Part shown: in pieces, positions 1 to 64,000 of the stretch
Numbering within the stretch: position 1 is the first letter of the stretch
Layout of the letters: every line of letters begins with the position of its first letter
Assembly: GCF_002272135.1 (NCBI RefSeq)
Contig: NZ_NPBF01000033.1
Coordinates: 124,001-188,000, forward strand
From: Virgibacillus sp. 7505
GTDB taxonomy: Bacteria > Bacillota > Bacilli > Bacillales > Amphibacillaceae
Length of the DNA stretch: 64,000 nucleotides
Direction of reading: 5' to 3'
Notes under the pieces: model-generated
Seen by the model: the letters and a program-made list of their open reading frames with translations, nothing else
The model's database searches: none
What the model was told of the DNA's origin: nothing
Position numbers and translations under genes: made by a program

Positions 1-261
1 TCTTTTCCGACATGGCGGCGACGAATTCATTATTCTGCTGCCTAAAAAAGTTTGTCCTCAGGCAGAGGAATTCCTAAAAAAACTGCAGGACAAATTAACC
101 TATTTAGATGGAGATAAGATAAAACGATACCCGATCGCAGCAAGCTTCGGAATCCATGACTATGCCCAGGCTCTACGCTGACTGATTCAGAAATGATAGA
201 TATTACTGATCAGGAAATGTGCAAAACCAAACAACAGCACAAAGAAGCCCAATTCCAATAA
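1..261 (+). pseudogene. 3' end of a GGDEF (diguanylate cyclase-type) gene, apparent frameshift
   Basis: The window opens inside a GGDEF domain. Frame 2 reads LFRHGGDEFIILLPKK, the RxGGDEF signature of enzymes that make cyclic di-GMP from two GTP, and continues through AASFGIHDYAQALR to a TGA at 179-181. The family's usual C-terminal tail is not in that frame. It appears in frame 1 from about 172 (TLTDSEMIDITDQEMCKTK and on) to a TAA at 259-261. Losing one base near 170-174 would explain this. The gene is therefore either a fresh pseudogene or carries a sequence error. The 5' part lies outside the window, so sensory domains cannot be judged. The reading of the family is firm; whether the frameshift is real is open. 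Confidence 0.75.
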
Positions 262-273
262 TTGGGCTTCTTT
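241..273 (+). terminator. Intrinsic terminator of the GGDEF gene
   Basis: A perfect 14-bp stem (AAAGAAGCCCAATT with its complement) around a 5-base loop, ending in TTCTTT. The left arm overlaps the last codons of the frame-1 GGDEF tail. Confidence 0.85.
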
Positions 274-278
274 GTATA

Positions 279-307
279 TTGAAAACCCTTTCATATTTTG
301 ATAGACT
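279..307 (+). promoter_or_regulatory. Sigma-A-like promoter for the 24-residue peptide gene
   Basis: TTGAAA (279-284), a 17-base spacer, then TAGACT (302-307). It lies just after the upstream terminator and 27 bases before the peptide start, so the peptide gene can be its own transcription unit. Confidence 0.5.
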
Positions 308-334
308 TAATTTATCGAAGGAGGAGGGGTGCCA

Positions 335-409
335 ATGTGGAAAACAAACTTATTAATCAGCGGCAGCATAGTAGGATGTGCTTTAGTCACATGGGTTGCT
401 TCTTTATAA
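335..409 (+). CDS. Small hydrophobic peptide, 24 residues, unknown
   Basis: An ATG frame encodes MWKTNLLISGSIVGCALVTW followed by VASL. It has one lysine near the N terminus and then a single continuous hydrophobic segment, the pattern of a single-pass small membrane peptide. The case for a real gene comes from its surroundings: an unusually strong Shine-Dalgarno (GGAGGAGGGG, 5 bases before the ATG), a promoter-like sequence upstream and a hairpin terminator about 30 bases downstream. I do not recognise the family. It could be a membrane-complex accessory peptide or a type I toxin; no antisense RNA gene is evident opposite it. Confidence 0.55.
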   Translation: MWKTNLLISGSIVGCALVTWVASL

Positions 410-440
410 AATTTATTGAAAACGGTATCATCTATATTAG

Positions 441-476
441 AGGGTAAACTGGCTTTCAGGCTGGTCTACCCTTTTT
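441..476 (+). terminator. Terminator-like hairpin after the small peptide gene
   Basis: AGGGTA pairs with TACCCT, and an imperfect inner stem continues towards the loop. The hairpin is followed by TTTTTCT. It closes the short unit formed by the promoter at 279 and the peptide gene. Confidence 0.6.
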
Positions 477-497
477 CTAATTATCCTTATAATAACT

Positions 498-512
498 TTA
501 TAATTATTATAA
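498..512 (+). promoter_or_regulatory. PerR box upstream of katA
   Basis: TTATAATTATTATAA is a perfect 7-1-7 inverted repeat and an exact match to the PerR consensus TTATAATNATTATAA of Bacillus. It lies about 80 bases before the catalase start. A weak sigma-A-like promoter (TTGATT at 520-525, TACTAT at 542-547) follows. Peroxide derepression of katA through PerR is inferred from the known regulon. Confidence 0.85.
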
Positions 513-589
513 ATAAGTATTGATTTTTAATAAAAAGATGTTACTATGTTTATAGATTTACAAACACTACATACTCTGAGGTGATTTTC

Positions 590-2041
590 TTGGCAGATAA
601 AAAACTTACTACTAGCTGGGGTGCTCCAGTTGGAGATAACCAGAATTCCCAAACTGCTGGATCACGTGGACCTACACTGATCCAGGATGTGCATCTTCTT
701 GAAAAACTAGCACACTTTAACCGTGAACGTGTTCCTGAACGCGTTGTACACGCAAAAGGTGCCGGTGCACATGGTTACTTTGAAGTCACTAATGATGTTT
801 CCAAATATACAAAAGCAAACTTCCTTTCTGAAGTAGGCAAAAAAACAGATATGTTCATCCGTTTCTCTACTGTAGCTGGTGAGCTTGGTTCTGCTGACAC
901 AGTACGTGACCCTCGCGGTTTCGCTGTTAAGTTTTATACAGAAGAAGGCAACTATGATCTAGTCGGTAACAATACACCTGTATTCTTCATCCGAGATGCA
1001 ATCAAGTTCCCTGACTTTATCCATACTCAAAAAAGACATCCGCAAACACATTTGAAAAACCCTGACGCGGTTTGGGATTTCTGGTCTCTTTCTCCTGAGA
1101 GCCTGCACCAGGTTACGATTCTTATGTCTGACCGCGGAATTCCGGCAACATTGCGCAATATGCACGGTTTCGGTTCCCACACATTCAAATGGGTGAACGA
1201 ACAAGGCGAAGGCGTTTGGGTGAAATATCACTTCAAGACGCAGCAAGGTGTTAAAAACATGGATCCGGCCGTTGCAGCAAAAGTTGCTGGTGAGCATCCA
1301 GATTATCATACAGAAGATTTATTCAACGCAATCGAAAATGGCGATTTCCCTGAATGGAAGCTTTATGTTCAAATCATGCCGCTTGAAGATGCGAACACAT
1401 ACCGCTTTGATCCATTCGATGTAACAAAAGTATGGTCCCAAAAGGATTACCCGCTAATCGAAGTCGGCCGCATGGTATTGAACCGCAACCCAGAGAACTA
1501 CTTCGCTGAAGTAGAACAAGCTACGTTCTCTCCAGGAACTCTTGTACCTGGTATCGAAGTATCTCCTGACAAGATGCTTCAAGGTCGTCTGTTCGCTTAT
1601 CATGATGCACACCGTTATCGTGTAGGTGCTAATCACCAAGCACTTCCAATCAACCGTGCGCGTAACGAAGTGAACAACTATCAGCGTGATGGACAAATGC
1701 GTTTCGATAACAATGGCGGAAGCGGCGTTTACTATGAGCCGAACAGCTTCAATGGTCCGAAAGAAGATCCAGCAAGCAAGATGGCACCATTCGAAGTATC
1801 CGGACAAGCTGACAGTGTTGGTTACGATGAAAACGACCACTACACACAGCCTGGAGATCTTTACCGTCTTATGACTGATGATGAAAAAGCTCGTCTTGTA
1901 CAGAACTTTGTTGATGCAATGAAGCCAGTTACAAGAAAAGACATTCTAGAACGCCAAGTAGGTCATATCTACAAAGCAGATAAAGAATGGGGCCAGCGCG
2001 TCGCTGACGGTCTAGGCATTGCACTTCCACAAGAAGTTTAA
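590..2041 (+). CDS. katA: Vegetative catalase KatA (haem catalase)
   Basis: A clade 3 monofunctional haem catalase of 483 residues, the same length as Bacillus subtilis KatA. It dismutates H2O2 to water and oxygen in the cytoplasm. The catalytic His is about residue 54 ([13 protein letters not shown]), the catalytic Asn is in the VGNNTPVFF segment, and the proximal haem Tyr is in [12 protein letters not shown] near residue 337. A GTG at 581 is also in frame, but it lies inside the Shine-Dalgarno (GAGGTG, 578-583). The TTG at 590, 6 bases after it, is the better start and gives [16 protein letters not shown], matching the family. It is monocistronic between a PerR box and a strong terminator. 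Confidence 0.97.
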
Positions 2042-2057
2042 TCCTAAAAGATAAAAC

Positions 2058-2096
2058 AAAGGATAGATGAACAATTATGTTCATCTATCCTTTTTC
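2058..2096 (+). terminator. katA terminator
   Basis: A 15-bp perfect stem (AAAGGATAGATGAAC with its complement), a 6-base AATTAT loop and a T-rich tail. Confidence 0.9.
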
Positions 2097-2145
2097 TTTT
2101 GTGTTACGCCTTATTCGATTCGGCTATGGATTTACATTAAACACC

Positions 2146-2180
2146 AAAAAAGTACACCACTCTACAGTGATGTACTTTTC
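2146..2180 (-). terminator. murB terminator
   Basis: Read on the minus strand, AAAAGTACATCAC pairs with GTGGTGTACTTTT (one G-T pair) and is followed by a T run, immediately after the murB stop. Confidence 0.8.
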
Positions 2181-2181
2181 C

Positions 2182-3102
2182 TCATTTATCAGGAGCATCT
2201 CCTATGATTCGCACTTCCCGGTGAAGACTTACACCGAACTGCTCTTTGACTGTCTCCTGGACGTGTTTAATAAGATTGATATAATCTGATGCTGTACCGT
2301 TGGCTACATTCACCATGAAGCCTGCATGCTTACCTGATACCTCTACACCGCCGATTCGAGTCAACTGCAGCCCTGCATCCATGATCAGCTTACCGGCAAA
2401 GTGACCTGGAGGGCGCTGGAAGACACTGCCGCATGATGGATATTCCAGCGGCTGCTTCGACTCACGAAGGTATGTTAGTTCATCCATTTTCGCTTTAATC
2501 GCTGTTTGGTCACCATCTTCCAATACGAATGTTGCTTCCACAGCGATGTAATTATTCTTCTGCAGAATGCTGGTACGGTAACTAAGCTCTAATTCTTCAC
2601 TTGTCATCACCTTACGCTCACCAGTATCAGTTATGACCACTACTTGCTCCAGAACATCCTTGACTTCTCCGCCATACGCACCAGCATTCATATACAATGC
2701 CCCGCCGATGGAACCAGGAATGCCACAAGCGAATTCTAATCCAGTCAAACTCGCATCCAGCGCAATTCTGGACACATCGATTATCGCTGCACCTGATTGC
2801 GCTGTGATCCTGTTTCCCTCTACCTTCACTTCATCGAGTTTCGTCAGTATCATGACCACTCCGCGCAATCCGCCATCCTGAATGATCACATTCGATGCAT
2901 TACCGAGGATTGTCAGCGGCACTCCATTTTCTTTTGTATAAGCAACAACCTGTTCAATTTCTGTGTAACTTCTCGGGAAAACAAGTACATCCGCTTTTCC
3001 GCCCACTTTTGTATACGTATAATCCGCAAGCGGTGCTTCTATAAGTACATCTGTAGCCTCTAAAAATTGCTTTATGTCTCTCTCCAATGCATTCACATTC
3101 AT
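2182..3102 (-). CDS. murB: UDP-N-acetylenolpyruvoylglucosamine reductase MurB
   Basis: A flavoenzyme of peptidoglycan precursor synthesis. It reduces UDP-GlcNAc-enolpyruvate to UDP-MurNAc with NADPH. The N-terminal FAD-binding part contains [13 protein letters not shown] and [15 protein letters not shown]; the C-terminal MurB domain contains the active-site serine segment [13 protein letters not shown] and ends with a conserved Glu in HREVRIIGD. Three in-frame ATGs lie at the start. I chose the third (3102), 8 bases after GAGGG, giving 306 residues beginning [10 protein letters not shown]; the annotation could also run to 3117. It is a single gene with its own terminator, convergent with katA. 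Confidence 0.95.
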
Positions 3103-3254
3103 CATATAATCCCTCATTACTGTATTAGCCGCTGCAAATGAGCGTGCCCCAACCTGTATTGTATACCACTTTTCGCATACGTGACAATGCCCTTATTTAC
3201 CTGTTAGGCCAGACACCTATAGTTTATGCATAAAAATGACCAATTGCGCATCAA

Positions 3255-3872
3255 TTACAGTTTAGAACAGTGTCCCGCAATCACTTGGTATTGATCACCG
3301 ATCAGCTGCCACACACGTGTGTAAATAAAGTCACCGCTGATCTTATCGTCCCCTTCCTGTCCTTCCAGGTGGATACGGGAAATTGTTACTGCTCCATCCT
3401 TTGTCGGTTTGATTTGCAAATCAAAACAAGATACTTGCGTGAAGCGCACAGCAAGTGTTCGATGCGCCTCCAAGTCCATATCCTTGGTCACATAGCTGCC
3501 CTCATGATTGATAAAAACAAGATCATCATGCAGAAAAGTATCCAATGCAAATATATCTCTCGTCTGCATAGCTTCCCTGAATTGCTGTTCCAAAAGTTCA
3601 AACTGATCCGGATTCGATACCTCTTCCGTCTGTTCAAGCTCTACTTGACCCTCTCCATCATCTGCATGTTCAAAACGTATAGGTCTCTCGAATTCATCTA
3701 GAGTGGATTCAATCTTAACTATGTGCGCAGTGGCAATATGTACGTCCCCAATCACGACAAAAGCTTTATTCATCATGCCTTGGTTATTCGTTATATGCTC
3801 CAGTATTTGCTGTTCAGGTGCTTCAGTTCGAATTTTCTCACCTGTTGATAACGTTATAATTGTTTCATTCAT
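3255..3872 (-). CDS. Two-part protein with a C-terminal NTF2/DUF4440-like domain
   Basis: 205 residues. The second half, from about residue 90 (LLEQQFREAMQTRD, LHDDLVFINHEG, then FTQVSCFDLQI and GDFIYTRVWQLIGDQYQV), has the helix-plus-beta-cone pattern of SnoaL/NTF2-like DUF4440 proteins, which bind small ligands or act as small enzymes. The first 75 residues (ITLSTGEKIRTEA, FVVIGDVHIATAHIVKIE) look like a short beta-rich domain I cannot name, joined by an acidic linker of about 20 residues rich in Glu and Gln. The start follows GGAG on the minus strand. Function unknown; the neighbours give no pathway clue. Confidence 0.75.
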   Translation of the reverse strand: MNETIITLSTGEKIRTEAPEQQILEHITNNQGMMNKAFVVIGDVHIATAHIVKIESTLDEFERPIRFEHADDGEGQVELEQTEEVSNPDQFELLEQQFREAMQTRDIFALDTFLHDDLVFINHEGSYVTKDMDLEAHRTLAVRFTQVSCFDLQIKPTKDGAVTISRIHLEGQEGDDKISGDFIYTRVWQLIGDQYQVIAGHCSKL

Positions 3873-4001
3873 CAGTCGTCACTCCGTTCTATTTTCCTCC
3901 GTTATAATGCAGCTGCCTTAATTGTATCGCGATACAGGTACTCAAGGAAACGATATGGCCTGTTTTCGTATTCGCAAACAATAAGAAAACCTCCTATAAC
4001 T

Positions 4002-4026
4002 GTTAAGAGTAAGCTTAAAAGGGAAG
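4002..4026 (+). promoter_or_regulatory. Possible sigma-B-type promoter
   Basis: GTTAAG, 13 bases, then GGGAAG resembles the general-stress consensus GTTTAA-N13-15-GGGTAT (GTT and GGGA kept). It lies 37 bases before the small gene at 4063. Weak evidence on its own. Confidence 0.35.
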
Positions 4027-4062
4027 GGATAAACTATATATGTAAATCTGGAGGTGTACAAG

Positions 4063-4224
4063 TTGAGTAATGATACGCGCGAATACCGTACAGGACAAGG
4101 TGTACCTCAAACAGGTGTATACATCTGTCAGTCCGGTGAAAGAGTCGAAATAAAAGAAAATGATGTGTTTCCTGTATGCCCTGCTAAGGGTGAGGAAACA
4201 ACATGGAAACATGAAGAAATATAA
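4063..4224 (+). CDS. Small protein of 53 residues with two Cys, YjzC-like in size and style
   Basis: The frame starts at TTG 4063, 8 bases after GGAGG, and reads LSNDTREYRTGQGVPQTGVY, then a central part with ICQSGERVEI and VFPVCPAKGEE, ending EEI. The hydrophilic N-terminal tail and two Cys about 17 residues apart (CQSG, CPAKG) suggest a small beta-rich, possibly metal-binding fold of the kind seen in YjzC-like and zinc-ribbon-like Bacillus proteins; this is resemblance only. It has a good terminator directly behind and a promoter-like sequence in front, so it is probably a monocistronic gene. Confidence 0.7.
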   Translation: MSNDTREYRTGQGVPQTGVYICQSGERVEIKENDVFPVCPAKGEETTWKHEEI

Positions 4225-4263
4225 GGTGGTGCCGAGATTTTTCTCAGCATCACCTTATTTTTT
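4223..4263 (+). terminator. Terminator of the small 4063 gene
   Basis: A 14-bp stem with two G-U pairs (AAGGTGGTGCCGAG with CTCAGCATCACCTT), a six-base loop and TTATTTTTT. It overlaps the stop codon. Confidence 0.85.
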
Positions 4264-4421
4264 ATGTATATACTAAATCCCCTCTCAATTCCTTAAGCCA
4301 ATTCAGCTTACATAAAACTAAGTCATGAAAGAACTAGCTTCGGATAGATTTTAAAGATTTCACCCTTAAAGAGGCAAAATAATATGTGCAGTTTCATCTA
4401 AACAATATATATAATCAAATT

Positions 4422-4435
4422 TGTAAGCGATATCA
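4422..4435 (+). promoter_or_regulatory. cre site (CcpA operator) before the beta-glucoside PTS operon
   Basis: TGTAAGCGATATCA matches every position of the consensus TGWAANCGNTNWCA. It lies just downstream of a TATAAT hexamer (4410-4415) and 26 bases before the first ATG, a position typical of CcpA repression (glucose repression). No good -35 is visible, which fits a promoter activated by the PRD regulator encoded at 10330. Confidence 0.85.
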
Positions 4436-4461
4436 TTTATTGTGACAGGGGGAAATATTTG

Positions 4462-4773
4462 ATGAAAATTCTACTTGCTTGCTCTTCTGGAATGTCCACA
4501 AGTTTATTAGTATCCAAAATGAGAGATGCCGCTCGAGAAAAAGGAATCGAGGCAGAGATTTGGGCAGTGGCACAGGATAAGGCTGAATCCGACATGGAAA
4601 AAGCGGATGTACTGTTAATCGGACCTCAAATGAGGTTCCTCTTCAAAAAAATTTCAAAAGTTGCTGGTGAGAAAGGTGTACCAGTCGATGTGATCGACCC
4701 TATTTCTTATGGACGCATCGATGGTGAAGCTGTTTTGGATAAGGCATTAGAATTGATCCAAAAAAAGGTGTAA
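4462..4773 (+). CDS. licB: PTS lactose/cellobiose-family EIIB
   Basis: A 103-residue phosphocarrier of a lactose/cellobiose/lichenan-type PTS. It takes phosphate from EIIA and gives it to the sugar in EIIC. The phospho-Cys is residue 7 in ILLACSSGMSTS. A TTG one codon upstream is possible, but the ATG at 4462 sits 8 bases from AGGGGGA and is the better start. First gene of an EIIB-EIIC-GH1-ROK-EIIA-GH1 operon. The symbol reflects resemblance to B. subtilis LicB; the real substrate may be cellobiose, gentiobiose or an aryl-glucoside. Confidence 0.92.
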   Translation: MKILLACSSGMSTSLLVSKMRDAAREKGIEAEIWAVAQDKAESDMEKADVLLIGPQMRFLFKKISKVAGEKGVPVDVIDPISYGRIDGEAVLDKALELIQKKV

Positions 4774-4788
4774 TGAGGGGGAACCATT

Positions 4789-6105
4789 ATGGGAAGTAAA
4801 TTTACCGAGACTTTAGAAAATATATTATTACCTATTGCAGATAAGTTAAATAATAACCGGTATCTTGGCGCACTGCGCGATGGTTTTATGGTTGCTTTAC
4901 CTTTTATTATTTTCGGTTCTCTTTTTGTAGTATTAGCGAACATTCCTTTCCTGGACAAAATAATCAGTGAAAATGCTCTAGCAGAATATCAAAGTATTTT
5001 AGGACCTGCTTCTGCCTCTACTTTAAGTATTATGGGTCTTTTTGTCATCTTCGGCATCGCCTACAAATTGACTCAGCATTATGAGTTGGAAGCTTTGTAT
5101 GGCGGCTTCGCTGCACTGGCTTCTTTCATAATCTTAACACCTCAAGTTTTAGAAGGGGTTGCAGGGGTTATCCCTGCTTCAGCGTTAGGTGCTCAAGGTT
5201 TATTCCTAGGGATTTTCACGGCCTTTGTATCAGTAGAACTATACAGATTTTTTGTTAAGAGAAATTGGACTATCAAAATGCCTCAGGGTGTACCTGATGC
5301 TGTGTCGAAATCTTTCAGCTCCTTAATTCCACTAACTTTGACATTAACTTTCTTTTTAGCAATCCGCGCTATCTTGAGCTACACACCTTACGAAACATTA
5401 CAGAATTTTATTTATACTCTTATTCAACAACCCTTAACTTCCTTAGGAAGCGGTTTGGTGGCAACAATTATCGCCGTTCTTTTAATACAGGTATTTTGGT
5501 TCTTTGGACTTCATGGACAGATTATTGTCAATTCAATCATGGATCCGATATGGATGACATTATCCCTTGAAAATTTAGAAGCATTTAATGCTGGTCTAGA
5601 ACGTCCAAATATTGTTAACAACCAGTTTATAGATACATTCATTGTAGGAATGGGCGGAACTGGTATGACAATGGCAGTAATTTTAGGTATTTTCTTATTC
5701 ACCAAGAGCAGACAATTAAAAAACCTTGGTAAGCTTGGTGGACCAGCAGCAATTTTCAATGTAAACGAACCTCTCATCTTTGGTTTGCCAATTGTCATGA
5801 ATCCTATGGTGATCATTCCTTGGCTGCTTTCTCCAGTAGTTGTTACTATCGTCACTTACTTTGCAATGTCAACTGGACTAGTTCCGGTTTCAACTGGAGT
5901 ACATGTACCTTGGACAACACCAATTTTCATTAGCGGTATGTTGGTTACGAATTCAATTGCCGGAGCAATCATGCAATTAGTGAACCTAGTAATTGTTGTA
6001 CTGATCTGGCTGCCATTCTTAAGAATTCTCGATAAGCAATATTTCCAGACTGAGCAAACAACTGCTAAAGATCAAAAACAAGGACGGGATGATAAAATTG
6101 TCTAA
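4789..6105 (+). CDS. licC: PTS lactose/cellobiose-family EIIC permease
   Basis: 438 residues with about ten hydrophobic segments and the GLHGQIIVNSIMDP, FNVNEPLIFGLPIVMNP and VPWTTPIFISG blocks characteristic of CelB/LicC permeases. It binds the beta-diglucoside outside and releases it phosphorylated inside. Starts 15 bases after licB with GAGGGG before the ATG. Its last 17 bases overlap the next gene, suggesting translational coupling of the transporter to the phospho-beta-glucosidase. Confidence 0.93.
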   Translation: MGSKFTETLENILLPIADKLNNNRYLGALRDGFMVALPFIIFGSLFVVLANIPFLDKIISENALAEYQSILGPASASTLSIMGLFVIFGIAYKLTQHYELEALYGGFAALASFIILTPQVLEGVAGVIPASALGAQGLFLGIFTAFVSVELYRFFVKRNWTIKMPQGVPDAVSKSFSSLIPLTLTLTFFLAIRAILSYTPYETLQNFIYTLIQQPLTSLGSGLVATIIAVLLIQVFWFFGLHGQIIVNSIMDPIWMTLSLENLEAFNAGLERPNIVNNQFIDTFIVGMGGTGMTMAVILGIFLFTKSRQLKNLGKLGGPAAIFNVNEPLIFGLPIVMNPMVIIPWLLSPVVVTIVTYFAMSTGLVPVSTGVHVPWTTPIFISGMLVTNSIAGAIMQLVNLVIVVLIWLPFLRILDKQYFQTEQTTAKDQKQGRDDKIV

Positions 6106-7534
6106 CAAAGTAATCAAAGTACCTGATAACTTCATTATTGGTGCAGCTTCCTCTGCCTGGCAAACAGAAGGTTGGACCGGTAAAAAGGATTTTCAGGACT
6201 CCTATTTGGACCTTTGGTACAAAAACAATAAGAATGTCTGGCATAATGGCTATGGCCCGGCTGTAGCAACCGATTTTTATAACCGTTACAAAGAAGATAT
6301 TCAATTGATGAAACAAATTGGGCTTACTCATTATCGAACTTCTATCAATTGGGCCAGGTTTTTAGTGGATTATGAAAATGCCATAGTTGATGAAGAATAT
6401 GCTTCTCATTATGAAAACGTAATAGATGAATTACTCAACAATGGCATTGAACCGATGATTTGCCTCGAACATTATGAGCTTCCAGCTGTTCTTTTTGAAA
6501 AATACGGTGGCTGGGGTTCGAAACATGTTGTGGAATTATTTGAGAAGTATGCAGAAAAGGTTTTCAAGCGATACGGCAGCCGGGTCAAACATTGGTTTAC
6601 ATTCAATGAACCAATAGTTGTACAGACCCGTGTTCATTTAGACGCCATTCGCTGGCCCTTTGAGCAAAATACAAGAAAATGGATGCAATGGAATTACAAT
6701 AAATCTTTAGCTACAGCAAAAGTTGTAAGGCTATTCAAGCAAATGCAGTTAAAAGAGAAATTCGGTGCGAAGATTGGTAATATCATTAATCCTGAAGTAA
6801 CATATGCAAGATCCTCTGCAGAACATGATCAAAAAGCTGCACGTATCTATGATTTATTCTTTAATCGTGTATTTTTAGATCCTTCTATTAAGGGAGAGTT
6901 TCCATCAGAATTATTTGAACTAATGGAGAAACATGATATCACGTTTGACTATACGGAAGATGAATTAAGACTTATTAAAGAAAACACAGTAGACTATGTT
7001 GGTTTGAATCTTTACTTCCCTCACAGGGTGAAAGCAAGAACTGCAGCATGGAACGAGGATACACCTTTCCATCCGGAATATTATTATGACAAGCACGAAT
7101 TAACAGGGAAAAAAATGAACCCATATCGCGGTTGGGAAATTTATCCGCAAATAATGTATGATATCGCACTTCGAATGAAAGAGGAATATGGCAACATCGA
7201 ATGGTTCGTTGCTGAAAATGGTATGGGTGTTGAAAATGAACATCGCTTTAAAAACGAAGATAATATGATTCAAGATGATTATCGCATTGAGTTTATCAAT
7301 GAACATTTACAATGGTTATTAAAAGCCGTTGATGAAGGAGCCAACTGCACAGGTTATATGCTCTGGGCATTTACAGATAATGTTTCACCAATGAATGCAT
7401 TTAAAAATCGGTATGGTCTAGTTGAAATCAATTTAACTGAAAATCGTAACCGCAGCCTAAAAAAATCGGGTTATTGGTATAAAGAGCTGATCGAGTCGAG
7501 ACAGCTTGAAGTTTCAGAAGAAGAATATAAATAA
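6089..7534 (+). CDS. 6-phospho-beta-glucosidase, GH1 (first copy)
   Basis: A glycoside hydrolase family 1 protein of 481 residues. The acid/base is about Glu174 in FTFNEPIVV and the nucleophile about Glu376 in VAENGMGV. The C-terminal SLKKSGYWYKELI matches the SxKK-x-WY pattern that binds the 6-phosphate in phospho-glucosidases. It cleaves the PTS product to glucose-6-phosphate and glucose (or an aglycone). The ATG at 6089 overlaps the EIIC end and has AAGGA only 4 bases before it. It differs clearly from the second GH1 at 8817, so the two may prefer different linkages or aglycones. Confidence 0.93.
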   Translation: MIKLSNKVIKVPDNFIIGAASSAWQTEGWTGKKDFQDSYLDLWYKNNKNVWHNGYGPAVATDFYNRYKEDIQLMKQIGLTHYRTSINWARFLVDYENAIVDEEYASHYENVIDELLNNGIEPMICLEHYELPAVLFEKYGGWGSKHVVELFEKYAEKVFKRYGSRVKHWFTFNEPIVVQTRVHLDAIRWPFEQNTRKWMQWNYNKSLATAKVVRLFKQMQLKEKFGAKIGNIINPEVTYARSSAEHDQKAARIYDLFFNRVFLDPSIKGEFPSELFELMEKHDITFDYTEDELRLIKENTVDYVGLNLYFPHRVKARTAAWNEDTPFHPEYYYDKHELTGKKMNPYRGWEIYPQIMYDIALRMKEEYGNIEWFVAENGMGVENEHRFKNEDNMIQDDYRIEFINEHLQWLLKAVDEGANCTGYMLWAFTDNVSPMNAFKNRYGLVEINLTENRNRSLKKSGYWYKELIESRQLEVSEEEYK

Positions 7535-7570
7535 GTGACGGACAGACTCAATGCAAAGAAGGAAAATATT

Positions 7571-8464
7571 ATGAAGAATTTTTTGGCTATTGATATAGGT
7601 GGAACATTCGTCAAATATGGAGAAGTTTCAGAAAACGCTGTAATCTCTCGCATAAATAAAGTGAAAACACCAGACTCCCTCCAATCTCTATTAGATTTTA
7701 TCCAGCATTTAAGTCAATCATTAAGTAATATTTCAGGTATAGCCGTTAGTTGTCCTGGCGCTGTTTCTGATGATGGAATCATTTACGGATCCAGCGCTGT
7801 TCCTTATATCCATGGCCCTAATATGAAACAGCTTATAGGAGAAAAAACAGGTTTGCCTGTATATCTCGAGAATGATGCAAATTGTGCGGGCTATGCTGAG
7901 ATTTGGGATGGAAACGGCAAAGGAAAGAACGATGTTTTAGTAATGGTAATTGGTACTGGGATTGGCGGAGCTATTTTTAAGAATGGCAGTTTACATAAAG
8001 GAGCCAATTTACATGGTGGCGAATTTGGATATATGCTGCTCACTGACACTATAACAAATAGCGATGATGTCTGGAGCAGGCTAGCATCCACTAAAGCTTT
8101 AGTAAAAAAAGTTGCTACTTTAAAACAGATCGATCCGTATGTTTTATCTGGAGAACAGGTATTTGAATTAGCTGAATCTGGCGATGTTGAGGTATCCAAA
8201 ATTGTGGAGGATTTCTATCACCTTTTAGCAGTCGGAATATATAACCTGCAATACATCTATGATCCTGAAGTGATATTAATTGGCGGGGGGATCAGCCAAA
8301 GAGCAGACCTGATTGAAAAAATCAACCAAAAGCTAGATCTTATCATAGGGAAAATCGACTTAGCTAAAATCAAACCTAGTATTGCTACATGTAAATTTGC
8401 ACAACATGCTAATTTGTTAGGCGCTGTATATGGCTATTTAAAGTCTAATGAGCATCGTAGATAA
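7571..8464 (+). CDS. ROK-family sugar kinase (glucokinase or beta-glucoside kinase type)
   Basis: 297 residues with the ATP-phosphate motif AIDIGGTFVKYGE at residues 6-18, VSCPGAVS, and the catalytic-Asp block YLENDANCAGYAE (Asp about 102). The usual ROK zinc site (CxCGxxGCxE) is absent: after GANLHGGEFGYM there is no Cys cluster. The same loss occurs in some BglK-like and mannose/glucose kinases. In this operon it most likely phosphorylates the glucose freed by the two GH1 enzymes; direct phosphorylation of unphosphorylated beta-glucosides is the alternative. A GTG at 7535 is open upstream, but AAGGA sits 7 bases before the ATG at 7571. Confidence 0.88.
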   Translation: MKNFLAIDIGGTFVKYGEVSENAVISRINKVKTPDSLQSLLDFIQHLSQSLSNISGIAVSCPGAVSDDGIIYGSSAVPYIHGPNMKQLIGEKTGLPVYLENDANCAGYAEIWDGNGKGKNDVLVMVIGTGIGGAIFKNGSLHKGANLHGGEFGYMLLTDTITNSDDVWSRLASTKALVKKVATLKQIDPYVLSGEQVFELAESGDVEVSKIVEDFYHLLAVGIYNLQYIYDPEVILIGGGISQRADLIEKINQKLDLIIGKIDLAKIKPSIATCKFAQHANLLGAVYGYLKSNEHRR

Positions 8465-8486
8465 GTCTTATATTGGAGGTTATTGA

Positions 8487-8792
8487 ATGGAAACGATGGA
8501 AGAAATATCATTTCAAATCATTCTTTATGCAGGAAACGGTAAAGCAAATGCAATGGAAGCGATACAGGAAGCAAAGCAAGGAAACTTTGAACGTGCAGAT
8601 GAATTGATCAAAGAAGCTGGTGAAGAATTAAGTAAAGCTCACAGTGTTCAAACAAAGCTGTTACAAGAAGAAGCAAACGGTAATGGGAACATTATTAGTG
8701 TATTGCTGATTCATTCCCAAGACCATCTAATGACAGCAATGACCGTTCGGGACCTGGCAGTAGAATTTATAGAACTTTATCGTTTTAAATAG
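8487..8792 (+). CDS. licA: PTS lactose/cellobiose-family EIIA
   Basis: 101 residues, all-helical trimeric EIIA of the lactose/cellobiose class. The phospho-His is about residue 80 in LIHSQDHLMTAM. It accepts phosphate from HPr (ptsH at 22689) and passes it to EIIB. Good GGAGG before the ATG. Its place between the kinase and the second glucosidase shows that the whole set is one operon. Confidence 0.93.
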   Translation: METMEEISFQIILYAGNGKANAMEAIQEAKQGNFERADELIKEAGEELSKAHSVQTKLLQEEANGNGNIISVLLIHSQDHLMTAMTVRDLAVEFIELYRFK

Positions 8793-8816
8793 CAGCCAAT
8801 AGATGGAGGTTTATAA

Positions 8817-10205
8817 ATGCAATTATCCTATACATTCCCCGAGGGCTTTTGGTGGGGCAGCGCTACTTCTTCTACACAAATTGAAGGTGCTGCAAATAAA
8901 GATGGAAAAGGTAAAAACATCTGGGATCATTGGTATGAATTAGAATCAAACCGTTTTTTTAATAACGTCGGTCCTGAATCTACATCTGATTTTTACCATC
9001 GCTATAAAGAAGACATCCGTTTGATGAAGCAAATTGGCCATAATTCATTCCGAATGTCCATCTCGTGGTCACGTCTGATTCCAGCAGGTCGCGGAGAAGT
9101 TAACCAAAGAGCCGTTAGCTTTTACAACTCTGTAATTGATAACTTGATTGATAATGGTATAGAGCCATTTGTTAATCTCTATCATTTCGATATGCCGCTT
9201 GATTTGCAAAATGAAGGCGGCTGGGAAAGCCGAGAAGTTGTTGAAGCATACAAAGACTATGCGAAAATATGCTTTGATTTATTCGGTGATCGAGTTAAAA
9301 AATGGTTCACTTTCAACGAACCTATTGTTCCGGTTGAAGCAGGTTATCTCTATAATATGCATTATCCAAATGTAGTTGATTTCAAACGAGCAGCACAAGT
9401 AGCCTATAATACAATTATAGCAAGCGCAAAAGCAGTCGAAGTTTATCGTTCCCTTCCATTTGAGAAAGGAAAAATAGGTATTATACTTAATTTAACACCT
9501 TCCTATCCTAGAAGCAGCCACCCTACAGATTTAAAAGCCGCAGGTATTGCAGATTTATTCTTTAATCGCTGCTTCCTGGATCCGGCAGTACTTGGAAAAT
9601 ATCCTCCAGAATTAATTGAGATTATCAAAGAATATAGTGAGCTTCCGACTATACTTGATGGAGATTTAGATTTAATAAGAAATAATACCGTGGATATTCT
9701 TGGCGTGAATTATTATCAACCTCGCCGTGTAAAAGCAAAAGAATATACTGTTAATCCAGAAAGCCCACTTATGCCAGAATGGTTTTTTGATAGATACGAA
9801 ATGCCTGGCAGAAAAATGAATAAATACCGCGGTTGGGAAATTTATGAAAAAGGCATATTCGATATATTGATTAACTTAAAAGAAAACTATGGAAACATAG
9901 AATCCTTTATCTCCGAAAATGGCATGGGTGTCGAAGACGAAGAAAGATTTATACAAAATAAGCAAATTCAAGATGATTATCGAATTGATTTTATTCGTGA
10001 ACATTTAAAATGGCTGCATAAATCTATTGAAGAAGGCTGTAATGTGAAGGGTTATCACCTATGGACTTTCATGGACAATTGGTCTTGGATGAATGCTTAC
10101 AAAAACCGTTATGGATTCATTTCCGTAGATATTGAAACAAAGGAACGCACTTTAAAGAAAAGTGCTCAATGGTTTACCGAAGTTTCACGCAATAATGGAT
10201 TTTAG
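8817..10205 (+). CDS. 6-phospho-beta-glucosidase, GH1 (second copy)
   Basis: 462 residues, GH1. Acid/base about Glu168 in FTFNEPIVP, nucleophile about Glu367 in ISENGMGV, phosphate-site pattern TLKKSAQWF near the C terminus. GGAGG precedes the ATG. It shares blocks with the 6089 copy (YRGWEIY, NGMGVE, IQDDYRI) but not its whole length, so the pair is an old duplication or two separate recruits rather than a fresh repeat. Last gene of the PTS operon. Confidence 0.93.
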   Translation: MQLSYTFPEGFWWGSATSSTQIEGAANKDGKGKNIWDHWYELESNRFFNNVGPESTSDFYHRYKEDIRLMKQIGHNSFRMSISWSRLIPAGRGEVNQRAVSFYNSVIDNLIDNGIEPFVNLYHFDMPLDLQNEGGWESREVVEAYKDYAKICFDLFGDRVKKWFTFNEPIVPVEAGYLYNMHYPNVVDFKRAAQVAYNTIIASAKAVEVYRSLPFEKGKIGIILNLTPSYPRSSHPTDLKAAGIADLFFNRCFLDPAVLGKYPPELIEIIKEYSELPTILDGDLDLIRNNTVDILGVNYYQPRRVKAKEYTVNPESPLMPEWFFDRYEMPGRKMNKYRGWEIYEKGIFDILINLKENYGNIESFISENGMGVEDEERFIQNKQIQDDYRIDFIREHLKWLHKSIEEGCNVKGYHLWTFMDNWSWMNAYKNRYGFISVDIETKERTLKKSAQWFTEVSRNNGF

Positions 10206-10245
10206 CCAAGAAAGCAGAATATCATAAGCGATAATACTATCAAGC

Positions 10246-10276
10246 GGTTCTGGTTCAGTTTGAGCCAGAACCTTTC
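10246..10276 (+). terminator. Hairpin at the end of the beta-glucoside operon
   Basis: GGTTCTGGTTCA pairs with TGAGCCAGAACC; the tail is only CTTTCC, so termination may be partial and the regulator gene could be read through. Confidence 0.55.
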
Positions 10277-10288
10277 CAGCACGAAAAT

Positions 10289-10302
10289 AGAAAGCGCTTT
10301 CT
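10289..10302 (+). promoter_or_regulatory. cre-like palindrome before the PRD regulator gene
   Basis: AGAAAGCGCTTTCT is a perfect 14-bp palindrome with the cre core AAAGCGCTTT; only the two outer bases differ from TGAAAGCGCTTTCA. It lies 28 bases before the regulator start, suggesting carbon-catabolite control of the activator as well as of the operon. Confidence 0.65.
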
Positions 10303-10329
10303 CATAAATGTAGGAGTGGTGATTACAAA

Positions 10330-12243
10330 ATGTTAACAAAAAGAGGCAAAATTATACTAAAGCAATTGATGTCTCTTGAAACACCGATAAGTGGAAAGTA
10401 TTTGGCCAATCATAATCAAGTAAGCATCCGCACCATAAGGGAAGATGTAAAAATATTGAACTCGTTAATAAATGACCACGGTGCAACCATCGCATCTATT
10501 ATGGGTAAAGGTTATCAGCTTCATATTATTCACGAGAAGCAATTTTATAAATATATCCGTTCTATAACTGGAGACCTAGAACTTCAATATACGCCAAGTC
10601 AGCCAGAAGACCGTGTATCCTTTATAATAAAGCATCTACTCATGAGCGAACATTATGTGAAACTTGACGAGATTGCGGATTTATTATTTGTTAGCAAATC
10701 CACTGTTCAAAATGATTTGAAAATCGTTAAGGAGTCTCTTTCAAAATATAATATCCAACTCACGTCCCGACCAAATCATGGCTTGAAATTATCAGGAAAC
10801 GAATTGAAAATGCGGTTTTGTATGTCTGAGTATTTATTCAACAGAAAAGCAGAAGGCAATCATTATTTACTGAGTGAGCAATTTATGTCTGAGGAAGAAC
10901 TCCATACAGTTAAGAAAATCCTTTTAGAAAAAATCAATATGCACCATATTCCTTTATCTGATATAGCCTTTCATAATCTGTTGATTCATATTTCAATTGC
11001 TATTAACAGAATTAACTTTAATAACTACGTTAAAATATTTAAGAACGATCTAGATGACATATTGGACAAACATGAGTATATTGTCGCCAAAGAAATCGTA
11101 AAAGACGTTGAGAATACGTTTGATGTTACTTTCCCAAAGGAGGAAATTGCCTATATTGCAATTCACTTGCTGGGAACGAAGATAGTTGCAGATTCACATG
11201 GAAATAAGGCAGTTAAAGGGCTTATAGAAGAAAGGATCGGTCAACTAGTAGACTATGCCCTTCAAAAAGTAGAACAAGAACTGAACCTGGGAATCAACGA
11301 AGATGATGAATTAAGAATGGCTTTAGCATTACATTTAAAACCCGCCATTAACCGATTTAAATATGGAATGAATATTAGAAATCCAATGTTGGACGATATA
11401 AAAAAGAATTACCTATTATCTTACGAAGCCGCTGTAATAGCAGGTAAAGCCATTGAGGCAGCCATAGAATCTAAAATAGACGAGAATGAGTTGGGATATA
11501 TTGCCTTACATATAGGAGCTGCCATAGAAAAAAACAAGTTGAAAAAGGGTCCGAGTCGGTGTTTAGTTGTTTGTGCTTCCGGGTTAGGGACAGCAAAACT
11601 TATATTTTATAAACTCAATAACTACTTTGGCCAATCTCTTGATGTTGTTGGTACAACGGAATACTACAAGCTTAATCAATATGACTTAACTGATATTGAT
11701 TTTATTATCAGTTCTATTCCTATTCAGCAAAAATTGGCTGTCCCGGTAATCGAGGTTAACGCAGTATTAGGAGAGGAAGACCTGCAAAAGATAAAGAGAC
11801 ACTTCCTCACAAAAAAGGAAAAACATCAAATCTACTTTCCTGAGAATCTTGTATTTTTAAGAGAAAAGTTCACATCTAAAGAAGAAGTTCTTGCATTTCT
11901 AAACAGTAAATTAGTGAAAGATGGGTTAGTTGATGATACATTTCTCGAAGCAGTTTATGAAAGAGAAAAGATCGCTCCTACTGCATATGAAAATCTAGTA
12001 GCTATACCTCATCCTATATCACCTCAATCCAATGAAACAATTTTAGCCGTATGTACATTGGAAAAAGCTATCATGTGGAATGATAAACCCATACAATTTA
12101 TAGGACTACTCTGTGTTAAAAAGAAAAGTATGGAGGACTTGCAGTCTCTATATGATATCCTATTAAAAATAATTGAAAACAGATCCATTGTGCAAAAACT
12201 GATCAAAGCAAAAACATATAGTGAATTCATTAAATTGTTGTAA
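10330..12243 (+). CDS. licR: BglG/LicR-type PRD transcription activator with EIIB- and EIIA-like domains
   Basis: 637 residues. In order: two N-terminal HTH regions (about 1-160; ISGKYLANHNQVSIRTIREDV and IADLLFVSKSTVQNDLKIV), PRD1 (about 190-290), PRD2 (about 300-400; conserved His in LALHLKPAI and ALHIGAAIE), an EIIB-gat-like domain with a Cys near 414 (VVCASGLGTAK), and a mannitol/fructose-type EIIA domain (about 500-637; AIPHPIS). HPr-dependent phosphorylation of the PRDs activates such regulators, while phosphorylation by the cognate EIIB/EIIA silences them when substrate is absent. The gene directly follows the PTS operon it presumably controls. AGGAG lies 13 bases before the ATG, rather far. 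Confidence 0.92.
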   Translation: MLTKRGKIILKQLMSLETPISGKYLANHNQVSIRTIREDVKILNSLINDHGATIASIMGKGYQLHIIHEKQFYKYIRSITGDLELQYTPSQPEDRVSFIIKHLLMSEHYVKLDEIADLLFVSKSTVQNDLKIVKESLSKYNIQLTSRPNHGLKLSGNELKMRFCMSEYLFNRKAEGNHYLLSEQFMSEEELHTVKKILLEKINMHHIPLSDIAFHNLLIHISIAINRINFNNYVKIFKNDLDDILDKHEYIVAKEIVKDVENTFDVTFPKEEIAYIAIHLLGTKIVADSHGNKAVKGLIEERIGQLVDYALQKVEQELNLGINEDDELRMALALHLKPAINRFKYGMNIRNPMLDDIKKNYLLSYEAAVIAGKAIEAAIESKIDENELGYIALHIGAAIEKNKLKKGPSRCLVVCASGLGTAKLIFYKLNNYFGQSLDVVGTTEYYKLNQYDLTDIDFIISSIPIQQKLAVPVIEVNAVLGEEDLQKIKRHFLTKKEKHQIYFPENLVFLREKFTSKEEVLAFLNSKLVKDGLVDDTFLEAVYEREKIAPTAYENLVAIPHPISPQSNETILAVCTLEKAIMWNDKPIQFIGLLCVKKKSMEDLQSLYDILLKIIENRSIVQKLIKAKTYSEFIKLL

Positions 12244-12276
12244 GGCAATGTTATTTTATCGCATTGCCTTACTTAT
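12240..12276 (+). terminator. Hairpin after licR
   Basis: GTAAGGCAATG pairs with CATTGCCTTAC around an 11-base loop. It overlaps the licR stop. The tail (TTATAAAC) is poor in T, so strength is doubtful. Confidence 0.45.
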
Positions 12277-12297
12277 AAACATATTCCACTCATATTT

Positions 12298-12444
12298 CTA
12301 TACAGGAACTAATGCAACGGATCCTGCAAAAAATCACCTCCCACCTTCTCCTATCCCAGCTGTATCCATATATATCACATCACAGCTAACTAATCCTCCT
12401 ATTAATCGAGCCAGATATCGATCGTAACACTTCTGCTGTTGCAT
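12298..12444 (-). pseudogene. Possible relic of a small gene
   Basis: Minus-strand frame from ATG 12444: 36 codons starting MQQQKCYDRYLARLIGG, then LVSCDVIY and TAGIGEGG, stopped by a TGA at 12334-12336. The same frame runs on in a protein-like way (FFAGSVALVPV) to a TAG at 12298-12300. One nonsense change in a short gene would explain this. No ribosome binding site precedes the ATG; instead the map terminator does, on the opposite side. I do not recognise the family; the reading may be chance. Confidence 0.2.
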
Positions 12445-12482
12445 AAAAAAGAGCCTGGAACGTTTAAATGTTCCAGGCTCTT
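12445..12482 (-). terminator. map terminator
   Basis: Minus strand: AAGAGCCTGGAAC, 8-base loop, GTTCCAGGCTCTT and a six-base T run. It lies 40 bases after the map stop. Confidence 0.88.
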
Positions 12483-12522
12483 CTACAATACAACTTCGGA
12501 TTAACTAATGCTTTTGAAAGCA

Positions 12523-13317
<795 letters not shown>

Positions 13318-13372
13318 TTATCATTGTATTCTATACCGAAACGAAAATGATGAATTAAACTTAAATAGAAAC

Positions 13373-13416
13373 AAAAAGGCTTCGAAACACTGTAATCAGC
13401 ATTTCAAAGCCTTTTT
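13373..13416 (-). terminator. ssrA terminator
   Basis: AAAAAGGCTTTGAAA pairs with TTTCGAAGCCTTTTT on the minus strand (one G-U pair), 14-base loop, T run. It starts 20 bases after the tmRNA 3' end. Confidence 0.85.
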
Positions 13417-13435
13417 TCCATCCAATATGTAAGGA

Positions 13436-13798
13436 TGGAGACGGTGGGAGTCGAACCCACGTCCAAAGATAACGGCACTCAGGCATCTACGTGTGTAGTC
13501 GTTATATTATAGTTCGCACACGCTTCGACCTAACGACAGGCTTTCAGCGAGGCTAGCTTGATTGTCTTCTTCCGATTATCCGCAAGCCGAGAATAATGGC
13601 GTAGCCCACTTAAGTTTGAGACCCTCAAATCTGCCACATGGGCGATAGCAGCAAGGATCCTCCAGTGCTACTTACGCAGCTGCTAGAGAGTAGTTGTTGT
13701 TAGTTTTGCCAGTTATATTTAGGCGTAACGTTTTACGAGCCGTAACCTCGACACGCAGCCTGAGCTCGAACTATCCCTGTCGAATCCGTAACGTCCCC
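13436..13798 (-). ncRNA. ssrA: tmRNA (ssrA)
   Basis: Transfer-messenger RNA that rescues stalled ribosomes together with SmpB. Minus strand: 5' GGGGACGTTACGGATTCGAC, the universal tmRNA start, and 3' GGGTTCGACTCCCACCGTCTCCA, the T arm and acceptor. GGGGACG and CGTCTCC form the acceptor stem with one G-U pair. The tag frame reads GKTNNNYSLAAA then TAA; with the tRNA-borne Ala the tag is AGKTNNNYSLAAA. CCA is not encoded after the discriminator A (the gene reads ATCC), so it must be added post-transcriptionally. smpB lies 95 bases upstream on the same strand. Confidence 0.96.
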
Positions 13799-13892
13799 AT
13801 GATAATGGGAGCTACAGGAAGTAACCCGTTCAATCAGGATAATCAAATCCCAGACAACTTCCATTATATCATCTTTATTAGAAAATGCAAGT

Positions 13893-14357
13893 TTAGTAAT
13901 CGCGGTCGCGCACAGCACGATCTACGTCACGTTTCATCTGCTTTTGCTTGAGGTCTTCACGCTTATCGTATTTCTTCTTCCCTTTACCGACACCGATCAA
14001 TATCTTCGCAAAGCCATCCTTTATATACAGCTTTATCGGCACCAGGGAATACCCTTGCTGCTGTGTCTGACCGATCAGTTTATCTATCTGTTTGCGATGC
14101 AATAGCAGCTTTCTAGTCCTTGTCGGATCATGATTGAATCGGTTTCCCTGCTCATAAGGGGAAATGTGCATATTGATGATACGGACTTCGCCGCGGTCAA
14201 TCCTAGCAAAACTATCCTTTAAATTCACCCGCCCTGCACGGATCGACTTGATCTCGGTACCTTGCAAGACGATACCAGCCTCGATCGTCTCTTCGATCGC
14301 ATAATCGAAATTAGCTTTTTTATTCTGTGCGAGTACTTTACCTTGTCCCTTAGCCAT
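13893..14357 (-). CDS. smpB: SsrA-binding protein SmpB
   Basis: 154 residues, an OB-fold protein that delivers tmRNA to stalled ribosomes. Conserved blocks: [53 protein letters not shown] and the basic C-terminal tail with [12 protein letters not shown] that enters the empty mRNA channel. GGAGGAAG precedes the ATG. In B. subtilis smpB follows rnr closely; here a plus-strand acetyltransferase gene separates them, so smpB-ssrA must start from a promoter in the 120-base gap 14358-14474. Confidence 0.97.
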
Positions 14358-14474
14358 AGACTTCTTCCTCCTAACTACGAGCTTTATTTTATCAGAAACT
14401 GTATGATAATCCTAACGATTCAAATACTGAAACGGGTATACACAAGTGATCCCGATTGATTGGAGTGTACATAC

Positions 14475-15335
14475 ATGACAACCATTAGACAATTGACAAT
14501 AAATGATTACCGGGCAGTGCTCAACATGCAGACCGGTATTGAGGACGACTATGTACTCCGGATCTTCCCTCAGCTGATCGAGAATCCAGCCCAAACCTTA
14601 TTCGGCTTGGAAACAGAAGAAGGTATTGCTGCATTGGCGGGAGTGTATCGTTTACCGAACGGAAATGGAATTCTCGGCCGATTGCGGAGTGATATTCGTT
14701 TTCATTCCAGAGGAAATGCTACTGCTTTGCTGCAGCATATTATTGCCTTTTGCGAAAATGATCCAACGATGAATTGGGTCGGTGCGATCACCCGCAAGTC
14801 CAATCTTCCTGCTCAGAGGGTACTGGATAAGCTCCATATACATGCTGAGAGCTCCTTTATCAGTCTGCTGATGGAAGCGCCTGAGAAGTTTGTCAGCCCA
14901 TCTGCTGCACCATGGGAATTGATTGAAGGAACAGAGAATAAGCGAGCCGCCATCGAACAAGCTGCTGTTGATACAAAAGCCGCTTTCTATCCATTTGAGG
15001 CATATTTCCCGATTCCTTATGCTTCCGCTATATTAGAGGATGCATATATAGAAAAGCTGGCTGTATTCCGTGATCCTGATTCCAGCCGCGTCATGGCAAT
15101 TCAAGAAGACCATAAAGGCATGGATATAGCTCAGATCCAATATCTCTGGCCAGATGTGTTTCAGCAAGACGGCTTATGGGCTGCTGTGTTCAACTATCTC
15201 AAACAATCGGACAAGCCGCTGGTACCGCAGCTGGATGTGTCATCCGAAAATGCCTCCAGCATACCGGCAGCCTTTAGTGGCAGCTTTATGGAAGATGATG
15301 ATCCTTGGCTCATTTACGGAAGATATATCAGATAA
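14475..15335 (+). CDS. GNAT-family N-acetyltransferase
   Basis: 286 residues. The N-terminal part carries GNAT features: MTTIRQLTINDYRAVLNMQ, then GILGRLRSDIRFHSRGNATALLQHIIAFCEN, where RFHSRGNATALL is a variant of the acetyl-CoA loop R/QxxGxG/A, and NWVGAITRKSNLPAQRVLDKL, the usual place where a residue after a conserved Asn returns to the cofactor. The second half (about 160-286) is a further domain I cannot name. A TTG five codons upstream is open, but GGAG sits 9 bases before the ATG. It is inserted, on the opposite strand, in the normally contiguous secG-est-rnr-smpB-ssrA set. Substrate unknown. Confidence 0.8.
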   Translation: MTTIRQLTINDYRAVLNMQTGIEDDYVLRIFPQLIENPAQTLFGLETEEGIAALAGVYRLPNGNGILGRLRSDIRFHSRGNATALLQHIIAFCENDPTMNWVGAITRKSNLPAQRVLDKLHIHAESSFISLLMEAPEKFVSPSAAPWELIEGTENKRAAIEQAAVDTKAAFYPFEAYFPIPYASAILEDAYIEKLAVFRDPDSSRVMAIQEDHKGMDIAQIQYLWPDVFQQDGLWAAVFNYLKQSDKPLVPQLDVSSENASSIPAAFSGSFMEDDDPWLIYGRYIR

Positions 15336-15370
15336 CAAACGCCCCGACTATGAAAGTCGGGGCGTTTGTT
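15334..15370. terminator. Bidirectional terminator between the acetyltransferase and rnr
   Basis: A perfect 16-bp stem, AACAAACGCCCCGACT with its complement, 5-base loop. It overlaps the acetyltransferase stop and ends two bases from the rnr stop; it serves both converging genes. Confidence 0.85.
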
Positions 15371-15372
15371 GT

Positions 15373-17661
15373 TTATGGTCTTTTCCTTGTATTGCGTTTT
15401 TTGCTCTTCTTCCCTCTTGCCGGCGGTTTCCGCTTTCCTTTGTTCTTCGGCGGGCGATGATCACCCGGCTTGTTTTTCTTTTCGGCTTTGATAATAGTTG
15501 GACGGTCTCGATTCTCACGCGGCTTGCGCGGCTTCATGCCTACTACTTCAAAGTCGATGACACGCTCTTCAATATTCACCTTCACAACACGAACAGTGAT
15601 TTCATCACCGATGCGGAATTGGTTACCAGTACGTTCTCCTACCATCGCATAACGCTTATCATCGAAGTGATAGAAATCATCTGTCAGGTAACTGACATGA
15701 ACAAGACCTTCAATCGTGTTCGGCAGCTCGACAAACAATCCGAAGCCTGTTACGGAACTGATGACGCCATCGAATTCCTCACCGATCTTATCCTGCATAT
15801 ATTCAGCTTTTTTCAGATCATCCGTTTCCCGCTCTGCATCGACAGCAGCACGTTCGCGTTCTGACGACTGTCTCGCGATTTCAGGCATCCGTTCTTTCCA
15901 ATGATCCTGTGTCTTTTTATCCAGCTGATTGTTGACAATATACGTGCGGATAAGTCGATGCACGATTAAATCGGGATAACGGCGGATTGGCGAAGTGAAA
16001 TGCGTATAGAATTTCGTAGCCAAACCAAAGTGACCCAACCCTTGCGGATCATATTTCGCCTGCTGCATGGAACGCAGCATAAGTCGGTTGATGATCATTT
16101 CTTCCTGTGTTCCTCTTACCCGTTCCACGATCTTTTGCAGGGTCTGCGGATGAATATCCGAAGATGACCCTCTGACTGTATAGCCCAGGCTCGTAATGAA
16201 CTCGAAGAAGTTCTGCAGTTTATCTGGGTCCGGATCAGTATGGATTCTATGAATGGCCGGTACATCCATCCAATGGAAATGTTCCGCTACAGTTTCATTG
16301 GCAGCCAGCATGAATTCCTCAATCAGCTTCTCTGCTACAGAGCGCTCCCGAAGGATAACATCAATGGCCTTTCCTTCCTCATCGACAGCAACCCGCGCTT
16401 CTGGAAAATCGAAGTCGATTGCTCCCCTGTCCATACGCTTCTTACGAAGGATAGCCGCTAGGTCCTCCATTTGCTGGAACATCGGGACAAGATCCGAATA
16501 TCGTTCTTTCAGCTCTTGATCATCCTCCAGCAAAATTCGGTTCACTTCACCATAGGTCATCCTTTCATTCGTCTTGATGACACTTTGGTAAATCTCATGT
16601 TCCACCACTTCTCCCTGCGGTGTGATTTGCATATCACATGTCAAGGTTAGGCGGTCTACTTGTGGATTCAAGGAACAGATACCATTGGAAAGACGGTGAG
16701 GGATCATCGGTATGACACGGTCTACTAGATAAACACTAGTTGCTCGTTCCAAAGCTTCTTCATCAATAGGAGAGCCCTCTTCCACATAATAAGAGACGTC
16801 CGCAATGGAAACAACAAGACGATAGTTCCCATTCTCAAGACGGCTGACAGAAACTGCATCATCCAAATCCTTTGCATCTGCTCCATCGATTGTAACAGTC
16901 ATCATATCTCTGATGTCCCGACGGTTCTCTATCTCGGCAGGATCGATCGTATCTGGTGTATTTGCTGCCTGTTCCAGTACTTCTGGCGGAAACTCAGTAG
17001 AAATACCATGCTTATAAATGATGGACAGTATATCAATGCCAGGATCATTCTTATGACCAAGTATTCGGATGACTTCGCCTTCGGCACTCATGCGTCCTTC
17101 TGGGTACTTTGTGATCCTAGCAATTACTTTGTGGCCGTCAGTCGCTCCGCCTGATGCACCGCGCGGTATGAAAATATCATTCGGGATACGTTTATCATCG
17201 GCAATAAGGAAGCCAAAACGGCCATTATCTTCATACGTACCGACTACCTCCTGTATTGCTCGCTCCAGTATCCGAACAACTTGTCCTTCTTGACGCTGTC
17301 CGCCTTCAGCCTGATTCTCGATGCGTACCAGCACTGTATCATTATTCATGGCAGACTGCAGATCGGAGTAGTGGATATAAACATCAGCCACTCCCTCTTC
17401 CTCTGGTATGAGGAAAGCAAAGCCTTTCGCATGCATCTGGATCTTGCCTCGTACGAGGTTCAATTTCTCAGGCAGTCCGAAGCGGTTGCTTCTTGTCCGC
17501 ACTAGCTGTCCTTCTGCTTCTAGTTCATTCAGCCCTTTGACGAGGACAGTGAATTCACTTGTATCATCGAGCGCCAATTGCTCCTCGATTTCTTCAACGG
17601 TTAATGGTTTAGCCGCATTTTCTTTGAAATAAGCCAATATTTTCTGTTTGATTTCTTCCAT
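15373..17661 (-). CDS. rnr: Ribonuclease R
   Basis: A 762-residue 3'-5' exoribonuclease that degrades structured RNA and takes part in tmRNA-linked mRNA decay. Order: N-terminal winged helix (1-60), two cold-shock domains (about 65-215), RNB catalytic domain (about 240-570) with [16 protein letters not shown], whose Asp residues bind Mg, and [11 protein letters not shown], then S1 (about 625-705; [20 protein letters not shown]), and a Lys/Arg-rich tail typical of Bacillus RNase R. AAGGTGA precedes the ATG. Second gene of secG-est-rnr. Confidence 0.97.
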
Positions 17662-17705
17662 TATTGCTTCACCTTCTTTTCGGCTCTTTTTTCATCTAGT
17701 ATGAA

Positions 17706-18461
17706 CTATTCCCAATCAAGCGATTCGAGAAACTGATACACATCTTCATGCAGCTGTTCCTTTTCTTTCCCCATCGTAATGACGTGAGAAGAGTTTTCGT
17801 ACCACTTGATTTCCTTCAAATCTGACTCTGCGTGCTCATAAATGAAATTCGCACTGTCTGTATTGATCATTTGGTCTTCTGTTGCTTGCACAACGAAGAG
17901 TGGTGCATAGATTTCATCTACATGCTTGCTCACATCGGTGATAAAAGCACCAAGGCGCTGAAACATGTCTGATGTTTCTGGTGCTTCCATCAATTCAGCT
18001 AATTCCTGCTCTATTTCCTGATTATCTTTACCTTGCAGCTGTTTATGTTGTCTTGCATATAACTTGAATCCTTTGTTCAACTGGGTTTCGTTATCAAAGA
18101 ACATTGGTGAACACATCGTTACAACGCCTTTTACCGGATAGGAATAAGCGAGTTTTAAACTAAGCACCCCGCCCAGGGATAAGCCGGCAACTGCGATTTT
18201 TTCATAGCCTTTATCCTTCAAATGCTGATAAGCAGCTTGGACATCCTCCCACCATTCATCCGAATTGGAGGAAACGATATCATCAGGTGTTTTTCCATGC
18301 CCGCGATAAATCGGAGCGTGCGCTGTGTACCCTTTACCAGCTAGAAACCGGCCCATCATCCGTACATCAGCTGAATGACCAGTAAAGCCGTGCAGCAGCA
18401 GAACAGCGCGATCTCCCTCTCCCTCAAATGTGAACGGCTCTGGCTGTTTCATTGTGACCAT
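17706..18461 (-). CDS. est: Carboxylesterase (Est30/YvaK family)
   Basis: 251 residues, alpha/beta hydrolase. HGFTGHSAD supplies the oxyanion region, GLSLGG holds the nucleophile Ser (about 95), VQATEDQMIN the Asp and SSHVITM the His. It hydrolyses short acyl esters in the cytoplasm; the physiological substrate is not known in any Bacillus, yet its position between secG and rnr is conserved. AGGGGAG lies 6 bases before the ATG. A lipase of the same superfamily is encoded at 31050 but belongs to another subfamily. Confidence 0.93.
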   Translation of the reverse strand: MVTMKQPEPFTFEGEGDRAVLLLHGFTGHSADVRMMGRFLAGKGYTAHAPIYRGHGKTPDDIVSSNSDEWWEDVQAAYQHLKDKGYEKIAVAGLSLGGVLSLKLAYSYPVKGVVTMCSPMFFDNETQLNKGFKLYARQHKQLQGKDNQEIEQELAELMEAPETSDMFQRLGAFITDVSKHVDEIYAPLFVVQATEDQMINTDSANFIYEHAESDLKEIKWYENSSHVITMGKEKEQLHEDVYQFLESLDWE

Positions 18462-18581
18462 ATGTATCTCCCCTGTTATTTCTATATTATATAGTAGATT
18501 TCCGCACTAGTTTTCCCTTTATCGGGAATAAATAATCCCCCACCACAGAAGTTGTGACGAGGGATGAAATTGGCTATTCGA

Positions 18582-18815
18582 TTATTGCAGGACGTACGCC
18601 AAAAGGAACGTCAAAATGAAAAGGATTACTCCTGTTACAATTGTTCCACGATGGAGGAACAAGTCCAGTCCACGGGCTTTCTGTTTACCGAATAATTGCT
18701 CTGCTCCGCCAGATATCGCTCCTGACAAGCCTGCACTCTTACCAGATTGTAAAAGGACTAGCGCGATTAGCGCAATGGCATCGATTATCAATAGAACTAC
18801 TAAAGTTGTTTGCAT
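18582..18815 (-). CDS. secG: Preprotein translocase subunit SecG
   Basis: 77 residues, two membrane segments (about 2-22 and 54-76) around the conserved cytoplasmic loop [20 protein letters not shown] and [16 protein letters not shown]. It assists SecYE during protein export. The reading frame stays open 15 codons further upstream, but AGGAGGT stands 7 bases before the ATG at 18815 and family members begin at this point. First gene of secG-est-rnr; divergent from fruR. Confidence 0.95.
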
Positions 18816-18970
18816 CCCAGCACCTCCTATAACAGCAAATACCTGTGTCAACTGTAGCATATGTGTCAGATAATTGGCAAGATGTTCTTGTCCAATCGAC
18901 GATATGCGACAAAATTATGAACTATTTTTACGAAATATGAATTTTAATGAAGTTTTTTGAACTTTTTTGG

Positions 18971-18999
18971 TTGCAAGGTGAAACCGTTTCCTTTATAGT
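18971..18999 (+). promoter_or_regulatory. Promoter of fruR-fruK-fruA(-ptsHI) with a cre-like spacer
   Basis: TTGCAA, exactly 17 bases, TATAGT. The spacer contains TGAAACCGTTTCCT (18979-18992), which matches the cre consensus TGWAANCGNTNWCA except at the 12th and 14th positions and carries the symmetric GAAACCGTTTC. CcpA bound between -35 and -10 would block the polymerase. AAGTTCA-type half sites on both sides (18955-18965, 19005-19012) could be FruR contacts; that is conjecture. Confidence 0.7.
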
Positions 19000-19028
19000 G
19001 TACTTAAGTTCAGGAGGAGGTCATGGAA

Positions 19029-19781
19029 ATGCTTACACCTGAGCGGCAGAAAATGATTTTACAGATGCTGCAAGAGCAGCGTGTTGTAACTATTCCAGAG
19101 TTCGTGAAGGCAACTGACGCCTCCATCTCGACAATACGCCGAGATCTTATTGAACTGGAGAAGCAGAAGCTGCTGCAGCGGGTTCATGGCGGAGCGACGA
19201 TTGTATCATCATTAAGCTACGAAATGAGCTATACGGAGAAGGAAACCCAAAACCAAACCAGCAAGCAAAAAATCGCCGCTTATGCTGCAAGCCTTGTCGG
19301 TGAAGAAGAATGCATCTTCTTGGATGCAGGTACGACGACATTTCAGATGATTCCTTTCTTAACAGGCAGAAATGTAACCGTCGTCACAAACGGTTTGACA
19401 CATTTGGATGCACTATATGAAAAGGATATCACCGTGTATGTAACCGGCGGTTTAGTAAAGGATAAAACGAGAACTTTGATCGGCAGAGGTGCAATGACAG
19501 CACTTGCCCAGTATCGTTTTGATAAATGCTTTCTCGGAACCAACGGTGTTCATCCGGAGAACGGCTATACAACACCAGATCCGGAGGAAGCTGCCATTAA
19601 ACGCCAGGCATTGCTTCGATCAGATGAGGCTTTCGTTTTAGCTGACCGCAGCAAGCTGGACAAGACAACCTTCGCCCATATAGCGGATCTGACAGAAGCG
19701 AAACTTATCGTCGACACTGTCAGTTCAAAACAGCAGACTGCTTACAAGAAACTTACATCAATAAAGGTTGTGGACCCATGA
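19029..19781 (+). CDS. fruR: DeoR-family repressor of the fructose operon, FruR
   Basis: 250 residues. N-terminal DeoR winged helix (MLTPERQKMIL, SISTIRRDLIELEKQKLLQRVHGGA split across 30-60), then the sugar-phosphate sensor domain with DAGTTTFQM, TNGLTHLDAL and GTNGVHPENGYTTPD. Fructose-1-phosphate is the expected inducer. Two ATGs are possible; that at 19029 lies 8 bases from AGGAGGAGG and gives the conserved MLTPER start, while the one at 19023 is too close. The stop overlaps fruK by four bases. Confidence 0.95.
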   Translation: MLTPERQKMILQMLQEQRVVTIPEFVKATDASISTIRRDLIELEKQKLLQRVHGGATIVSSLSYEMSYTEKETQNQTSKQKIAAYAASLVGEEECIFLDAGTTTFQMIPFLTGRNVTVVTNGLTHLDALYEKDITVYVTGGLVKDKTRTLIGRGAMTALAQYRFDKCFLGTNGVHPENGYTTPDPEEAAIKRQALLRSDEAFVLADRSKLDKTTFAHIADLTEAKLIVDTVSSKQQTAYKKLTSIKVVDP

Positions 19782-20689
19782 ATTACACATGTACGCTGAA
19801 CCCATCCATTGACTACATCATGCATGTGGCCGATTTCAAAGCAGAAGATTTGAACCGTGCTACACAGACAGCTTATTTTGCTGGCGGAAAAGGTATTAAC
19901 GTTTCCCGCTTGCTGAAACGACTTGATGTGGATACAACGGCATTAGGATATATCGGTGGTTTTACCGGTGCCTTCATCAGGGAAACCCTTGAAAGTGCTG
20001 GAATTGCACATCAGTTCATTGAAATAAATGAACCGACACGCGTAAATGTTAAGCTGAAGTCAGGCGGAGAAACAGAAATTAACGGTCCTGGACCGTCCAT
20101 CACAACTGAACAGCTTGCTTTGCTTTTCGGACAGATCAGAAGCCTAGGCAAACAGGATGCCCTGGTTGCGGCAGGCAATGCACCTGGCTCCGTTCCAGCT
20201 GACATCTATGCGAGAATGGCTGATATCTGTGAAGAAAATGGAACTAGATTCATTGCTGATACATCGAGTGCGGCACTTCGTGATTTAATCGGCAAGAAGA
20301 TGTTCCTCGTAAAACCTAACCACCATGAATTAGGAGAGCTTTTCGATACAACCATCTCTTCTATTGAAGATATCGTCAGCTATGCCCGGAAGCTGCATGA
20401 AACAGGCATCGAAAATGTCATCGTTTCCATGGGAGGAGAAGGTGCCATCTTCGTGAACAGAGATCATGCCTGGAAAGCAGAGACACCAAAAGGAACAGTT
20501 AAGAACTCTGTTGGTGCTGGCGATAGTATGGTGGCAGGCTTCCTGGCCGCATATGAAAAATCAGGTGATTACGAACAAGCTTTCACCTACGCAGTAGCAG
20601 CAGGAAGTGCTACGGCATTCAGTGATGACCTCGGCGAGAGACAATATATAGAAGAATTAGTCAGCCAAGTCAAACTCACATCTATTTAA
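19778..20689 (+). CDS. fruK: 1-phosphofructokinase FruK
   Basis: 303 residues, PfkB-type kinase. It converts the PTS product fructose-1-phosphate to fructose-1,6-bisphosphate. Seen: NPSIDYIMHV at the N terminus, FAGGKGINVSRLLKRL (substrate site) and VGAGDSMVAGF near residue 248, with the catalytic Asp. ATGA overlap with fruR shows coupling. It feeds the glycolytic operon found at 32-39 kb. Confidence 0.96.
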   Translation: MNYTCTLNPSIDYIMHVADFKAEDLNRATQTAYFAGGKGINVSRLLKRLDVDTTALGYIGGFTGAFIRETLESAGIAHQFIEINEPTRVNVKLKSGGETEINGPGPSITTEQLALLFGQIRSLGKQDALVAAGNAPGSVPADIYARMADICEENGTRFIADTSSAALRDLIGKKMFLVKPNHHELGELFDTTISSIEDIVSYARKLHETGIENVIVSMGGEGAIFVNRDHAWKAETPKGTVKNSVGAGDSMVAGFLAAYEKSGDYEQAFTYAVAAGSATAFSDDLGERQYIEELVSQVKLTSI

Positions 20690-20703
20690 GAGGGGTGTTA
20701 ATC

Positions 20704-22614
20704 ATGCGCATTACAGAACTACTAACAAAAGATACCATCATCTTGCAGCTCGGGTCTCAATCAAAAGCAGATGTGATCGAGGAGCTTGTTTCCAAACTGG
20801 ACCAAGCTGGCAAATTGAATGATAAAGCAGGATTCAAAGACGCAATCCTTGCACGTGAAGCACAATCTACGACAGGAATCGGTGAAGGAATTGCCATTCC
20901 GCATGGTAAATCCGCTGCTGTTAAAACACCAGCCATCGCCTTCGGCCGTTCTAAGGAAGGCTTGGATTATGAAGCATTGGACGGACAGCCATCCCACCTA
21001 TTCTTCATGATTGCTGCTTCAGAAGGTGCAAACCAGACGCATCTGGAAACATTGTCCCGACTCTCTTCTTTCTTAATGGATAGCACGTTCCGGTCTCACA
21101 TTGAAAATGCAAAGACTGAAGAAGAAATCATGAGCATCATCGATGCGAAGGAAAAAGAAGAGCTAGGTGAAGAAGAAGCACAAGAAAATCCTGCTGTAGA
21201 ATTGGCACAGGATGCACCAGGCACACAAGGTAAAGTACTTGCCATCACTGCTTGCCCTACAGGTATCGCACATACGTTCATGGCTGCGGATAAGCTGAAG
21301 CAGACAGCAGCAGAGATGAATGTTCCTATTAAAGTCCAGACGAATGGAGCCGGCGGAGTTAAAAACCGACTTACAGATGAAGATATTAAAGATGCAACTG
21401 CGATCATCGTTGCAGCTGATGTCAATGTAGATCTTAGCCCATTCGAAGGCAAGCACGTTCTGCAAGTACCAGTTGGACGTGCACTGAAAATACCGAAAGA
21501 ACTGATTGAAAAAGCACTTGCCCAAGATGCACCAGTTCATCACAACAACGGTCGCAGCACAGAAACAGCAGCTGAGGGCGGACAAAAGAAAGAACAGCGT
21601 TCCGGATTCTACAAGCACATCATGAATGGTGTTTCCAACATGCTCCCATTCGTTGTCGGCGGTGGTATACTGATCGCACTCAGCATCCTATTCGGAGAAT
21701 TGTTCCCGGACAGCCGCTTTGCTGAAATGCTCAATGAAATCGGAAGCAGCCAAGCGTTCTTCCTGATCGTTCCTGTACTTGCTGGTTTCATCTCAAGCAG
21801 TATTGCTGACAAACCTGGTTTCGCACCTGGGGCTATCGGCGGTTTGATTGCTGTCACCTATGGTCATGGCGATGCAACTAGTTCCGGATTCCTCGGCGGT
21901 TTAATTGCTGGTTTCCTAGCAGGTTATGTGACACTTGGTATTAAAAAAGCACTATCTGGTCTTCCAGCTGTATTAGAAGGATTGAAAACGATCCTCTTCT
22001 TCCCTGTACTAAGTATTTTCATTACAGGGATGATCATGCTATTGATCAATCCATCTTTGACGCAAGTATATGTAGCACTTTCTGACTTCCTTGAAGGCCT
22101 TGGAGGTACGAACTTAGTATTGGTAGGAATCGTTCTTGGTGCCATGATGGCAATTGACATGGGCGGTCCGATCAACAAAGCTGCTTACACATTTGGTATT
22201 GCAATGCTTGATGCTGGTAACTTGGAATTCATGGCTGCTGTTATGGCCGGTGGTATGGTACCACCGCTTGGACTTGCACTGGCAACTTCCCTATTCCGTC
22301 ATAAGTTTACAAAACAGGAAAGAGAAACAGGTAAGACAGCATACGTACTGGGCGCATTCTTCATCTCAGAAGGTGTCATTCCTTTCGCAGCTGCTGACCC
22401 GCTTCGCGTCATTCCAGCGACAGCTATCGGTGCTGCAGTAGCAGGAGGTCTATCAGCCTTCTTCGCAATTGGCCTGAATGCACCACATGGCGGCATTATT
22501 TCAGCAAGTTTGGTAGAAGGAAACCCATTGCTTTACTTCCTTTCCATCATTATCGGTTCTTTTGTCACAGCTATTATTGTAGGACTGTTGAAAAAAGACC
22601 TAAGAAAAGTATAA
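20704..22614 (+). CDS. fruA: Fructose-specific PTS enzyme IIABC, FruA
   Basis: 636 residues. Domains in order: EIIA (1-145; phospho-His in STGIGEGIAIPHGKS near 65), acidic linker, EIIB (about 175-275; phospho-Cys in AITACPTGIAHTFMAADKL), EIIC (about 305-636, roughly nine membrane segments; GAMMAIDMGGPINKAAY, FISEGVIPFAAADPLR, NAPHGGI). It imports fructose as fructose-1-phosphate. A GTG at 20695 is open, but GAGGGG is well spaced for the ATG at 20704. Third gene of the operon; ptsH follows after 74 bases. Confidence 0.96.
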   Translation: MRITELLTKDTIILQLGSQSKADVIEELVSKLDQAGKLNDKAGFKDAILAREAQSTTGIGEGIAIPHGKSAAVKTPAIAFGRSKEGLDYEALDGQPSHLFFMIAASEGANQTHLETLSRLSSFLMDSTFRSHIENAKTEEEIMSIIDAKEKEELGEEEAQENPAVELAQDAPGTQGKVLAITACPTGIAHTFMAADKLKQTAAEMNVPIKVQTNGAGGVKNRLTDEDIKDATAIIVAADVNVDLSPFEGKHVLQVPVGRALKIPKELIEKALAQDAPVHHNNGRSTETAAEGGQKKEQRSGFYKHIMNGVSNMLPFVVGGGILIALSILFGELFPDSRFAEMLNEIGSSQAFFLIVPVLAGFISSSIADKPGFAPGAIGGLIAVTYGHGDATSSGFLGGLIAGFLAGYVTLGIKKALSGLPAVLEGLKTILFFPVLSIFITGMIMLLINPSLTQVYVALSDFLEGLGGTNLVLVGIVLGAMMAIDMGGPINKAAYTFGIAMLDAGNLEFMAAVMAGGMVPPLGLALATSLFRHKFTKQERETGKTAYVLGAFFISEGVIPFAAADPLRVIPATAIGAAVAGGLSAFFAIGLNAPHGGIISASLVEGNPLLYFLSIIIGSFVTAIIVGLLKKDLRKV

Positions 22615-22626
22615 AATAAGATAGAA

Positions 22627-22663
22627 TGAAAGCATTCACAAAAATAGGATGAAAGCATTCACA
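22627..22663 (+). repeat. Two tandem cre-like copies of TGAAAGCATTCACA before ptsH
   Basis: TGAAAGCATTCACA occurs at 22627-22640 and again at 22650-22663, a 23-base period. Each contains the small palindrome GAATG/CATTC or GATG/CATTC context and matches the cre consensus TGWAANCGNTNWCA at 13 of 14 positions; the miss is the central G of CG. They may be CcpA sites or RNA elements. No separate strong ptsH promoter is obvious. Confidence 0.55.
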
Positions 22664-22688
22664 TAAAAATTCTTTGGAGGTATTTACC

Positions 22689-22955
22689 ATGGCAGAAAAA
22701 ACAATGACTATCACAGATGAGACTGGCGTACACGCTCGTCCGGCAACAATCTTAGTAAATAAAGCGGGCGGTTTCAAATCCGATATCCAGCTTGCATACA
22801 ACGGAAAAAGCGTTAACCTTAAATCTATCATGGGTGTTATGAGCCTAGGTATTCCACAAGGTGCTGAGATCACAATCTCCGCTGAAGGCGACGATGCAGA
22901 AGAAGCAGTCAACACAATTGCGGAAACAATCAAAAGCGAAGGCCTAGGAGAATAA
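22689..22955 (+). CDS. ptsH: Phosphocarrier protein HPr
   Basis: 88 residues. His15 ([10 protein letters not shown]) takes phosphate from enzyme I and passes it to every EIIA, including LicA and FruA here. Ser46 ([12 protein letters not shown]) is the HPr kinase site, and HPr-Ser46-P is the CcpA corepressor. An upstream TTG at 22674 is in frame, but TGGAGG is placed for the ATG at 22689. In B. subtilis ptsH sits with ptsG and ptsI; here it follows fruA. Confidence 0.97.
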
Positions 22956-22960
22956 TTCCG

Positions 22961-24676
22961 ATGAGCATGATAAACGGAATTGCAGCTTCAAATGGTATTG
23001 CAATTGCAAAAGCATACCATTTAGCTGTACCAGACCTCTCTTTCGATAAAACAACTGTTGCGAATGCGGAAGAAGAGATCAGCCGTTTGGATGCTGCCCT
23101 CGAGATCAGCAAAAAAGAGTTGGAGAAAATCCGCGAGAATGCCCGTGTGTCACTTGGCGACGAGCATGCCGAGATTTTCTCGGCTCATTTGCTTGTATTG
23201 GCAGATCCCGAACTGATCAATCCAGTTAAAGACAATATCCGCAATAACAACATCAATGCAGAAGCTGCTCTTGACGAGACAGCGACAATGTTCATCGACA
23301 TGTTCCGCAGCATGGATAATGAATATATGAAGGAACGCGCGGCTGACATCCAGGATGTTACGAAACGCGTTATGGCACATCTGTTACAGGTTTCCTTCCC
23401 GGATCCTGCACTTATAGACGAAGAAGTTATCATTATCGCTGAGGACCTGACTCCTTCCGATACGGCACAGCTTAACAAGCAGTTTGTGAAAGGGTTTACA
23501 ACTGATATCGGCGGACGTACTTCCCACTCTGCTATCATGGCCCGCTCTCTTGAGATTCCTGCTGTTGTCGGTACGAAGTCAATTACATCTTCTGCCGCTA
23601 ACGATGTGATGATCATTGTTGATGGTATTGAAGGTACTGTCATCATTGACCCGACCGAGGATGAACTAGCAGCATACAAAGCGAAACAAGAAGCTTTCGA
23701 ACAGCAAAAGCAAGAATGGGCGAAGCTGAAGAACGAACCTACTATTACAACAGATGGCGTGCACGTAGAGCTTGTTGCTAATATCGGTACACCAGAAGAC
23801 GTTACTGGCGTTCAAAACAACGGAGGCGAAGGCGTTGGCCTTTACCGCACAGAATTCCTTTACATGGGTAAGAGTGAGCTTCCAAGTGAAGACGAACAAT
23901 TCGAATCCTATAAAGCTGTTCTTGAAAACATGGGAGACAAGCCTGTCGTAGTTCGTACACTAGACATCGGCGGCGATAAAGAGCTAAGCTACTTGCAGCT
24001 CCCTAAAGAAATGAATCCGTTCCTAGGCTACCGTGCTATCCGCCTTTGCCTGGAGCGTGATGATATCTTCCGTGTGCAGCTTCGTGCCCTACTGCGTGCG
24101 AGCGTATACGGCAACCTGAAGATCATGTTCCCAATGATCGCTACATTGGAAGAGTTCCGCCAAGCAAAAGCAATCCTTCTGGAAGAGAAAGAAAAACTTG
24201 TTGCAGATGGCGTATCAGTCTCTGATTCTATCGAGATTGGTATCATGGTTGAGATTCCTTCTACAGCCGTTGCTGCGAAGCAATTCGCGAAGGAAGTTGA
24301 TTTCTTCAGCGTTGGAACAAACGACTTGATCCAGTACACAATGGCAGCTGACCGCATGAATGAACGCGTTAGCTACCTGTACCAGCCTTACCACCCAGCT
24401 ATCCTGAACCTTGTGCATAATGTCATCGAGGCAGCACATGCAGAAGGCAAATGGGCTGGTATGTGCGGTGAGATGGCAGGCGATGCAATCGCAATCCCGC
24501 TTCTTCTCGGCCTTGGCCTTGATGAATTCAGCATGAGTGCAACAAGCATCCTGCCAGCAAGAACACAAATCACGAAGCTTTCTAAAGCAGACATGCAAGA
24601 GCTAAGCCAACAGGCATTGACTCTAAGCACTGCTGATGAAGTGGAAGAGCTTGTCCGTCAGAAGACAGGTCAATAA
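22961..24676 (+). CDS. ptsI: PTS enzyme I (phosphoenolpyruvate-protein phosphotransferase)
   Basis: 571 residues. It moves phosphate from PEP to HPr His15. The active-site His189 lies in [21 protein letters not shown]. The C-terminal PEP domain holds [25 protein letters not shown] and the Cys segment [13 protein letters not shown]. The ATG lies 5 bases after the ptsH stop; its SD-like AGGAG is inside the ptsH end. Followed by a strong terminator, so the unit is fruR-fruK-fruA-ptsH-ptsI. Confidence 0.97.
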
Positions 24677-24711
24677 AAAACAGCTCTCCGTATTGGAGAG
24701 CTGTTTTTTTA
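24675..24711. terminator. Bidirectional terminator between ptsI and blaI
   Basis: AAAAAACAGCTCTCC and its exact complement around GTATT, with T runs on both strands. It overlaps both stop codons. Confidence 0.9.
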
Positions 24712-25095
24712 TCGTTTACTTTCTGTTTTTTCCTCCAAAATCTGACGAAGCTCCTTCATATCTTCTTCCGATAAATCATCTTCTTCAATAAACTGTACCA
24801 GCATCGATTTCATCGTTCCTCCATAGATTCGGTCGATAAATGATCTAGTCTCAGCACGCTGACACTCTTCCTCGGCGTAAAGCGGATAAAATGTATATAC
24901 TCGTTGTTCTTTATTCACGCCCACTACGTTCTTTTTTGTCAGTCGGTCAAGCAGAGTGCGAATCGTTTTAGGTTTCCAATCCGCTTTCCCCTGAAGGGAG
25001 GTAACAACCTCATTTGCTGTACGGGGGGAATTATCCCAAAGCACTTTCATTATTTCCCACTCTGATTCTGAAATATTTGGTACATTTTTGGTCAT
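24709..25095 (-). CDS. blaI: BlaI/MecI-family repressor
   Basis: 128 residues. N-terminal winged helix (SESEWEIMKVLWDNSPRTANEVV, then KPKTIRTLLDRLTKKNVV) and a C-terminal dimer helix region. The strand just before the middle (RVYTFYPLYAEEE) normally holds the Asn-Phe bond cut in induction; here the sequence is FYPL, so the cleavage site may differ. It represses the beta-lactamase and its own genes by binding TACA-N2-TGTA sites, found at 26919. It lies 15 bases downstream of blaR1. Confidence 0.93.
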   Translation of the reverse strand: MTKNVPNISESEWEIMKVLWDNSPRTANEVVTSLQGKADWKPKTIRTLLDRLTKKNVVGVNKEQRVYTFYPLYAEEECQRAETRSFIDRIYGGTMKSMLVQFIEEDDLSEEDMKELRQILEEKTESKR

Positions 25096-25110
25096 GGTTA
25101 TTCCTCTTTC

Positions 25111-26862
25111 TTATTTATATATACCCTTTTCCTTCAATATTCTCAGTGTGATTTCTGCAGCATTGCTCCCGGTCGCATCCCCATCTCTAATGTTCGTTGC
25201 AAAGAAATAGGTATCAATTTTTGTTTCCACAAAGCCAATGAACCAGCCGTTAGCTGCCTTTCCGTTAACAATACCTGTTCCTGTCTTGCCATAGAGGACG
25301 ACTCCATCCTTTACTTCCAGCTTTATTGATGTCTTGACTGCCTCAATATTTTTTGGAGTTGCACTAAATTTATTTTCATATAAATTATGTAGTAATTCCA
25401 CCTGTTCAAAGGGAGATATTTTTAACGTGGATTCCAGCCAAAAGTCCTCTATCTTACCAGATACATCCTCATTGCCGTAATGGTATTCTGATAACATCCT
25501 TTTGATGGTCTGCTTCCCGACCTGCCTATCGACATTCTGAAAGTACCACGTTACGGAATACTGCATTGCAGATTGTAAGTCCTGGCTTGCATTCCAACTC
25601 TTATATTCGTAATTGTTTCCGTCCCATTCCATATCTGTGGATACTGGTTTCATTACTCCCGCTTCTAATGCTGTTAAGGCACTGTATATCTTATAAGTGG
25701 AATTGGGAGAAACCCTTTTAACGCTTTGCTTCTTATTATGGATATAATACTTGTCTTGTTTCATGCTGTATAAAACAAAACTGCTGTTATCGCCTTTAAG
25801 ATATGTACTGACATTCGCTTCCGCTATATTTTTTCTGCCTATTGTATACTGTTCATCCGTTAGGACAGCTGCATAAGCAGGCACCTGAAAAGCAACGATA
25901 AGGCCCAGTACAGTAAATATAGCAAGGCTTTTTACATGAAGCCTCTTGGAAGTAAGACGTCCTGACATAATATGTATCAGACGTTTCTTAAGATGCTGCT
26001 TGGTACTTCTAATGGAAGTGGTATGTTGGTCGACCATCGACCATCTCGATTTCTCAGCAAAGTGCAATATTGTCCGTCCATAATCAGTTTTCTCCTTTTC
26101 ATCGGTCAAACAGCGTAAAACAGCAGCATCACAGGCAATCTCCCGATCTAATCGCATTTCCTTCATCGCGTACCGCACAAAGGGATTAAACCAGTGAATG
26201 ACTCCCCCTAGCAAGAAGAGATAATTCCAGTGCACATGTCTGCTCTTATAATGATGCAGTTCATGAAGCAGGATATGCTTCATTTCTTTGGACGAACTAC
26301 CGCTTTCTCTTGGGAGAACCACACAGGCACGGAACAAACCAAAAATGAATGGTGCTGACACATCAGCTGATTGCTTTAGCTTAATTTGTTTCCGTATGTT
26401 CAGCTCCATTTTACATTTTTGAAACAACTCGATTACCTTTTCATCTTTGATAACCTCCGCCTTGTTTACTAGGTGTATTACTTTCATCTGTGTGAATAGA
26501 AGAGCCGATACACTAACAGCCACTCCTGCTATCCAGAGGCCGCTGGTTAGCTGGTCCAAACTTGAACCATCTATTCTTGTGACGGAATTTCCGAAATCAT
26601 TAATCCATCCAGTTCCGGTTGTATCTGATAAAGCAAAACTACCCACATCACTCTTATCAGTGTTTGTGAAAGACGTAGGCTGTTTCATACTGAATCGCTT
26701 CAGCGGCAGGAATGGCAGGAATAACGTGCCTAACAGAAAAAACCACAAATAATACCGCCAAGCCGGAGCCAGCTGCGAATTCAGATACCTTCGGATAAAT
26801 AATATGATCCCAACTGTTACGGAAGCCAACGTCATTGCCAGCAGCAATTGAACAAATGTCAT
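25111..26862 (-). CDS. blaR1: BlaR1-type beta-lactam sensor, M56 metalloprotease with penicillin-binding sensor domain
   Basis: 583 residues. The first half has four hydrophobic segments and the gluzincin motif HELHHYKSRH; the zinc Glu lies in EMRLDREIACDAAVL. After a membrane segment around residue 320 follows an extracellular class D-like penicillin-binding domain with the acylated Ser in NSTYKIYSALTALEAG, a YSVTWY motif and YGKTGTG. Beta-lactam binding outside triggers the protease, which removes BlaI. The frame is open 9 codons more, but AGGGAG is placed for the ATG at 26862. Transcribed divergently from bla. Confidence 0.93.
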   Translation of the reverse strand: MTFVQLLLAMTLASVTVGIILFIRRYLNSQLAPAWRYYLWFFLLGTLFLPFLPLKRFSMKQPTSFTNTDKSDVGSFALSDTTGTGWINDFGNSVTRIDGSSLDQLTSGLWIAGVAVSVSALLFTQMKVIHLVNKAEVIKDEKVIELFQKCKMELNIRKQIKLKQSADVSAPFIFGLFRACVVLPRESGSSSKEMKHILLHELHHYKSRHVHWNYLFLLGGVIHWFNPFVRYAMKEMRLDREIACDAAVLRCLTDEKEKTDYGRTILHFAEKSRWSMVDQHTTSIRSTKQHLKKRLIHIMSGRLTSKRLHVKSLAIFTVLGLIVAFQVPAYAAVLTDEQYTIGRKNIAEANVSTYLKGDNSSFVLYSMKQDKYYIHNKKQSVKRVSPNSTYKIYSALTALEAGVMKPVSTDMEWDGNNYEYKSWNASQDLQSAMQYSVTWYFQNVDRQVGKQTIKRMLSEYHYGNEDVSGKIEDFWLESTLKISPFEQVELLHNLYENKFSATPKNIEAVKTSIKLEVKDGVVLYGKTGTGIVNGKAANGWFIGFVETKIDTYFFATNIRDGDATGSNAAEITLRILKEKGIYK

Positions 26863-26896
26863 TCTTGCTCTCCCTTCCCCTATCTTCATAATTTTT

Positions 26897-26948
26897 ATTG
26901 TACAGTTGACAGTTATGGATTACAAGTGTAATAATGACTACAATCGTA
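26897..26948. promoter_or_regulatory. Divergent bla / blaR1-blaI promoters with BlaI operators
   Basis: Plus strand: TTGACA (26906-26911), 17 bases, TAATAA (26929-26934). Minus strand: TTGTAA (26925-26920), 17 bases, TACAAT (26902-26897). The operator ATTACAAGTGTAAT (26919-26932) is a perfect palindrome with the BlaI core TACA-N2-TGTA; it covers the plus -10 and the minus -35. A second, one-mismatch core TACAATCGTA follows at 26939-26948, 18 bp centre to centre. One repressor can therefore shut both directions. Confidence 0.85.
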
Positions 26949-26974
26949 ATCCAAATCGGAGAGGGAGAAGAAAG

Positions 26975-27868
26975 TTGAAACAGTATACCTACATATTCTT
27001 TGCATTTTGTTTTCTTTATATAGCGGCGGGGTGTTCGGGTGATGCCGGCGAAACCAAATCAACGGATGTCATCATATCAAATGACAAGGCATCATTTAGC
27101 AGCTTAGAAGAGACATACGATGCCCGCCTGGGTGTCTTTGCAATTGATACTGGCTCCGGAAGGACAGTAGCATATCGAGAAAACGAACGCTTTGGTTTTG
27201 CTTCCACTCATAAGGCATTATCTGTTGGCGTCTTATTGCAGCAAAAGTCAATGGAAGACCTTAATAAAAGAATCATGTTTACGGGTGATGATCTTGTAAA
27301 CTACAATCCTATTACTGAAAAACATGTGGATTCTGGTATGACTTTGAAAGAGTTGAGTGAGGCATCTATCAGTTACAGTGATAATACTGCTGCTAACTTA
27401 ATATTTGAAGAAATCGGTGGTCCAGAGGGATTTGAAGAAGGATTGCGAAAGATTGGAGATCAAGTGACAAATTCCGAGAGCATTGAACCGGAACTGAATA
27501 ATACAGTACCAGGTGAAACACGTGATACCAGTACTCCAAAAGCAATGGCAGAAAGCCTTCGTGCTTTTGCGCTAGAAGATCACCTAGCTGCAGATAAGCG
27601 CCAGCTTCTTATAGATTGGCTCAAAGGAAATACGACTGGTGATGCACTTATACGGGCAGGCGTTCCAGAAGACTGGGAAGTCGGTGACAAAACCGGTGCT
27701 GGATCTTACGGCACAAGAAACGATATTGCTATTCTTTGGCCTCCTGGTGAAGAACCTATTGTATTGGCCATTATGTCCGACTGTGACGAAGCTGATGCAA
27801 AAGCAGATGACGATTTGATTGCACAAGCAGCTGAAGCAGTTGTCACATCTCTTTCGGCAACTGAATAA
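26975..27868 (+). CDS. bla: Class A beta-lactamase, lipoprotein
   Basis: 297 residues. It hydrolyses the beta-lactam ring of penicillins at the cell surface. From the TTG at 26975 the protein begins MKQYTYIFF and has a lipobox IAAGC with the lipidated Cys at 20. Class A motifs: Ser77-Thr-His-Lys80 (SxxK), SDN in ISYSDNTAAN (about 137), the omega-loop Glu in EPELNNTVPGE, and KTG in GDKTGAGSYG. The frame is open upstream to 26906, but that stretch contains the promoter and operators; GGGAG lies 7 bases before the TTG. Spectrum cannot be judged from sequence alone. Confidence 0.95.
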   Translation: MKQYTYIFFAFCFLYIAAGCSGDAGETKSTDVIISNDKASFSSLEETYDARLGVFAIDTGSGRTVAYRENERFGFASTHKALSVGVLLQQKSMEDLNKRIMFTGDDLVNYNPITEKHVDSGMTLKELSEASISYSDNTAANLIFEEIGGPEGFEEGLRKIGDQVTNSESIEPELNNTVPGETRDTSTPKAMAESLRAFALEDHLAADKRQLLIDWLKGNTTGDALIRAGVPEDWEVGDKTGAGSYGTRNDIAILWPPGEEPIVLAIMSDCDEADAKADDDLIAQAAEAVVTSLSATE

Positions 27869-27874
27869 AAAAAT

Positions 27875-27915
27875 ACAGAGCCAGCGAGCAATGCAACTGG
27901 CTCTGTTTCTTTTAT
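27875..27915. terminator. Terminator between bla and iolI
   Basis: ACAGAGCCAG pairs with CTGGCTCTGT around a 12-base loop; TTTCTTTTATT follows on the plus strand, and an A run on the left gives T residues for the minus strand. Confidence 0.75.
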
Positions 27916-28745
27916 TCAAAGTATTTGCTGGCTGCTTCCAATGTTGTCTCCTTTGCCTTGATAATGACTTCTTCCGCTTTCATCTCATAGTACTCCGGTC
28001 GAAACAGCTCTACAGTCGCCGGTCCTTCATAGCCCTTTTCCTTCAACACAGATAGTATTCCTTTTAAATCTATCACTCCATGTCCAGGCCATACTCGATC
28101 TTCGTCTACAAGGCTTCCGATCGGAAAATCCTCTGTATCGTCCATATGAAGAATGAATATCTTTGATATATCTGCCTGTTTCAATGCTTCTATGCTGGAA
28201 TTCATTGCATGGAAGTGGAAACAATCCAATACTAAACCAACATTCGAATTACCGACTGTTTGTACGATATCGTAAGCTTGCTCGAATGTATTGATTGTAC
28301 ATTCCGGGTGTCCGACAAATTCCAATGCAAGCTTAATACCGTACGGTTCTGCAAGACCGGCTAGTTCATTCAGTACCTCCACACTGCTTGCTTTGATATC
28401 TTTTTTAAGTATTTTATCCTTTGTAACCAGCGGAACCACAACAATATAAGGCACATGCAATTTATCGGCATATTCCAGCATCTGTTTGAATTCGTTCAGC
28501 AATTGATTATAATCATCTTTGCTGCGATTATTAAAGTATACTAGAGCGTTTAATGCCAAAGGTTTGATATGATTTTCTTTGAAATAATTTGATAGATCCT
28601 CCAGCGAATGCTGTTCCAAGTACTCCGGCAGCTTATCCATTGTGCGGATTTCTATATAATCATAGCCTTGCTGTTCACATATATCGAGGTCAGTTGCTAG
28701 ATTTGAATTTTCCAATGTTGTAGCCTGATTAAAACCCAGTTTCAT
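27912..28745 (-). CDS. iolI: IolI-like 2-keto-myo-inositol isomerase
   Basis: 277 residues, TIM barrel (xylose isomerase-like). Strong resemblance to B. subtilis IolI from the first residue (MKLGFNQATTLENSNLATDL, YDYIEIRTMDKLPEYL, LEFVGHPECTINTFEQAYDIV, FPIGSLVDEDRVWPG). Metal ligands: Glu in ALEFVGHP, Asp-x-x-His in VLDCFHFHA, His in LHMDDTEDF and Glu in ATVELFRPEYY. It would isomerise 2-keto-myo-inositol, the product of IolG, which is encoded directly upstream. TAGGAGG precedes the ATG. Confidence 0.92.
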   Translation of the reverse strand: MKLGFNQATTLENSNLATDLDICEQQGYDYIEIRTMDKLPEYLEQHSLEDLSNYFKENHIKPLALNALVYFNNRSKDDYNQLLNEFKQMLEYADKLHVPYIVVVPLVTKDKILKKDIKASSVEVLNELAGLAEPYGIKLALEFVGHPECTINTFEQAYDIVQTVGNSNVGLVLDCFHFHAMNSSIEALKQADISKIFILHMDDTEDFPIGSLVDEDRVWPGHGVIDLKGILSVLKEKGYEGPATVELFRPEYYEMKAEEVIIKAKETTLEAASKYFE

Positions 28746-28793
28746 TATAATCCTCCTATTACTACATCTTCTGTAATGTATATTCCAATTATC

Positions 28794-29834
28794 TTAATAG
28801 CTAGCTTCTGCTGCTTCTTCCTTACTATAGAAAGCAGGCATGCTTCCTAGCTCTATCGGCTCTCTCTGACCGGATTCCTGTGCCTTCAGACATGCATCAG
28901 ATGTAACTGCAGCTACATATCCTTCCCAGGCAGAAGGACCTTGCAGTGCCTCTTGCTTGGCCACCTGATTGATAAAAACCTGTATTTCCTTATCATAGGC
29001 ATCTTGAAAACGCACTTTCCAATCCTGTAAGACGTCGGTGCTTTGTTTCCCGTTATGCCGTATTTTAAGACTTTCTGTCTCCGGAAGGCTCACGATTCCT
29101 TCTTCTCCAACTATTTCACATTGGATGTCATAGCCGTATTTAATATTAACGGACACTTCTGCTTGGATAAGTACTCCGGATTCCGTTTCAAGTAAGATGA
29201 CTTGCGGATCACGCAGATGTGGGAGAGCATGCTTATTCTTTCGTGGATATAGGATTTGTACAGAGACATAGTTGTCCCCTAACAGCCAGTGCAGAATGTT
29301 TATTTCGTGGATCAAGGTATCTGTAATCGCCATATCTGTGGTGTAGGCTGCATCAACTTCTGGAGCACGATGCGCGCATTTGACCATCAGCGGTTCCCCT
29401 ACTAGTTTGGAATCAATGGCTTGTTTCAGCTGCTCATAGCCTTTGTCGAACTGCCTCATAAAGCCAACTTGCACAATACGTTTACCATATTCCATTTCAT
29501 CCTGCATGATTGTTTGGCAGCCCTTTGCGGTAACGGAAAGAGGTTTTTCACAGAAGACATATTTTCCTGCTTCTATTGCTTTACGTACTGTTGCTTCATG
29601 CGCTGGTCCGATGCTTGTAACGAATATCGCATCCACTTCCTCTGCATCTATCAATGTCTGATCGTCCGGATAAAAGTTAGCTTTGATTCCCAACTCAGTA
29701 AGAGCCTCTTCTGCAGCTGCTGGATTAACATCTGTAACGGCCGTAATCTTCGCTCCAGATAATCTTTGTTCTACTCTATTCATATGCTCTTTTCCAATAG
29801 CACCTGTTCCAATTACTCCGATTCTAACTGTCAT
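28794..29834 (-). CDS. iolG: Inositol 2-dehydrogenase IolG (Gfo/Idh/MocA family)
   Basis: 346 residues. NAD-binding N domain (VRIGVIGTGAIGKEHMNRV), catalytic CEKPLSVTAKG with the conserved EKP Lys near 95, and the substrate Asp/His pair in ITDTLIHEINILHWLLGD. It oxidises myo-inositol (or a related inositol) to 2-keto-inositol with NAD. The frame is open 20 codons upstream, but AGGAGG is placed for the ATG at 29834 and the family starts there. It forms a two-gene unit with iolI; the rest of the iol pathway (iolABCDEF) is not in this window. Confidence 0.92.
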   Translation of the reverse strand: MTVRIGVIGTGAIGKEHMNRVEQRLSGAKITAVTDVNPAAAEEALTELGIKANFYPDDQTLIDAEEVDAIFVTSIGPAHEATVRKAIEAGKYVFCEKPLSVTAKGCQTIMQDEMEYGKRIVQVGFMRQFDKGYEQLKQAIDSKLVGEPLMVKCAHRAPEVDAAYTTDMAITDTLIHEINILHWLLGDNYVSVQILYPRKNKHALPHLRDPQVILLETESGVLIQAEVSVNIKYGYDIQCEIVGEEGIVSLPETESLKIRHNGKQSTDVLQDWKVRFQDAYDKEIQVFINQVAKQEALQGPSAWEGYVAAVTSDACLKAQESGQREPIELGSMPAFYSKEEAAEASY

Positions 29835-29894
29835 ATGATGATTCTCCTCCTTAATGGCATGTTTTCCTCCGATAAGGAGGTCATGAGCTAGCAT

Positions 29895-29908
29895 ATGTAC
29901 TAGTACAT
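29895..29908. promoter_or_regulatory. Perfect palindrome upstream of iolG, possible operator
   Basis: ATGTACTAGTACAT, 14 bases, flanked by AGC and GCT so that an even larger imperfect dyad (AGCAT...ATGCT) forms. It lies 60 bases upstream of the iolG start. The regulator is unknown. Confidence 0.45.
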
Positions 29909-30015
29909 GCTCTGTCCTGATTTATAGGTATGGCTTCTAATTCTAAGAAAAGAATTTCTCCCTCTTCCTATACCCGATTTCGTGCCCTGGAACACAAGTC
30001 CCCAAGATGAAGCGT

Positions 30016-30062
30016 ACAAAAAAAGCGGGACATTCGATAACAACTATCGAATGTCCCGCTTT
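30016..30062 (-). terminator. Terminator of the short-chain dehydrogenase gene
   Basis: A perfect 18-bp stem (AAAGCGGGACATTCGATA with its complement), ACAAC loop, and a seven-base T run on the minus strand. Confidence 0.92.
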
Positions 30063-30074
30063 ACTAATTATATC

Positions 30075-30788
30075 TTATGGATTTGTAGACCAGAGACCCG
30101 CAGATTTAATAAATGTGCGGCTGTTTAATTTCAGCTGTGCTACGACAAACTCTGCAATATCCTCAGACTGCATGACTTTTTCAGGATTGCCATCTGTCAG
30201 CTTGTTTTCAAATGCCAAATCGGTTGCCACTGTGCTTGGAGTCAAGGCAGTTACCCGAATGTTGTGCTTGCGCACTTCCATAGCAAGTGATTCAGTCAAA
30301 CCTAGTACACCGAACTTAGATGCACTGTAAGCACTCGTAGCTGGAGCACCTTTTTGGCCTGCTGTGGATGAAATGTTGATGATGTCGCCAGATTTTTGCT
30401 CTATCAAGTCTGGCAATAGTGCCCGTGTGACGTTGTATACACCCATCAGGTTTACGTCAATGATATGCTTCCATTCTTCTGGATCAAGATCCATGAATCC
30501 GCCAAACTTCGCGATACCTGCATTATTGATTAGAATATCAATGCCGCCCAATTCCTCTTTCACCTTGTTGACTGCTGCTGTGACATCCTCCAGATTGGAA
30601 ACATCCGCTGAAGCGTAAGCTGTTTTCACTTCATTTATACTAGCAGCTACTGCTTTTACATGCTCTTCTGTACGGCCTATCAAGCCAATATGCACACCCT
30701 CTGCTGCAAGTGCCTCTGCAAGTGCTTTTCCAATGCCGCGTCCGCCGCCTGTAATGATAGCTCTTTTTCCTTGTAATGATTGTGCCAT
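30075..30788 (-). CDS. Short-chain dehydrogenase/reductase, 3-ketoacyl-ACP reductase-like
   Basis: 237 residues, classical SDR. Cofactor motif [10 protein letters not shown] (residues 13-22), NNAGI, the catalytic Ser in [12 protein letters not shown] and YSASK with Tyr about 151 and Lys 155. The Arg after the first Gly motif and the absence of an acidic residue at the end of strand 2 (IGRTEEH) favour NADPH. Most relatives are annotated FabG-like, but it stands alone, outside any fatty-acid gene set, so a role as a general ketone or aldehyde reductase is as likely. GGAGG before the ATG. Confidence 0.85.
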
Positions 30789-30864
30789 TATGTAATTCCT
30801 CCTTCAATGAAACCATTCGCTTTATATTATCAGCCTGATGCAAGCTCAACAAGCGTTATGCTCA

Positions 30865-30999
30865 TTACTGCATTGCTACGTCCAGTAGTGCTGAACTAAG
30901 GCTCTTATTGTATTCTTCTTCATTTTTATCAAGAACATACTTAGTACGTTTCTCGATATTAATATATGTTAACGCATTAAACGGGACAGGACCAGTTCT
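30865..30999 (-). pseudogene. Possible gene remnant without a start
   Basis: In the 260-base gap between two genes, a minus-strand frame of 44 codons reads like protein (RTGPVPFNALTYINIEKRTK, then YVLDKNEEEYNKSLSSALLD) up to a TAA at 30865-30867. A stop precedes it and no start codon with a ribosome site lies in frame. I do not recognise the family. It may be the C-terminal end of a decayed gene, or chance. Confidence 0.25.
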
Positions 31000-31049
31000 T
31001 TACTGCTGGCCTTGCCCGGCAATTCTTCTGGAGCATATGTTCTATAAGA

Positions 31050-31793
31050 CTATAAGGTTGATTCAATAAATTCGAGTGTTTTATCTATAATAATTTGCTG
31101 ATCAAAATCAAGGGTGGCGACGTGATAGCTGTTTTTTAATGGGTATACTGTTTTGCTTTCAGATCCAATCTCATCATGAATAAGCTGTGCATTTACTGGT
31201 GGGACTACATGATCCTCATCTGAAACAAAAATCAATGCAGGGCATGTAACCTTGGCAAGGTCGCCCTTAACCTTCTCCATTAACTGCAGGATCTCCTTTA
31301 CGGATTGAACCGGCGTTTTCTCATATGCCAGCTCTTTTACTTCAGGATCTTTTATATCAGAACCAATAGCATCCAGATACCTTACTTCTTCTAGCTCATG
31401 AACATTCTCCATAGATGGTACGGTTACTGCTGCATTGATTGGAATAATTGCATGGATGTCTGGATGATTCTCTGCCATATATAATGTCAGGGTGCCTCCC
31501 ATCGATAGGCCAGTGACAAAGATCGTATCGCACCGTTCCTTCAGCCAGTGATAGCCTTCTTCAATCGAAGCTATCCAATCTTTATACGTTGTTTGTTCCA
31601 TATCTTCATAATGTGTTCCATGGCCTTTCAGACGCGGTCCACATACCGTATAACCTGCTTGGGCATATGCCTCTCCCAAAGGACGCATACTCTGAGTAGA
31701 TCCTGTAAAGCCATGGGATACGAGAATTCCTATACGGTTTCCCTCGAATTGAAAAGGTTCCGCATCTTTTAGTACCGGATATTGATTTGACAT
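31050..31793 (-). CDS. Monoacylglycerol lipase (bMGL-like alpha/beta hydrolase)
   Basis: 247 residues. Close in sequence to the monoacylglycerol lipase of Bacillus sp. H-257: SNQYPVLKDAEPF, RLKGHGTHYEDME, FVTGLSMGGTLTLYMAE, ALIFVSDEDHVVPP and NSYHVATLD. The nucleophile is Ser97; the Asp is in SDEDHV and the His in SYHVAT. It releases fatty acid and glycerol from monoacylglycerols inside the cell. Single gene with a cre-like palindrome about 35 bases upstream of its start. Confidence 0.9.
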   Translation of the reverse strand: MSNQYPVLKDAEPFQFEGNRIGILVSHGFTGSTQSMRPLGEAYAQAGYTVCGPRLKGHGTHYEDMEQTTYKDWIASIEEGYHWLKERCDTIFVTGLSMGGTLTLYMAENHPDIHAIIPINAAVTVPSMENVHELEEVRYLDAIGSDIKDPEVKELAYEKTPVQSVKEILQLMEKVKGDLAKVTCPALIFVSDEDHVVPPVNAQLIHDEIGSESKTVYPLKNSYHVATLDFDQQIIIDKTLEFIESTL

Positions 31794-31827
31794 CTGATCA
31801 CTCCTATCTGATATAACTCAATTGTTC

Positions 31828-31841
31828 AGAAAGCGCTTTCC
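31828..31841. promoter_or_regulatory. cre-like palindrome upstream of the lipase gene
   Basis: AGAAAGCGCTTTCC carries the 12-bp palindrome GAAAGCGCTTTC; the outer bases differ from the cre consensus. It suggests CcpA control of the lipase gene, which starts at 31793 on the minus strand. Confidence 0.55.
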
Positions 31842-31901
31842 TCATTTATCTATTCTAGCGCCCGCTATTTTTTAAAGCAACGAAAATCTTATTTGCATTA
31901 A

Positions 31902-31940
31902 AAAAGAGGATGAGCTCATATGAGCTCATCCTCTTCTTTT
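31902..31940. terminator. Terminator after eno
   Basis: The 32-base palindrome made of AAGAGGATGAGCTCAT and its complement, with an A run before and T-rich sequence after. It ends the minus-strand glycolytic operon and can act in both directions. Confidence 0.85.
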
Positions 31941-31943
31941 AAC

Positions 31944-34781
<2,838 letters not shown>

Positions 34782-34785
<4 letters not shown>

Positions 34786-35540
34786 TTTGCACCAGCCTCC
34801 ACAAGCGCTAGGAAGGAATCTGCTTCCAGGCTTGCACCGCCGACTAAAGCGCCGTCGATATCAGATTCTGCAAGAAGTTCGTCCACGTTTGCTGGCTTTA
34901 CGCTTCCCCCGTATTGGATGCGTACAGCATCAGCTGCTTCAGCGGATACTTTCTCTTTCACAACATTACGGATGAAGGTGCAGACTTCATTCGCTTGCTG
35001 TGCAGTTGCAGTTTTGCCAGTACCGATAGCCCATACTGGCTCATAAGCAAGAATTACTGTTGAAACTTGCTCAGCAGACAGACCTTCCAAAGCCTTTTCG
35101 ACTTGGCCGCCGACTACTTCGTTAGTTTTGTCAGCTTCACGCTCTTCAAGCGTTTCGCCGATGCAGACGATTGGAGTGATTCCATGCTGCAATGCTGCAT
35201 GTGTCTTCTTGTTTACAGACTCGTCTGTTTCGTTGTAGTATTCACGACGCTCAGAATGTCCGATCACCGCATATTCCACACCGATGCTTTTAAGCGCTGT
35301 CGGGCTGATTTCACCAGTGTAAGCGCCGCTTTCTTCATAATGCATTGTTTGAGCAGCGATCTTAAGGTCCGTACCCTCTGTAAGCTTCACTAGCTCAGTC
35401 AAATACAATGCTGGTGCACAAACAATTGCTTCTGCTTTGTCACTGGATGGAATCTTCGTTTTCGTCGCTTCGATGAATTCTTTTGCTTCAGAAATTGTCT
35501 TATTCATTTTCCAGTTTCCTGCGATGACGTTTTTACGCAT
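34782..35540 (-). CDS. tpiA: Triosephosphate isomerase
   Basis: 252 residues. The (beta/alpha)8 enzyme interconverting DHAP and GAP. GNWKMNK (Lys13), GHSERR (His near 96), [11 protein letters not shown] (Glu near 168 and flexible loop) and YGGSVKP for phosphate binding. Confidence 0.98.
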
Positions 35541-35563
35541 AGTTCTCCATCCCTTCAGTCTTT

Positions 35564-36745
35564 TTATTTATCGTTCAATGCAGCTACACCAGGCAGCTCC
35601 TTACCTTCCATGAATTCAAGGCTGGCACCGCCGCCAGTGGAGATATGATCCATTTTGTCAGCAAGGCCGAATTTCTCAACTGCAGCAGCAGAGTCACCAC
35701 CGCCGATGATTGAGAATCCTTCTCCTTCTGCCAATGCTTCACCCACTGCTTTTGTTCCACCAGAAAACGCGTTCAACTCGAACACACCCATTGGTCCGTT
35801 CCAGATGATCAATTTGGAGTCCTTGACAATCTGTTTGTAAGTCTCACGAGTTTTCGGTCCGATGTCCAAAGCTTCCCAGTCAGCAGGAATTTCTTCTATG
35901 CTCACTTCACGCTTGTTGGCATCCTCTGAGAAATCATCAGCAACAACAACATCCTCAGGCATAACCATATTGACGCCTTTGTCTTTTGCTTTTTGCATGA
36001 ATTCTTTTGCTAAATCGATTTTATCTTCTTCAAGCAAGGATTTTCCGATTTCGTAGCCGCGTGCCTTTACAAATGTATAAGCCAAGCCGCCGCCGATGAT
36101 CAGATTATCTACTTTATCAAGCAGGTTATCGATTACACCTATTTTATCTTTTACTTTTGCACCGCCAATGATGGCTGTGAATGGTCGTTCCGGATTGGAT
36201 AGTGCTTTGCCAAGTACCTCCAGCTCACGCTCCAAAAGCAAACCTGCAACAGCTGGAAGATGTTTTGCCACACCTTCTGTAGAAGCATGCGCACGGTGTG
36301 CAGCACCGAATGCATCATTCACATACACATCTGCCATGGAAGCAAAAGCTTTTGCCAATTCAGGGTCATTCTTTTCTTCACCTGGCTCAAAGCGTACGTT
36401 CTCGATAAGAAGTACTTCGCCGTCAGCTAGCTCAGCTACTGCTTCGTTCACTTCTTCGCCATGAACCTGATCTACTTTTGCAACTTCTTTATCAAGTAAA
36501 TCGCTAAGACGCTGTGCAACAGGGTCCAAACGCAAATCTTCCTTTACTTCGCCTTTCGGACGGCCAAGGTGGCTTGCTAGAATAACTTTTGCACCTTGCT
36601 CTGTGAGATGCTTGATTGTCGGAAGGGCAGCCTTGATCCGTGTATCATCGGTTACTGTGCCATTTTCCATTGGTACGTTGAAATCTACACGGCAGAAAAC
36701 TTTCTTGCCGGCTACATCGATATCGCGGATTGATTTCTTGTTCAT
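35564..36745 (-). CDS. pgk: Phosphoglycerate kinase
   Basis: 393 residues. It makes ATP from 1,3-bisphosphoglycerate. [11 protein letters not shown] at the N terminus, [12 protein letters not shown], the hinge region, and the nucleotide motif [14 protein letters not shown] near the C terminus. GGAGGCG before the ATG. A GC-rich hairpin and a repeat lie in the 164-base gap to gapA. Confidence 0.98.
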
Positions 36746-36779
36746 ATCTACGCCTCCTCGAATACTTGTTACCTATGTA

Positions 36780-36824
36780 TCTGTTCCTTCTATGTATTCG
36801 CCATTGGCAGGTTCTGTTCCTTCT
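36780..36824. repeat. Direct repeat of 12 bases in the gapA-pgk gap
   Basis: TCTGTTCCTTCT occurs at 36780-36791 and 36813-36824 (on the mRNA strand AGAAGGAACAGA twice, 33 bases apart), and each copy has a nearby GTATTCG/GAATAC segment. Purpose unknown; it sits in the pgk leader just before the ribosome binding site. Confidence 0.5.
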
Positions 36825-36858
36825 TGTCGAATACACAGAAAAAGAACAGGCATAGGTT

Positions 36859-36890
36859 AAAAGGGAGGGAGGTGCACCCCCCTCCCTTTC
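36859..36890 (-). terminator. GC-rich hairpin between gapA and pgk
   Basis: On the minus strand AAAGGGAGG...CCTCCCTTT forms a strong stem around GTGCAC, followed by TTTTAACC. It may be a partial terminator or an mRNA-stabilising end for the abundant gapA message. Confidence 0.6.
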
Positions 36891-36909
36891 TACCACTGCT
36901 CGTTAAGAA

Positions 36910-37917
36910 TTAGATGCCTTTGCTTTTCAAGAATACAGCCAAATCTACACAACGAGTGGAGTAACCCATTTCGTTATCGTACCAAGAAACAACTTTCACC
37001 ATGTTATCTTCCAATACCATTGTAGAAAGTGCATCTACAGTAGAAGAGTTTCTGTTTCCGATGTAGTCGGAAGAAACAAGCGGCTCTTCGCTGTAACCAA
37101 GAACGTGGTTAAGATCGCCTTCAGCAGCGTCTTTCAATGCAGTGTTCACTTGCTCAGCAGATACGTTTTGGTCTAATTCAACAACCAAGTCAACGATGGA
37201 AGCATCAGCAACTGGCACACGCATAGCCATACCATTCAATTTACCTTTCAATTCAGGCAATACTAGAGATACAGCTTTCGCAGCACCTGTAGTTGTTGGG
37301 ATGATGTTTTGAGCTGCTGCACGTGCACGACGGTAGTCTTTGTGCGGCAAGTCAAGGATTTGCTGGTCATTTGTGTAAGCGTGAACTGTTGTTACTAGAC
37401 CGCGTTTGATTCCGAATGCATCATGAAGTACTTTTGCAACCGGCGCCAAGCAGTTAGTAGTACAAGAAGCGTTAGAGATTACAGTATGCTCGGATGGATC
37501 ATAGCTGTTTTCGTTAACACCCATTACGACAGTTAGGTCTTCACCTTTAGCTGGTGCAGAGATGATAACTTTTTTCGCTCCAGCTTCGATGTGTTTTTTC
37601 GCATCTTCACCATTTGTGAAAATACCAGTAGATTCAACTACTACTTCTACACCAAGATCTCCCCAGCCAAGGTTAGCAGGATCGCGCTCAGAAAGAACTT
37701 TGATCTCTCTACCGTCAACAACTAAGTTAGAGCCGTTTACGGATACTTCTGCATCAAGGATACCGTGTACAGAATCATACTTTAACAAATGGGCAAGCAT
37801 ATTCGCATCAGTAAGGTCGTTGATTGCAACTACCTCTGCTTCGCTGTTAGTTAGCGCCTGACGGAATACGTTACGTCCAATACGTCCAAAACCGTTAATA
37901 CCAATTTTTACTGTCAT
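36910..37917 (-). CDS. gapA: Glyceraldehyde-3-phosphate dehydrogenase (glycolytic, GapA)
   Basis: 335 residues. NAD motif GINGFGRIGRNVFRQ, the catalytic Cys152 in SNASCTTNCLAPVAKVL, a His in HAYTNDQQ, and WYDNEMGYSTRCVDL. Asp in AINDLTDANM (residue ~33) favours NAD, as in the glycolytic rather than gluconeogenic enzyme. It stands directly behind cggR, which also supports the GapA role. GGAGG before the ATG. Confidence 0.97.
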   Translation of the reverse strand: MTVKIGINGFGRIGRNVFRQALTNSEAEVVAINDLTDANMLAHLLKYDSVHGILDAEVSVNGSNLVVDGREIKVLSERDPANLGWGDLGVEVVVESTGIFTNGEDAKKHIEAGAKKVIISAPAKGEDLTVVMGVNENSYDPSEHTVISNASCTTNCLAPVAKVLHDAFGIKRGLVTTVHAYTNDQQILDLPHKDYRRARAAAQNIIPTTTGAAKAVSLVLPELKGKLNGMAMRVPVADASIVDLVVELDQNVSAEQVNTALKDAAEGDLNHVLGYSEEPLVSSDYIGNRNSSTVDALSTMVLEDNMVKVVSWYDNEMGYSTRCVDLAVFLKSKGI

Positions 37918-37956
37918 GAAAATTTCCTCCTTGTAATAACTGAATGATTAAAGGGT

Positions 37957-38979
37957 TCAATGGCCCTTTATTAACTGGTTCGCTGCCGCCTCATCCGTTA
38001 CCAGGATATTGTTTCTTCCCAGTTTGAAGTATGAGGCGATTGCACGAGCTTTCGAGGCACCGCCTGCAATAGCTATTACATGTTCTGCTCTATCTAAGTC
38101 CTCCAGCTGTAATCCGACTGTGCGGACACGATGGACTACATTCCCCTCAGCGTCGAAGTAATAACCAAATGCCTCACTTACTGCAACACCGCTTTTTATC
38201 TTTTCGACAAGCGGCGCAGGCGTCCGTCTCCGCTCCGCCATCGTCATGGCGTCACCGATACCGTGAATGACTACATTCGAACGGTTGATGATGGACAGGA
38301 CTTCCTTAACGGAAGGCTCTTCGATAATTGTCTGATATGATTCTTCCCCGATCGGATCAGGAACATACAGCAGCCGGTACTGACTTCTGGCTCGCTTTGC
38401 CATAGCAGCACAAATCGTGTTCGCTTCGTTTTCCACCTGCTCACCAATACCGCCGCGGGCAGGTACGAACATGACATTTTCAGCTGTATGAATCGGCGGC
38501 ATCGCTGCTGCCAGCGCGGCCATGGTGGTGCCTCCTGTCACTGCAACCGTATAGTTCGGATGCAATGTCTTTTCCAGAAGCTGGGCACACCGTTTTCCCA
38601 TCTCTTGTTTTACCCAATCTTGGGTATCACTATTACCGGGGACAACAATACAATTATCTATTCCTAGTGTTTCCCGGACTCGCTGTTCCAAAACACTTAT
38701 TTCAGAGGCTTCGAGCATAAAAGCTTCCAATTGCTCGTGAACTTCCAGACCGAACTCGGTTATCTGTACCCCTTTTGTCGTGATATAGATCAATCCTTGG
38801 TTCTGAAGGAAGTCAATTTCACCTCTGACGACTCGTTCTGCAAGATTCATGTTTTCAGCAAGTGTGCGACGTCCCAGCGGTCCCATTGTTTTGACAAACT
38901 GCAGGATTCCGTATCTTCGCTGCATAATTGCCAGAACATCCGGGAAAAGCTTTTTTTGTAGATCTATTATCGATCGCAT
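37957..38979 (-). CDS. cggR: Central glycolytic genes regulator CggR (SorC/DeoR family)
   Basis: 340 residues. N-terminal winged helix (LGRRTLAENMNLAERVVRGEIDFL) and a C-terminal sugar-phosphate-binding domain (VAVTGGTTMAALAAAM, VPARGGIGEQVENEANTI, HGIGDAMTMAERR, IAGGASKARAI). It represses gapA and the rest of the operon; fructose-1,6-bisphosphate weakens its DNA binding. The frame is open 22 codons further, but those codons cover the operator; AAGGGG is placed for the ATG at 38979. Confidence 0.96.
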   Translation of the reverse strand: MRSIIDLQKKLFPDVLAIMQRRYGILQFVKTMGPLGRRTLAENMNLAERVVRGEIDFLQNQGLIYITTKGVQITEFGLEVHEQLEAFMLEASEISVLEQRVRETLGIDNCIVVPGNSDTQDWVKQEMGKRCAQLLEKTLHPNYTVAVTGGTTMAALAAAMPPIHTAENVMFVPARGGIGEQVENEANTICAAMAKRARSQYRLLYVPDPIGEESYQTIIEEPSVKEVLSIINRSNVVIHGIGDAMTMAERRRTPAPLVEKIKSGVAVSEAFGYYFDAEGNVVHRVRTVGLQLEDLDRAEHVIAIAGGASKARAIASYFKLGRNNILVTDEAAANQLIKGH

Positions 38980-39007
38980 AACATACCCCTTCTTCATAAA
39001 GCTTAAT

Positions 39008-39044
39008 GGGTCAAAAATGTCCCAGTATGTCATATATTGTCCCA
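39008..39044 (-). promoter_or_regulatory. CggR operator
   Basis: Minus strand: TGGGAC-N6-TGAC-N4-TGGGAC-N5/6-GACCC, two direct repeats with the exact layout known for B. subtilis (CGGGAC-N6-TGTC-N4-CGGGAC-N6-TGTC). It lies between the promoter and the ribosome site, so repression by roadblock is expected. Confidence 0.85.
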
Positions 39045-39076
39045 CTTGCTATAAAAAAAATTCCTCTTGCACGATT

Positions 39077-39105
39077 ATCATAACAGTAAGATTCGCTATA
39101 TTCAA
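39077..39105 (-). promoter_or_regulatory. Promoter of the cggR-gapA operon
   Basis: Minus strand TTGAAT, 17 bases, TATGAT, about 33 bases upstream of the CggR operator. A near-consensus sigma-A promoter, fitting for a highly expressed operon. Confidence 0.8.
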
Positions 39106-39166
39106 CTTAAATCCATCGAAATAAACAATTTATTTATATATTTTTTTAACTTAACATTTTCATAAC

Positions 39167-39196
39167 AAAAAGGCATCGACCACAAGTCGATGCCTT
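39167..39196 (-). terminator. Terminator of the MATE transporter gene
   Basis: AAGGCATCGAC pairs with GTCGATGCCTT around a 5-base loop; T5 on the minus strand. Confidence 0.85.
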
Positions 39197-39207
39197 CCTA
39201 CTATATA

Positions 39208-40572
39208 TTATGTTAATGCAGTTTCCGGAACAGCTGCCTGTTCTTTCTTTTCCCAAGGACGGGAACGCCATCTCCGGTAAGCGAAGAAGCCGCGGAACCA
39301 TTCGTCCACACCCATCGCGATCCAGACCCCAAGTAAACCAAGACCGAAGGATACGCCAAGTGTGTAGCTAAGGAGTACAGCAATACCCCACATGCTGATG
39401 ACTCCGATGATTGCTGGGAATTTTGCATCTCCAGCAGACTTGAGTGAACTCATCAAGACGATATTCATTGCACGGCCAGGCTCCGTGAAGGCAACTGCCC
39501 AAAGGATGGGGATACCTACTGCCAGAATAGCCGGATCATCTGTGAACATTTCCAGGATAGGTGCTCCAGTCAATGCAAATCCTAATGAAACAATGAAAGA
39601 AGCAACCATTGCTATCTTCAGTGTACGCAAGCCTCGTTTGAGCGCACGATCGAATTGTTTGCCGCCGATATATCGAGATACAAGCAGCTGCGTACCTTCC
39701 GCAATAGACAATGTAAACAGGTAGCATAGCATGGAAATATTATTGATATATACACGCGCAGCCAGTGAAGCATCGCCGAAATTCGCTACAATAGCTGTGA
39801 TGACAATCTGCGAATATTGATAAGATAAGTTTTCTGCAGCAGAAGGTACACCGATTACCAGGATATCCTTGATATCTTGTACGTTCAGCTTAATCAAATG
39901 TGTACCTGTAAAACGGATTGCCAGATAACGATAAACAAAGTAGAACAATACAACAACCGCAAAAATACGGGCAATCACGATTGTCCAGGATACTCCGACA
40001 ACACCGGTGATCGGCATACCGAACAATCCAAAGATAGCAATCATATAGCCTAGCACACTCAGAACATTCATCAATACGGCAACAACCATGGAAACCTTCG
40101 TCCGGCCATTTGCCCGTAAGATTGCACTAAGTGTTAATGATAGAGATTCCAAGAATAAAGATGCACCGCATATTTTCACAAAGGTGGTAGCATAAGCGAG
40201 TGTCTCACCTTTTAAATCAAAGAAACTTAAAAATACAGAACCGAACAAAACGACAACAGCAGAAACGATCAAGCCAAACCAAAAGTTCATACCGAACGCT
40301 GTCCGAGCTGTCTGCCGGGCATGCGCCAAATCCTCTGCACCGAGCTTCTGGCCGATGATGATCATAGAAGCAATAGACGTGACGTTAAAAACCAAAATAA
40401 AAATGCTAATCAGCTGATTCGCTACGCCGACTCCGGCAGCAGCTAAATCTGAGTAATGACTCAGCATCAGTGTAGCAACAATACCCATTCCCATATGAAG
40501 TGCTAATTCAATAAACAGCGGCCAAGAGATGCGAAACAATGTTTGCTCAGATGTAGAAGTTGGGTTACCCAA
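39208..40572 (-). CDS. MATE-family multidrug/toxin efflux transporter
   Basis: 454 residues with twelve hydrophobic segments in two similar halves, and MATE signatures: FRISWPLFIELALHMGMGIV at the start, the post-TM2 IIIGQKLGAEDLAHARQTAR, and its counterpart QLLVSRYIGGKQFDRALKRG in the second half. It exports cationic compounds against Na or H. Closest in style to B. subtilis YisQ/YoeA-type proteins; substrate unknown. A TTTACA/TAATAT promoter lies 40-75 bases upstream. Confidence 0.9.
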   Translation of the reverse strand: MGNPTSTSEQTLFRISWPLFIELALHMGMGIVATLMLSHYSDLAAAGVGVANQLISIFILVFNVTSIASMIIIGQKLGAEDLAHARQTARTAFGMNFWFGLIVSAVVVLFGSVFLSFFDLKGETLAYATTFVKICGASLFLESLSLTLSAILRANGRTKVSMVVAVLMNVLSVLGYMIAIFGLFGMPITGVVGVSWTIVIARIFAVVVLFYFVYRYLAIRFTGTHLIKLNVQDIKDILVIGVPSAAENLSYQYSQIVITAIVANFGDASLAARVYINNISMLCYLFTLSIAEGTQLLVSRYIGGKQFDRALKRGLRTLKIAMVASFIVSLGFALTGAPILEMFTDDPAILAVGIPILWAVAFTEPGRAMNIVLMSSLKSAGDAKFPAIIGVISMWGIAVLLSYTLGVSFGLGLLGVWIAMGVDEWFRGFFAYRRWRSRPWEKKEQAAVPETALT

Positions 40573-40736
40573 CAGACATTCTCCTTTTCGTTAAAATCAA
40601 ACTCACTCTATATTAATCCTTTTTTTGAGAATGTAAAGGGCTTTACCTAAAAAAGACAAAAATTATTTTTTGACTCTACATCAGCTCTATAAACGCTTAT
40701 TCCCTCGCTGTTTAGTGAGTATTCTCACAATTTTCC

Positions 40737-40750
40737 AGGAAGCGTTTTCA
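40737..40750 (-). promoter_or_regulatory. cre-like site in the MATE upstream region
   Basis: Minus strand TGAAAACGCTTCCT matches cre at 12 of 14 positions. It is 165 bases upstream of the MATE start, far for direct repression. The rest of the 290-base gap shows only the MATE promoter (TTTACA, 16 bases, TAATAT, about 40603-40630) and the acs terminator. Confidence 0.35.
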
Positions 40751-40856
40751 AAGAAAAATAACAAATCCTCTAACTCCTTTCGCTGCATTTCATTGACAAC
40801 CTATGCTCACTTTTATCAATTTTTTGAGATGACTTGTGGTGAAAACAAATTAAAAA

Positions 40857-40885
40857 AACGCCCTCCTTATTTGGAAGGCGTTTTT
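40857..40885 (-). terminator. Terminator of the metY-ssu-acs operon
   Basis: AACGCCTTCC and AACGCCCTCC-type arms (one G-U) around ATTT, with a T7 run on the minus strand; it overlaps the last codons of the acs gene. Confidence 0.8.
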
Positions 40886-42552
40886 AGAGCTGATTGTTTT
40901 TCTATTTCCTGCTGCTTCAATTCCCGGCGCAGGATCTTCCCGCTGATTTGTGTTTTCGGCAGTTCTTCCATTACTTCGATTTCCCTTGGAGCAGCATGAG
41001 CAGCCAGGTTCTTACGGACAAACAGTCGTAAAGATTCCAGCAGCTCTGGTGTTTCCTCATACCCGTCACGCAACGTGATGAAAGCTTTGACGATTTCCCC
41101 GCGAACAGGATCTGGTTTTCCGATTACCCCAGCTTCTGCAACTGCAGGATGTTCAATCAGTTTGCTTTCTACTTCAAAAGGACCGATTCGCTCACCGGAA
41201 GAATTGATCATATCATCGTTTCGGCCTTGGAAGAAGATATATCCTTCTTCATCCTTCAATGCTAGATCCCCCGAAATATACCAGCCTGGATAAACAAAGT
41301 AACTCTCATATTTTCCTCGGTCGCCCCAGATATCCTGCATAAGACCCGGCCACGGGGTCTTAACGGCAAGCTGACCAATTGAATTCGCCGGCAGCTCATT
41401 CCCCTCTTCATCGAGGATACCAACCTGAATGCCTGGGAATGCACGACCCATTGATCCCGGTTTGATGGGTTCAGAAGGCAGATTTACAATGATATGCCCG
41501 CCGGTTTCTGTCATCCACCACGTATCGTGGATACGTAGCTGTAAGTTATCCCACGCCCAAGTAATGACTTCCGGATTGAGCGGTTCTCCTACACTGAGGA
41601 TATGACGCAAGCTGGATAAATCATAATCCTTGTACAAATCTCCTTTTGCCTTGAGCAGACGGAAAGCAGTAGGTGCACTATAAAGTGTCGTTACTTTAAG
41701 CTCTTCAATTATTTTGTACCATGATTCTGCTTGGAAGCGTCCTCCTTGGATAACTATCGTCGCTCGGTTCAGCCATGGTGCAAACAAACCGTAGACGCTG
41801 CCAGTCACCCAACCTGGATGGGACGTGCACCAATACACATCATCATCTTGCACATCAAGTACCCACTTGCCGGATACAGCATGATGGATGAAAGAACGGT
41901 GGGCATGCAGGACGCCCTTCGGCTTACCAGTCGAGCCGCTCGTATAATGTATCAGCAGACCGTCTTCTCTGTCGACCCACTCTACTTCTCCTGAAACAGC
42001 CGCATCAGGCTCGGCTGCATCAATTTCTTCTATTAAAAGAATTTCCTGCAAGGAAGGGATATCCTCGGCCGGTACTCGGTTTATCAAGTCCTGATCCGTT
42101 ATGAGCAGCGTACCACCGCAATCATTGATCCGATCACGCACTGCATCTTCCATGAAGGCTTCAAACAAAGGACCTGCGATGGCACCGATGCGGATCGTCG
42201 CCAGGATAGCAACATAGCATTCCGGATTCTTCGGTAAAAAGATAAAAACGCGATCGCCTTTTTCCACTCCATGTGATCGGAGGACCTTTGCATAATGCTC
42301 AACTTTCTGCTGCAGCTGTTCGAATGTCAAACTGGATTGCAGCACTCCATCTTTCACATAATGCAAGGCCGTTTTCGCACCATAGCCTTCCTCGACGTGG
42401 CGGTCGACAGCTTCATAGGATGCGTTGCATTTTCCATCTTTCCTGCTGGACAACTTTTCTTCCAGATCCTTCCAGTCATGGTTGTTAACTGCCTCTTGAT
42501 AGCTTGGCAGATTATGCTTTCTGTCCGATTTCGGTGACAAGGCTGTAGTCAT
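40867..42552 (-). CDS. AMP-dependent acyl-CoA synthetase, AcsA-like
   Basis: 561 residues, ANL superfamily. HYTSGSTGKPKGVLHAHR (P-loop), DTWWMTETGG, the hinge ISGDLALKDEEGYIFFQGRNDDMINSSGERIGPFEVE and C-terminal PKTQISGKILRREL with the adenylation Lys. It resembles B. subtilis AcsA (acetyl-CoA synthetase), but the usual PKTRSGK has become PKTQISGK, one residue longer, and the gene ends an S-box-controlled sulfur operon, so the acid it activates may not be acetate. A carboxylate made from an imported sulfonate would fit; that is inference. Its start overlaps the ABC ATPase gene by 41 bases. Confidence 0.85.
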   Translation of the reverse strand: MTTALSPKSDRKHNLPSYQEAVNNHDWKDLEEKLSSRKDGKCNASYEAVDRHVEEGYGAKTALHYVKDGVLQSSLTFEQLQQKVEHYAKVLRSHGVEKGDRVFIFLPKNPECYVAILATIRIGAIAGPLFEAFMEDAVRDRINDCGGTLLITDQDLINRVPAEDIPSLQEILLIEEIDAAEPDAAVSGEVEWVDREDGLLIHYTSGSTGKPKGVLHAHRSFIHHAVSGKWVLDVQDDDVYWCTSHPGWVTGSVYGLFAPWLNRATIVIQGGRFQAESWYKIIEELKVTTLYSAPTAFRLLKAKGDLYKDYDLSSLRHILSVGEPLNPEVITWAWDNLQLRIHDTWWMTETGGHIIVNLPSEPIKPGSMGRAFPGIQVGILDEEGNELPANSIGQLAVKTPWPGLMQDIWGDRGKYESYFVYPGWYISGDLALKDEEGYIFFQGRNDDMINSSGERIGPFEVESKLIEHPAVAEAGVIGKPDPVRGEIVKAFITLRDGYEETPELLESLRLFVRKNLAAHAAPREIEVMEELPKTQISGKILRRELKQQEIEKQSALKTPSK

Positions 42553-43264
42553 ATGTCTGTTCCTTCCCTTCCAGTAAATCCAGAATGTCTTCTTTCCATT
42601 TTCCTAGCGCTGCACTACCTCGGGAACGCGGTCTTGATAAAGCTATTTTCAAGTCTTTGGCCAAAGTCGATGGCCGCCCCTGCAGGAGCAGTACACGATC
42701 ACTCAGATACAAAGCCTCATCGATATCATGCGTAACGAGAATAATTGTTGTTCCAGTTGTTTCCCAGATCTTCAATAGCAGCTCTTGCAGCTGCATTTTC
42801 GTAAATGCATCCAGCGCACTGAATGGCTCATCCAGCAGCAGGATATCGGGCTCTGTCACAAGCGCGCGTGCAATAGCTCCCCGTTGTGCCATACCGCCGG
42901 AAAGCTCCCGTGGATATAGTTTTTCTGCATCTTTCAATCCAACTAGCTCCAAATACCGCCTTGCCTTTGCCTCATTTTCTTTGCGGTCGCCCTTCAAGCC
43001 GAAAGTGGCATTGGCCAAGACTGTTTTCCAAGGCAGGAGCCGCGGTTCCTGAAAGATAAAGCCGACACGCTGATCAGAAGGGATGCTGATATTGCCTTCA
43101 TAATCCGAATCAAGACCTGCCAGTGCCCGCAGAACAGTACTCTTGCCGCAACCGCTTGTACCGAGCAGACTTACGATTTCTCCTTTTCCGACTGAGAAAT
43201 CCACTTGCTGCAATACTTGTTTTTCGCCGAAGCGTCGTCCAAGTGCCTTCACTTGTAGTGTCAT
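42512..43264 (-). CDS. ssuB: ABC transporter ATPase, SsuB/TauB-like
   Basis: 250 residues. Walker A GTSGCGKST, Q-loop FQEPRLLPW, signature LSGGMAQRGAIARAL, Walker B ILLLDEPFSALD and the switch His in VTHDIDEAL. The FQEPRLLPW block is typical of nitrate/sulfonate/taurine importers. It energises uptake through the permease at 43277 and the lipoprotein at 44060. Confidence 0.9.
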   Translation of the reverse strand: MTLQVKALGRRFGEKQVLQQVDFSVGKGEIVSLLGTSGCGKSTVLRALAGLDSDYEGNISIPSDQRVGFIFQEPRLLPWKTVLANATFGLKGDRKENEAKARRYLELVGLKDAEKLYPRELSGGMAQRGAIARALVTEPDILLLDEPFSALDAFTKMQLQELLLKIWETTGTTIILVTHDIDEALYLSDRVLLLQGRPSTLAKDLKIALSRPRSRGSAALGKWKEDILDLLEGKEQTYDYSLVTEIGQKA

Positions 43265-43276
43265 GCTGATCCCCCC

Positions 43277-44053
43277 TCATTTCGCTAATGCTGTATCCTG
43301 CCAATGAAGCGATCGCTTCTGAATAAGCTTTAACACCCAATCCGTCAATTTACCAAGCAGTGCAAATAAGAAAATGCTGGCGATGATCACATCGGGAGCG
43401 TATGTGTTCTGCCCTAAAATAAGCAAATAACCAAGCCCTTGGCTGGCACCCATAATCTCTGCTGCTACAACGAACATCCAGCCTAATCCAAGACCGCTTC
43501 GTAAACCGGTTAGGAAAGACGGCAGGGACGCCGGAAGAATGATTCTTCTTACAAGCGCTACTCCATCAAGGCCGTACATTCTGCCTACTTCAATCAGTTT
43601 TCGATCCACTCCGCGAATACCATCAACGATATTCAAATAAACAGGGAAGAACACACCGACTGCAATCAATGTAACTTTCGATGTTTCTCCAATACCCATC
43701 CAAAGGATGAATAATGGAACCCAGGCCAGTGATGGGATGCTCCGGAATGCTTGGATCAGCGGATCGAAAAATCGTTCCACAAGCTCAGAATAGCCGACAA
43801 GTGTACCTAATAGAATTGCTGCGATAGACCCGATGATGAAACCGACAAACAGCCGGTAAACAGTAAGTAATACATGATCCTGCAGCGTACCATCCTGCAA
43901 GTATGTAATGATAGTCGACAAAATGGCACTAGGCGCAGGCAGCTGATAGGCAGGAATGACTCCTGCTCTGCTCAGAATCTCCCATGCTGCCAGCAAAACA
44001 ATCGGCAGCAGGGAACCGAGCAGTACAGGATGTGTTCTTAATTTCTTCCACAT
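43277..44053 (-). CDS. ssuC: ABC transporter permease, SsuC/TauC-like
   Basis: 258 residues, about six membrane segments, with the EAA loop GRMYGLDGVALVRRIILPASLPSFLTGLR of BPD permeases and the SIPSLAWVPLFILWMGIGE block shared by sulfonate, nitrate and thiamine-precursor importers. 12 bases upstream of ssuB and 6 downstream of the binding-protein gene. Confidence 0.9.
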   Translation of the reverse strand: MWKKLRTHPVLLGSLLPIVLLAAWEILSRAGVIPAYQLPAPSAILSTIITYLQDGTLQDHVLLTVYRLFVGFIIGSIAAILLGTLVGYSELVERFFDPLIQAFRSIPSLAWVPLFILWMGIGETSKVTLIAVGVFFPVYLNIVDGIRGVDRKLIEVGRMYGLDGVALVRRIILPASLPSFLTGLRSGLGLGWMFVVAAEIMGASQGLGYLLILGQNTYAPDVIIASIFLFALLGKLTDWVLKLIQKRSLHWQDTALAK

Positions 44054-44059
44054 AAATCA

Positions 44060-45061
44060 TCATTCCTCTCCAAGTTCTTGTGCGAATTTTGGTTCGATAT
44101 ACGAATCAACCGTTTCCGCTACATCTTTGTTGCCTTTCCATAGATTCGCTTTTTCCAGAACAGCGCCTGACTGATTCAGAATCTCCCGCTGTGTATCACC
44201 TGGTACAGATTCCGAGAAATCATTCCGTTCCAGCTGTTTTGCAGCAACTTCCTGGCTGATTCCCGCCTCTTTGGCAACAATCTCAGCTGTCTCTTCTGGA
44301 TTCTCTTCGATCCATGCTCTTGCTTTGTCATAAAGCTTCAAGACTTCCTTCACTTCTTCAGGATGATTTTCAGCAAATTCTTCCCGAACGTTCAGGAAAT
44401 TATATGTGTTGAAATCTTCGTTACGATAGAAAAGCTGGGCGTCATTTTCCAATTCAAGCTTCGCCATATGCGGGTCAAGTCCTGCCCATGCATCAACATC
44501 ACCTGACAGAAGAGCGCTAGCTCCATCTGCATGCTGTAAATTTACAATTTGAACATCCTGTTCGTCCAAACCAGCTTCCTGCAAAGAACGCTGAAGGAAG
44601 ATATACGGATCAGTCCCGACAGTTGCCGCGACTTTCTTCCCTTTCAAATCTGCCGGTTCTTGGATATCGCTGTCCTTAGCAGCAACCAATGCTGTCCATT
44701 CTGGTTTCGATGCCAGATATATACCTTGAATCGGATTGCCATTCGCCTTGGCAAGCAAGGCGGCACTGCCTGCTGTAGAACCGAAATCAACGCTGTTGCT
44801 GTTCAAAAATTCCAGTGCCTTATTAGATCCTTGGCTGAGAGTCCAAGTTACTTCGATGTCAGAATCCTTGAATGCTTCTTCTGCCCATCCTTTATTTTTT
44901 ATCACCAGACTTGCTGGGGAGTAGTAGGCATAATCCAAGCGAATTTGTTTTAGTTCACCTGATGCACTGCTGGAGTTTCCGCAAGCTGCCAGAAAGACGA
45001 TGACAACTAAACTAAGTAAAGCTAGTAAACTTCTTTTATCTATAAGGGGAATCTTATTCAT
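44060..45061 (-). CDS. ssuA: ABC transporter substrate-binding lipoprotein, SsuA-like
   Basis: 333 residues. Signal peptide with basic start ([11 protein letters not shown]), hydrophobic core and lipobox FLAACG. The NMT1/SsuA fold is seen in [61 protein letters not shown] and [15 protein letters not shown]. Ligand: likely an aliphatic sulfonate or similar sulfur compound, because the operon is led by a SAM riboswitch and metY. The ATG at 45061 overlaps the metY end by 8 bases; GGAG lies 9 bases before it. Confidence 0.88.
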
Positions 45062-46844
45062 CAATCGTTACTCCTTTGTTATCTAGTTCACAGGCATACG
45101 TGCTGATCGAACCGCGCAAGCGCTGTGCTTCTTTGTATGTGCAGCGATTGTGAACGACTTCCAATCCTGCTTCTCTTGCAATAGCTGCGGCTTCCTGCGA
45201 AACGACTCCTTCTTGGAGCCAGAAGATTTCCGGGCGAACTTCCGCCGCTTCTTTAGCGAGTTCCACAGCTGCTTCAGGACTGCGGAAAATCTGAGCAATA
45301 TCGATTTTCTCAGGTACGCTTGTCAAATCAGGATAAGCTTTTTCTCCCAATACACTCGTTTCGGCAGGATTAACAGGGATGATTTTGTATCCGAGTCGCT
45401 GCATCTTCCGTGCCAAACGATTACTTGGACGTTGTTCCTTACTGCTCAAGCCCACTACTGCAATAGTTTTCTGACGTCCTGTCGCATCTGTCGCACTGCC
45501 GAGCGCTTCCCGGATGACGGCTTCATCATTGATAACGATTTTCCTTGACTCAGAACGGATTCCCGTCGCTTTTTCCAAGGCACGGTCTAAATCGTGGATT
45601 AGATCATCTACTGACTCGATTCCAACAGATAGACGTACCAATTCTTCTTTTACTCCTGTAGCAGCGAGTCCTTCCGCATCCAGCTGTAGATGTGTTGTTG
45701 ACGCAGGATGAATAATCAATGATTTGGCATCCCCGACATTGGCAACGTGTGACCATAGTGCAACATTGTTGATCAAAGTAGCACCAGCTTTTCTGCCGCC
45801 TTTGATACCGAAGTTGACAATCGAACCAGTACCGTTCGGAAGCACTCTCTTACCTATTTCATACGATGGATGGCTGCTGAGCCCAGGGTAAGCAACCCAA
45901 TCGACTGCCGGATGCTGTTCCAGATAGGTCGCAAGCTTTTCTGCATTTTGAACATGACGTTCAACGCGCAGGTGCAACGTTTCCAGCCCCTGAATCAGCT
46001 GCCATGCATTAAACGGGCTTAGCGCAGCACCTAAATCGCGGAGCAATTGCACACGCAATTTCGTGCTGAAAGCGAGTGTGCCAAAATCAAATGCATAACG
46101 GATGCCGTTGTAGCTTGGATCAGGTTCTGTAAATGTCGGAAATTTCGGTGAATTCCAATCAAACCTGCCTCCGTCTACAATCAACCCTCCTATAGAAGTA
46201 CCATGACCGCCAATCCACTTTGTTGCACTATGGACGACAATATCAGCACCAAGCGTAATCGGTTTGCTCAAAATCGGTGTAGCAAATGTACTGTCGACGA
46301 TTAGAGGAATACCAGCATCGTGTGCCACAGCCGCTACTGCTTCCACGTCTAGTACATGCAGACTCGGATTCCCGATGATTTCAGCAAAAACAGCCTTCGT
46401 TTTGTCTGTAATTGCTGCGCGGAAAGCTTCCGGATCAGTCGGATCGACGAATTTAACGGTGATTCCGTAGCGTGGCAGTGTCGTCTGGAAAAGATTGTAC
46501 GTTCCGCCATAGAGATTGGTCGCTGCTACGATTTCATCTCCAGCGCCTGCCAAATTGAGAATGCTGTAGCTGATTGCTGCCATACCAGACGCGACACCGA
46601 CTGCTGCAACGCCGTCTTCCAGCAATGCAATCCGTTTTTCCAATACGTCAACCGTCGGATTACCAATACGGGAATATATGTTACCAGGCTCATCCAAGGC
46701 GAATAGGCGCTCTGCATGATCTGTATCATGGAAAAGGTAAGAAGTTGTTTGATAAAGCGGCACCGCTCTTGAACCTGTTGTCGGATCTGGTGCTTGCCCG
46801 CCGTGTAATGCTAATGTCTCTGCTTTATAAACTTGATCTGTCAT
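45054..46844 (-). CDS. metY: O-acetylhomoserine sulfhydrylase fused to a CoA-binding (YccU/YneT-like) domain
   Basis: 596 residues. Residues 1 to about 430 are a Cys/Met-metabolism PLP enzyme of the MetY type: [40 protein letters not shown], the PLP Lys in [12 protein letters not shown], and [13 protein letters not shown]. It joins O-acetylhomoserine with sulfide (or methanethiol) to homocysteine (or methionine). From about 455 to 590 follows a separate Rossmann CoA-binding domain ([23 protein letters not shown] split over strand and helix, [22 protein letters not shown]-like, CTYKEAQRL). The frame is open 50 codons more, but these read through the S-box; GGAGG precedes the ATG at 46844. The role of the added domain is unknown. 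Confidence 0.92.
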
Positions 46845-46872
46845 TTTGTCATTCCTCCAATTATATATAGAT

Positions 46873-47024
46873 GAAAAAAGCAGCTTCTGGTAAGAAGCTG
46901 CTGCATAAGCATGGAACTTCTTATCTCTCAAACTCTTTGTTTGCTGGAAGTAGCACCTTCCAAGCATTGCTGCTTGCAGGTTGCCGGGCATCATCGGACC
47001 AGTCCCTCCGCCTCTCTTGATAAG
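46873..47024 (-). promoter_or_regulatory. SAM (S-box, SAM-I) riboswitch controlling metY-ssuABC-acs
   Basis: Minus strand: CTTATCAAGAGAGGCGGAGG then GACTGG, GATGATGCCCGGCAACCTGC, GGTGCTA and the P1 return GAGAGATAAG, the canonical SAM-I core. It ends in a terminator, AGCAGCTTCT...AGAAGCTGCT plus T6 (46874-46902). High SAM should stop transcription before metY. The promoter must lie in the end of metX. Confidence 0.95.
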
Positions 47025-47027
47025 CTA

Positions 47028-48095
47028 TTATGAAATTTTTATAGGTTGCTGAAGCAACTGGCGGATATGATGTCCCCACTTCTCAAATTCAAGCAGAAAG
47101 CCATCATGTCCATAGATTGTTGTTACATCTACATGGCGCGCACCCGGAACTTCCGCCGCGAAGCGGCTAATCTCTTCCGGAGGGAACAGCAGATCCCTCG
47201 AGAAGCCGAACGACAGTACAATCGCTTTTATTCTTTGGGCAGCAGACTGCCAGCCACCTCTGCCCCTTCCGATATCATGGCTGTTCATAGCCTTCAGTAA
47301 TGTCATGTAACAGTTGGCATCAAAACGATTGACGAGCTTCTCTCCTTGGTAGTTCAAGTATGATTCCACCTCATATGCTGCATCGTCCCTTTGGGATGCA
47401 GCGCGTCGGAAGCGCTCATTATATTGATGATCAGAACGGTAAGTAAGCATTCCTACCATCCGTGCAAGTCCAAGACCTGCGGCAGGTAATTTGTCTGCTG
47501 TGTAATTACCATTGTTCCAATTCGGATCAGATGTGATAGCTGTCTTGGCCAAATGATTATAGGCAATCGCATAGTCACTCACAAAAGGTGTAGCTGCAAG
47601 GGGGATTAGTACATCCATAAAATCCGGGTACATGACACCCCATTCCAGCACTTGCATCCCTCCTAATGATCCGCCGATCACAGCCCTCAAATGAGAGATT
47701 CCTAGCTTCTCCAACGCTATGCGCTGAACCGAAACCATGTCACGAATCGTGATAGCAGGAAATGCCGATGCGTACCTCACTCCCGAAATTGGATCTATTG
47801 ATAAGGCACTTGTTGTCCCGTTGCATCCGCCAAGCACATTGAATGTAATTATCTGATACCGGTCGGTGTCGATAAAACCTCCGGGCTGCAGCAATCCGCT
47901 CCACCAGCCTGGATCTGCACTGGTGCCGGCCGCAAACTGATCCCCTGTCAGAGCATGGCAGACCAGCACCGTTTCTCCCGATTCAGGACCGCTTTTTTCA
48001 TAAGCAACCTCTACCTTTGAAAGGATATGACCTGATTCAAGCTCGAAATCCCCGATGAGAAGTTTGCCGGTTTGGTATGACTGTTGTGACTTCAT
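47028..48095 (-). CDS. metX: Homoserine O-acetyltransferase MetX
   Basis: 355 residues, alpha/beta hydrolase fold. It makes O-acetylhomoserine, the substrate of MetY next door. Seen: VLVCHALTGDQFAAG, FNVLGGCNGTTSALS, the nucleophile Ser in VIGGSLGGMQVLEWG (about 148), the Asp in SFGFSRDLLFPPEE region and His in IYGHDGFLLEFEKWG. A TTG at 48119 is open, inside the Shine-Dalgarno region; the ATG at 48095 is taken as start, with GGAGG 13 bases before it. Led by its own S-box. Confidence 0.95.
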   Translation of the reverse strand: MKSQQSYQTGKLLIGDFELESGHILSKVEVAYEKSGPESGETVLVCHALTGDQFAAGTSADPGWWSGLLQPGGFIDTDRYQIITFNVLGGCNGTTSALSIDPISGVRYASAFPAITIRDMVSVQRIALEKLGISHLRAVIGGSLGGMQVLEWGVMYPDFMDVLIPLAATPFVSDYAIAYNHLAKTAITSDPNWNNGNYTADKLPAAGLGLARMVGMLTYRSDHQYNERFRRAASQRDDAAYEVESYLNYQGEKLVNRFDANCYMTLLKAMNSHDIGRGRGGWQSAAQRIKAIVLSFGFSRDLLFPPEEISRFAAEVPGARHVDVTTIYGHDGFLLEFEKWGHHIRQLLQQPIKIS

Positions 48096-48121
48096 GTTCC
48101 GTACGCTTCCTCCCCTCAAAT

Positions 48122-48283
48122 AAAAAAGCCACCCTGAGAGGACAGGGTGGCAATATGTACCGACTTGTCTCTCTCATCTCTAAAGTGCATACGCACTTTC
48201 AGGAATTAGCACCTTATAAGCATTTCTGCTTGCAGGTTGCCGGGCATCGTCGGGCCAGTCCCTCCGCCTCTCTTGATAAGAGC
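48122..48283 (-). promoter_or_regulatory. SAM (S-box, SAM-I) riboswitch controlling metX
   Basis: Minus strand: CTCTTATCAAGAGAGGCGGA then GGGACTGGCCCGACGATGCCC, GGCAACCTGC, AAGGTGCTA, and the P1 return GATGAGAG. The terminator GCCACCCTG/CAGGGTGGC plus T6 occupies 48122-48152, just before metX. Highly similar to the second S-box before metY. Confidence 0.96.
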
Positions 48284-48305
48284 TTGCTATTTATTTGTTA
48301 ACAGG

Positions 48306-48334
48306 ATTGTAGCATGTGTTATTTTATGAGTCAA
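48306..48334 (-). promoter_or_regulatory. Promoter of the metX S-box transcript
   Basis: Minus strand TTGACT, 17 bases, TACAAT, ending about 22 bases before the riboswitch start. Confidence 0.8.
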
Positions 48335-48385
48335 CTATAAATTCTGAAATTTCCATTTACACTATAAATATCCCTGGAAATTTGG

Positions 48386-48570
48386 ACGCCCCGCATCAGC
48401 TAATGCCAATGCGGGGCTAAAATGTAACTTTTCTATTGTAAGTAGAGGATACCTAATACATCCTCCTGCCGCGGTACTTGTTCCACATGGTAGTTTACAC
48501 TTAAACGATGCAATCCCTACCTCTATTGCATCCTCACGGCTCCTAGGCCGCTCCAGTCTGAATAAGTACT
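48386..48570 (-). other. Structured intergenic region of unknown function
   Basis: This lies in the 640-base gap between metX and amtB. On the minus strand: GATGCAAT and ATTGCATC form an 8-bp stem around AGAGGTAGGG (about 48507-48532); then GTGGAACAAGTACCGCGG; then a GAGGAT/ATCCTC hairpin (about 48445-48467); then a GC-rich hairpin GCCCCGCAT/ATGCGGGGC (about 48387-48418). The order resembles a riboswitch or leader RNA with a hairpin at its end, but no T run follows and no named family fits fully. No convincing reading frame is present. The rest of the gap up to 48830 shows nothing clear. Confidence 0.35.
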
Positions 48571-48830
48571 TCTGATTAAAACTATAGCAGAATGCCAATG
48601 ATCTTCGATAAAGTTACTTAAACATCGAAGACGTTAACTATCTTATCATGCTTTACAATTATTGTCAAACTCCCGATGTAGCACTTCTCCGCAGCTGACT
48701 ATCTATTCCCGCTAGCAACCTGCACAAACCACCCTAAATTTCCCATCTTTCTTAGATGCAGTCGTATTTTAAGTAACGCTTTATGACAAAAGTACTGAAA
48801 ACACTTACACGGTTTGGTCAGAAATATTCA

Positions 48831-48881
48831 CGTAAGATAACCTCACAAGTTTGTTACATTTTTTTGCGGGGCACTTATAAT
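48831..48881 (+). promoter_or_regulatory. TnrA-type site and amtB promoter
   Basis: CGTAA-N7-TCACA (48831-48847) differs by one base from the TnrA/GlnR consensus TGTNA-N7-TNACA. A perfect TATAAT lies at 48876-48881 with no good -35. The site is centred about 49 bases upstream of the expected transcript start, the spacing known for TnrA activation of B. subtilis nrgAB. Confidence 0.7.
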
Positions 48882-48934
48882 GAGAAAAGATTTAAATTTT
48901 CAAACAATAAAGATTAACACAGGGGGTAGAGAAA

Positions 48935-50146
48935 ATGGATATGGCTAATACGGTATTCATGTTTGTCGCAACTGTCTTAGTATGGTTGATGACACCAGCA
49001 CTCGCACTCTTCTACGGCGGGTTGGTAAGAAGCAAGAACGTGCTGAGCACAGCAATGCACAGTTTCACTACTATGGCAATCGTATCGATTATCTGGATTA
49101 TCATCGGCTTTTCCCTGGCATTCTCACCAGGTAACGGAATTATTGGAGGTTTAGACTTCTTCGGATTGAATAATGTCGGTTTCGAACCGAATGAAGGACA
49201 CACCATTCCATTCAATTTATTCATGATGTTCCAAATGACATTCGCGATTCTGACAACTGCAATCGTGTCTGGTGCTTACGCAGAACGTATTCGTTTCCCA
49301 GCATTCCTCTTATTTACAGTTCTCTGGGTACTCTTCGTTTACTCCCCGCTTGCACACTGGGTATGGGGCGGCGGCTGGATCGCAGAAATGGGCGCTCTCG
49401 ATTTCGCAGGCGGAAACGTTGTTCATATATCCTCCGGTCTTGCAGGCTTGGTTGTTGCCATCGTCATCGGCAAACGGAAAAATGCTGGTTCAACTGCACC
49501 GCATAACTTGATTTTCACCTTGATCGGCGGCGCTTTGCTCTGGTTTGGCTGGTTCGGCTTCAACGTCGGCAGTGAGCTTGCTTTCGATGATGTAGCAATG
49601 TATGCTTTCATCAATACAAATACTGCTGCTGCTGCAGGTATTCTGGGCTGGATGATCATTGAATGGGTCGTCAACAAAAAGCCGACACTACTGGGAGCTG
49701 TATCCGGTGCAATTGCTGGTCTTGTAGCTATCACTCCGGCTGCTGGTTTCGTTTCCCCGATTGCCAGTATTCCGATCGGCTTCATCGGCGGACTGGTCTG
49801 CTTCTGGGGTGTAGGCTGGCTGAAACAGAAGCTTGGTTATGATGATGCACTTGATGCTTTCGGCCTGCACGCAGTAGGCGGTACATGGGGCGGCATCGCA
49901 ACTGGATTGTTCGCAAGCGACTCTATTAACGCAATTGTGGAGCACAACGGTCTTTTCTATGGTGGCGGTATTGATCTATTATGGAGACAGGTGGTTGCCA
50001 TCATCGCGACATTTGCCTTCGTCGGCGTGGTGACATTCATCCTGATCACAATCGTCAACCTTATCTTCAAAGCACGTGCTACTGAAGAAGAAGAAGCAAA
50101 AGGCTTGGATCTCACGATGCATGGCGAGCGTGCTTACCAGGATTAA
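48935..50146 (+). CDS. amtB: Ammonium transporter AmtB (NrgA)
   Basis: 403 residues, eleven membrane segments, Amt/Rh family. Seen: TPALALFYGGLVRSKNVL, the periplasmic vestibule region, SGAYAERIRFPAFLLF, the pore His pair (GGNVVHISSGLAGL and DAFGLHAVGGTWGG), and DDALD on the cytoplasmic side that meets the PII T-loop. It brings NH4+/NH3 into the cell when nitrogen is scarce. GGGGG lies before the ATG. Operon with glnK. Confidence 0.96.
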   Translation: MDMANTVFMFVATVLVWLMTPALALFYGGLVRSKNVLSTAMHSFTTMAIVSIIWIIIGFSLAFSPGNGIIGGLDFFGLNNVGFEPNEGHTIPFNLFMMFQMTFAILTTAIVSGAYAERIRFPAFLLFTVLWVLFVYSPLAHWVWGGGWIAEMGALDFAGGNVVHISSGLAGLVVAIVIGKRKNAGSTAPHNLIFTLIGGALLWFGWFGFNVGSELAFDDVAMYAFINTNTAAAAGILGWMIIEWVVNKKPTLLGAVSGAIAGLVAITPAAGFVSPIASIPIGFIGGLVCFWGVGWLKQKLGYDDALDAFGLHAVGGTWGGIATGLFASDSINAIVEHNGLFYGGGIDLLWRQVVAIIATFAFVGVVTFILITIVNLIFKARATEEEEAKGLDLTMHGERAYQD

Positions 50147-50165
50147 TTAAAAGGAGGAACGGTAT

Positions 50166-50516
50166 ATGAGTGACATGTTCAAGGTTGAGATTATCACTAG
50201 GAATTCAGCGGATCTTGAAGCTTTCAAAATGAAAATGGCTGAAATCGGAGTATCTGGCATGACTTTCTCCCATGTGCAAGGCTGCGGTTTGGAAGAAGGC
50301 TATACGGAGTTATACCGGGGCGTCAAGAAAGTACAGAATGTATTTGATCGACTAAAAGTGGAAATCGTCGTCAGTGCAGTTCCAGTCGATGACGTCATCA
50401 AAGCCGCCAAAAGCGCACTCCATACTGGTAAAGCAGGTGACGGAAAGATATTCGTCTATCCAATCCAGCAAACAATTGATATCAATACAGGAAAACAAGG
50501 TCCGGCTGCCTTGTAA
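50166..50516 (+). CDS. glnK: PII nitrogen regulatory protein GlnK (NrgB)
   Basis: 116 residues. Trimeric PII signal protein that binds ATP/ADP and 2-oxoglutarate and plugs AmtB. The T-loop region reads GCGLEEGYTELYRGVKKVQN, close to NrgB and unlike the EYKVD of enterobacterial PII with its uridylylated Tyr; the B and C loop patterns are TGKAGDGKIFVYPI. AAGGAGG before the ATG, 17 bases after amtB. Confidence 0.95.
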   Translation: MSDMFKVEIITRNSADLEAFKMKMAEIGVSGMTFSHVQGCGLEEGYTELYRGVKKVQNVFDRLKVEIVVSAVPVDDVIKAAKSALHTGKAGDGKIFVYPIQQTIDINTGKQGPAAL

Positions 50517-50521
50517 TAATC

Positions 50522-50547
50522 GGCGCTCCCTTTTTGGGGGCGCTTAT
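50522..50547 (+). terminator. Hairpin after glnK
   Basis: GCGCTCCC pairs with GGGGGCGC across TTTTT; the following tail is TTATCTC, so weak. Confidence 0.5.
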
Positions 50548-50555
50548 CTCTATGT

Positions 50556-50583
50556 AAAAAAGCCAGCCTTCATCAGGCTGGCC
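50556..50583 (-). terminator. Terminator for the minus-strand genes to its right
   Basis: GCCAGCCT pairs with AGGCTGGC around TCATC-type loop, T6 on the minus strand. Confidence 0.7.
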
Positions 50584-50651
50584 ATGAGAAGAACATGAGC
50601 TGACAACTACCATTAGGACATCTGTGAGCATATTATAAGCAGAAAGCTGTA

Positions 50652-50687
50652 GTAGCAATCCTGCTTGAGGCAAGCAGGAGAGCTACT
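50652..50687 (-). terminator. Nested hairpin directly after the 50696 gene
   Basis: GTAGC-AA-TCCTGCTT-GAGG-CAAGCAGGA-GA-GCTAC forms a two-part stem, without a T run. It may protect the message end rather than terminate. Confidence 0.4.
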
Positions 50688-50695
50688 CTATAGCA

Positions 50696-51001
50696 CTATT
50701 CTATTTGATAGATTTTAGCTGTATTCGGGTCATTACCATTGTTGTTGCGATCTTCATCTACAAGGCTTTTCAAATTCTTGATAGCATCTTCGAATTCATT
50801 TAAAGATAACTGATTTGTTGCGTAAAGGGAACAAAGCATAGCATAAGCAATCGGCATTGTATTCACTTCTACAATAACATCAACATCTGAGTTACCACTA
50901 TGGGCAACTTGGGAATTGTTATCGTTTCTACTAGATGAAAGATAATTGTTATCGTTTCTGCTGGTTGAAAACGGGTTTTGATATTTTCTTAGATTACTCA
51001 T
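50696..51001 (-). CDS. Asn/Ser-rich protein, possible spore-surface protein
   Basis: 101 residues. The N-terminal third is low complexity (SRNDNN repeated twice, coded by two near-identical DNA segments) and is followed by HSGNSDVDVIVEVNTMPIAY and a helical stretch (LNEFEDAIKNLKSLVDEDRN). The SGNSxVxV block also appears in the next gene (SGNSYVWVKT), suggesting a shared element. AGGAG precedes the ATG. I do not recognise the family; the sigma-K-like promoter upstream of its partner and the composition suggest a coat or crust protein. It lies 26 bases after the 51028 gene, in one operon. Confidence 0.6.
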   Translation of the reverse strand: MSNLRKYQNPFSTSRNDNNYLSSSRNDNNSQVAHSGNSDVDVIVEVNTMPIAYAMLCSLYATNQLSLNEFEDAIKNLKSLVDEDRNNNGNDPNTAKIYQIE

Positions 51002-51027
51002 TGTTCTTCTCCTTTCTTAATGATTAA

Positions 51028-51354
51028 TTAGCAAGGTCTTCTTTTATGTCTACGTCTTTTCTTGCCTTTGCCGCCGCCATGATGACCATGGCCGTTATCA
51101 TCATCATCATCATCGTCTTCAAAATCTACTTCAATGTCCTCTTCAACTTCTGCGTCTGCTTTTGTTTTAACCCAAACGTAGGAGTTACCGCTTTTAACAA
51201 CTTTTGCTTCATTGTGGTTTTTGGATTTGTTTTTAGCTGCGCTTTCGGATTCTACGTCGAATTCTTCTTCATCATGTTCTCTGTCATGTTTGTGGTAGCT
51301 CATCTCTTGGTTGCTCCCTTCATATTTGTTCTTTTTTTCCCATCTATCACCCAT
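51028..51354 (-). CDS. Highly charged protein with Asp run and basic tail, possible spore-coat protein
   Basis: 108 residues. Order: Lys/Glu/His-rich start (YHKHDREHDEEEFDVE), a central KVVKSGNSYVWVKTKADAE, an acidic block with about eight consecutive Asp, then GHGHHGGGKGKK and a strongly basic RRRHKRR tail ending in Cys. Such mixed acidic/His/basic composition is common in Bacillus coat and exosporium proteins (compare CotB-, CotX- or ExsB-like), but I cannot assign it to one. AAAGGAGG before the ATG. First gene of a two-gene unit with a sigma-K-type promoter. Confidence 0.65.
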   Translation of the reverse strand: MGDRWEKKNKYEGSNQEMSYHKHDREHDEEEFDVESESAAKNKSKNHNEAKVVKSGNSYVWVKTKADAEVEEDIEVDFEDDDDDDDNGHGHHGGGKGKKRRRHKRRPC

Positions 51355-51394
51355 TAGTGATTCCTCCTTTAAGTTTGTAATCAGCTTACAGTTA

Positions 51395-51422
51395 TAAACT
51401 ATGCAGCTTGAACCGTATATGT
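51395..51422 (-). promoter_or_regulatory. Sigma-K-type promoter of the two low-complexity genes
   Basis: Minus strand AC, 17 bases, CATAGTTTA. This matches the late mother-cell consensus AC-N16/17-CATANNNTA. It lies 41 bases upstream of the 51354 start. Confidence 0.6.
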
Positions 51423-51491
51423 ATGGTCAAACTGTTCAGGGGCAAACATGGAATTTGGTGATATAGTAGAGGAAAAGGAGGAGTGCCCCCG

Positions 51492-52046
51492 ATGAATTTC
51501 GATTATCATACGCATGCAGATGGGATTATTGTGCGGCCGTTATGTAAGGAAGATTATACCAAATGGTTCAGTGGATTCAGCAGACGTAAGCTGTCTCAGC
51601 ATACCCACGATCCCGGACTGCTCGACATGACGGATTGTACTGACTCTTGGTTTTCCGATTTAGTAGACAAGCATCAGCAGCTCGCCGCAGAAGACAAAGT
51701 GTATGTTTTTGCTGTATTCCGAGAAACAGATGGCGCACATCTTGGCATGATCGATTTCTCTACATTAGCGCGTGATGACTTTCAATGGGGAAGAATCGGC
51801 TATACAATCCATAATCAATACTGGGGTAAAGGCTATGGTAAAACAGCAGTTCGTTTGGCACTTGATATTGCTGTCTGTCAGCTTCACTATCAACGGGTCG
51901 AGGCACATATCAATCTGGATAATCCGCAATCGATAGCTCTTGCCAAAAGCGTCGGCATGCATTTTGAATGTATCCGCAAAGGCTTTATTTTTGAAAATGG
52001 GCAATGGACAGACCATCTCGTTTTTATCCATTCTGCACAAAAATGA
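51492..52046 (+). CDS. GNAT-family acetyltransferase, RimJ/RimL-like
   Basis: 184 residues. IIVRPLCKEDYTKW at the start, then GRIGYTIHNQYWGKGYGKTAVRLALDIA, with the acetyl-CoA loop QYWGKGYGKTA, and VEAHINLDNPQSIALAKSVGMHFECIRKGFI, the typical N-x-x-S-x-x-x-x-x-x-x-G-F ending of RimJ-like enzymes. It transfers acetyl to an amine or protein N terminus; the target is unknown. A GTG three codons upstream is open, but the ATG at 51492 follows AAAGGAGG by 10 bases. Confidence 0.88.
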   Translation: MNFDYHTHADGIIVRPLCKEDYTKWFSGFSRRKLSQHTHDPGLLDMTDCTDSWFSDLVDKHQQLAAEDKVYVFAVFRETDGAHLGMIDFSTLARDDFQWGRIGYTIHNQYWGKGYGKTAVRLALDIAVCQLHYQRVEAHINLDNPQSIALAKSVGMHFECIRKGFIFENGQWTDHLVFIHSAQK

Positions 52047-52047
52047 C

Positions 52048-52072
52048 GGGCTTCTGCTGAAGCCCGCCGAAC
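52048..52072 (+). terminator. Hairpin after the RimJ-like gene
   Basis: CGGGCTTC-TGCT-GAAGCCCG, directly after the stop. No T run follows. Confidence 0.5.
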
Positions 52073-52075
52073 TCT

Positions 52076-52402
52076 TTATCTATTCTCTTCTTCATATTCC
52101 CTCGTCAGGTTCTCTGCTTCTTCAGGCATTCCATCGTGCCGCTCATACGTATCTGTACCTGTTTCTTCATATACTGCTTGCTGCTCATCTCCAGCAGCAT
52201 TATCATAACGAATTCCCACATACCCGCCATCAGCATATATATAAATATCAGAAGTATCACGAGTCAGATTCACATTATCCCCTAGATCGGCTAGATGTTC
52301 GTTCTCTAATTCGATTACCTGTTCGATTTCGGGATCATACTGCGATCCGCAGGCAGTTAGGAATATTAACAAAAGAGGAAGTGCTAAGAATAGTTTTTTC
52401 AT
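52076..52402 (-). CDS. Small lipoprotein, DUF4467/cystatin-fold-like
   Basis: 108 residues. Basic start MKKL, hydrophobic core and lipobox FLTACG. The mature part is acidic (YDPEIEQVIELENEHL, YIYADGGYVGIRYDN, DTYERHDGMP) and has the helix followed by strands expected of the cystatin-like lipoproteins of Bacilli (DUF4467). Six more codons are open upstream, but GGGAGG is placed for the ATG at 52402. Surface protein of unknown role. Confidence 0.75.
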   Translation of the reverse strand: MKKLFLALPLLLIFLTACGSQYDPEIEQVIELENEHLADLGDNVNLTRDTSDIYIYADGGYVGIRYDNAAGDEQQAVYEETGTDTYERHDGMPEEAENLTREYEEENR

Positions 52403-52460
52403 GAGTGAAACCTCCCTCACAACTTTTACTATTCCTTAGCCTATTTGTTCTTCTTTTAAA

Positions 52461-52745
52461 CTATTTGTCTGGTGGATGTTTTCTGGAAGAGAACGTATTA
52501 TACAAACCAGCACTTGCCAGGCCGGCAATACCGCCTGCCCAAAGCCTGGCTGTGAGTTCGAAGTCTGTAAATGGATATGCTGCAGCACCTAACAAAGCAC
52601 CGACAATGAGACTTAGAAGTGCATGATAGGGTTTCATTCGGGGAAGGCTCCTCTTCAGCAGTTCCATCAATGCAGTCACAATCGGAGCGAGGATCGTCGC
52701 AAATACAAGCACTTGATACATTATTTCGTTTTGAATCGGTTCCAT
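52461..52745 (-). CDS. Phage holin-like protein (A118 holin type)
   Basis: 94 residues. Two to three hydrophobic segments (VLVFATILAPIVTALMELL, ALLSLIVGALLGAAAY, LWAGGIAGLASAGLYN) and a short polar tail. The pattern ILxPIVTALxELxKRxxP...GxLxGAAAYPFTD...RLWAGGxAGLAS is that of the Listeria phage A118 holin family. GGGAGG before the ATG. No endolysin, tail or other phage gene is near, so it is a stray or domesticated gene; some Bacillus holin-like proteins act in cell lysis or export. Confidence 0.8.
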   Translation of the reverse strand: MEPIQNEIMYQVLVFATILAPIVTALMELLKRSLPRMKPYHALLSLIVGALLGAAAYPFTDFELTARLWAGGIAGLASAGLYNTFSSRKHPPDK

Positions 52746-52819
52746 ATGGCACACCTCCCTCTTGTACTGCATACTATGCGGACAAGAAGAAACGTGCATT
52801 TGATATTAACCTAATAAAT

Positions 52820-52850
52820 AAAGACGTACAAGCTCCGCCTGTACGTCTAA
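52820..52850 (-). terminator. Manganese catalase terminator
   Basis: AGACGTACA pairs with TGTACGTCT on both sides of a 9-base loop; T-rich on the minus strand (TTTATTTATT). Confidence 0.75.
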
Positions 52851-52854
52851 CATT

Positions 52855-53691
52855 TTACATCAAAGATTTCGGTGGCATCGTATCATGATAGAGGAACGGT
52901 GCTGGTTTCAGCTTCGGAGCTCCGGCAAACGGCTGCGGCTCTGCCACATAATTAAACTGACCTCTGCCGTCCATACTAGGTCCGCTTGCCCAACGCCCTT
53001 TGGAGCTTGCATCCCCTCTGGAGAAGTTAAATAATGTATACGCGACTTCTTCCTTCTGCAAGCTTCTTGGGAAGGTAGTCGGTACAACGATGTCTCCTTC
53101 TCTTTCCTCTAGCTCCCTGATTGCAGCAACCCATTGGTTCTGATGCATCGTATCCCGAGCAATAAGGAATGAGAGCATATCGCGAACACCTGGATCGTCA
53201 GTCATGCCGTACAAACGTGTTACCTGAAGACGCCCTTGAGCTTCGGCGTTAAGGTTGGCACGGAAATCGGCAAGCAAATTCCCGCTTGCGATGATATATT
53301 TAGCATTCCAAGGGTAACCAGCGGCATCCGCTGGCAATGCTCCTAGTCCTGATACAATTGCATGCTGCGGATTAGTACCACCCATGACAGCAGCTAGGAC
53401 AGGATCTTGGTCATACGCACTTTTCTGGTCCTCAAAAGGTGCATCGTCAAGGAGCCTGGCAATCATAGTGGCAAGCATTTCAACATGCGCTATCTCTTCC
53501 GTGCCAGTATCAAAAAGCAAATCCCGATACTTGGCATCCGCCCTCGTATTCCAGCCCTGCATAAGATATTGCATCATTACACTAATCTCGCCGAATTGTC
53601 CGCCTAAGGCTTCCTGCAACTGTCTCGCAAAAACCGGATCAGGTTTAGATGGTTTGGCATGGTATTGGAGCTCTTTGATGTGATAAAACAT
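52855..53691 (-). CDS. Manganese catalase (YdbD/CotJC family)
   Basis: 278 residues. A ferritin-like four-helix protein with a di-Mn site: ligands in QFGEISVMMQYL (Glu), TGTEEIAHVEMLATMI (Glu, His), NLNAEAQGRLQVTRLY (Glu) and IARDTMHQNQWVAAI (His). It breaks down H2O2 without haem, so the window holds two unrelated catalases (see katA). The frame is open 25 codons upstream, but GAGGTGGG is placed for the ATG at 53691. The C-terminal tail (YVAEPQPFAGAPKLKPAPFLY) is Pro-rich, as in YdbD. A perfect palindrome lies 60 bases upstream. Confidence 0.93.
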   Translation of the reverse strand: MFYHIKELQYHAKPSKPDPVFARQLQEALGGQFGEISVMMQYLMQGWNTRADAKYRDLLFDTGTEEIAHVEMLATMIARLLDDAPFEDQKSAYDQDPVLAAVMGGTNPQHAIVSGLGALPADAAGYPWNAKYIIASGNLLADFRANLNAEAQGRLQVTRLYGMTDDPGVRDMLSFLIARDTMHQNQWVAAIRELEEREGDIVVPTTFPRSLQKEEVAYTLFNFSRGDASSKGRWASGPSMDGRGQFNYVAEPQPFAGAPKLKPAPFLYHDTMPPKSLM

Positions 53692-53750
53692 GTTGCACCC
53701 ACCTCTTTCGTTTTTATCCAACGCAGAATTATATGAGCGTCGGGACGAAA

Positions 53751-53764
53751 GTATGTATACATAC
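53751..53764. promoter_or_regulatory. Perfect palindrome upstream of the manganese catalase
   Basis: GTATGTATACATAC, 14 bases, 60 bases before the catalase start. Operator-like; regulator unknown. It does not fit the PerR consensus. Confidence 0.45.
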
Positions 53765-53795
53765 AATAATAACGCGGGGCCAGATTCTTCTAAAA

Positions 53796-55001
53796 TTAAT
53801 TTTCTGATAAGGATTCCTGCTGATTATTGCCCTTCCATAAGAATGTAATAGCCAGACCAATAATCAAAATCACTGCCGAGAAGAGATAAGGGTAATGAAT
53901 GTTTATATCAAATAGTATTCCACCTAACGCCGGACCAATGATATTGCCCAAACTAGTATATGTTGAATTCATTCCGGCAACAAAACCTTGCTCCTTGCCA
54001 GCTGTCCGGGATAAAAACGTTGTCAGAGCTGGCCGCAGCAAATCAAAGGCAAGAAAGATAAAGCAAGTTACAGCGAGTACTAATAAGAAACTGGAAATTA
54101 CCGTAGACACAACAGCTAAAACACCACCGATTATCAAGCATAGCTGTATCAGCTTCTTTTCACCCATGACATCTACCATCTTCCCAAACAGCAGGACCTG
54201 CACGATCACGCCGAAGATAGAACTCACCGTAATAATTAATGCGATGTCTTTTGGATCGAAGCCGAACTTATGGTCTGAAAACAAACTGAATACAGTTTCA
54301 TAAGCTGACAAACCAAATGCGAGCACAAATACAATGAAAAACGCAATAAAGTAAATCGGATTCAATGATCTTCTCAAGTCACCCAGGAAACTAGTTCCCT
54401 TTTTACTGTCCGCAATCTCAGCAAGCTGCTCCTTCGTCAGAGGCTCTTTCAGTATGAAAATAGATAAAAAGCATGCTAGGAATGCTATAACCGCAGCAAC
54501 GTAAAAAGGCGTTCGAATGCCATATTCGGCAATATACCCGCCAAGTCCAGGCCCAATTATGAATCCTGTACTAATTGCAGCCGATATGTATCCCATCGCT
54601 TTCGGCCGTTCTTTATTTGTCGTGATGTCAGCAACATAAGCTGTGACTCCAGGCATAATAAAGGAAGCACTGATGCCGCCTAATATCCTTGATAGATAGA
54701 GTAAAGAGACATGGGTCGCCAAGCCAAAAATCAACTCAGAAACAGCGAAAAGAAACAAACCTGCTGTAATGAGTTTCTTTCTGCCGTATCGGTCCACCCA
54801 TCGGCCTGCAAATGGTGACATAATCAATTGCGCCCCTGCGAATGCAGCAACAAGATACCCCATCGTCTTGCCTGATAAGTGCATAATCTCCATGAATGAC
54901 GGCATCACTGGAATGATAAGTCCCATCCCTAAAAAAGCGATGAATAAATTGCTTAATAATATAATTAATACGGATTTTTGTTCTTTTATTGGCTTCTTCA
55001 A
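53796..55001 (-). CDS. MFS multidrug exporter, NorA/Bmr type
   Basis: 401 residues, twelve hydrophobic segments, DHA1 family. FLGMGLIIPVMPSF in TM1, FAGRWVDRYGRKKLITAG (motif A), LSRILGGISASFIMPGV (motif B) and GFIIGPGLGGYIAEYG (motif C, antiporter signature). It expels cationic drugs in exchange for protons. ORF evidence starts at a TTG (55025), but AAGGAG lies 9 bases before a second TTG at 55001, which begins MKKPIKEQ. The upstream region carries a promoter with an inverted repeat, so it is probably regulated. Confidence 0.9.
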   Translation of the reverse strand: MKKPIKEQKSVLIILLSNLFIAFLGMGLIIPVMPSFMEIMHLSGKTMGYLVAAFAGAQLIMSPFAGRWVDRYGRKKLITAGLFLFAVSELIFGLATHVSLLYLSRILGGISASFIMPGVTAYVADITTNKERPKAMGYISAAISTGFIIGPGLGGYIAEYGIRTPFYVAAVIAFLACFLSIFILKEPLTKEQLAEIADSKKGTSFLGDLRRSLNPIYFIAFFIVFVLAFGLSAYETVFSLFSDHKFGFDPKDIALIITVSSIFGVIVQVLLFGKMVDVMGEKKLIQLCLIIGGVLAVVSTVISSFLLVLAVTCFIFLAFDLLRPALTTFLSRTAGKEQGFVAGMNSTYTSLGNIIGPALGGILFDINIHYPYLFSAVILIIGLAITFLWKGNNQQESLSEN

Positions 55002-55042
55002 ATAATCATTCTCCTTCTGCTGCAATACTGTACAAGAACCAA

Positions 55043-55102
55043 AAAGTTAAGTTAAGTTAATTAATCTATCCTCATTATAATTATTTCCTTTACTTTGTAA
55101 AG
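55043..55102 (-). promoter_or_regulatory. Promoter and operator-like repeats of the exporter gene
   Basis: Minus strand TTTACA (55101-55096), 16 bases, TATAAT (55079-55074). The -35 lies inside the perfect inverted repeat CTTTAC-AAA-GTAAAG (55088-55102). Downstream, in the leader, TTAAC is repeated three times in a row (55045-55065). The 16-base spacer argues against a MerR-type (BmrR) promoter, which needs 19; a TetR/MarR-type repressor is more likely. Confidence 0.6.
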
Positions 55103-55127
55103 CAGCTCCTTGCAGATTCCGGACAGG

Positions 55128-55164
55128 AAAAAAGCAAGGCTGGCAAAATGCCCGAACCTTGCTG
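55128..55164 (-). terminator. Terminator of the 55-62 kb catabolic operon
   Basis: AGCAAGG and CCTTGCT pair, with an inner GGGC/GCC stem, and T6 follows on the minus strand. Confidence 0.8.
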
Positions 55165-55166
55165 CT

Positions 55167-56360
55167 TTAAATAACTTCGTTTTGCTTCAGTGCTTTTATT
55201 TCTTCATGGGAATAACCTAAGCTCTGTAATATCTCTTCATTATTCTCGCCCAAATCAGGTGCAACCGATCGAATGCTGCCTGGTGTCTTTTCGAATTTAG
55301 GAACAATCCCAGGTACTTTGATTTTCCCCAATCTCGGATGCTTCACTTCGACAATATTTTCGCGGGCTTGATAATGTTCATTTTCAAAGATATCAGCGAT
55401 GCTCAGAACCGGGCTGATTGGCACCCCGTGTGTATCGAGCTTTTTCAATAACGCTTCCCGAGGGTGCTTACCAATCCATTCTGCGACAATTTGATTCATA
55501 CTTTCATTGTTTTCCAGCCGGCATGCATTGGTATGATAACGCGTGTCGGACAGCAAATCTGTACGATCCATGGCTGCTGCCAGTCGATTGAAGGTCGTAT
55601 CAGTGCTCGTAACAAGCACGACCCAATGGTCATCCTTCGTTTTAAAGGTTCCTGAGGGAGAGGAATGTCCAGCTAACCCAGGCGAACGCTCCCGTATTTT
55701 CCCGAGCTGATCAAATTCAGCTACAAGAAATTCCATCATCCTAAAGACTGATTCATAAAGCGCAACGTCTATCATCTGTCCCGTGCCCGCTTCATTTGTA
55801 TCTCGGTGATAGATAGCAGTCACAGCCGCAAAGGCTACATAAATACCGCAAATATAATCCGTCAGCGAAAATGGCGGACTTACCGGGTGACGATCGGTGA
55901 ATCCCTGTAAATAGGTATAACCGCTGAACGCTGTCGCAGGAGTGCCGAAGCCGGCTTTTTCACGATAAGGTCCTGTTTGGCCATAACCTGAAACTCGAAT
56001 CATGATTAAATTCGGATTGATCTCTTTCAGTACATCGTAACCTAAGCCCCATTTTTCCAGCGTTCCGGGACGAAAATTTTCCACTAAGATATCATGTGTC
56101 GCTGCAAGCTTTTTCATGATTTCCACGCCCGCTGCTTTATGCAGATCAAGCGTCAGCGATTTTTTATTACGTGACAGACCTGGCCAGCGCAGCGGCTCAT
56201 CTCCTTTGAATGGTCCAACACTTCTTGATGTATCCCCTCGTCCTGGTATCTCGACCTTGGTAACTTCGGCGCCAAAATCACCAAGCAATGCCGTTCCGAA
56301 CGGCGCCGCGATCATTGTCGATACATCCAGTACTTTCACACCTGCCAAAGGTGTTGGCAT
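55167..56360 (-). CDS. Class III (CaiB/BaiF) CoA-transferase
   Basis: 397 residues. It moves CoA between carboxylic acids. Seen: LAGVKVLDVSTMIAAPFGTALLGDFGAEVTKVE (split), RNKKSLTLDLHKAAG, ENFRPGTLEKWGLGYD, and the catalytic Asp in FSLTDYICGIYVAFAAVTA near 167; GLAGHSSPSGTFKTKDDHW stands where formyl-CoA transferases have their glycine loop, which is absent, so oxalate is not indicated. As last gene of an operon with a citrate-synthase-type lyase it could activate a hydroxy acid (malate-, citramalate- or citrate-like) for cleavage. GGAGGG before the ATG. Confidence 0.9.
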   Translation of the reverse strand: MPTPLAGVKVLDVSTMIAAPFGTALLGDFGAEVTKVEIPGRGDTSRSVGPFKGDEPLRWPGLSRNKKSLTLDLHKAAGVEIMKKLAATHDILVENFRPGTLEKWGLGYDVLKEINPNLIMIRVSGYGQTGPYREKAGFGTPATAFSGYTYLQGFTDRHPVSPPFSLTDYICGIYVAFAAVTAIYHRDTNEAGTGQMIDVALYESVFRMMEFLVAEFDQLGKIRERSPGLAGHSSPSGTFKTKDDHWVVLVTSTDTTFNRLAAAMDRTDLLSDTRYHTNACRLENNESMNQIVAEWIGKHPREALLKKLDTHGVPISPVLSIADIFENEHYQARENIVEVKHPRLGKIKVPGIVPKFEKTPGSIRSVAPDLGENNEEILQSLGYSHEEIKALKQNEVI

Positions 56361-56376
56361 GTTACTCCCTCCTTTC

Positions 56377-58140
56377 TCAAGGAATGCTTACATGTGATTT
56401 AGCTTGATCAGGTGAATAAATATCATTGATATTCCATTTCCCGTCTGTCGGAACAGGCTCATTCTTCATGGCCGCATCGATGACGACAGGTTCATTCGCT
56501 TCGATTGCTTCTTTTAGTGCACCTTTGAATTGGTTCGCATTTTCAATTTTGATTCCTTTTACGCCGTATCCCCTCGCTATTGCAGCGAAGTCTGGTGAGT
56601 AGCTGTTACCATCAACCTGGAATCGTGTTCCGTAAGTTGTATCATAATGGGCCATCTCCAAGCCGGCGATTGTGCCAAAAGCACTGTTGTTCATCACAAC
56701 CCAGACAACCGGTATATTCTCTTCTTTTGCTGTTGCTAACACGGAAGGATTTTGTCCGAATCCACCATCGCCTATTAATGAAACGACTACCTTTTCAGGA
56801 GCAGCTATCTTGGCGCCAAGAGCAGCTGAACTGCCGAACCCCATCGTTGCAAAGCCGCCAGGTGTCAAAATGGAACCTGGTGTGTATATAGGAAACTGCT
56901 GTCCTACACCGTTTTTATTCCAGCCAACGTCTGTTGTAAGATAGGCATCCCGCGGCAGGACATCACGAACCTCAGCCAATATACGCTCTGGCTTCATCGG
57001 GAAGGATGTACTGTGCACATTTTTGGAAATGCGCTCGCGTAATGATTTGCGATAGGCTATGATTTCTTCTTTTAGTCGCTGATTACGGTCTATGCCGTCT
57101 GGATATATACGACGTGCTACCCTATTCAGTGCAATGAACGCCTTTTTCAGATCAGCAACCGCCCCAATCTCAACCGGATAGTTACGACCGATCTCATTCG
57201 AATCAATATCGATGTGAATCAATTTGGTTTTTGGAAAATGGAAGGTTACGTCATCATACCAGCTGCTTGAATCTGCTTCTGAAAAACGAGTGCCTGCCCC
57301 GAAAATATAATCGGCATTTTTTGTTTGCTCGTTAATGAAGCTTGTTCCCCAGAAGCCAGTCATGCCAAGCGTCAGTTCATGATCGTCAGGCAGAACCCCT
57401 TTTCCCATCAGCGAATGGGCTACCGGTATGTTCATATGCTCCACAAATTCCCGCAGCTCCTCCGCTGCATCGGCCAGCACCACACCGCCACCGGCATACA
57501 GTACCGGGCGCTTCGCATCAGCTAATTTCCCTACAATACGTGCTGCTGTTTCTTCATCTATGGATGGTTTTTCCACTACCCGGGTATGGTGCTGTAGCAG
57601 CTTGAAGCTGTCTTCGTCTATTTTCTTCGAGAATATATCCATCGGCACGGATATAAGAACAGGGCCGGGGCGTCCGCTTTCCGCCAACTGGAATGCCTTT
57701 TGAAGGATTTCCGGAAACAGCTCCGCCTGATCAACACGCCATGCTCGCTTTACAAACGGACGATAGATTTCATATTGTGCGCCGTCAGCATGCATATTCA
57801 CTTCCTGATGCGGATGTTTTCCATAGTAATAACTTGGCACATCGCCTGCGATTACGACCATCGGAGTAGAATCCAATGCTGCGTTGGCAACTCCTGTTGC
57901 TGCATTCGTTAAACCTGGCCCTAAGTGACTCAGCACTACTGCAGCCTTCTTTGTCACTCGTGCATATCCGTCTGCTGCGTGTGACGCAATTTGCTCATGG
58001 CGTACATTAACGAACTTAATAGTGCTTTTTTCTAATTCCGCCAACACGGCGATGTTGGTGTGACCGCATAGTCCGAAAATATATTTCACACCACGAGATT
58101 CCAGGTATTTGACTAACTGCTCCGAAACTAACTTTTTCAT
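56377..58140 (-). CDS. ThDP-dependent enzyme, acetolactate synthase-like superfamily
   Basis: 587 residues. N-terminal PYR domain with the catalytic Glu in VNVRHEQIASHAADGYAR (about 50), a middle domain with KRPVLYAGGGVVLADA, and the C-terminal PP domain with the ThDP-Mg motif GDGGFGQNPSVLATAKEE and NNSAFG. It belongs with acetolactate synthase, benzoylformate decarboxylase, 2-hydroxyacyl-CoA lyase and IolD, but signatures of none of these named enzymes fit. In this operon it could decarboxylate a 2-oxo acid or split an acyloin to an aldehyde for the ALDH that precedes it. AGGAGG before the ATG. Confidence 0.88.
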   Translation of the reverse strand: MKKLVSEQLVKYLESRGVKYIFGLCGHTNIAVLAELEKSTIKFVNVRHEQIASHAADGYARVTKKAAVVLSHLGPGLTNAATGVANAALDSTPMVVIAGDVPSYYYGKHPHQEVNMHADGAQYEIYRPFVKRAWRVDQAELFPEILQKAFQLAESGRPGPVLISVPMDIFSKKIDEDSFKLLQHHTRVVEKPSIDEETAARIVGKLADAKRPVLYAGGGVVLADAAEELREFVEHMNIPVAHSLMGKGVLPDDHELTLGMTGFWGTSFINEQTKNADYIFGAGTRFSEADSSSWYDDVTFHFPKTKLIHIDIDSNEIGRNYPVEIGAVADLKKAFIALNRVARRIYPDGIDRNQRLKEEIIAYRKSLRERISKNVHSTSFPMKPERILAEVRDVLPRDAYLTTDVGWNKNGVGQQFPIYTPGSILTPGGFATMGFGSSAALGAKIAAPEKVVVSLIGDGGFGQNPSVLATAKEENIPVVWVVMNNSAFGTIAGLEMAHYDTTYGTRFQVDGNSYSPDFAAIARGYGVKGIKIENANQFKGALKEAIEANEPVVIDAAMKNEPVPTDGKWNINDIYSPDQAKSHVSIP

Positions 58141-58172
58141 GATAGGGTATCCTCCTAGCTCTTCGTGTCCGC

Positions 58173-59600
58173 TTACAGCAAATCCTGAAGCACGACCATC
58201 TTCATTTCTGTCATCTCTTCTGCAGCGAATCGAGGACCTTCCCTGCCGATGCCGCTGTTTTTAATACCGCCATATGGCCAATGATCCAAACGGAAATTTG
58301 ATGATCCATTGACGATGACAGCGCCAACCTCCAGTTCTTTAACTGCTTTACGGATCACTTCCAGTGAATTAGAAAAAATGCCACTTTGCAGACCAAAATC
58401 CGAATCATTCACTTCTTTGATTGCGTCGTCCAAATTATGATAGGGCAGCACACTGACTACTGGTCCGAACACTTCCTGACAGACAACTTTACTTTGCTTT
58501 TTCGGACGAAGCAGAATTGCCGGCACTATGGCAGCGCCATTCACCTTGCCGCCATGAATTAGCTCCGCCCCTTCTGCAACAGCGTCGTCGATCCATTCAC
58601 TGATCCGCTCTGCTGTCTGTCTATTCACCACACACCCAACATCTGTGTGCTCATCTTCCGGATTCCCAACAATAAGCTCTGCTGTCCGCTGCTTTAGCTC
58701 TGCAACAAATGCGTTCAAGATTTGTTCATGCACATAAATACGCTGGACGGAAATACAGCTTTGCCCGGAATTACTGAAAGCTGTTTTCGCACAAATGGCA
58801 GCGGCCCGCTCAACATTGGCATCTTTATCGACAATGGTTCCCGCATTCCCCCCAAGCTCTAGCAGTACCTTTTTCATGCCAGCCGTTTTGCTGATTTGCC
58901 TGCCACCTGGAACTCCTCCTGTGAACGATACGAGATTGACTCGATCATCCTGGACGAGCTGCTCGCCTATCTCTTTTCCACCTAGAATCATGTGGATTGC
59001 CTGCGCCGGCATGCCAGCCTCCAGCAGCAGTTCCACAAGTGCAGTCGCAATTAAAGGCGCTTGCGGAGCTGGTTTTAGAACAGTGACATTACCAGCTGCA
59101 AAACTTGGTCCGATTTTATGACAAATCAAATTGAGCGGCGCGTTAAACGGTGTTATAGCTGCCACTACTCCTACTGGGACACGAAACGTCAAAGCCATGG
59201 AGGACGATCCTCTCTCTGAAGCTCCTCCTGGAATTGTCTCGCCAAAAAGTCGTTTGGCTTCTTCCGCTGACAGCTGCAATGTTTCTATGGAACGAGCAAC
59301 TTCATCCCGCGTATTTTTTAGAGCCTTCCCTACTTCTTTTGAAATCAAATGCGCAAATTCTTCTTTACGCTCCTGCAGCAAAGCAGCAGCCTGGTACAGC
59401 ACCTTCGCCCGGAACGCCTGTGAAAGAGCAGCGATTTGCTTTTTATTGCTGTACGCTGCTGTCAGTGCATGATCAACCTCAGCATGACTCGCTGTCAATT
59501 GAACACCAACTTGTTCATTTTTATAAGGACCCAGCACCGGGATCGGTTCACGATCGTCATCTATCCATACACCATTTACAAAAGGTCTGGCCTTTCGCAT
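58173..59600 (-). CDS. Aldehyde dehydrogenase (NAD(P)-dependent)
   Basis: 475 residues, complete ALDH fold. VGVVAAITPFNAPLNLICHKIGP with the catalytic Asn, SFTGGVPGGR (cofactor), LELGGNAGTIV with the general-base Glu, SNSGQSCISVQR with the nucleophile Cys, and EVFGPVVSVLPY. It oxidises an aldehyde to an acid; the family is that of lactaldehyde/glyceraldehyde/succinate-semialdehyde enzymes, but substrate cannot be read. AAGGAG lies within the end of the upstream lyase gene, so the two are translationally linked. Confidence 0.9.
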   Translation of the reverse strand: MRKARPFVNGVWIDDDREPIPVLGPYKNEQVGVQLTASHAEVDHALTAAYSNKKQIAALSQAFRAKVLYQAAALLQERKEEFAHLISKEVGKALKNTRDEVARSIETLQLSAEEAKRLFGETIPGGASERGSSSMALTFRVPVGVVAAITPFNAPLNLICHKIGPSFAAGNVTVLKPAPQAPLIATALVELLLEAGMPAQAIHMILGGKEIGEQLVQDDRVNLVSFTGGVPGGRQISKTAGMKKVLLELGGNAGTIVDKDANVERAAAICAKTAFSNSGQSCISVQRIYVHEQILNAFVAELKQRTAELIVGNPEDEHTDVGCVVNRQTAERISEWIDDAVAEGAELIHGGKVNGAAIVPAILLRPKKQSKVVCQEVFGPVVSVLPYHNLDDAIKEVNDSDFGLQSGIFSNSLEVIRKAVKELEVGAVIVNGSSNFRLDHWPYGGIKNSGIGREGPRFAAEEMTEMKMVVLQDLL

Positions 59601-59606
59601 TCGCTA

Positions 59607-60434
59607 TCACTCCTTTCGCATGTCTTTTGGTATATCCCCTGTATATTTCACAAGTTTTTCTTCATTAGGACACGGCCCTTTGATCAATGTGCCTTGCATT
59701 AATTCTTCATAGGCATGCGCAACGATTCCCATCCCCCGAGAGAGGGAGAAGATCCCTTTGGCTGCTTCTGCCGGGATACCAAGTTCACACTGGATAGCTG
59801 CACTAATACCATCCACATTAATCGTAAACGTACGTTTCTTTGCAGCCGACATCGTCTTTCTGTAATCTTCCAGAATCGCAAGATAGTCTCCGGTGATTTC
59901 TCCACTGTCAATTACTTTCCGCGCCAACTCATACAATCTATCGACACGCGGATCCTGATCATGCAGCTGATGACCGAAACCAGGAAGCTTCTCGCCTTCA
60001 GAAAGGAACCGCTGCAAGGTATCTGCCACAACATTTTTATTAGAAGCCAGTTCTGTCTTCGTTATATATAACAATTCCATTGCACCTTCTACAGCACCGC
60101 CATGTATGTCTCCCAGCATATTGATTCCTGTAGCAACAGCCGAATTAAAACTGACACCACAAGTGGCTGCCATTCTTGCTGCCGCTATCGAAGGCGCGCG
60201 CGGACCGTGATCTGCACCGGCTACAAGCACACTTTCGAATAATTTAGCTTGCTGGTCGGTTAGTTCCTTGCCGACCAGCAGAAAAAACAGCATTTGGCTG
60301 TAAGATACATTCCCAATGAGATCCTCAATTCGTTTACCGCGAAGAACAATTTGATTTTTCTTTATGTCGCTAATTTCTGTTTCCCACCAAGCTCCGCCGT
60401 TTTTGTAATGCTCCAATGCACTTCGTCCACTCAT
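59607..60434 (-). CDS. Short citrate-synthase-superfamily protein, citryl-CoA-lyase-like
   Basis: 275 residues, much shorter than citrate synthase (about 370-430). The catalytic triad is kept: His in NMLGDIHGGAVEGAMEL, His in LPGFGHQLHDQDPRVDRL, Asp in INVDGISAAIQCELG. The missing N-terminal large-domain part is also missing in citryl-CoA lyases, which cut citryl-CoA to acetyl-CoA and oxaloacetate. A cleavage role on citryl-, citramalyl- or a similar 3-hydroxy-acyl-CoA made by the CoA-transferase is the simplest reading. A GTG at 60467 is open; GAGGTGAGGG is placed for the ATG at 60434. An operator-like site lies just before it. Confidence 0.85.
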   Translation of the reverse strand: MSGRSALEHYKNGGAWWETEISDIKKNQIVLRGKRIEDLIGNVSYSQMLFFLLVGKELTDQQAKLFESVLVAGADHGPRAPSIAAARMAATCGVSFNSAVATGINMLGDIHGGAVEGAMELLYITKTELASNKNVVADTLQRFLSEGEKLPGFGHQLHDQDPRVDRLYELARKVIDSGEITGDYLAILEDYRKTMSAAKKRTFTINVDGISAAIQCELGIPAEAAKGIFSLSRGMGIVAHAYEELMQGTLIKGPCPNEEKLVKYTGDIPKDMRKE

Positions 60435-60457
60435 TCCCTCACCTCGCAAAATCTCGA

Positions 60458-60471
60458 TCTTGTACACTAGT
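60458..60471 (-). promoter_or_regulatory. GntR-type operator-like site before the lyase gene
   Basis: Plus-strand TCTTGTACACTAGT differs at two positions from ACTTGTATACTAGT, the inverted form of the site found twice near the regulator gene. It covers the junction between the isomerase stop and the lyase start, so it may mark an internal, co-regulated promoter. Confidence 0.5.
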
Positions 60472-61297
60472 ATATGTTTACGTCATCCAGATTCAGACTG
60501 ATATATTCCTTCGCCGATTGTAAGCATCTTCTCGCATATTCCTCGAACCCCAATTCCTTTGTTCGCTGCAAGTGAGGAATTTCCAATGAATATGGGATTT
60601 TCGGAATCTCCTGTAGAATTTCTTTGATAGGAATACCGCCTTCTCCAATATAAAGGCGTTCCTCTCTCATTATCTGGATCATTTGTTCTCTTGATGTTGG
60701 AATTTCTTTGCTTGCATCACATAAATGAAACATACGAAACCACTCAACAGGTATTTCCTTGATATCGTTAACATTTTCCTTTGAACGATGAAAATGATGA
60801 CTATCAATCATCAGCCCTGCATTATCCTGTGCAGCAGCTGTCAGCATACTGACAGCTTGAGCTAAAGTAGCAACAGATGCTACTGGGACAAACTCCAGTT
60901 CTATCGTCAATTGATAGGGTTTTGCTAATTCACACAATTGAATAAAACGCTCAGTAGCAAATACCAAATCGTCCGTCCAAACGCTGCAAAGCACATGCCG
61001 GGCTCCAAGCTCTGCTCCGACTTCAAAAGCTGGTTCATACTGTTTCGGATCCATACCATCCACTATTTTGGCTAGCTCTATATCCAACACTTGGATACCA
61101 GTTTCACGAAGTGCTGTTTTTGTTTGTCTCAGCATCTTTCGGTTGCTAGCCAAGTTGTAATCCGGTTCATTTTTCAGTCCCATACAAATTGGTCTGATGC
61201 TTACAAAATCAAAGCCTGCCCTGGCTGCAATATAAGTTAGTGTTGGGGGTGGACATGCCAATGCTGTCAGATGCGCTAAAGAAAATTGATCCTTCAA
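60467..61297 (-). CDS. Sugar phosphate isomerase/epimerase-like TIM-barrel protein
   Basis: 276 residues, AP-endonuclease 2/xylose-isomerase-like fold. Metal ligands: Glu in IELEFVPVASV, Asp and His in LMIDSHHFHRSKENV, His in FRMFHLCDAS and Glu in IPYSLEIPHL. Related to IolI/IolE-type and hydroxypyruvate-isomerase-type enzymes; likely a keto-sugar or keto-cyclitol isomerase, epimerase or dehydratase. The start is uncertain: a TTG at 61297 has AAAGG 9 bases before it and gives MKDQFSLAHLTAL; a GTG at 61351 is open but lacks a ribosome site. It follows the dehydrogenase gene in the operon. Confidence 0.82.
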   Translation of the reverse strand: MKDQFSLAHLTALACPPPTLTYIAARAGFDFVSIRPICMGLKNEPDYNLASNRKMLRQTKTALRETGIQVLDIELAKIVDGMDPKQYEPAFEVGAELGARHVLCSVWTDDLVFATERFIQLCELAKPYQLTIELEFVPVASVATLAQAVSMLTAAAQDNAGLMIDSHHFHRSKENVNDIKEIPVEWFRMFHLCDASKEIPTSREQMIQIMREERLYIGEGGIPIKEILQEIPKIPYSLEIPHLQRTKELGFEEYARRCLQSAKEYISLNLDDVNIY

Positions 61298-61408
61298 AGT
61301 GATCAACCTTTCTGTATTCTTTCTTCTGAGCAAAATCCGCCATTTTCCCACCTGCTTTTACTTCCCACTGATTTAGAACTATTTGTTCTCTGGTTTACCA
61401 TTGCTATC

Positions 61409-62437
61409 TCAGAGGGTCACTCGCCTTTTTTCTTCAATAGACAGATTGATTGCCTCCAGTATTTCTAATGTTTTTAAGCCTGCTTCTCCAGGGACGCGCG
61501 GCTCTTTGCCTTCTTTCAGCACATCCATAAAGTGCTGCAGTTCCGCAGCTATCGGATCTACAGTAGAAGCGGGTGGAAATTTTTGTTCCACCAAAGCATG
61601 CTTCCAGCCATACTCTTCCTCACTGTACTGATAACAGCGAAAGCTCGGAAAAGTTAAGCTCCCTTTCTTTCCGAAAAAGTAATAGCAATCTTCCTCATAG
61701 TAGTGGTAAATTGGGTTCTCTTTAACATTGAATTCATAAGACCATGGAGACGGAACCCCATCTGTCAAAAAGTATTGAATGACTGTCCCATCGTCCGCTT
61801 CTAAGATGGCTGTTACGGCATCCTCTATCTCAAACCCGCGAATCTTGTTACGGCTTATAGCGTAAGCGCTTTCAATATTTAAGTCAGTCACATAAAGCAA
61901 GTTATCCAAGTCATGAATACCATTAATCAATAGTGGTCCGCCACCTGCTTTCACGCGCCAGGCTTCCTTGTAATAATCCTTATCTTTGGCGAGGACCCAC
62001 ATCATATTTACGCCGACTAAGTCGCCGATGACACCACTTTCCAGCAATTGCTTCAAATGATTGATTTTCGCAGAAAACCGTCGATGATGGCCAACCAAAA
62101 GCTTTACTTGCTTGTCTCGAGCATAAGCAATCATTTCACGAGCGGCATCCGTTGTGTCGGCAATCGGTTTTTCTACTAAACAATGCAATCCTTTTTCCGC
62201 ACAGTACGTAACCGCTTCTTTGTGTAAGTGATTCGGCAGTGTAATGATCACTCCGTCTAGGAGACAATTATCAATAAGCTCCTTATAATCTTCGAATAAA
62301 GGTACAGCCAGCTCTTTTGCCCGCTCCCTTGCACTCGCATTATTACCGGCTACCGCTACCAATGTGATCCCCGCCATTTTTTTCGCTTGCTGTGCAAATG
62401 TGTAACCATGATTCAAACCAAGCACTGCAACTCTCAT
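61409..62437 (-). CDS. Gfo/Idh/MocA-family oxidoreductase
   Basis: 342 residues. MRVAVLGLNHGYTFAQQAKKMAG at the N terminus is a Rossmann start with the less common NHGYT in place of GxGxxG's last part; VEKPIADTTDAAREM holds the EKP Lys; GPLLINGIHDLDNLLYV holds the Asp/His pair. It oxidises a sugar, sugar acid or cyclitol with NAD(P). It is the first catabolic gene after the regulator, with an operator-like palindrome 23 bases upstream. It is only distantly like IolG at 28794. Confidence 0.87.
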   Translation of the reverse strand: MRVAVLGLNHGYTFAQQAKKMAGITLVAVAGNNASARERAKELAVPLFEDYKELIDNCLLDGVIITLPNHLHKEAVTYCAEKGLHCLVEKPIADTTDAAREMIAYARDKQVKLLVGHHRRFSAKINHLKQLLESGVIGDLVGVNMMWVLAKDKDYYKEAWRVKAGGGPLLINGIHDLDNLLYVTDLNIESAYAISRNKIRGFEIEDAVTAILEADDGTVIQYFLTDGVPSPWSYEFNVKENPIYHYYEEDCYYFFGKKGSLTFPSFRCYQYSEEEYGWKHALVEQKFPPASTVDPIAAELQHFMDVLKEGKEPRVPGEAGLKTLEILEAINLSIEEKRRVTL

Positions 62438-62459
62438 CCAACTATTCTCCTTTTAGCAT

Positions 62460-62473
62460 ACTAGTATACAAGT
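62460..62473. promoter_or_regulatory. GntR-type operator-like site before the Gfo/Idh gene
   Basis: ACTAGTATACAAGT is palindromic about GTATAC except for one base pair position (ACTxGTATACxAGT). 17 bases around it (ATACTAGTATACAAGTT) are identical to the site at 63242. It lies in the 53-base gap between regulator stop and operon start. Confidence 0.7.
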
Positions 62474-62490
62474 TATGATTTATACGGAAC

Positions 62491-63198
62491 TCATCTACTG
62501 GACTGCACTTCAAAATAATCAGCATACTTCTTCATAATGTTTCCGTAGTGATTGGAGGCTGTGTCCAGATGCTGATTCAGCCTTTCTACAACTCCCTCGG
62601 CATCATTTTTTTGTATCAGCGCAATCAATTCTTCATGGTCAAGCATGACCCGGCCCATTTCCCGTGACTCGAAAAAATCCAAGTAGCTTATCCGGTTGAC
62701 ATGTCCCCGTACCTGACGAACGACACTGGCTAAAGTCTGATTACCGCATATCTCAAGAATTTTGTCGTGGAACTTCTCATCATACTCGTAAAAGGCAATA
62801 ACCTCTTGCTTTTGTGCAGCTGCTCTCTGCTGATTCATAATATGCTTTAAATCATCCTTGAACTTTCTCACCTGTAAATCAGATTCATCCCAAATGACAG
62901 CGGCTTCCCGAAACGCAACTGCTTCCAGACTTTTTCTAACCTGAAACGCTTCCTGCACCTTTTTCTTTGAAATATATTTCACCCTGATACCTTTCTGAGG
63001 GATGATCTGCAGGAACTCCTCTGAAGCAAGTATTTGAATCGCTTCCCTTACAGGCGTTCTGCTTAATCCTAGTTCTTCCGCAATCGTGCTCTCATAAATC
63101 ATCTGCCCCGGCTTGTAATCTAGCGTTATTATCTTTTTGTATAAGTGTTTATACACTTCATAAGCCAATGTCTTCCGCTGGACAGTAAACTTATTCAT
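62491..63198 (-). CDS. GntR-family regulator, FCD (FadR) subgroup
   Basis: 235 residues. Winged helix at about 5-75 (AYEVYKHLYKKIITLDYKPG, ESTIAEELGLSRTPVREAIQ, IIPQKGIRVKYIS) and an FCD effector domain with the metal-binding pattern Asp in YEYDEKFHDKILE, His, then GHVNRI and LDHEELIALI. Such proteins sense carboxylates or sugar acids through a bound metal. It is adjacent to and co-directional with the catabolic genes; the same palindrome occurs before it and before the first catabolic gene. The ATG at 63198 is chosen; the frame is open to 63255, across the operator. Confidence 0.9.
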   Translation of the reverse strand: MNKFTVQRKTLAYEVYKHLYKKIITLDYKPGQMIYESTIAEELGLSRTPVREAIQILASEEFLQIIPQKGIRVKYISKKKVQEAFQVRKSLEAVAFREAAVIWDESDLQVRKFKDDLKHIMNQQRAAAQKQEVIAFYEYDEKFHDKILEICGNQTLASVVRQVRGHVNRISYLDFFESREMGRVMLDHEELIALIQKNDAEGVVERLNQHLDTASNHYGNIMKKYADYFEVQSSR

Positions 63199-63243
63199 TC
63201 TCATCATCTCTTTATCATCTGGAATGTTTGAATCGAAAATGAT

Positions 63244-63257
63244 ACTAGTATACAAGT
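63244..63257. promoter_or_regulatory. GntR-type operator-like site before its own gene
   Basis: ACTAGTATACAAGT, identical to the site at 62460, 46 bases upstream of the regulator start. Autoregulation is inferred. Confidence 0.7.
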
Positions 63258-63335
63258 TTTATAATTGCGCTTCATGCTTCCACTGTATGCTTTTGGGGGA
63301 GATATATTTCCTGTTTGTTTTAATTGATTGCATAC

Positions 63336-63375
63336 AAAAAAACAGCAAGGGAGGCAATTCGCCTAAACCCTTGCT
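63336..63375 (-). terminator. tRNA-type terminator retained beside the tRNA fragment
   Basis: AGCAAGGG pairs with CCCTTGCT, an inner AGGC/GCCT pairs, and T7 follows on the minus strand. It lies 18 bases after the 3' end of the tRNA-like sequence. Confidence 0.8.
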
Positions 63376-63392
63376 ATTACTGCATTTATTAG

Positions 63393-63440
63393 CGCGCTCG
63401 GAGGGATTCGAACCCCCGGCAGACGTGGTACCGGAAACCA
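63393..63440 (-). pseudogene. 3' part of a tRNA-Arg(CCG)-like gene
   Basis: Minus strand: loop TTCCGGT with anticodon CCG and stem ACCAC, T arm GGGGG-TTCGAAT-CCCTC, acceptor 3' strand CGAGCGC and discriminator G. The sequence matches a tRNA from about position 28 onward; the D arm and 5' acceptor half are missing and the sequence to the right is AT-rich and unrelated. This is the usual attachment-site leftover of an element integrated in a tRNA 3' end. The variable loop (GTCTGCC) is two bases longer than usual, a small caveat. Confidence 0.7.
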
Positions 63441-63772
63441 TTTTTTAATTATGTGTAAGTTTATCTATGTTAGTTGATTACTTATATTATGCTTTGTATT
63501 AAGGTATTCTGCTGAATAATTATATTATTTATTTATAAGCGCGGCTTAGTGTGTTAAAAAAACGTTAGAAGAATCTTATGTACTTGAATTTTATCTTCTA
63601 GGTATACGATGTAAACTAAATATAATTGTTTTATCCCTGTTGAATAAGATACTGGAAATTTTTCGACACTAGTGGAAATTAAACAACACTCCGAAGCGGA
63701 TATTCTACACCCTCCCCCTTACAAAGGGTTAATCGAACAAGCCTTGCCTACACCAATCAAAAAATCCTACTC
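63441..63772. other. AT-rich stretch without recognisable genes
   Basis: About 330 bases, much richer in A and T than the rest of the window. No credible frame. GGAAATT occurs twice 19 bases apart at about 63655-63680 (around TTTTTCGACACTAGT), a layout that recalls the repeated ends of some insertion sequences, but nothing proves a mobile element. Confidence 0.3.
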
Positions 63773-64000
63773 CTATAATAGGAAGGGGCTTTCTTTAGTC
63801 AAATCTTGCAGCATTATCTTTTCTATAGATTTCTGTAATGAACTAGTCGTTTTAATCTCATGTAATGGGATACCTAGATGGGTTGATGTTTGGGCAATCT
63901 CCGGTCTAATGCCTGAAATTATTGTTTCGACACCAATCAGTTTAAGTGTCTTAACTATGGTGAATATTCTATGGGCAACCATGGTATCAATGACGACGAC
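63773..64000 (-). CDS. C-terminal end of a STAS-domain protein (RsbR/RsbS-like), cut by the window edge
   Basis: The minus-strand frame is open to the last base of the window. It reads VVVIDTMVAHRIFTIVKTLK, LIGVETIISGIRPEIAQTST and HLGIPLHEIKTTSSLQKSIE, the second half of a STAS domain of the stressosome type, where the Thr or Ser after VID is a kinase target. It may be an RsbR-like sensor or a stand-alone RsbS-like protein; the N-terminal part is outside. It lies beyond the tRNA fragment, possibly in an integrated element. Confidence 0.75.
   Translation of the reverse strand, partial: VVVIDTMVAHRIFTIVKTLKLIGVETIISGIRPEIAQTSTHLGIPLHEIKTTSSLQKSIEKIMLQDLTKESPFLL

Follow-up and report, generated by a model that had tools for sequence, protein, structure and literature searches.

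In the myo-inositol (iol) pathway, the IolG, IolE, and IolD enzymes catalyze, in this order, a Gfo/Idh oxidation, a TIM-barrel dehydration that yields a cyclic 1,2-dione, and a ThDP-dependent hydrolysis of the ring; the pathway ends with a kinase and an aldolase. IolE and dehydroshikimate dehydratase remove a proton and a hydroxyl in a comparable manner, each on its own substrate. Cyclohexane-1,2-dione hydrolase (CDH) is also a ThDP ring hydrolase, and the aldehyde that it forms is further oxidised to a dicarboxylate. Quinate and shikimate are acids abundant in plants. Their classical pathway runs through QuiA/QsuD, AroD/QuiB, and QuiC; in this textbook bacterial route, protocatechuate is made and oxygen is needed for ring opening. 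The homocitrate synthases join acetyl-CoA and 2-oxoglutarate, and His, Asp, and Arg residues are catalytic in the citrate synthases. Within the Fusobacteriaceae, a lineage is cited whose only fermentation substrates are quinic and shikimic acids (PMC10512730, citing Brune et al. 2002). No genes assigned to quinate or shikimate fermentation were found in the open-access literature searched. Ilyobacter insuetus is reported to be a specialist for these two acids.

The window analysed here is a 64,000-nucleotide stretch of DNA from Virgibacillus sp. 7505. The locus studied, at positions 55167-63257, has seven intact genes on the minus strand (Table 1). The coordinates, the intact frames, and the Pfam family of each gene agree with the first-pass annotation of six co-directional genes behind a GntR/FCD regulator. 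The intergenic gaps, counted from the regulator, are 53, 57, 32, 6, 32, and 16 bases; with the alternative starts, the GFO-TIM gap becomes 102 bases (TTG) and TIM and CCL overlap by one base (GTG). The best NCBIfam match of the regulator is phnR_burk, under its cut-off, and the regulator is presumably the operon's own. Promoter-like matches (19, against 21.1 expected from shuffled sequence) and terminator-like matches (6 against 10.2) were not in excess.

Table 1. Features of the locus, in window coordinates.
Feature	Position	Strand	Family evidence and proposed role
GntR/FCD regulator	62491-63207	-	Pfam GntR and FCD; alternative longer TTG frame to 63255
GFO, Gfo/Idh/MocA oxidoreductase	61409-62437	-	Pfam; proposed quinate dehydrogenase giving 3-dehydroquinate (inferred substrate)
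GFO-TIM gap	61352-61408		Site of TRAP genes dctP-dctQ-dctM in relatives (6/9 genus genomes)
TIM, xylose-isomerase-like TIM barrel	60467-61351 (GTG) or to 61306 (TTG)	-	Pfam AP_endonuc_2; proposed to dehydrate 3-dehydroquinate to a 1,2-dione
CCL, citryl-CoA-lyase-like, citrate-synthase-type	59607-60434 (ATG; GTG frame to 60467)	-	NF004864; proposed homocitryl-CoA lyase
ALDH	58173-59600	-	Pfam Aldedh; proposed to oxidise the ring-opened aldehyde to homocitrate
ThDP enzyme	56377-58140	-	Three TPP domains (Pfam); proposed hydrolase of a cyclic 1,2-dione
Class III CoA-transferase (CoAT)	55167-56360	-	Pfam CoA_transf_3; proposed homocitrate CoA-transferase

The regulator and the six enzyme genes were found in all nine Terribacillus genomes compared (that of the window and eight others), with the position of the regulator unchanged. 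The dN/dS values of all seven genes were 0.04-0.08 between the window's genome and the congener G001, indicating purifying selection; dN/dS was computed against five of the eight congeners, and GFO gave no estimate against G008. Relatives of the window's ThDP enzyme occur in at least eight phyla. The row of genes is real, presumably co-transcribed, and not due to chance, since it is kept in nine of nine genus genomes, is under purifying selection, and has related clusters in eight phyla; the earlier proposal of one catabolic operon is supported. The regulator and GFO in the 5' half diverge more among close relatives than the half from TIM to CoAT. The claim that the operon has no transporter is true of the window, but in six of the nine Terribacillus genomes the TRAP genes lie between GFO and TIM, as they do in a tenth genome (G459). 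The cluster of Terribacillus saccharophilus DSM 21619 (locus L038) has no TRAP genes.

Alignment of the ThDP family showed that H27 is conserved in 32/32 rows, and lines up with H28 of CDH and, in the single IolD included, with that enzyme's histidine. The residues at this position in six further ThDP enzymes encoded by the 22Lin genome are G, G, A, S, D, and D; besides CDH, this genome carries another gene that is a 71% homologue of the ThDP gene in the window. Ile30 and Ile491 are also present in 32/32 rows, where IolD has Leu and Ile. The ThDP enzyme is probably a hydrolase of a cyclic 1,2-dione rather than the decarboxylase suggested earlier, because it shares its histidine with the dione hydrolases CDH and IolD. 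The identity to CDH is about 25%, and H31 and N484 of CDH are not found in the operon enzyme. The score against the IolD equivalog TIGR04377 is 249.5 bits (cut-off 715), whereas a true IolD (genome G011) scores 956. Likewise, GFO scores 124 bits against the IolG equivalog TIGR04380 (cut-off 355). A plain sugar or inositol pathway was rejected, as both scores fall below these cut-offs. The operon also differs from the iol system in having an ALDH, a CoA-transferase, and a lyase in place of the kinase and aldolase, although the proposed order of the preceding reactions is the same. Acetolactate synthesis was rejected on a score of 434.6 bits against TIGR00118 (cut-off 538). The structural relatives of the ThDP enzyme include an acetolactate synthase (1ybh, 261 bits) and a 2-hydroxyacyl-CoA lyase (8vzd, 196 bits); in the fold comparison of the ThDP model, CDH was not separable from other ThDP enzymes.

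In the TIM alignment, E137, D167, and E241 are conserved in 46/46 rows and H193 in 43/46. The E-D-H-E metal site of the xylose-isomerase-like TIM barrels is present in TIM, whose profile was aligned with IolI, a protein with these four metal ligands. The three closest folds are Lmo2234, IolI, and QuiC1, a solved dehydratase fusion. Because IolI and the QuiC1 fusion are among these, TIM is probably a dehydratase, and its first description as an isomerase is probably wrong.

CCL exceeds the cut-off of the citryl-CoA lyase-like model NF004864 (351 against 261 bits), and its closest solved relative is 6hxp (154 bits). H77, H156, R164, D209, and R234 are found in 27/27 rows, so that the invariant residues include His, Asp, and Arg, as in citryl-CoA lyases. 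It differs from these enzymes in its gene setting, which argues for homocitryl-CoA as the probable substrate, and in being replaced elsewhere by HMG-CoA-lyase homologues. The CoA-transferase scores 229.6 bits against formyl-CoA transferase (TIGR03253, cut-off 504), and none of the seven listed families reached its own cut-off.

The related clusters were compared in 85 listed loci: the 80 top-scoring of 533 confirmed relatives of the ThDP enzyme, among them the congener G007 as L038, together with the window, three plasmid records, and G078. Counts of presence and absence are to be read with 31/85 loci shorter than 18 kb and scored as lacking genes possibly beyond the contig, and with family HMMs that were built from members of the same 85 loci under thresholds set by the analyst. 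In 55/85 listed loci, shikimate dehydrogenase or 3-dehydroquinate dehydratase is encoded in the neighbourhood, which suggests hydroaromatic acids as the substrate; the earlier proposal of a polyol or sugar acid is retained as to general type, but the compound is probably a hydroaromatic acid. AroE was found in 46/85 listed loci by HMM and in 42/85 by single-query tblastn; AroB and AroC were found in none of the 85. Genes for AroE, a Zn-alcohol dehydrogenase, or a PQQ-dehydrogenase-like protein are present in related loci. The AroE, AroQ, and HMGL examples scanned each pass at least one NCBIfam cut-off; the matches of the acylating-ALDH, QuiC-like, and PQQ examples are under the curated cut-offs.

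Two steps have interchangeable enzymes: an acylating ALDH may stand for the ALDH and CoA-transferase, and an HMG-CoA-lyase homologue for CCL. An acylating-type ALDH without an ordinary one occurs in 52/85 listed loci, of which 49 lack and three have the CoA-transferase; among the listed loci with an ordinary ALDH alone, 15/16 have it. Fisher p-values for enzyme co-occurrence take no account of shared ancestry; tree-aware tests, which use only rows having exactly one of the two enzymes, gave 3 and 9 independent pairs with a median p of 0.25 each. The CCL slot is filled by an HMG-CoA-lyase homologue in other loci. The HMGL of one such cluster (L111) scores 324 bits against HMG-CoA lyase (cut-off 246) and 108 bits against NifV, under its cut-off. 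It belongs to the superfamily of the homocitrate synthases and HMG-CoA lyases, but would act on homocitryl-CoA in the cleaving direction; the window operon has no such gene.

From the families, co-occurrence, interchangeable slots, motifs, and fold, we infer the substrate, all intermediates, and the regiochemistry of the following route. In the first step, quinate would be oxidised at its C3 hydroxyl to 3-dehydroquinate by a dehydrogenase, which would be GFO in the window and AroE, Zn-ADH, or a PQQ enzyme in other clusters. The metal-dependent TIM would then remove the proton at C4 and the hydroxyl at C5, giving 1-hydroxy-3,4-dioxocyclohexane-1-carboxylate. The ThDP enzyme may open the ring by hydrolysis between C3 and C4, so that the short arm ends in an aldehyde and the long arm in a carboxylate. 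The aldehyde would be oxidised to homocitrate by the ALDH and converted to homocitryl-CoA by the CoA-transferase, or by one acylating ALDH in other clusters. The citrate-synthase-type lyase, or elsewhere the HMG-CoA-lyase homologue, would cleave homocitryl-CoA to acetyl-CoA and 2-oxoglutarate. With the acylating ALDH, the net reaction calculated here would be quinate + CoA + 2 NAD+ -> acetyl-CoA + 2-oxoglutarate + 2 NADH, with no oxygen. The operon is probably such a non-aromatic quinate route, serving also for shikimate where AroE is present with AroD or AroQ. The order of oxidation, rearrangement, ThDP step, aldehyde oxidation, CoA loading, and cleavage to acetyl-CoA and an oxo acid had been anticipated in the first-pass annotation; it gains support from the 52 listed loci with only an acylating ALDH, as 49 of them have no CoA-transferase. 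The proposed substrates and first intermediates are those of the classical quinate/shikimate pathway; however, neither an aromatic intermediate nor an oxygen-dependent ring cleavage would be involved.

It is unlikely, though worth weighing, that the Terribacillus GFO acts on some other hydroaromatic or cyclitol carboxylic acid, which then passes through the same ring-opening and CoA steps, with quinate and shikimate used only by relatives that have AroE, AroD, or AroQ. No Aro gene is found in the Terribacillus operon, GFO enzymes have a broad substrate range, and the more variable half of the operon is that of the regulator and GFO. However, the window's ThDP enzyme shares 72% identity with its Azoarcus KH32C counterpart, and AroE and AroD are annotated in the cluster of that strain; moreover, quinate entry takes just one dehydrogenase, so the Aro genes would be dispensable. 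A retro-benzoin cleavage is rather improbable. Here the ThDP enzyme would split the C3-C4 acyloin of 3-dehydroquinate into two aldehydes, TIM would be an isomerase or epimerase acting on the product, and the lyase would yield acetyl-CoA and a hydroxylated five-carbon oxo acid. The CDH/IolD histidine of the ThDP family and the QuiC1 fusion among the closest folds of TIM argue against it; the second aldehyde would also need a further enzyme, but both kinds of ALDH occur together in only 5/85 listed loci.

The ordinary aromatic route, in which TIM would make protocatechuate as a dehydroshikimate dehydratase while the remaining genes serve something else, is very unlikely. TIM is distantly related to QuiC, and a QuiC-like gene occurs in 29/85 listed loci; but TIM scores only 18.2 bits against the QuiC model NF042435 (a TIM-VOC fusion, cut-off 1200) and has no VOC domain. 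The intradiol dioxygenase family PF00775 had no match in the window's genome (protocatechuate 4,5- and 2,3-dioxygenases were outside this search). That route would leave the conserved ThDP, CoA, and lyase genes without a function, and the cluster is found in Lutispora and Acidaminococcus, which are genera of strict anaerobes; the fermenting species Lutispora thermophila is among the carriers. Hardly credible is a scheme that starts with the activation of a 2-hydroxy acid by the CoA-transferase and continues with its cleavage to formyl-CoA and an aldehyde by the ThDP enzyme, after which the ALDH oxidises the aldehyde. The 2-hydroxyacyl-CoA lyases and formyl-CoA transferases are related to the ThDP enzyme and the CoA-transferase, respectively, but the former score lower than the acetolactate synthases, and TIM, the lyase, and the Aro enzymes would be left without a role. 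This scheme was rejected on the absence of the CoA-transferase from those 49 of 52 listed acylating-ALDH loci.

The non-aromatic quinate route may extend beyond this operon. On a narrow balance, the evidence favours an undescribed oxygen-independent quinate/shikimate pathway in at least eight bacterial phyla, in which 3-dehydroquinate would be converted, by way of a cyclic 1,2-dione and then homocitryl-CoA, to acetyl-CoA plus 2-oxoglutarate; two unrelated folds would serve as homocitryl-CoA lyase, and the pathway would underlie the anaerobic fermentation of these acids. The open-access literature searched yielded no description of this route, and an earlier one may exist elsewhere. In the same literature, no orthologous cluster was found assigned to a pathway. 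The search for conserved neighbourhoods that had been suggested found the operon throughout the genus, and related clusters with interchangeable enzymes across the eight phyla. If the proposal is true, the cluster may explain how bacteria ferment quinate and shikimate without oxygen. It offers a complete, redox-balanced hypothesis that can be assayed enzyme by enzyme in six assays. It would also assign a function to genes whose present names are based on similarity, such as those annotated in Azoarcus KH32C as 'citryl-CoA lyase', 'CoA transferase', 'thiamine pyrophosphate-binding protein', and 'sugar phosphate isomerase/epimerase'.

The operon lies in a draft genome of 3.66 Mb, and the reading frames of all seven genes are intact. 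It is present in this genome and in all eight other genomes of the genus (grouped as Terribacillus) that were compared. The dN/dS values over the seven genes are 0.02-0.13 (own genome against five of the eight congeners; one value not estimable). The catabolic operon noticed in the first-pass annotation is confirmed as seen, and it is kept across the genus genomes compared. Outside the genus, 52 relatives sharing its family or order were compared, and no match to the short citrate-synthase-type lyase (CCL) exceeded 82.8 bits (genus members, 507-610). When 398 genomes were drawn from the phylum, the own genome among them, only the latter and G078 passed the cut-off of the citryl-CoA-lyase-like model NF004864. 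The MFS transporter gene following the operon is missing beside it in three congeners (G002, G003, and G004), and is therefore probably not an operon member.

Features of the operon, its surroundings and related loci
Feature	Location	Content or remark
Operon	55167-63257, minus strand	GntR/FCD regulator, Gfo/Idh oxidoreductase (GFO), xylose-isomerase-like TIM barrel (TIM), CCL, aldehyde dehydrogenase (ALDH), ThDP enzyme, class III CoA-transferase (CoAT)
TRAP site	61352-61408	presence/absence among close relatives (L137, L023, L024, L030); regulator-GFO half more diverged in TRAP-bearing ones
MFS transporter	53796-55025, same strand, after operon	named by eye
Manganese-catalase-like gene	52855-53766, same strand, after operon	named by eye
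Phage-like genes	L031 (window locus):16129-19289	about 5 kb past window end; judged by eye alone, with amidase-like and tail-like proteins
QuiC-like TIM-VOC proteins	L085:4736-6616; L032 (Azoarcus):7964-9664	beside cluster, fused or as two split genes; also in 27 other loci
Ruegeria CCL cluster	plasmid	tripartite tricarboxylate transporter, CoA transferase, CCL
Roseibium CCL cluster	plasmid	ABC transporter, ALDH, alcohol dehydrogenase, CCL
Agrobacterium CCL cluster	plasmid	ALDH, CCL, CoA-transferase

The TRAP transporter genes dctP-dctQ-dctM lie between GFO and TIM in six of nine genus genomes; the own genome, G001, and G007 (T. saccharophilus DSM 21619) lack them there. The earlier remark that the operon holds no transporter is therefore correct for the window, but not for those six genomes. 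The sole DctP relative found in the own genome, G001, and G007 is distant (27-28% identity) and located elsewhere. A tenth genome, G459, has the same species listing as the window and carries the TRAP genes. Its TIM-to-CoAT half shares 92% DNA identity with the window, and its regulator-GFO half only 80%; against G001, a single 8.2-kb block spans both halves at 87% identity. Given this uneven identity, the 5' half of the operon appears to have undergone allelic exchange, in some cases carrying the transporter and in others not.

Relatives were found by scanning one genome per species with the ThDP protein. The best 80 of 533 confirmed relatives were taken, and five were added: the window, the G078 locus, and plasmid records of Azoarcus, Streptomyces, and Nonomuraea. 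These 85 loci (best 80 of 533 plus five, the basis of all locus counts below) comprise, going by record titles, 40 rows of Pseudomonadota, 30 of Bacillota, 3 of Actinomycetota, and 2 of Synergistota; four further phyla have one row each, and 6 rows have no group. Every one of the four enzyme slots is occupied in 51 of the 85; among the 54 loci that reach at least 18 kb, this holds for 38.

Shikimate dehydrogenase (AroE) is encoded near the ThDP gene in 46/85 loci, type I dehydroquinate dehydratase (AroD) in 19/85, and the type II enzyme (AroQ) in 12/85; at least one of the three occurs in 55/85. Annotations in the Azoarcus record include shikimate dehydrogenase and a type I 3-dehydroquinate dehydratase. 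One scanned example each of AroE, AroQ, and HMG-CoA lyase passed an NCBIfam cut-off. Two other examples stayed below: an acylating ALDH at 425 of 600 bits, its best match being acylating sulfoacetaldehyde dehydrogenase, and a QuiC-like protein (443 of 1200 bits). In control tblastn searches, AroE of the own genome matched in 42/85 loci, whereas AroB and AroC each matched in 0/85; so the enzymes interconverting quinate, shikimate, and their dehydro forms (dehydroquinate and dehydroshikimate) travel with the ThDP gene, and AroB and AroC do not. The gene content of the clusters points to one substrate class, which is very probably the hydroaromatic acids; entry into the pathway is likely to be via 3-dehydroquinate. 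The catabolic scheme first suggested, starting from a polyol or sugar acid, is partly supported, with hydroaromatic acids as the class that the related loci indicate. Streptomyces, Nonomuraea, and Rhizobacter have PQQ-dehydrogenase-like proteins next to the cluster (two scanned, below NCBIfam cut-offs); they are possibly periplasmic quinate dehydrogenases.

A route is proposed here whose steps we infer from the genes present, their motifs, and established chemistry. C1 of quinate bears a tertiary alcohol and a carboxylate and has a CH2 on either side, as in citrate. Quinate would be oxidised at C3 to 3-dehydroquinate, which would lose the C4 proton and C5 hydroxyl to give a 3,4-dione; dehydroshikimate dehydratase and IolE perform such eliminations on their own substrates. 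An enzyme resembling cyclohexane-1,2-dione hydrolase or IolD would hydrolyse the C3-C4 bond, so that C3 becomes an aldehyde and C4 a carboxylate. Once the aldehyde is oxidised, the product would be HOOC-CH2-C(OH)(COOH)-CH2-CH2-COOH, or homocitrate. With CoA on its two-carbon arm, cleavage would release acetyl-CoA and 2-oxoglutarate. No other regiochemistry would place the thioester beta to the tertiary alcohol and so open to a citryl-CoA- or HMG-CoA-type lyase; the acylating ALDH variant would fix it at the carbon of the former aldehyde. Shikimate would enter by AroE, then reverse hydration by AroD or AroQ. By our own arithmetic, C, O, and H balance in quinate + CoA + 2 NAD+ -> acetyl-CoA + 2-oxoglutarate + 2 NADH. 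In its mode of action the route would resemble the ring opening of inositol and of cyclohexanedione, but the membership tests made place it in neither pathway.

Two of the steps can be served by alternative enzymes. An acylating-type ALDH without the ordinary one occurs in 52 loci, and the reverse in 16; 5 have both and 12 neither. CoAT is found in 15/16 ordinary-ALDH and 3/52 acylating-ALDH loci (Fisher p 2.8e-11), as expected if the aldehyde must become a CoA ester in one step or two. Similarly, CCL occurs in 37 loci and an HMG-CoA-lyase homologue (HMGL) in 32, with both in 1 and neither in 17 (Fisher p 7e-10). The ThDP tree requires at least 8 changes of the lyase label and at least 4 of the ALDH label; tree-aware pair tests showed no significance for either label (median p 0.25 for each). 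For 11 of the 17 loci without a lyase, the whole genome was searched, and all 11 encode an HMGL above the family cut-off elsewhere (vs 3/14 control genomes), which is weak support because HMGL has other roles.

Several findings count against the route. The operon of Terribacillus lacks Aro genes, and the usual substrate of HMGL homologues is HMG-CoA. TIM and a QuiC-like gene are both present in 24 of the 29 QuiC-like loci. The 12 loci with neither ALDH, several of them on short contigs, also count against it, as do 23 loci without TIM. For 12 of the latter, TIM was sought in the rest of the genome or record; it turned up elsewhere in 6 and was not found in 6, three of these being from isolates (Anoxybacillus, Rhizobacter, and Salipiger) and one from a plasmid record alone. 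On balance, the full homocitryl-CoA route is moderately probable. Other plasmid CCL genes (L035, L036, and L037) have no Aro gene among their annotated neighbours, and these clusters possibly belong to other pathways.

Listings of open-access PMC papers showed none that connects this enzyme set with the degradation of quinate or shikimate, or that describes a homocitryl-CoA step there. A passage of PMC10512730 mentions quinic and shikimic acid fermentation in a Fusobacteriaceae lineage, citing Brune et al. 2002 (Ilyobacter insuetus), which also stands in the reference list of PMC3035301. Parts of the module were found in genome bin UASB270 (reactor sludge, as its name suggests) and in the gut anaerobe Acidaminococcus intestini, where ThDP, TIM, AroE, and TRAP genes share one contig and HMGL lies elsewhere. 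Their presence in these two suggests that the module works in methanogenic and gut settings.
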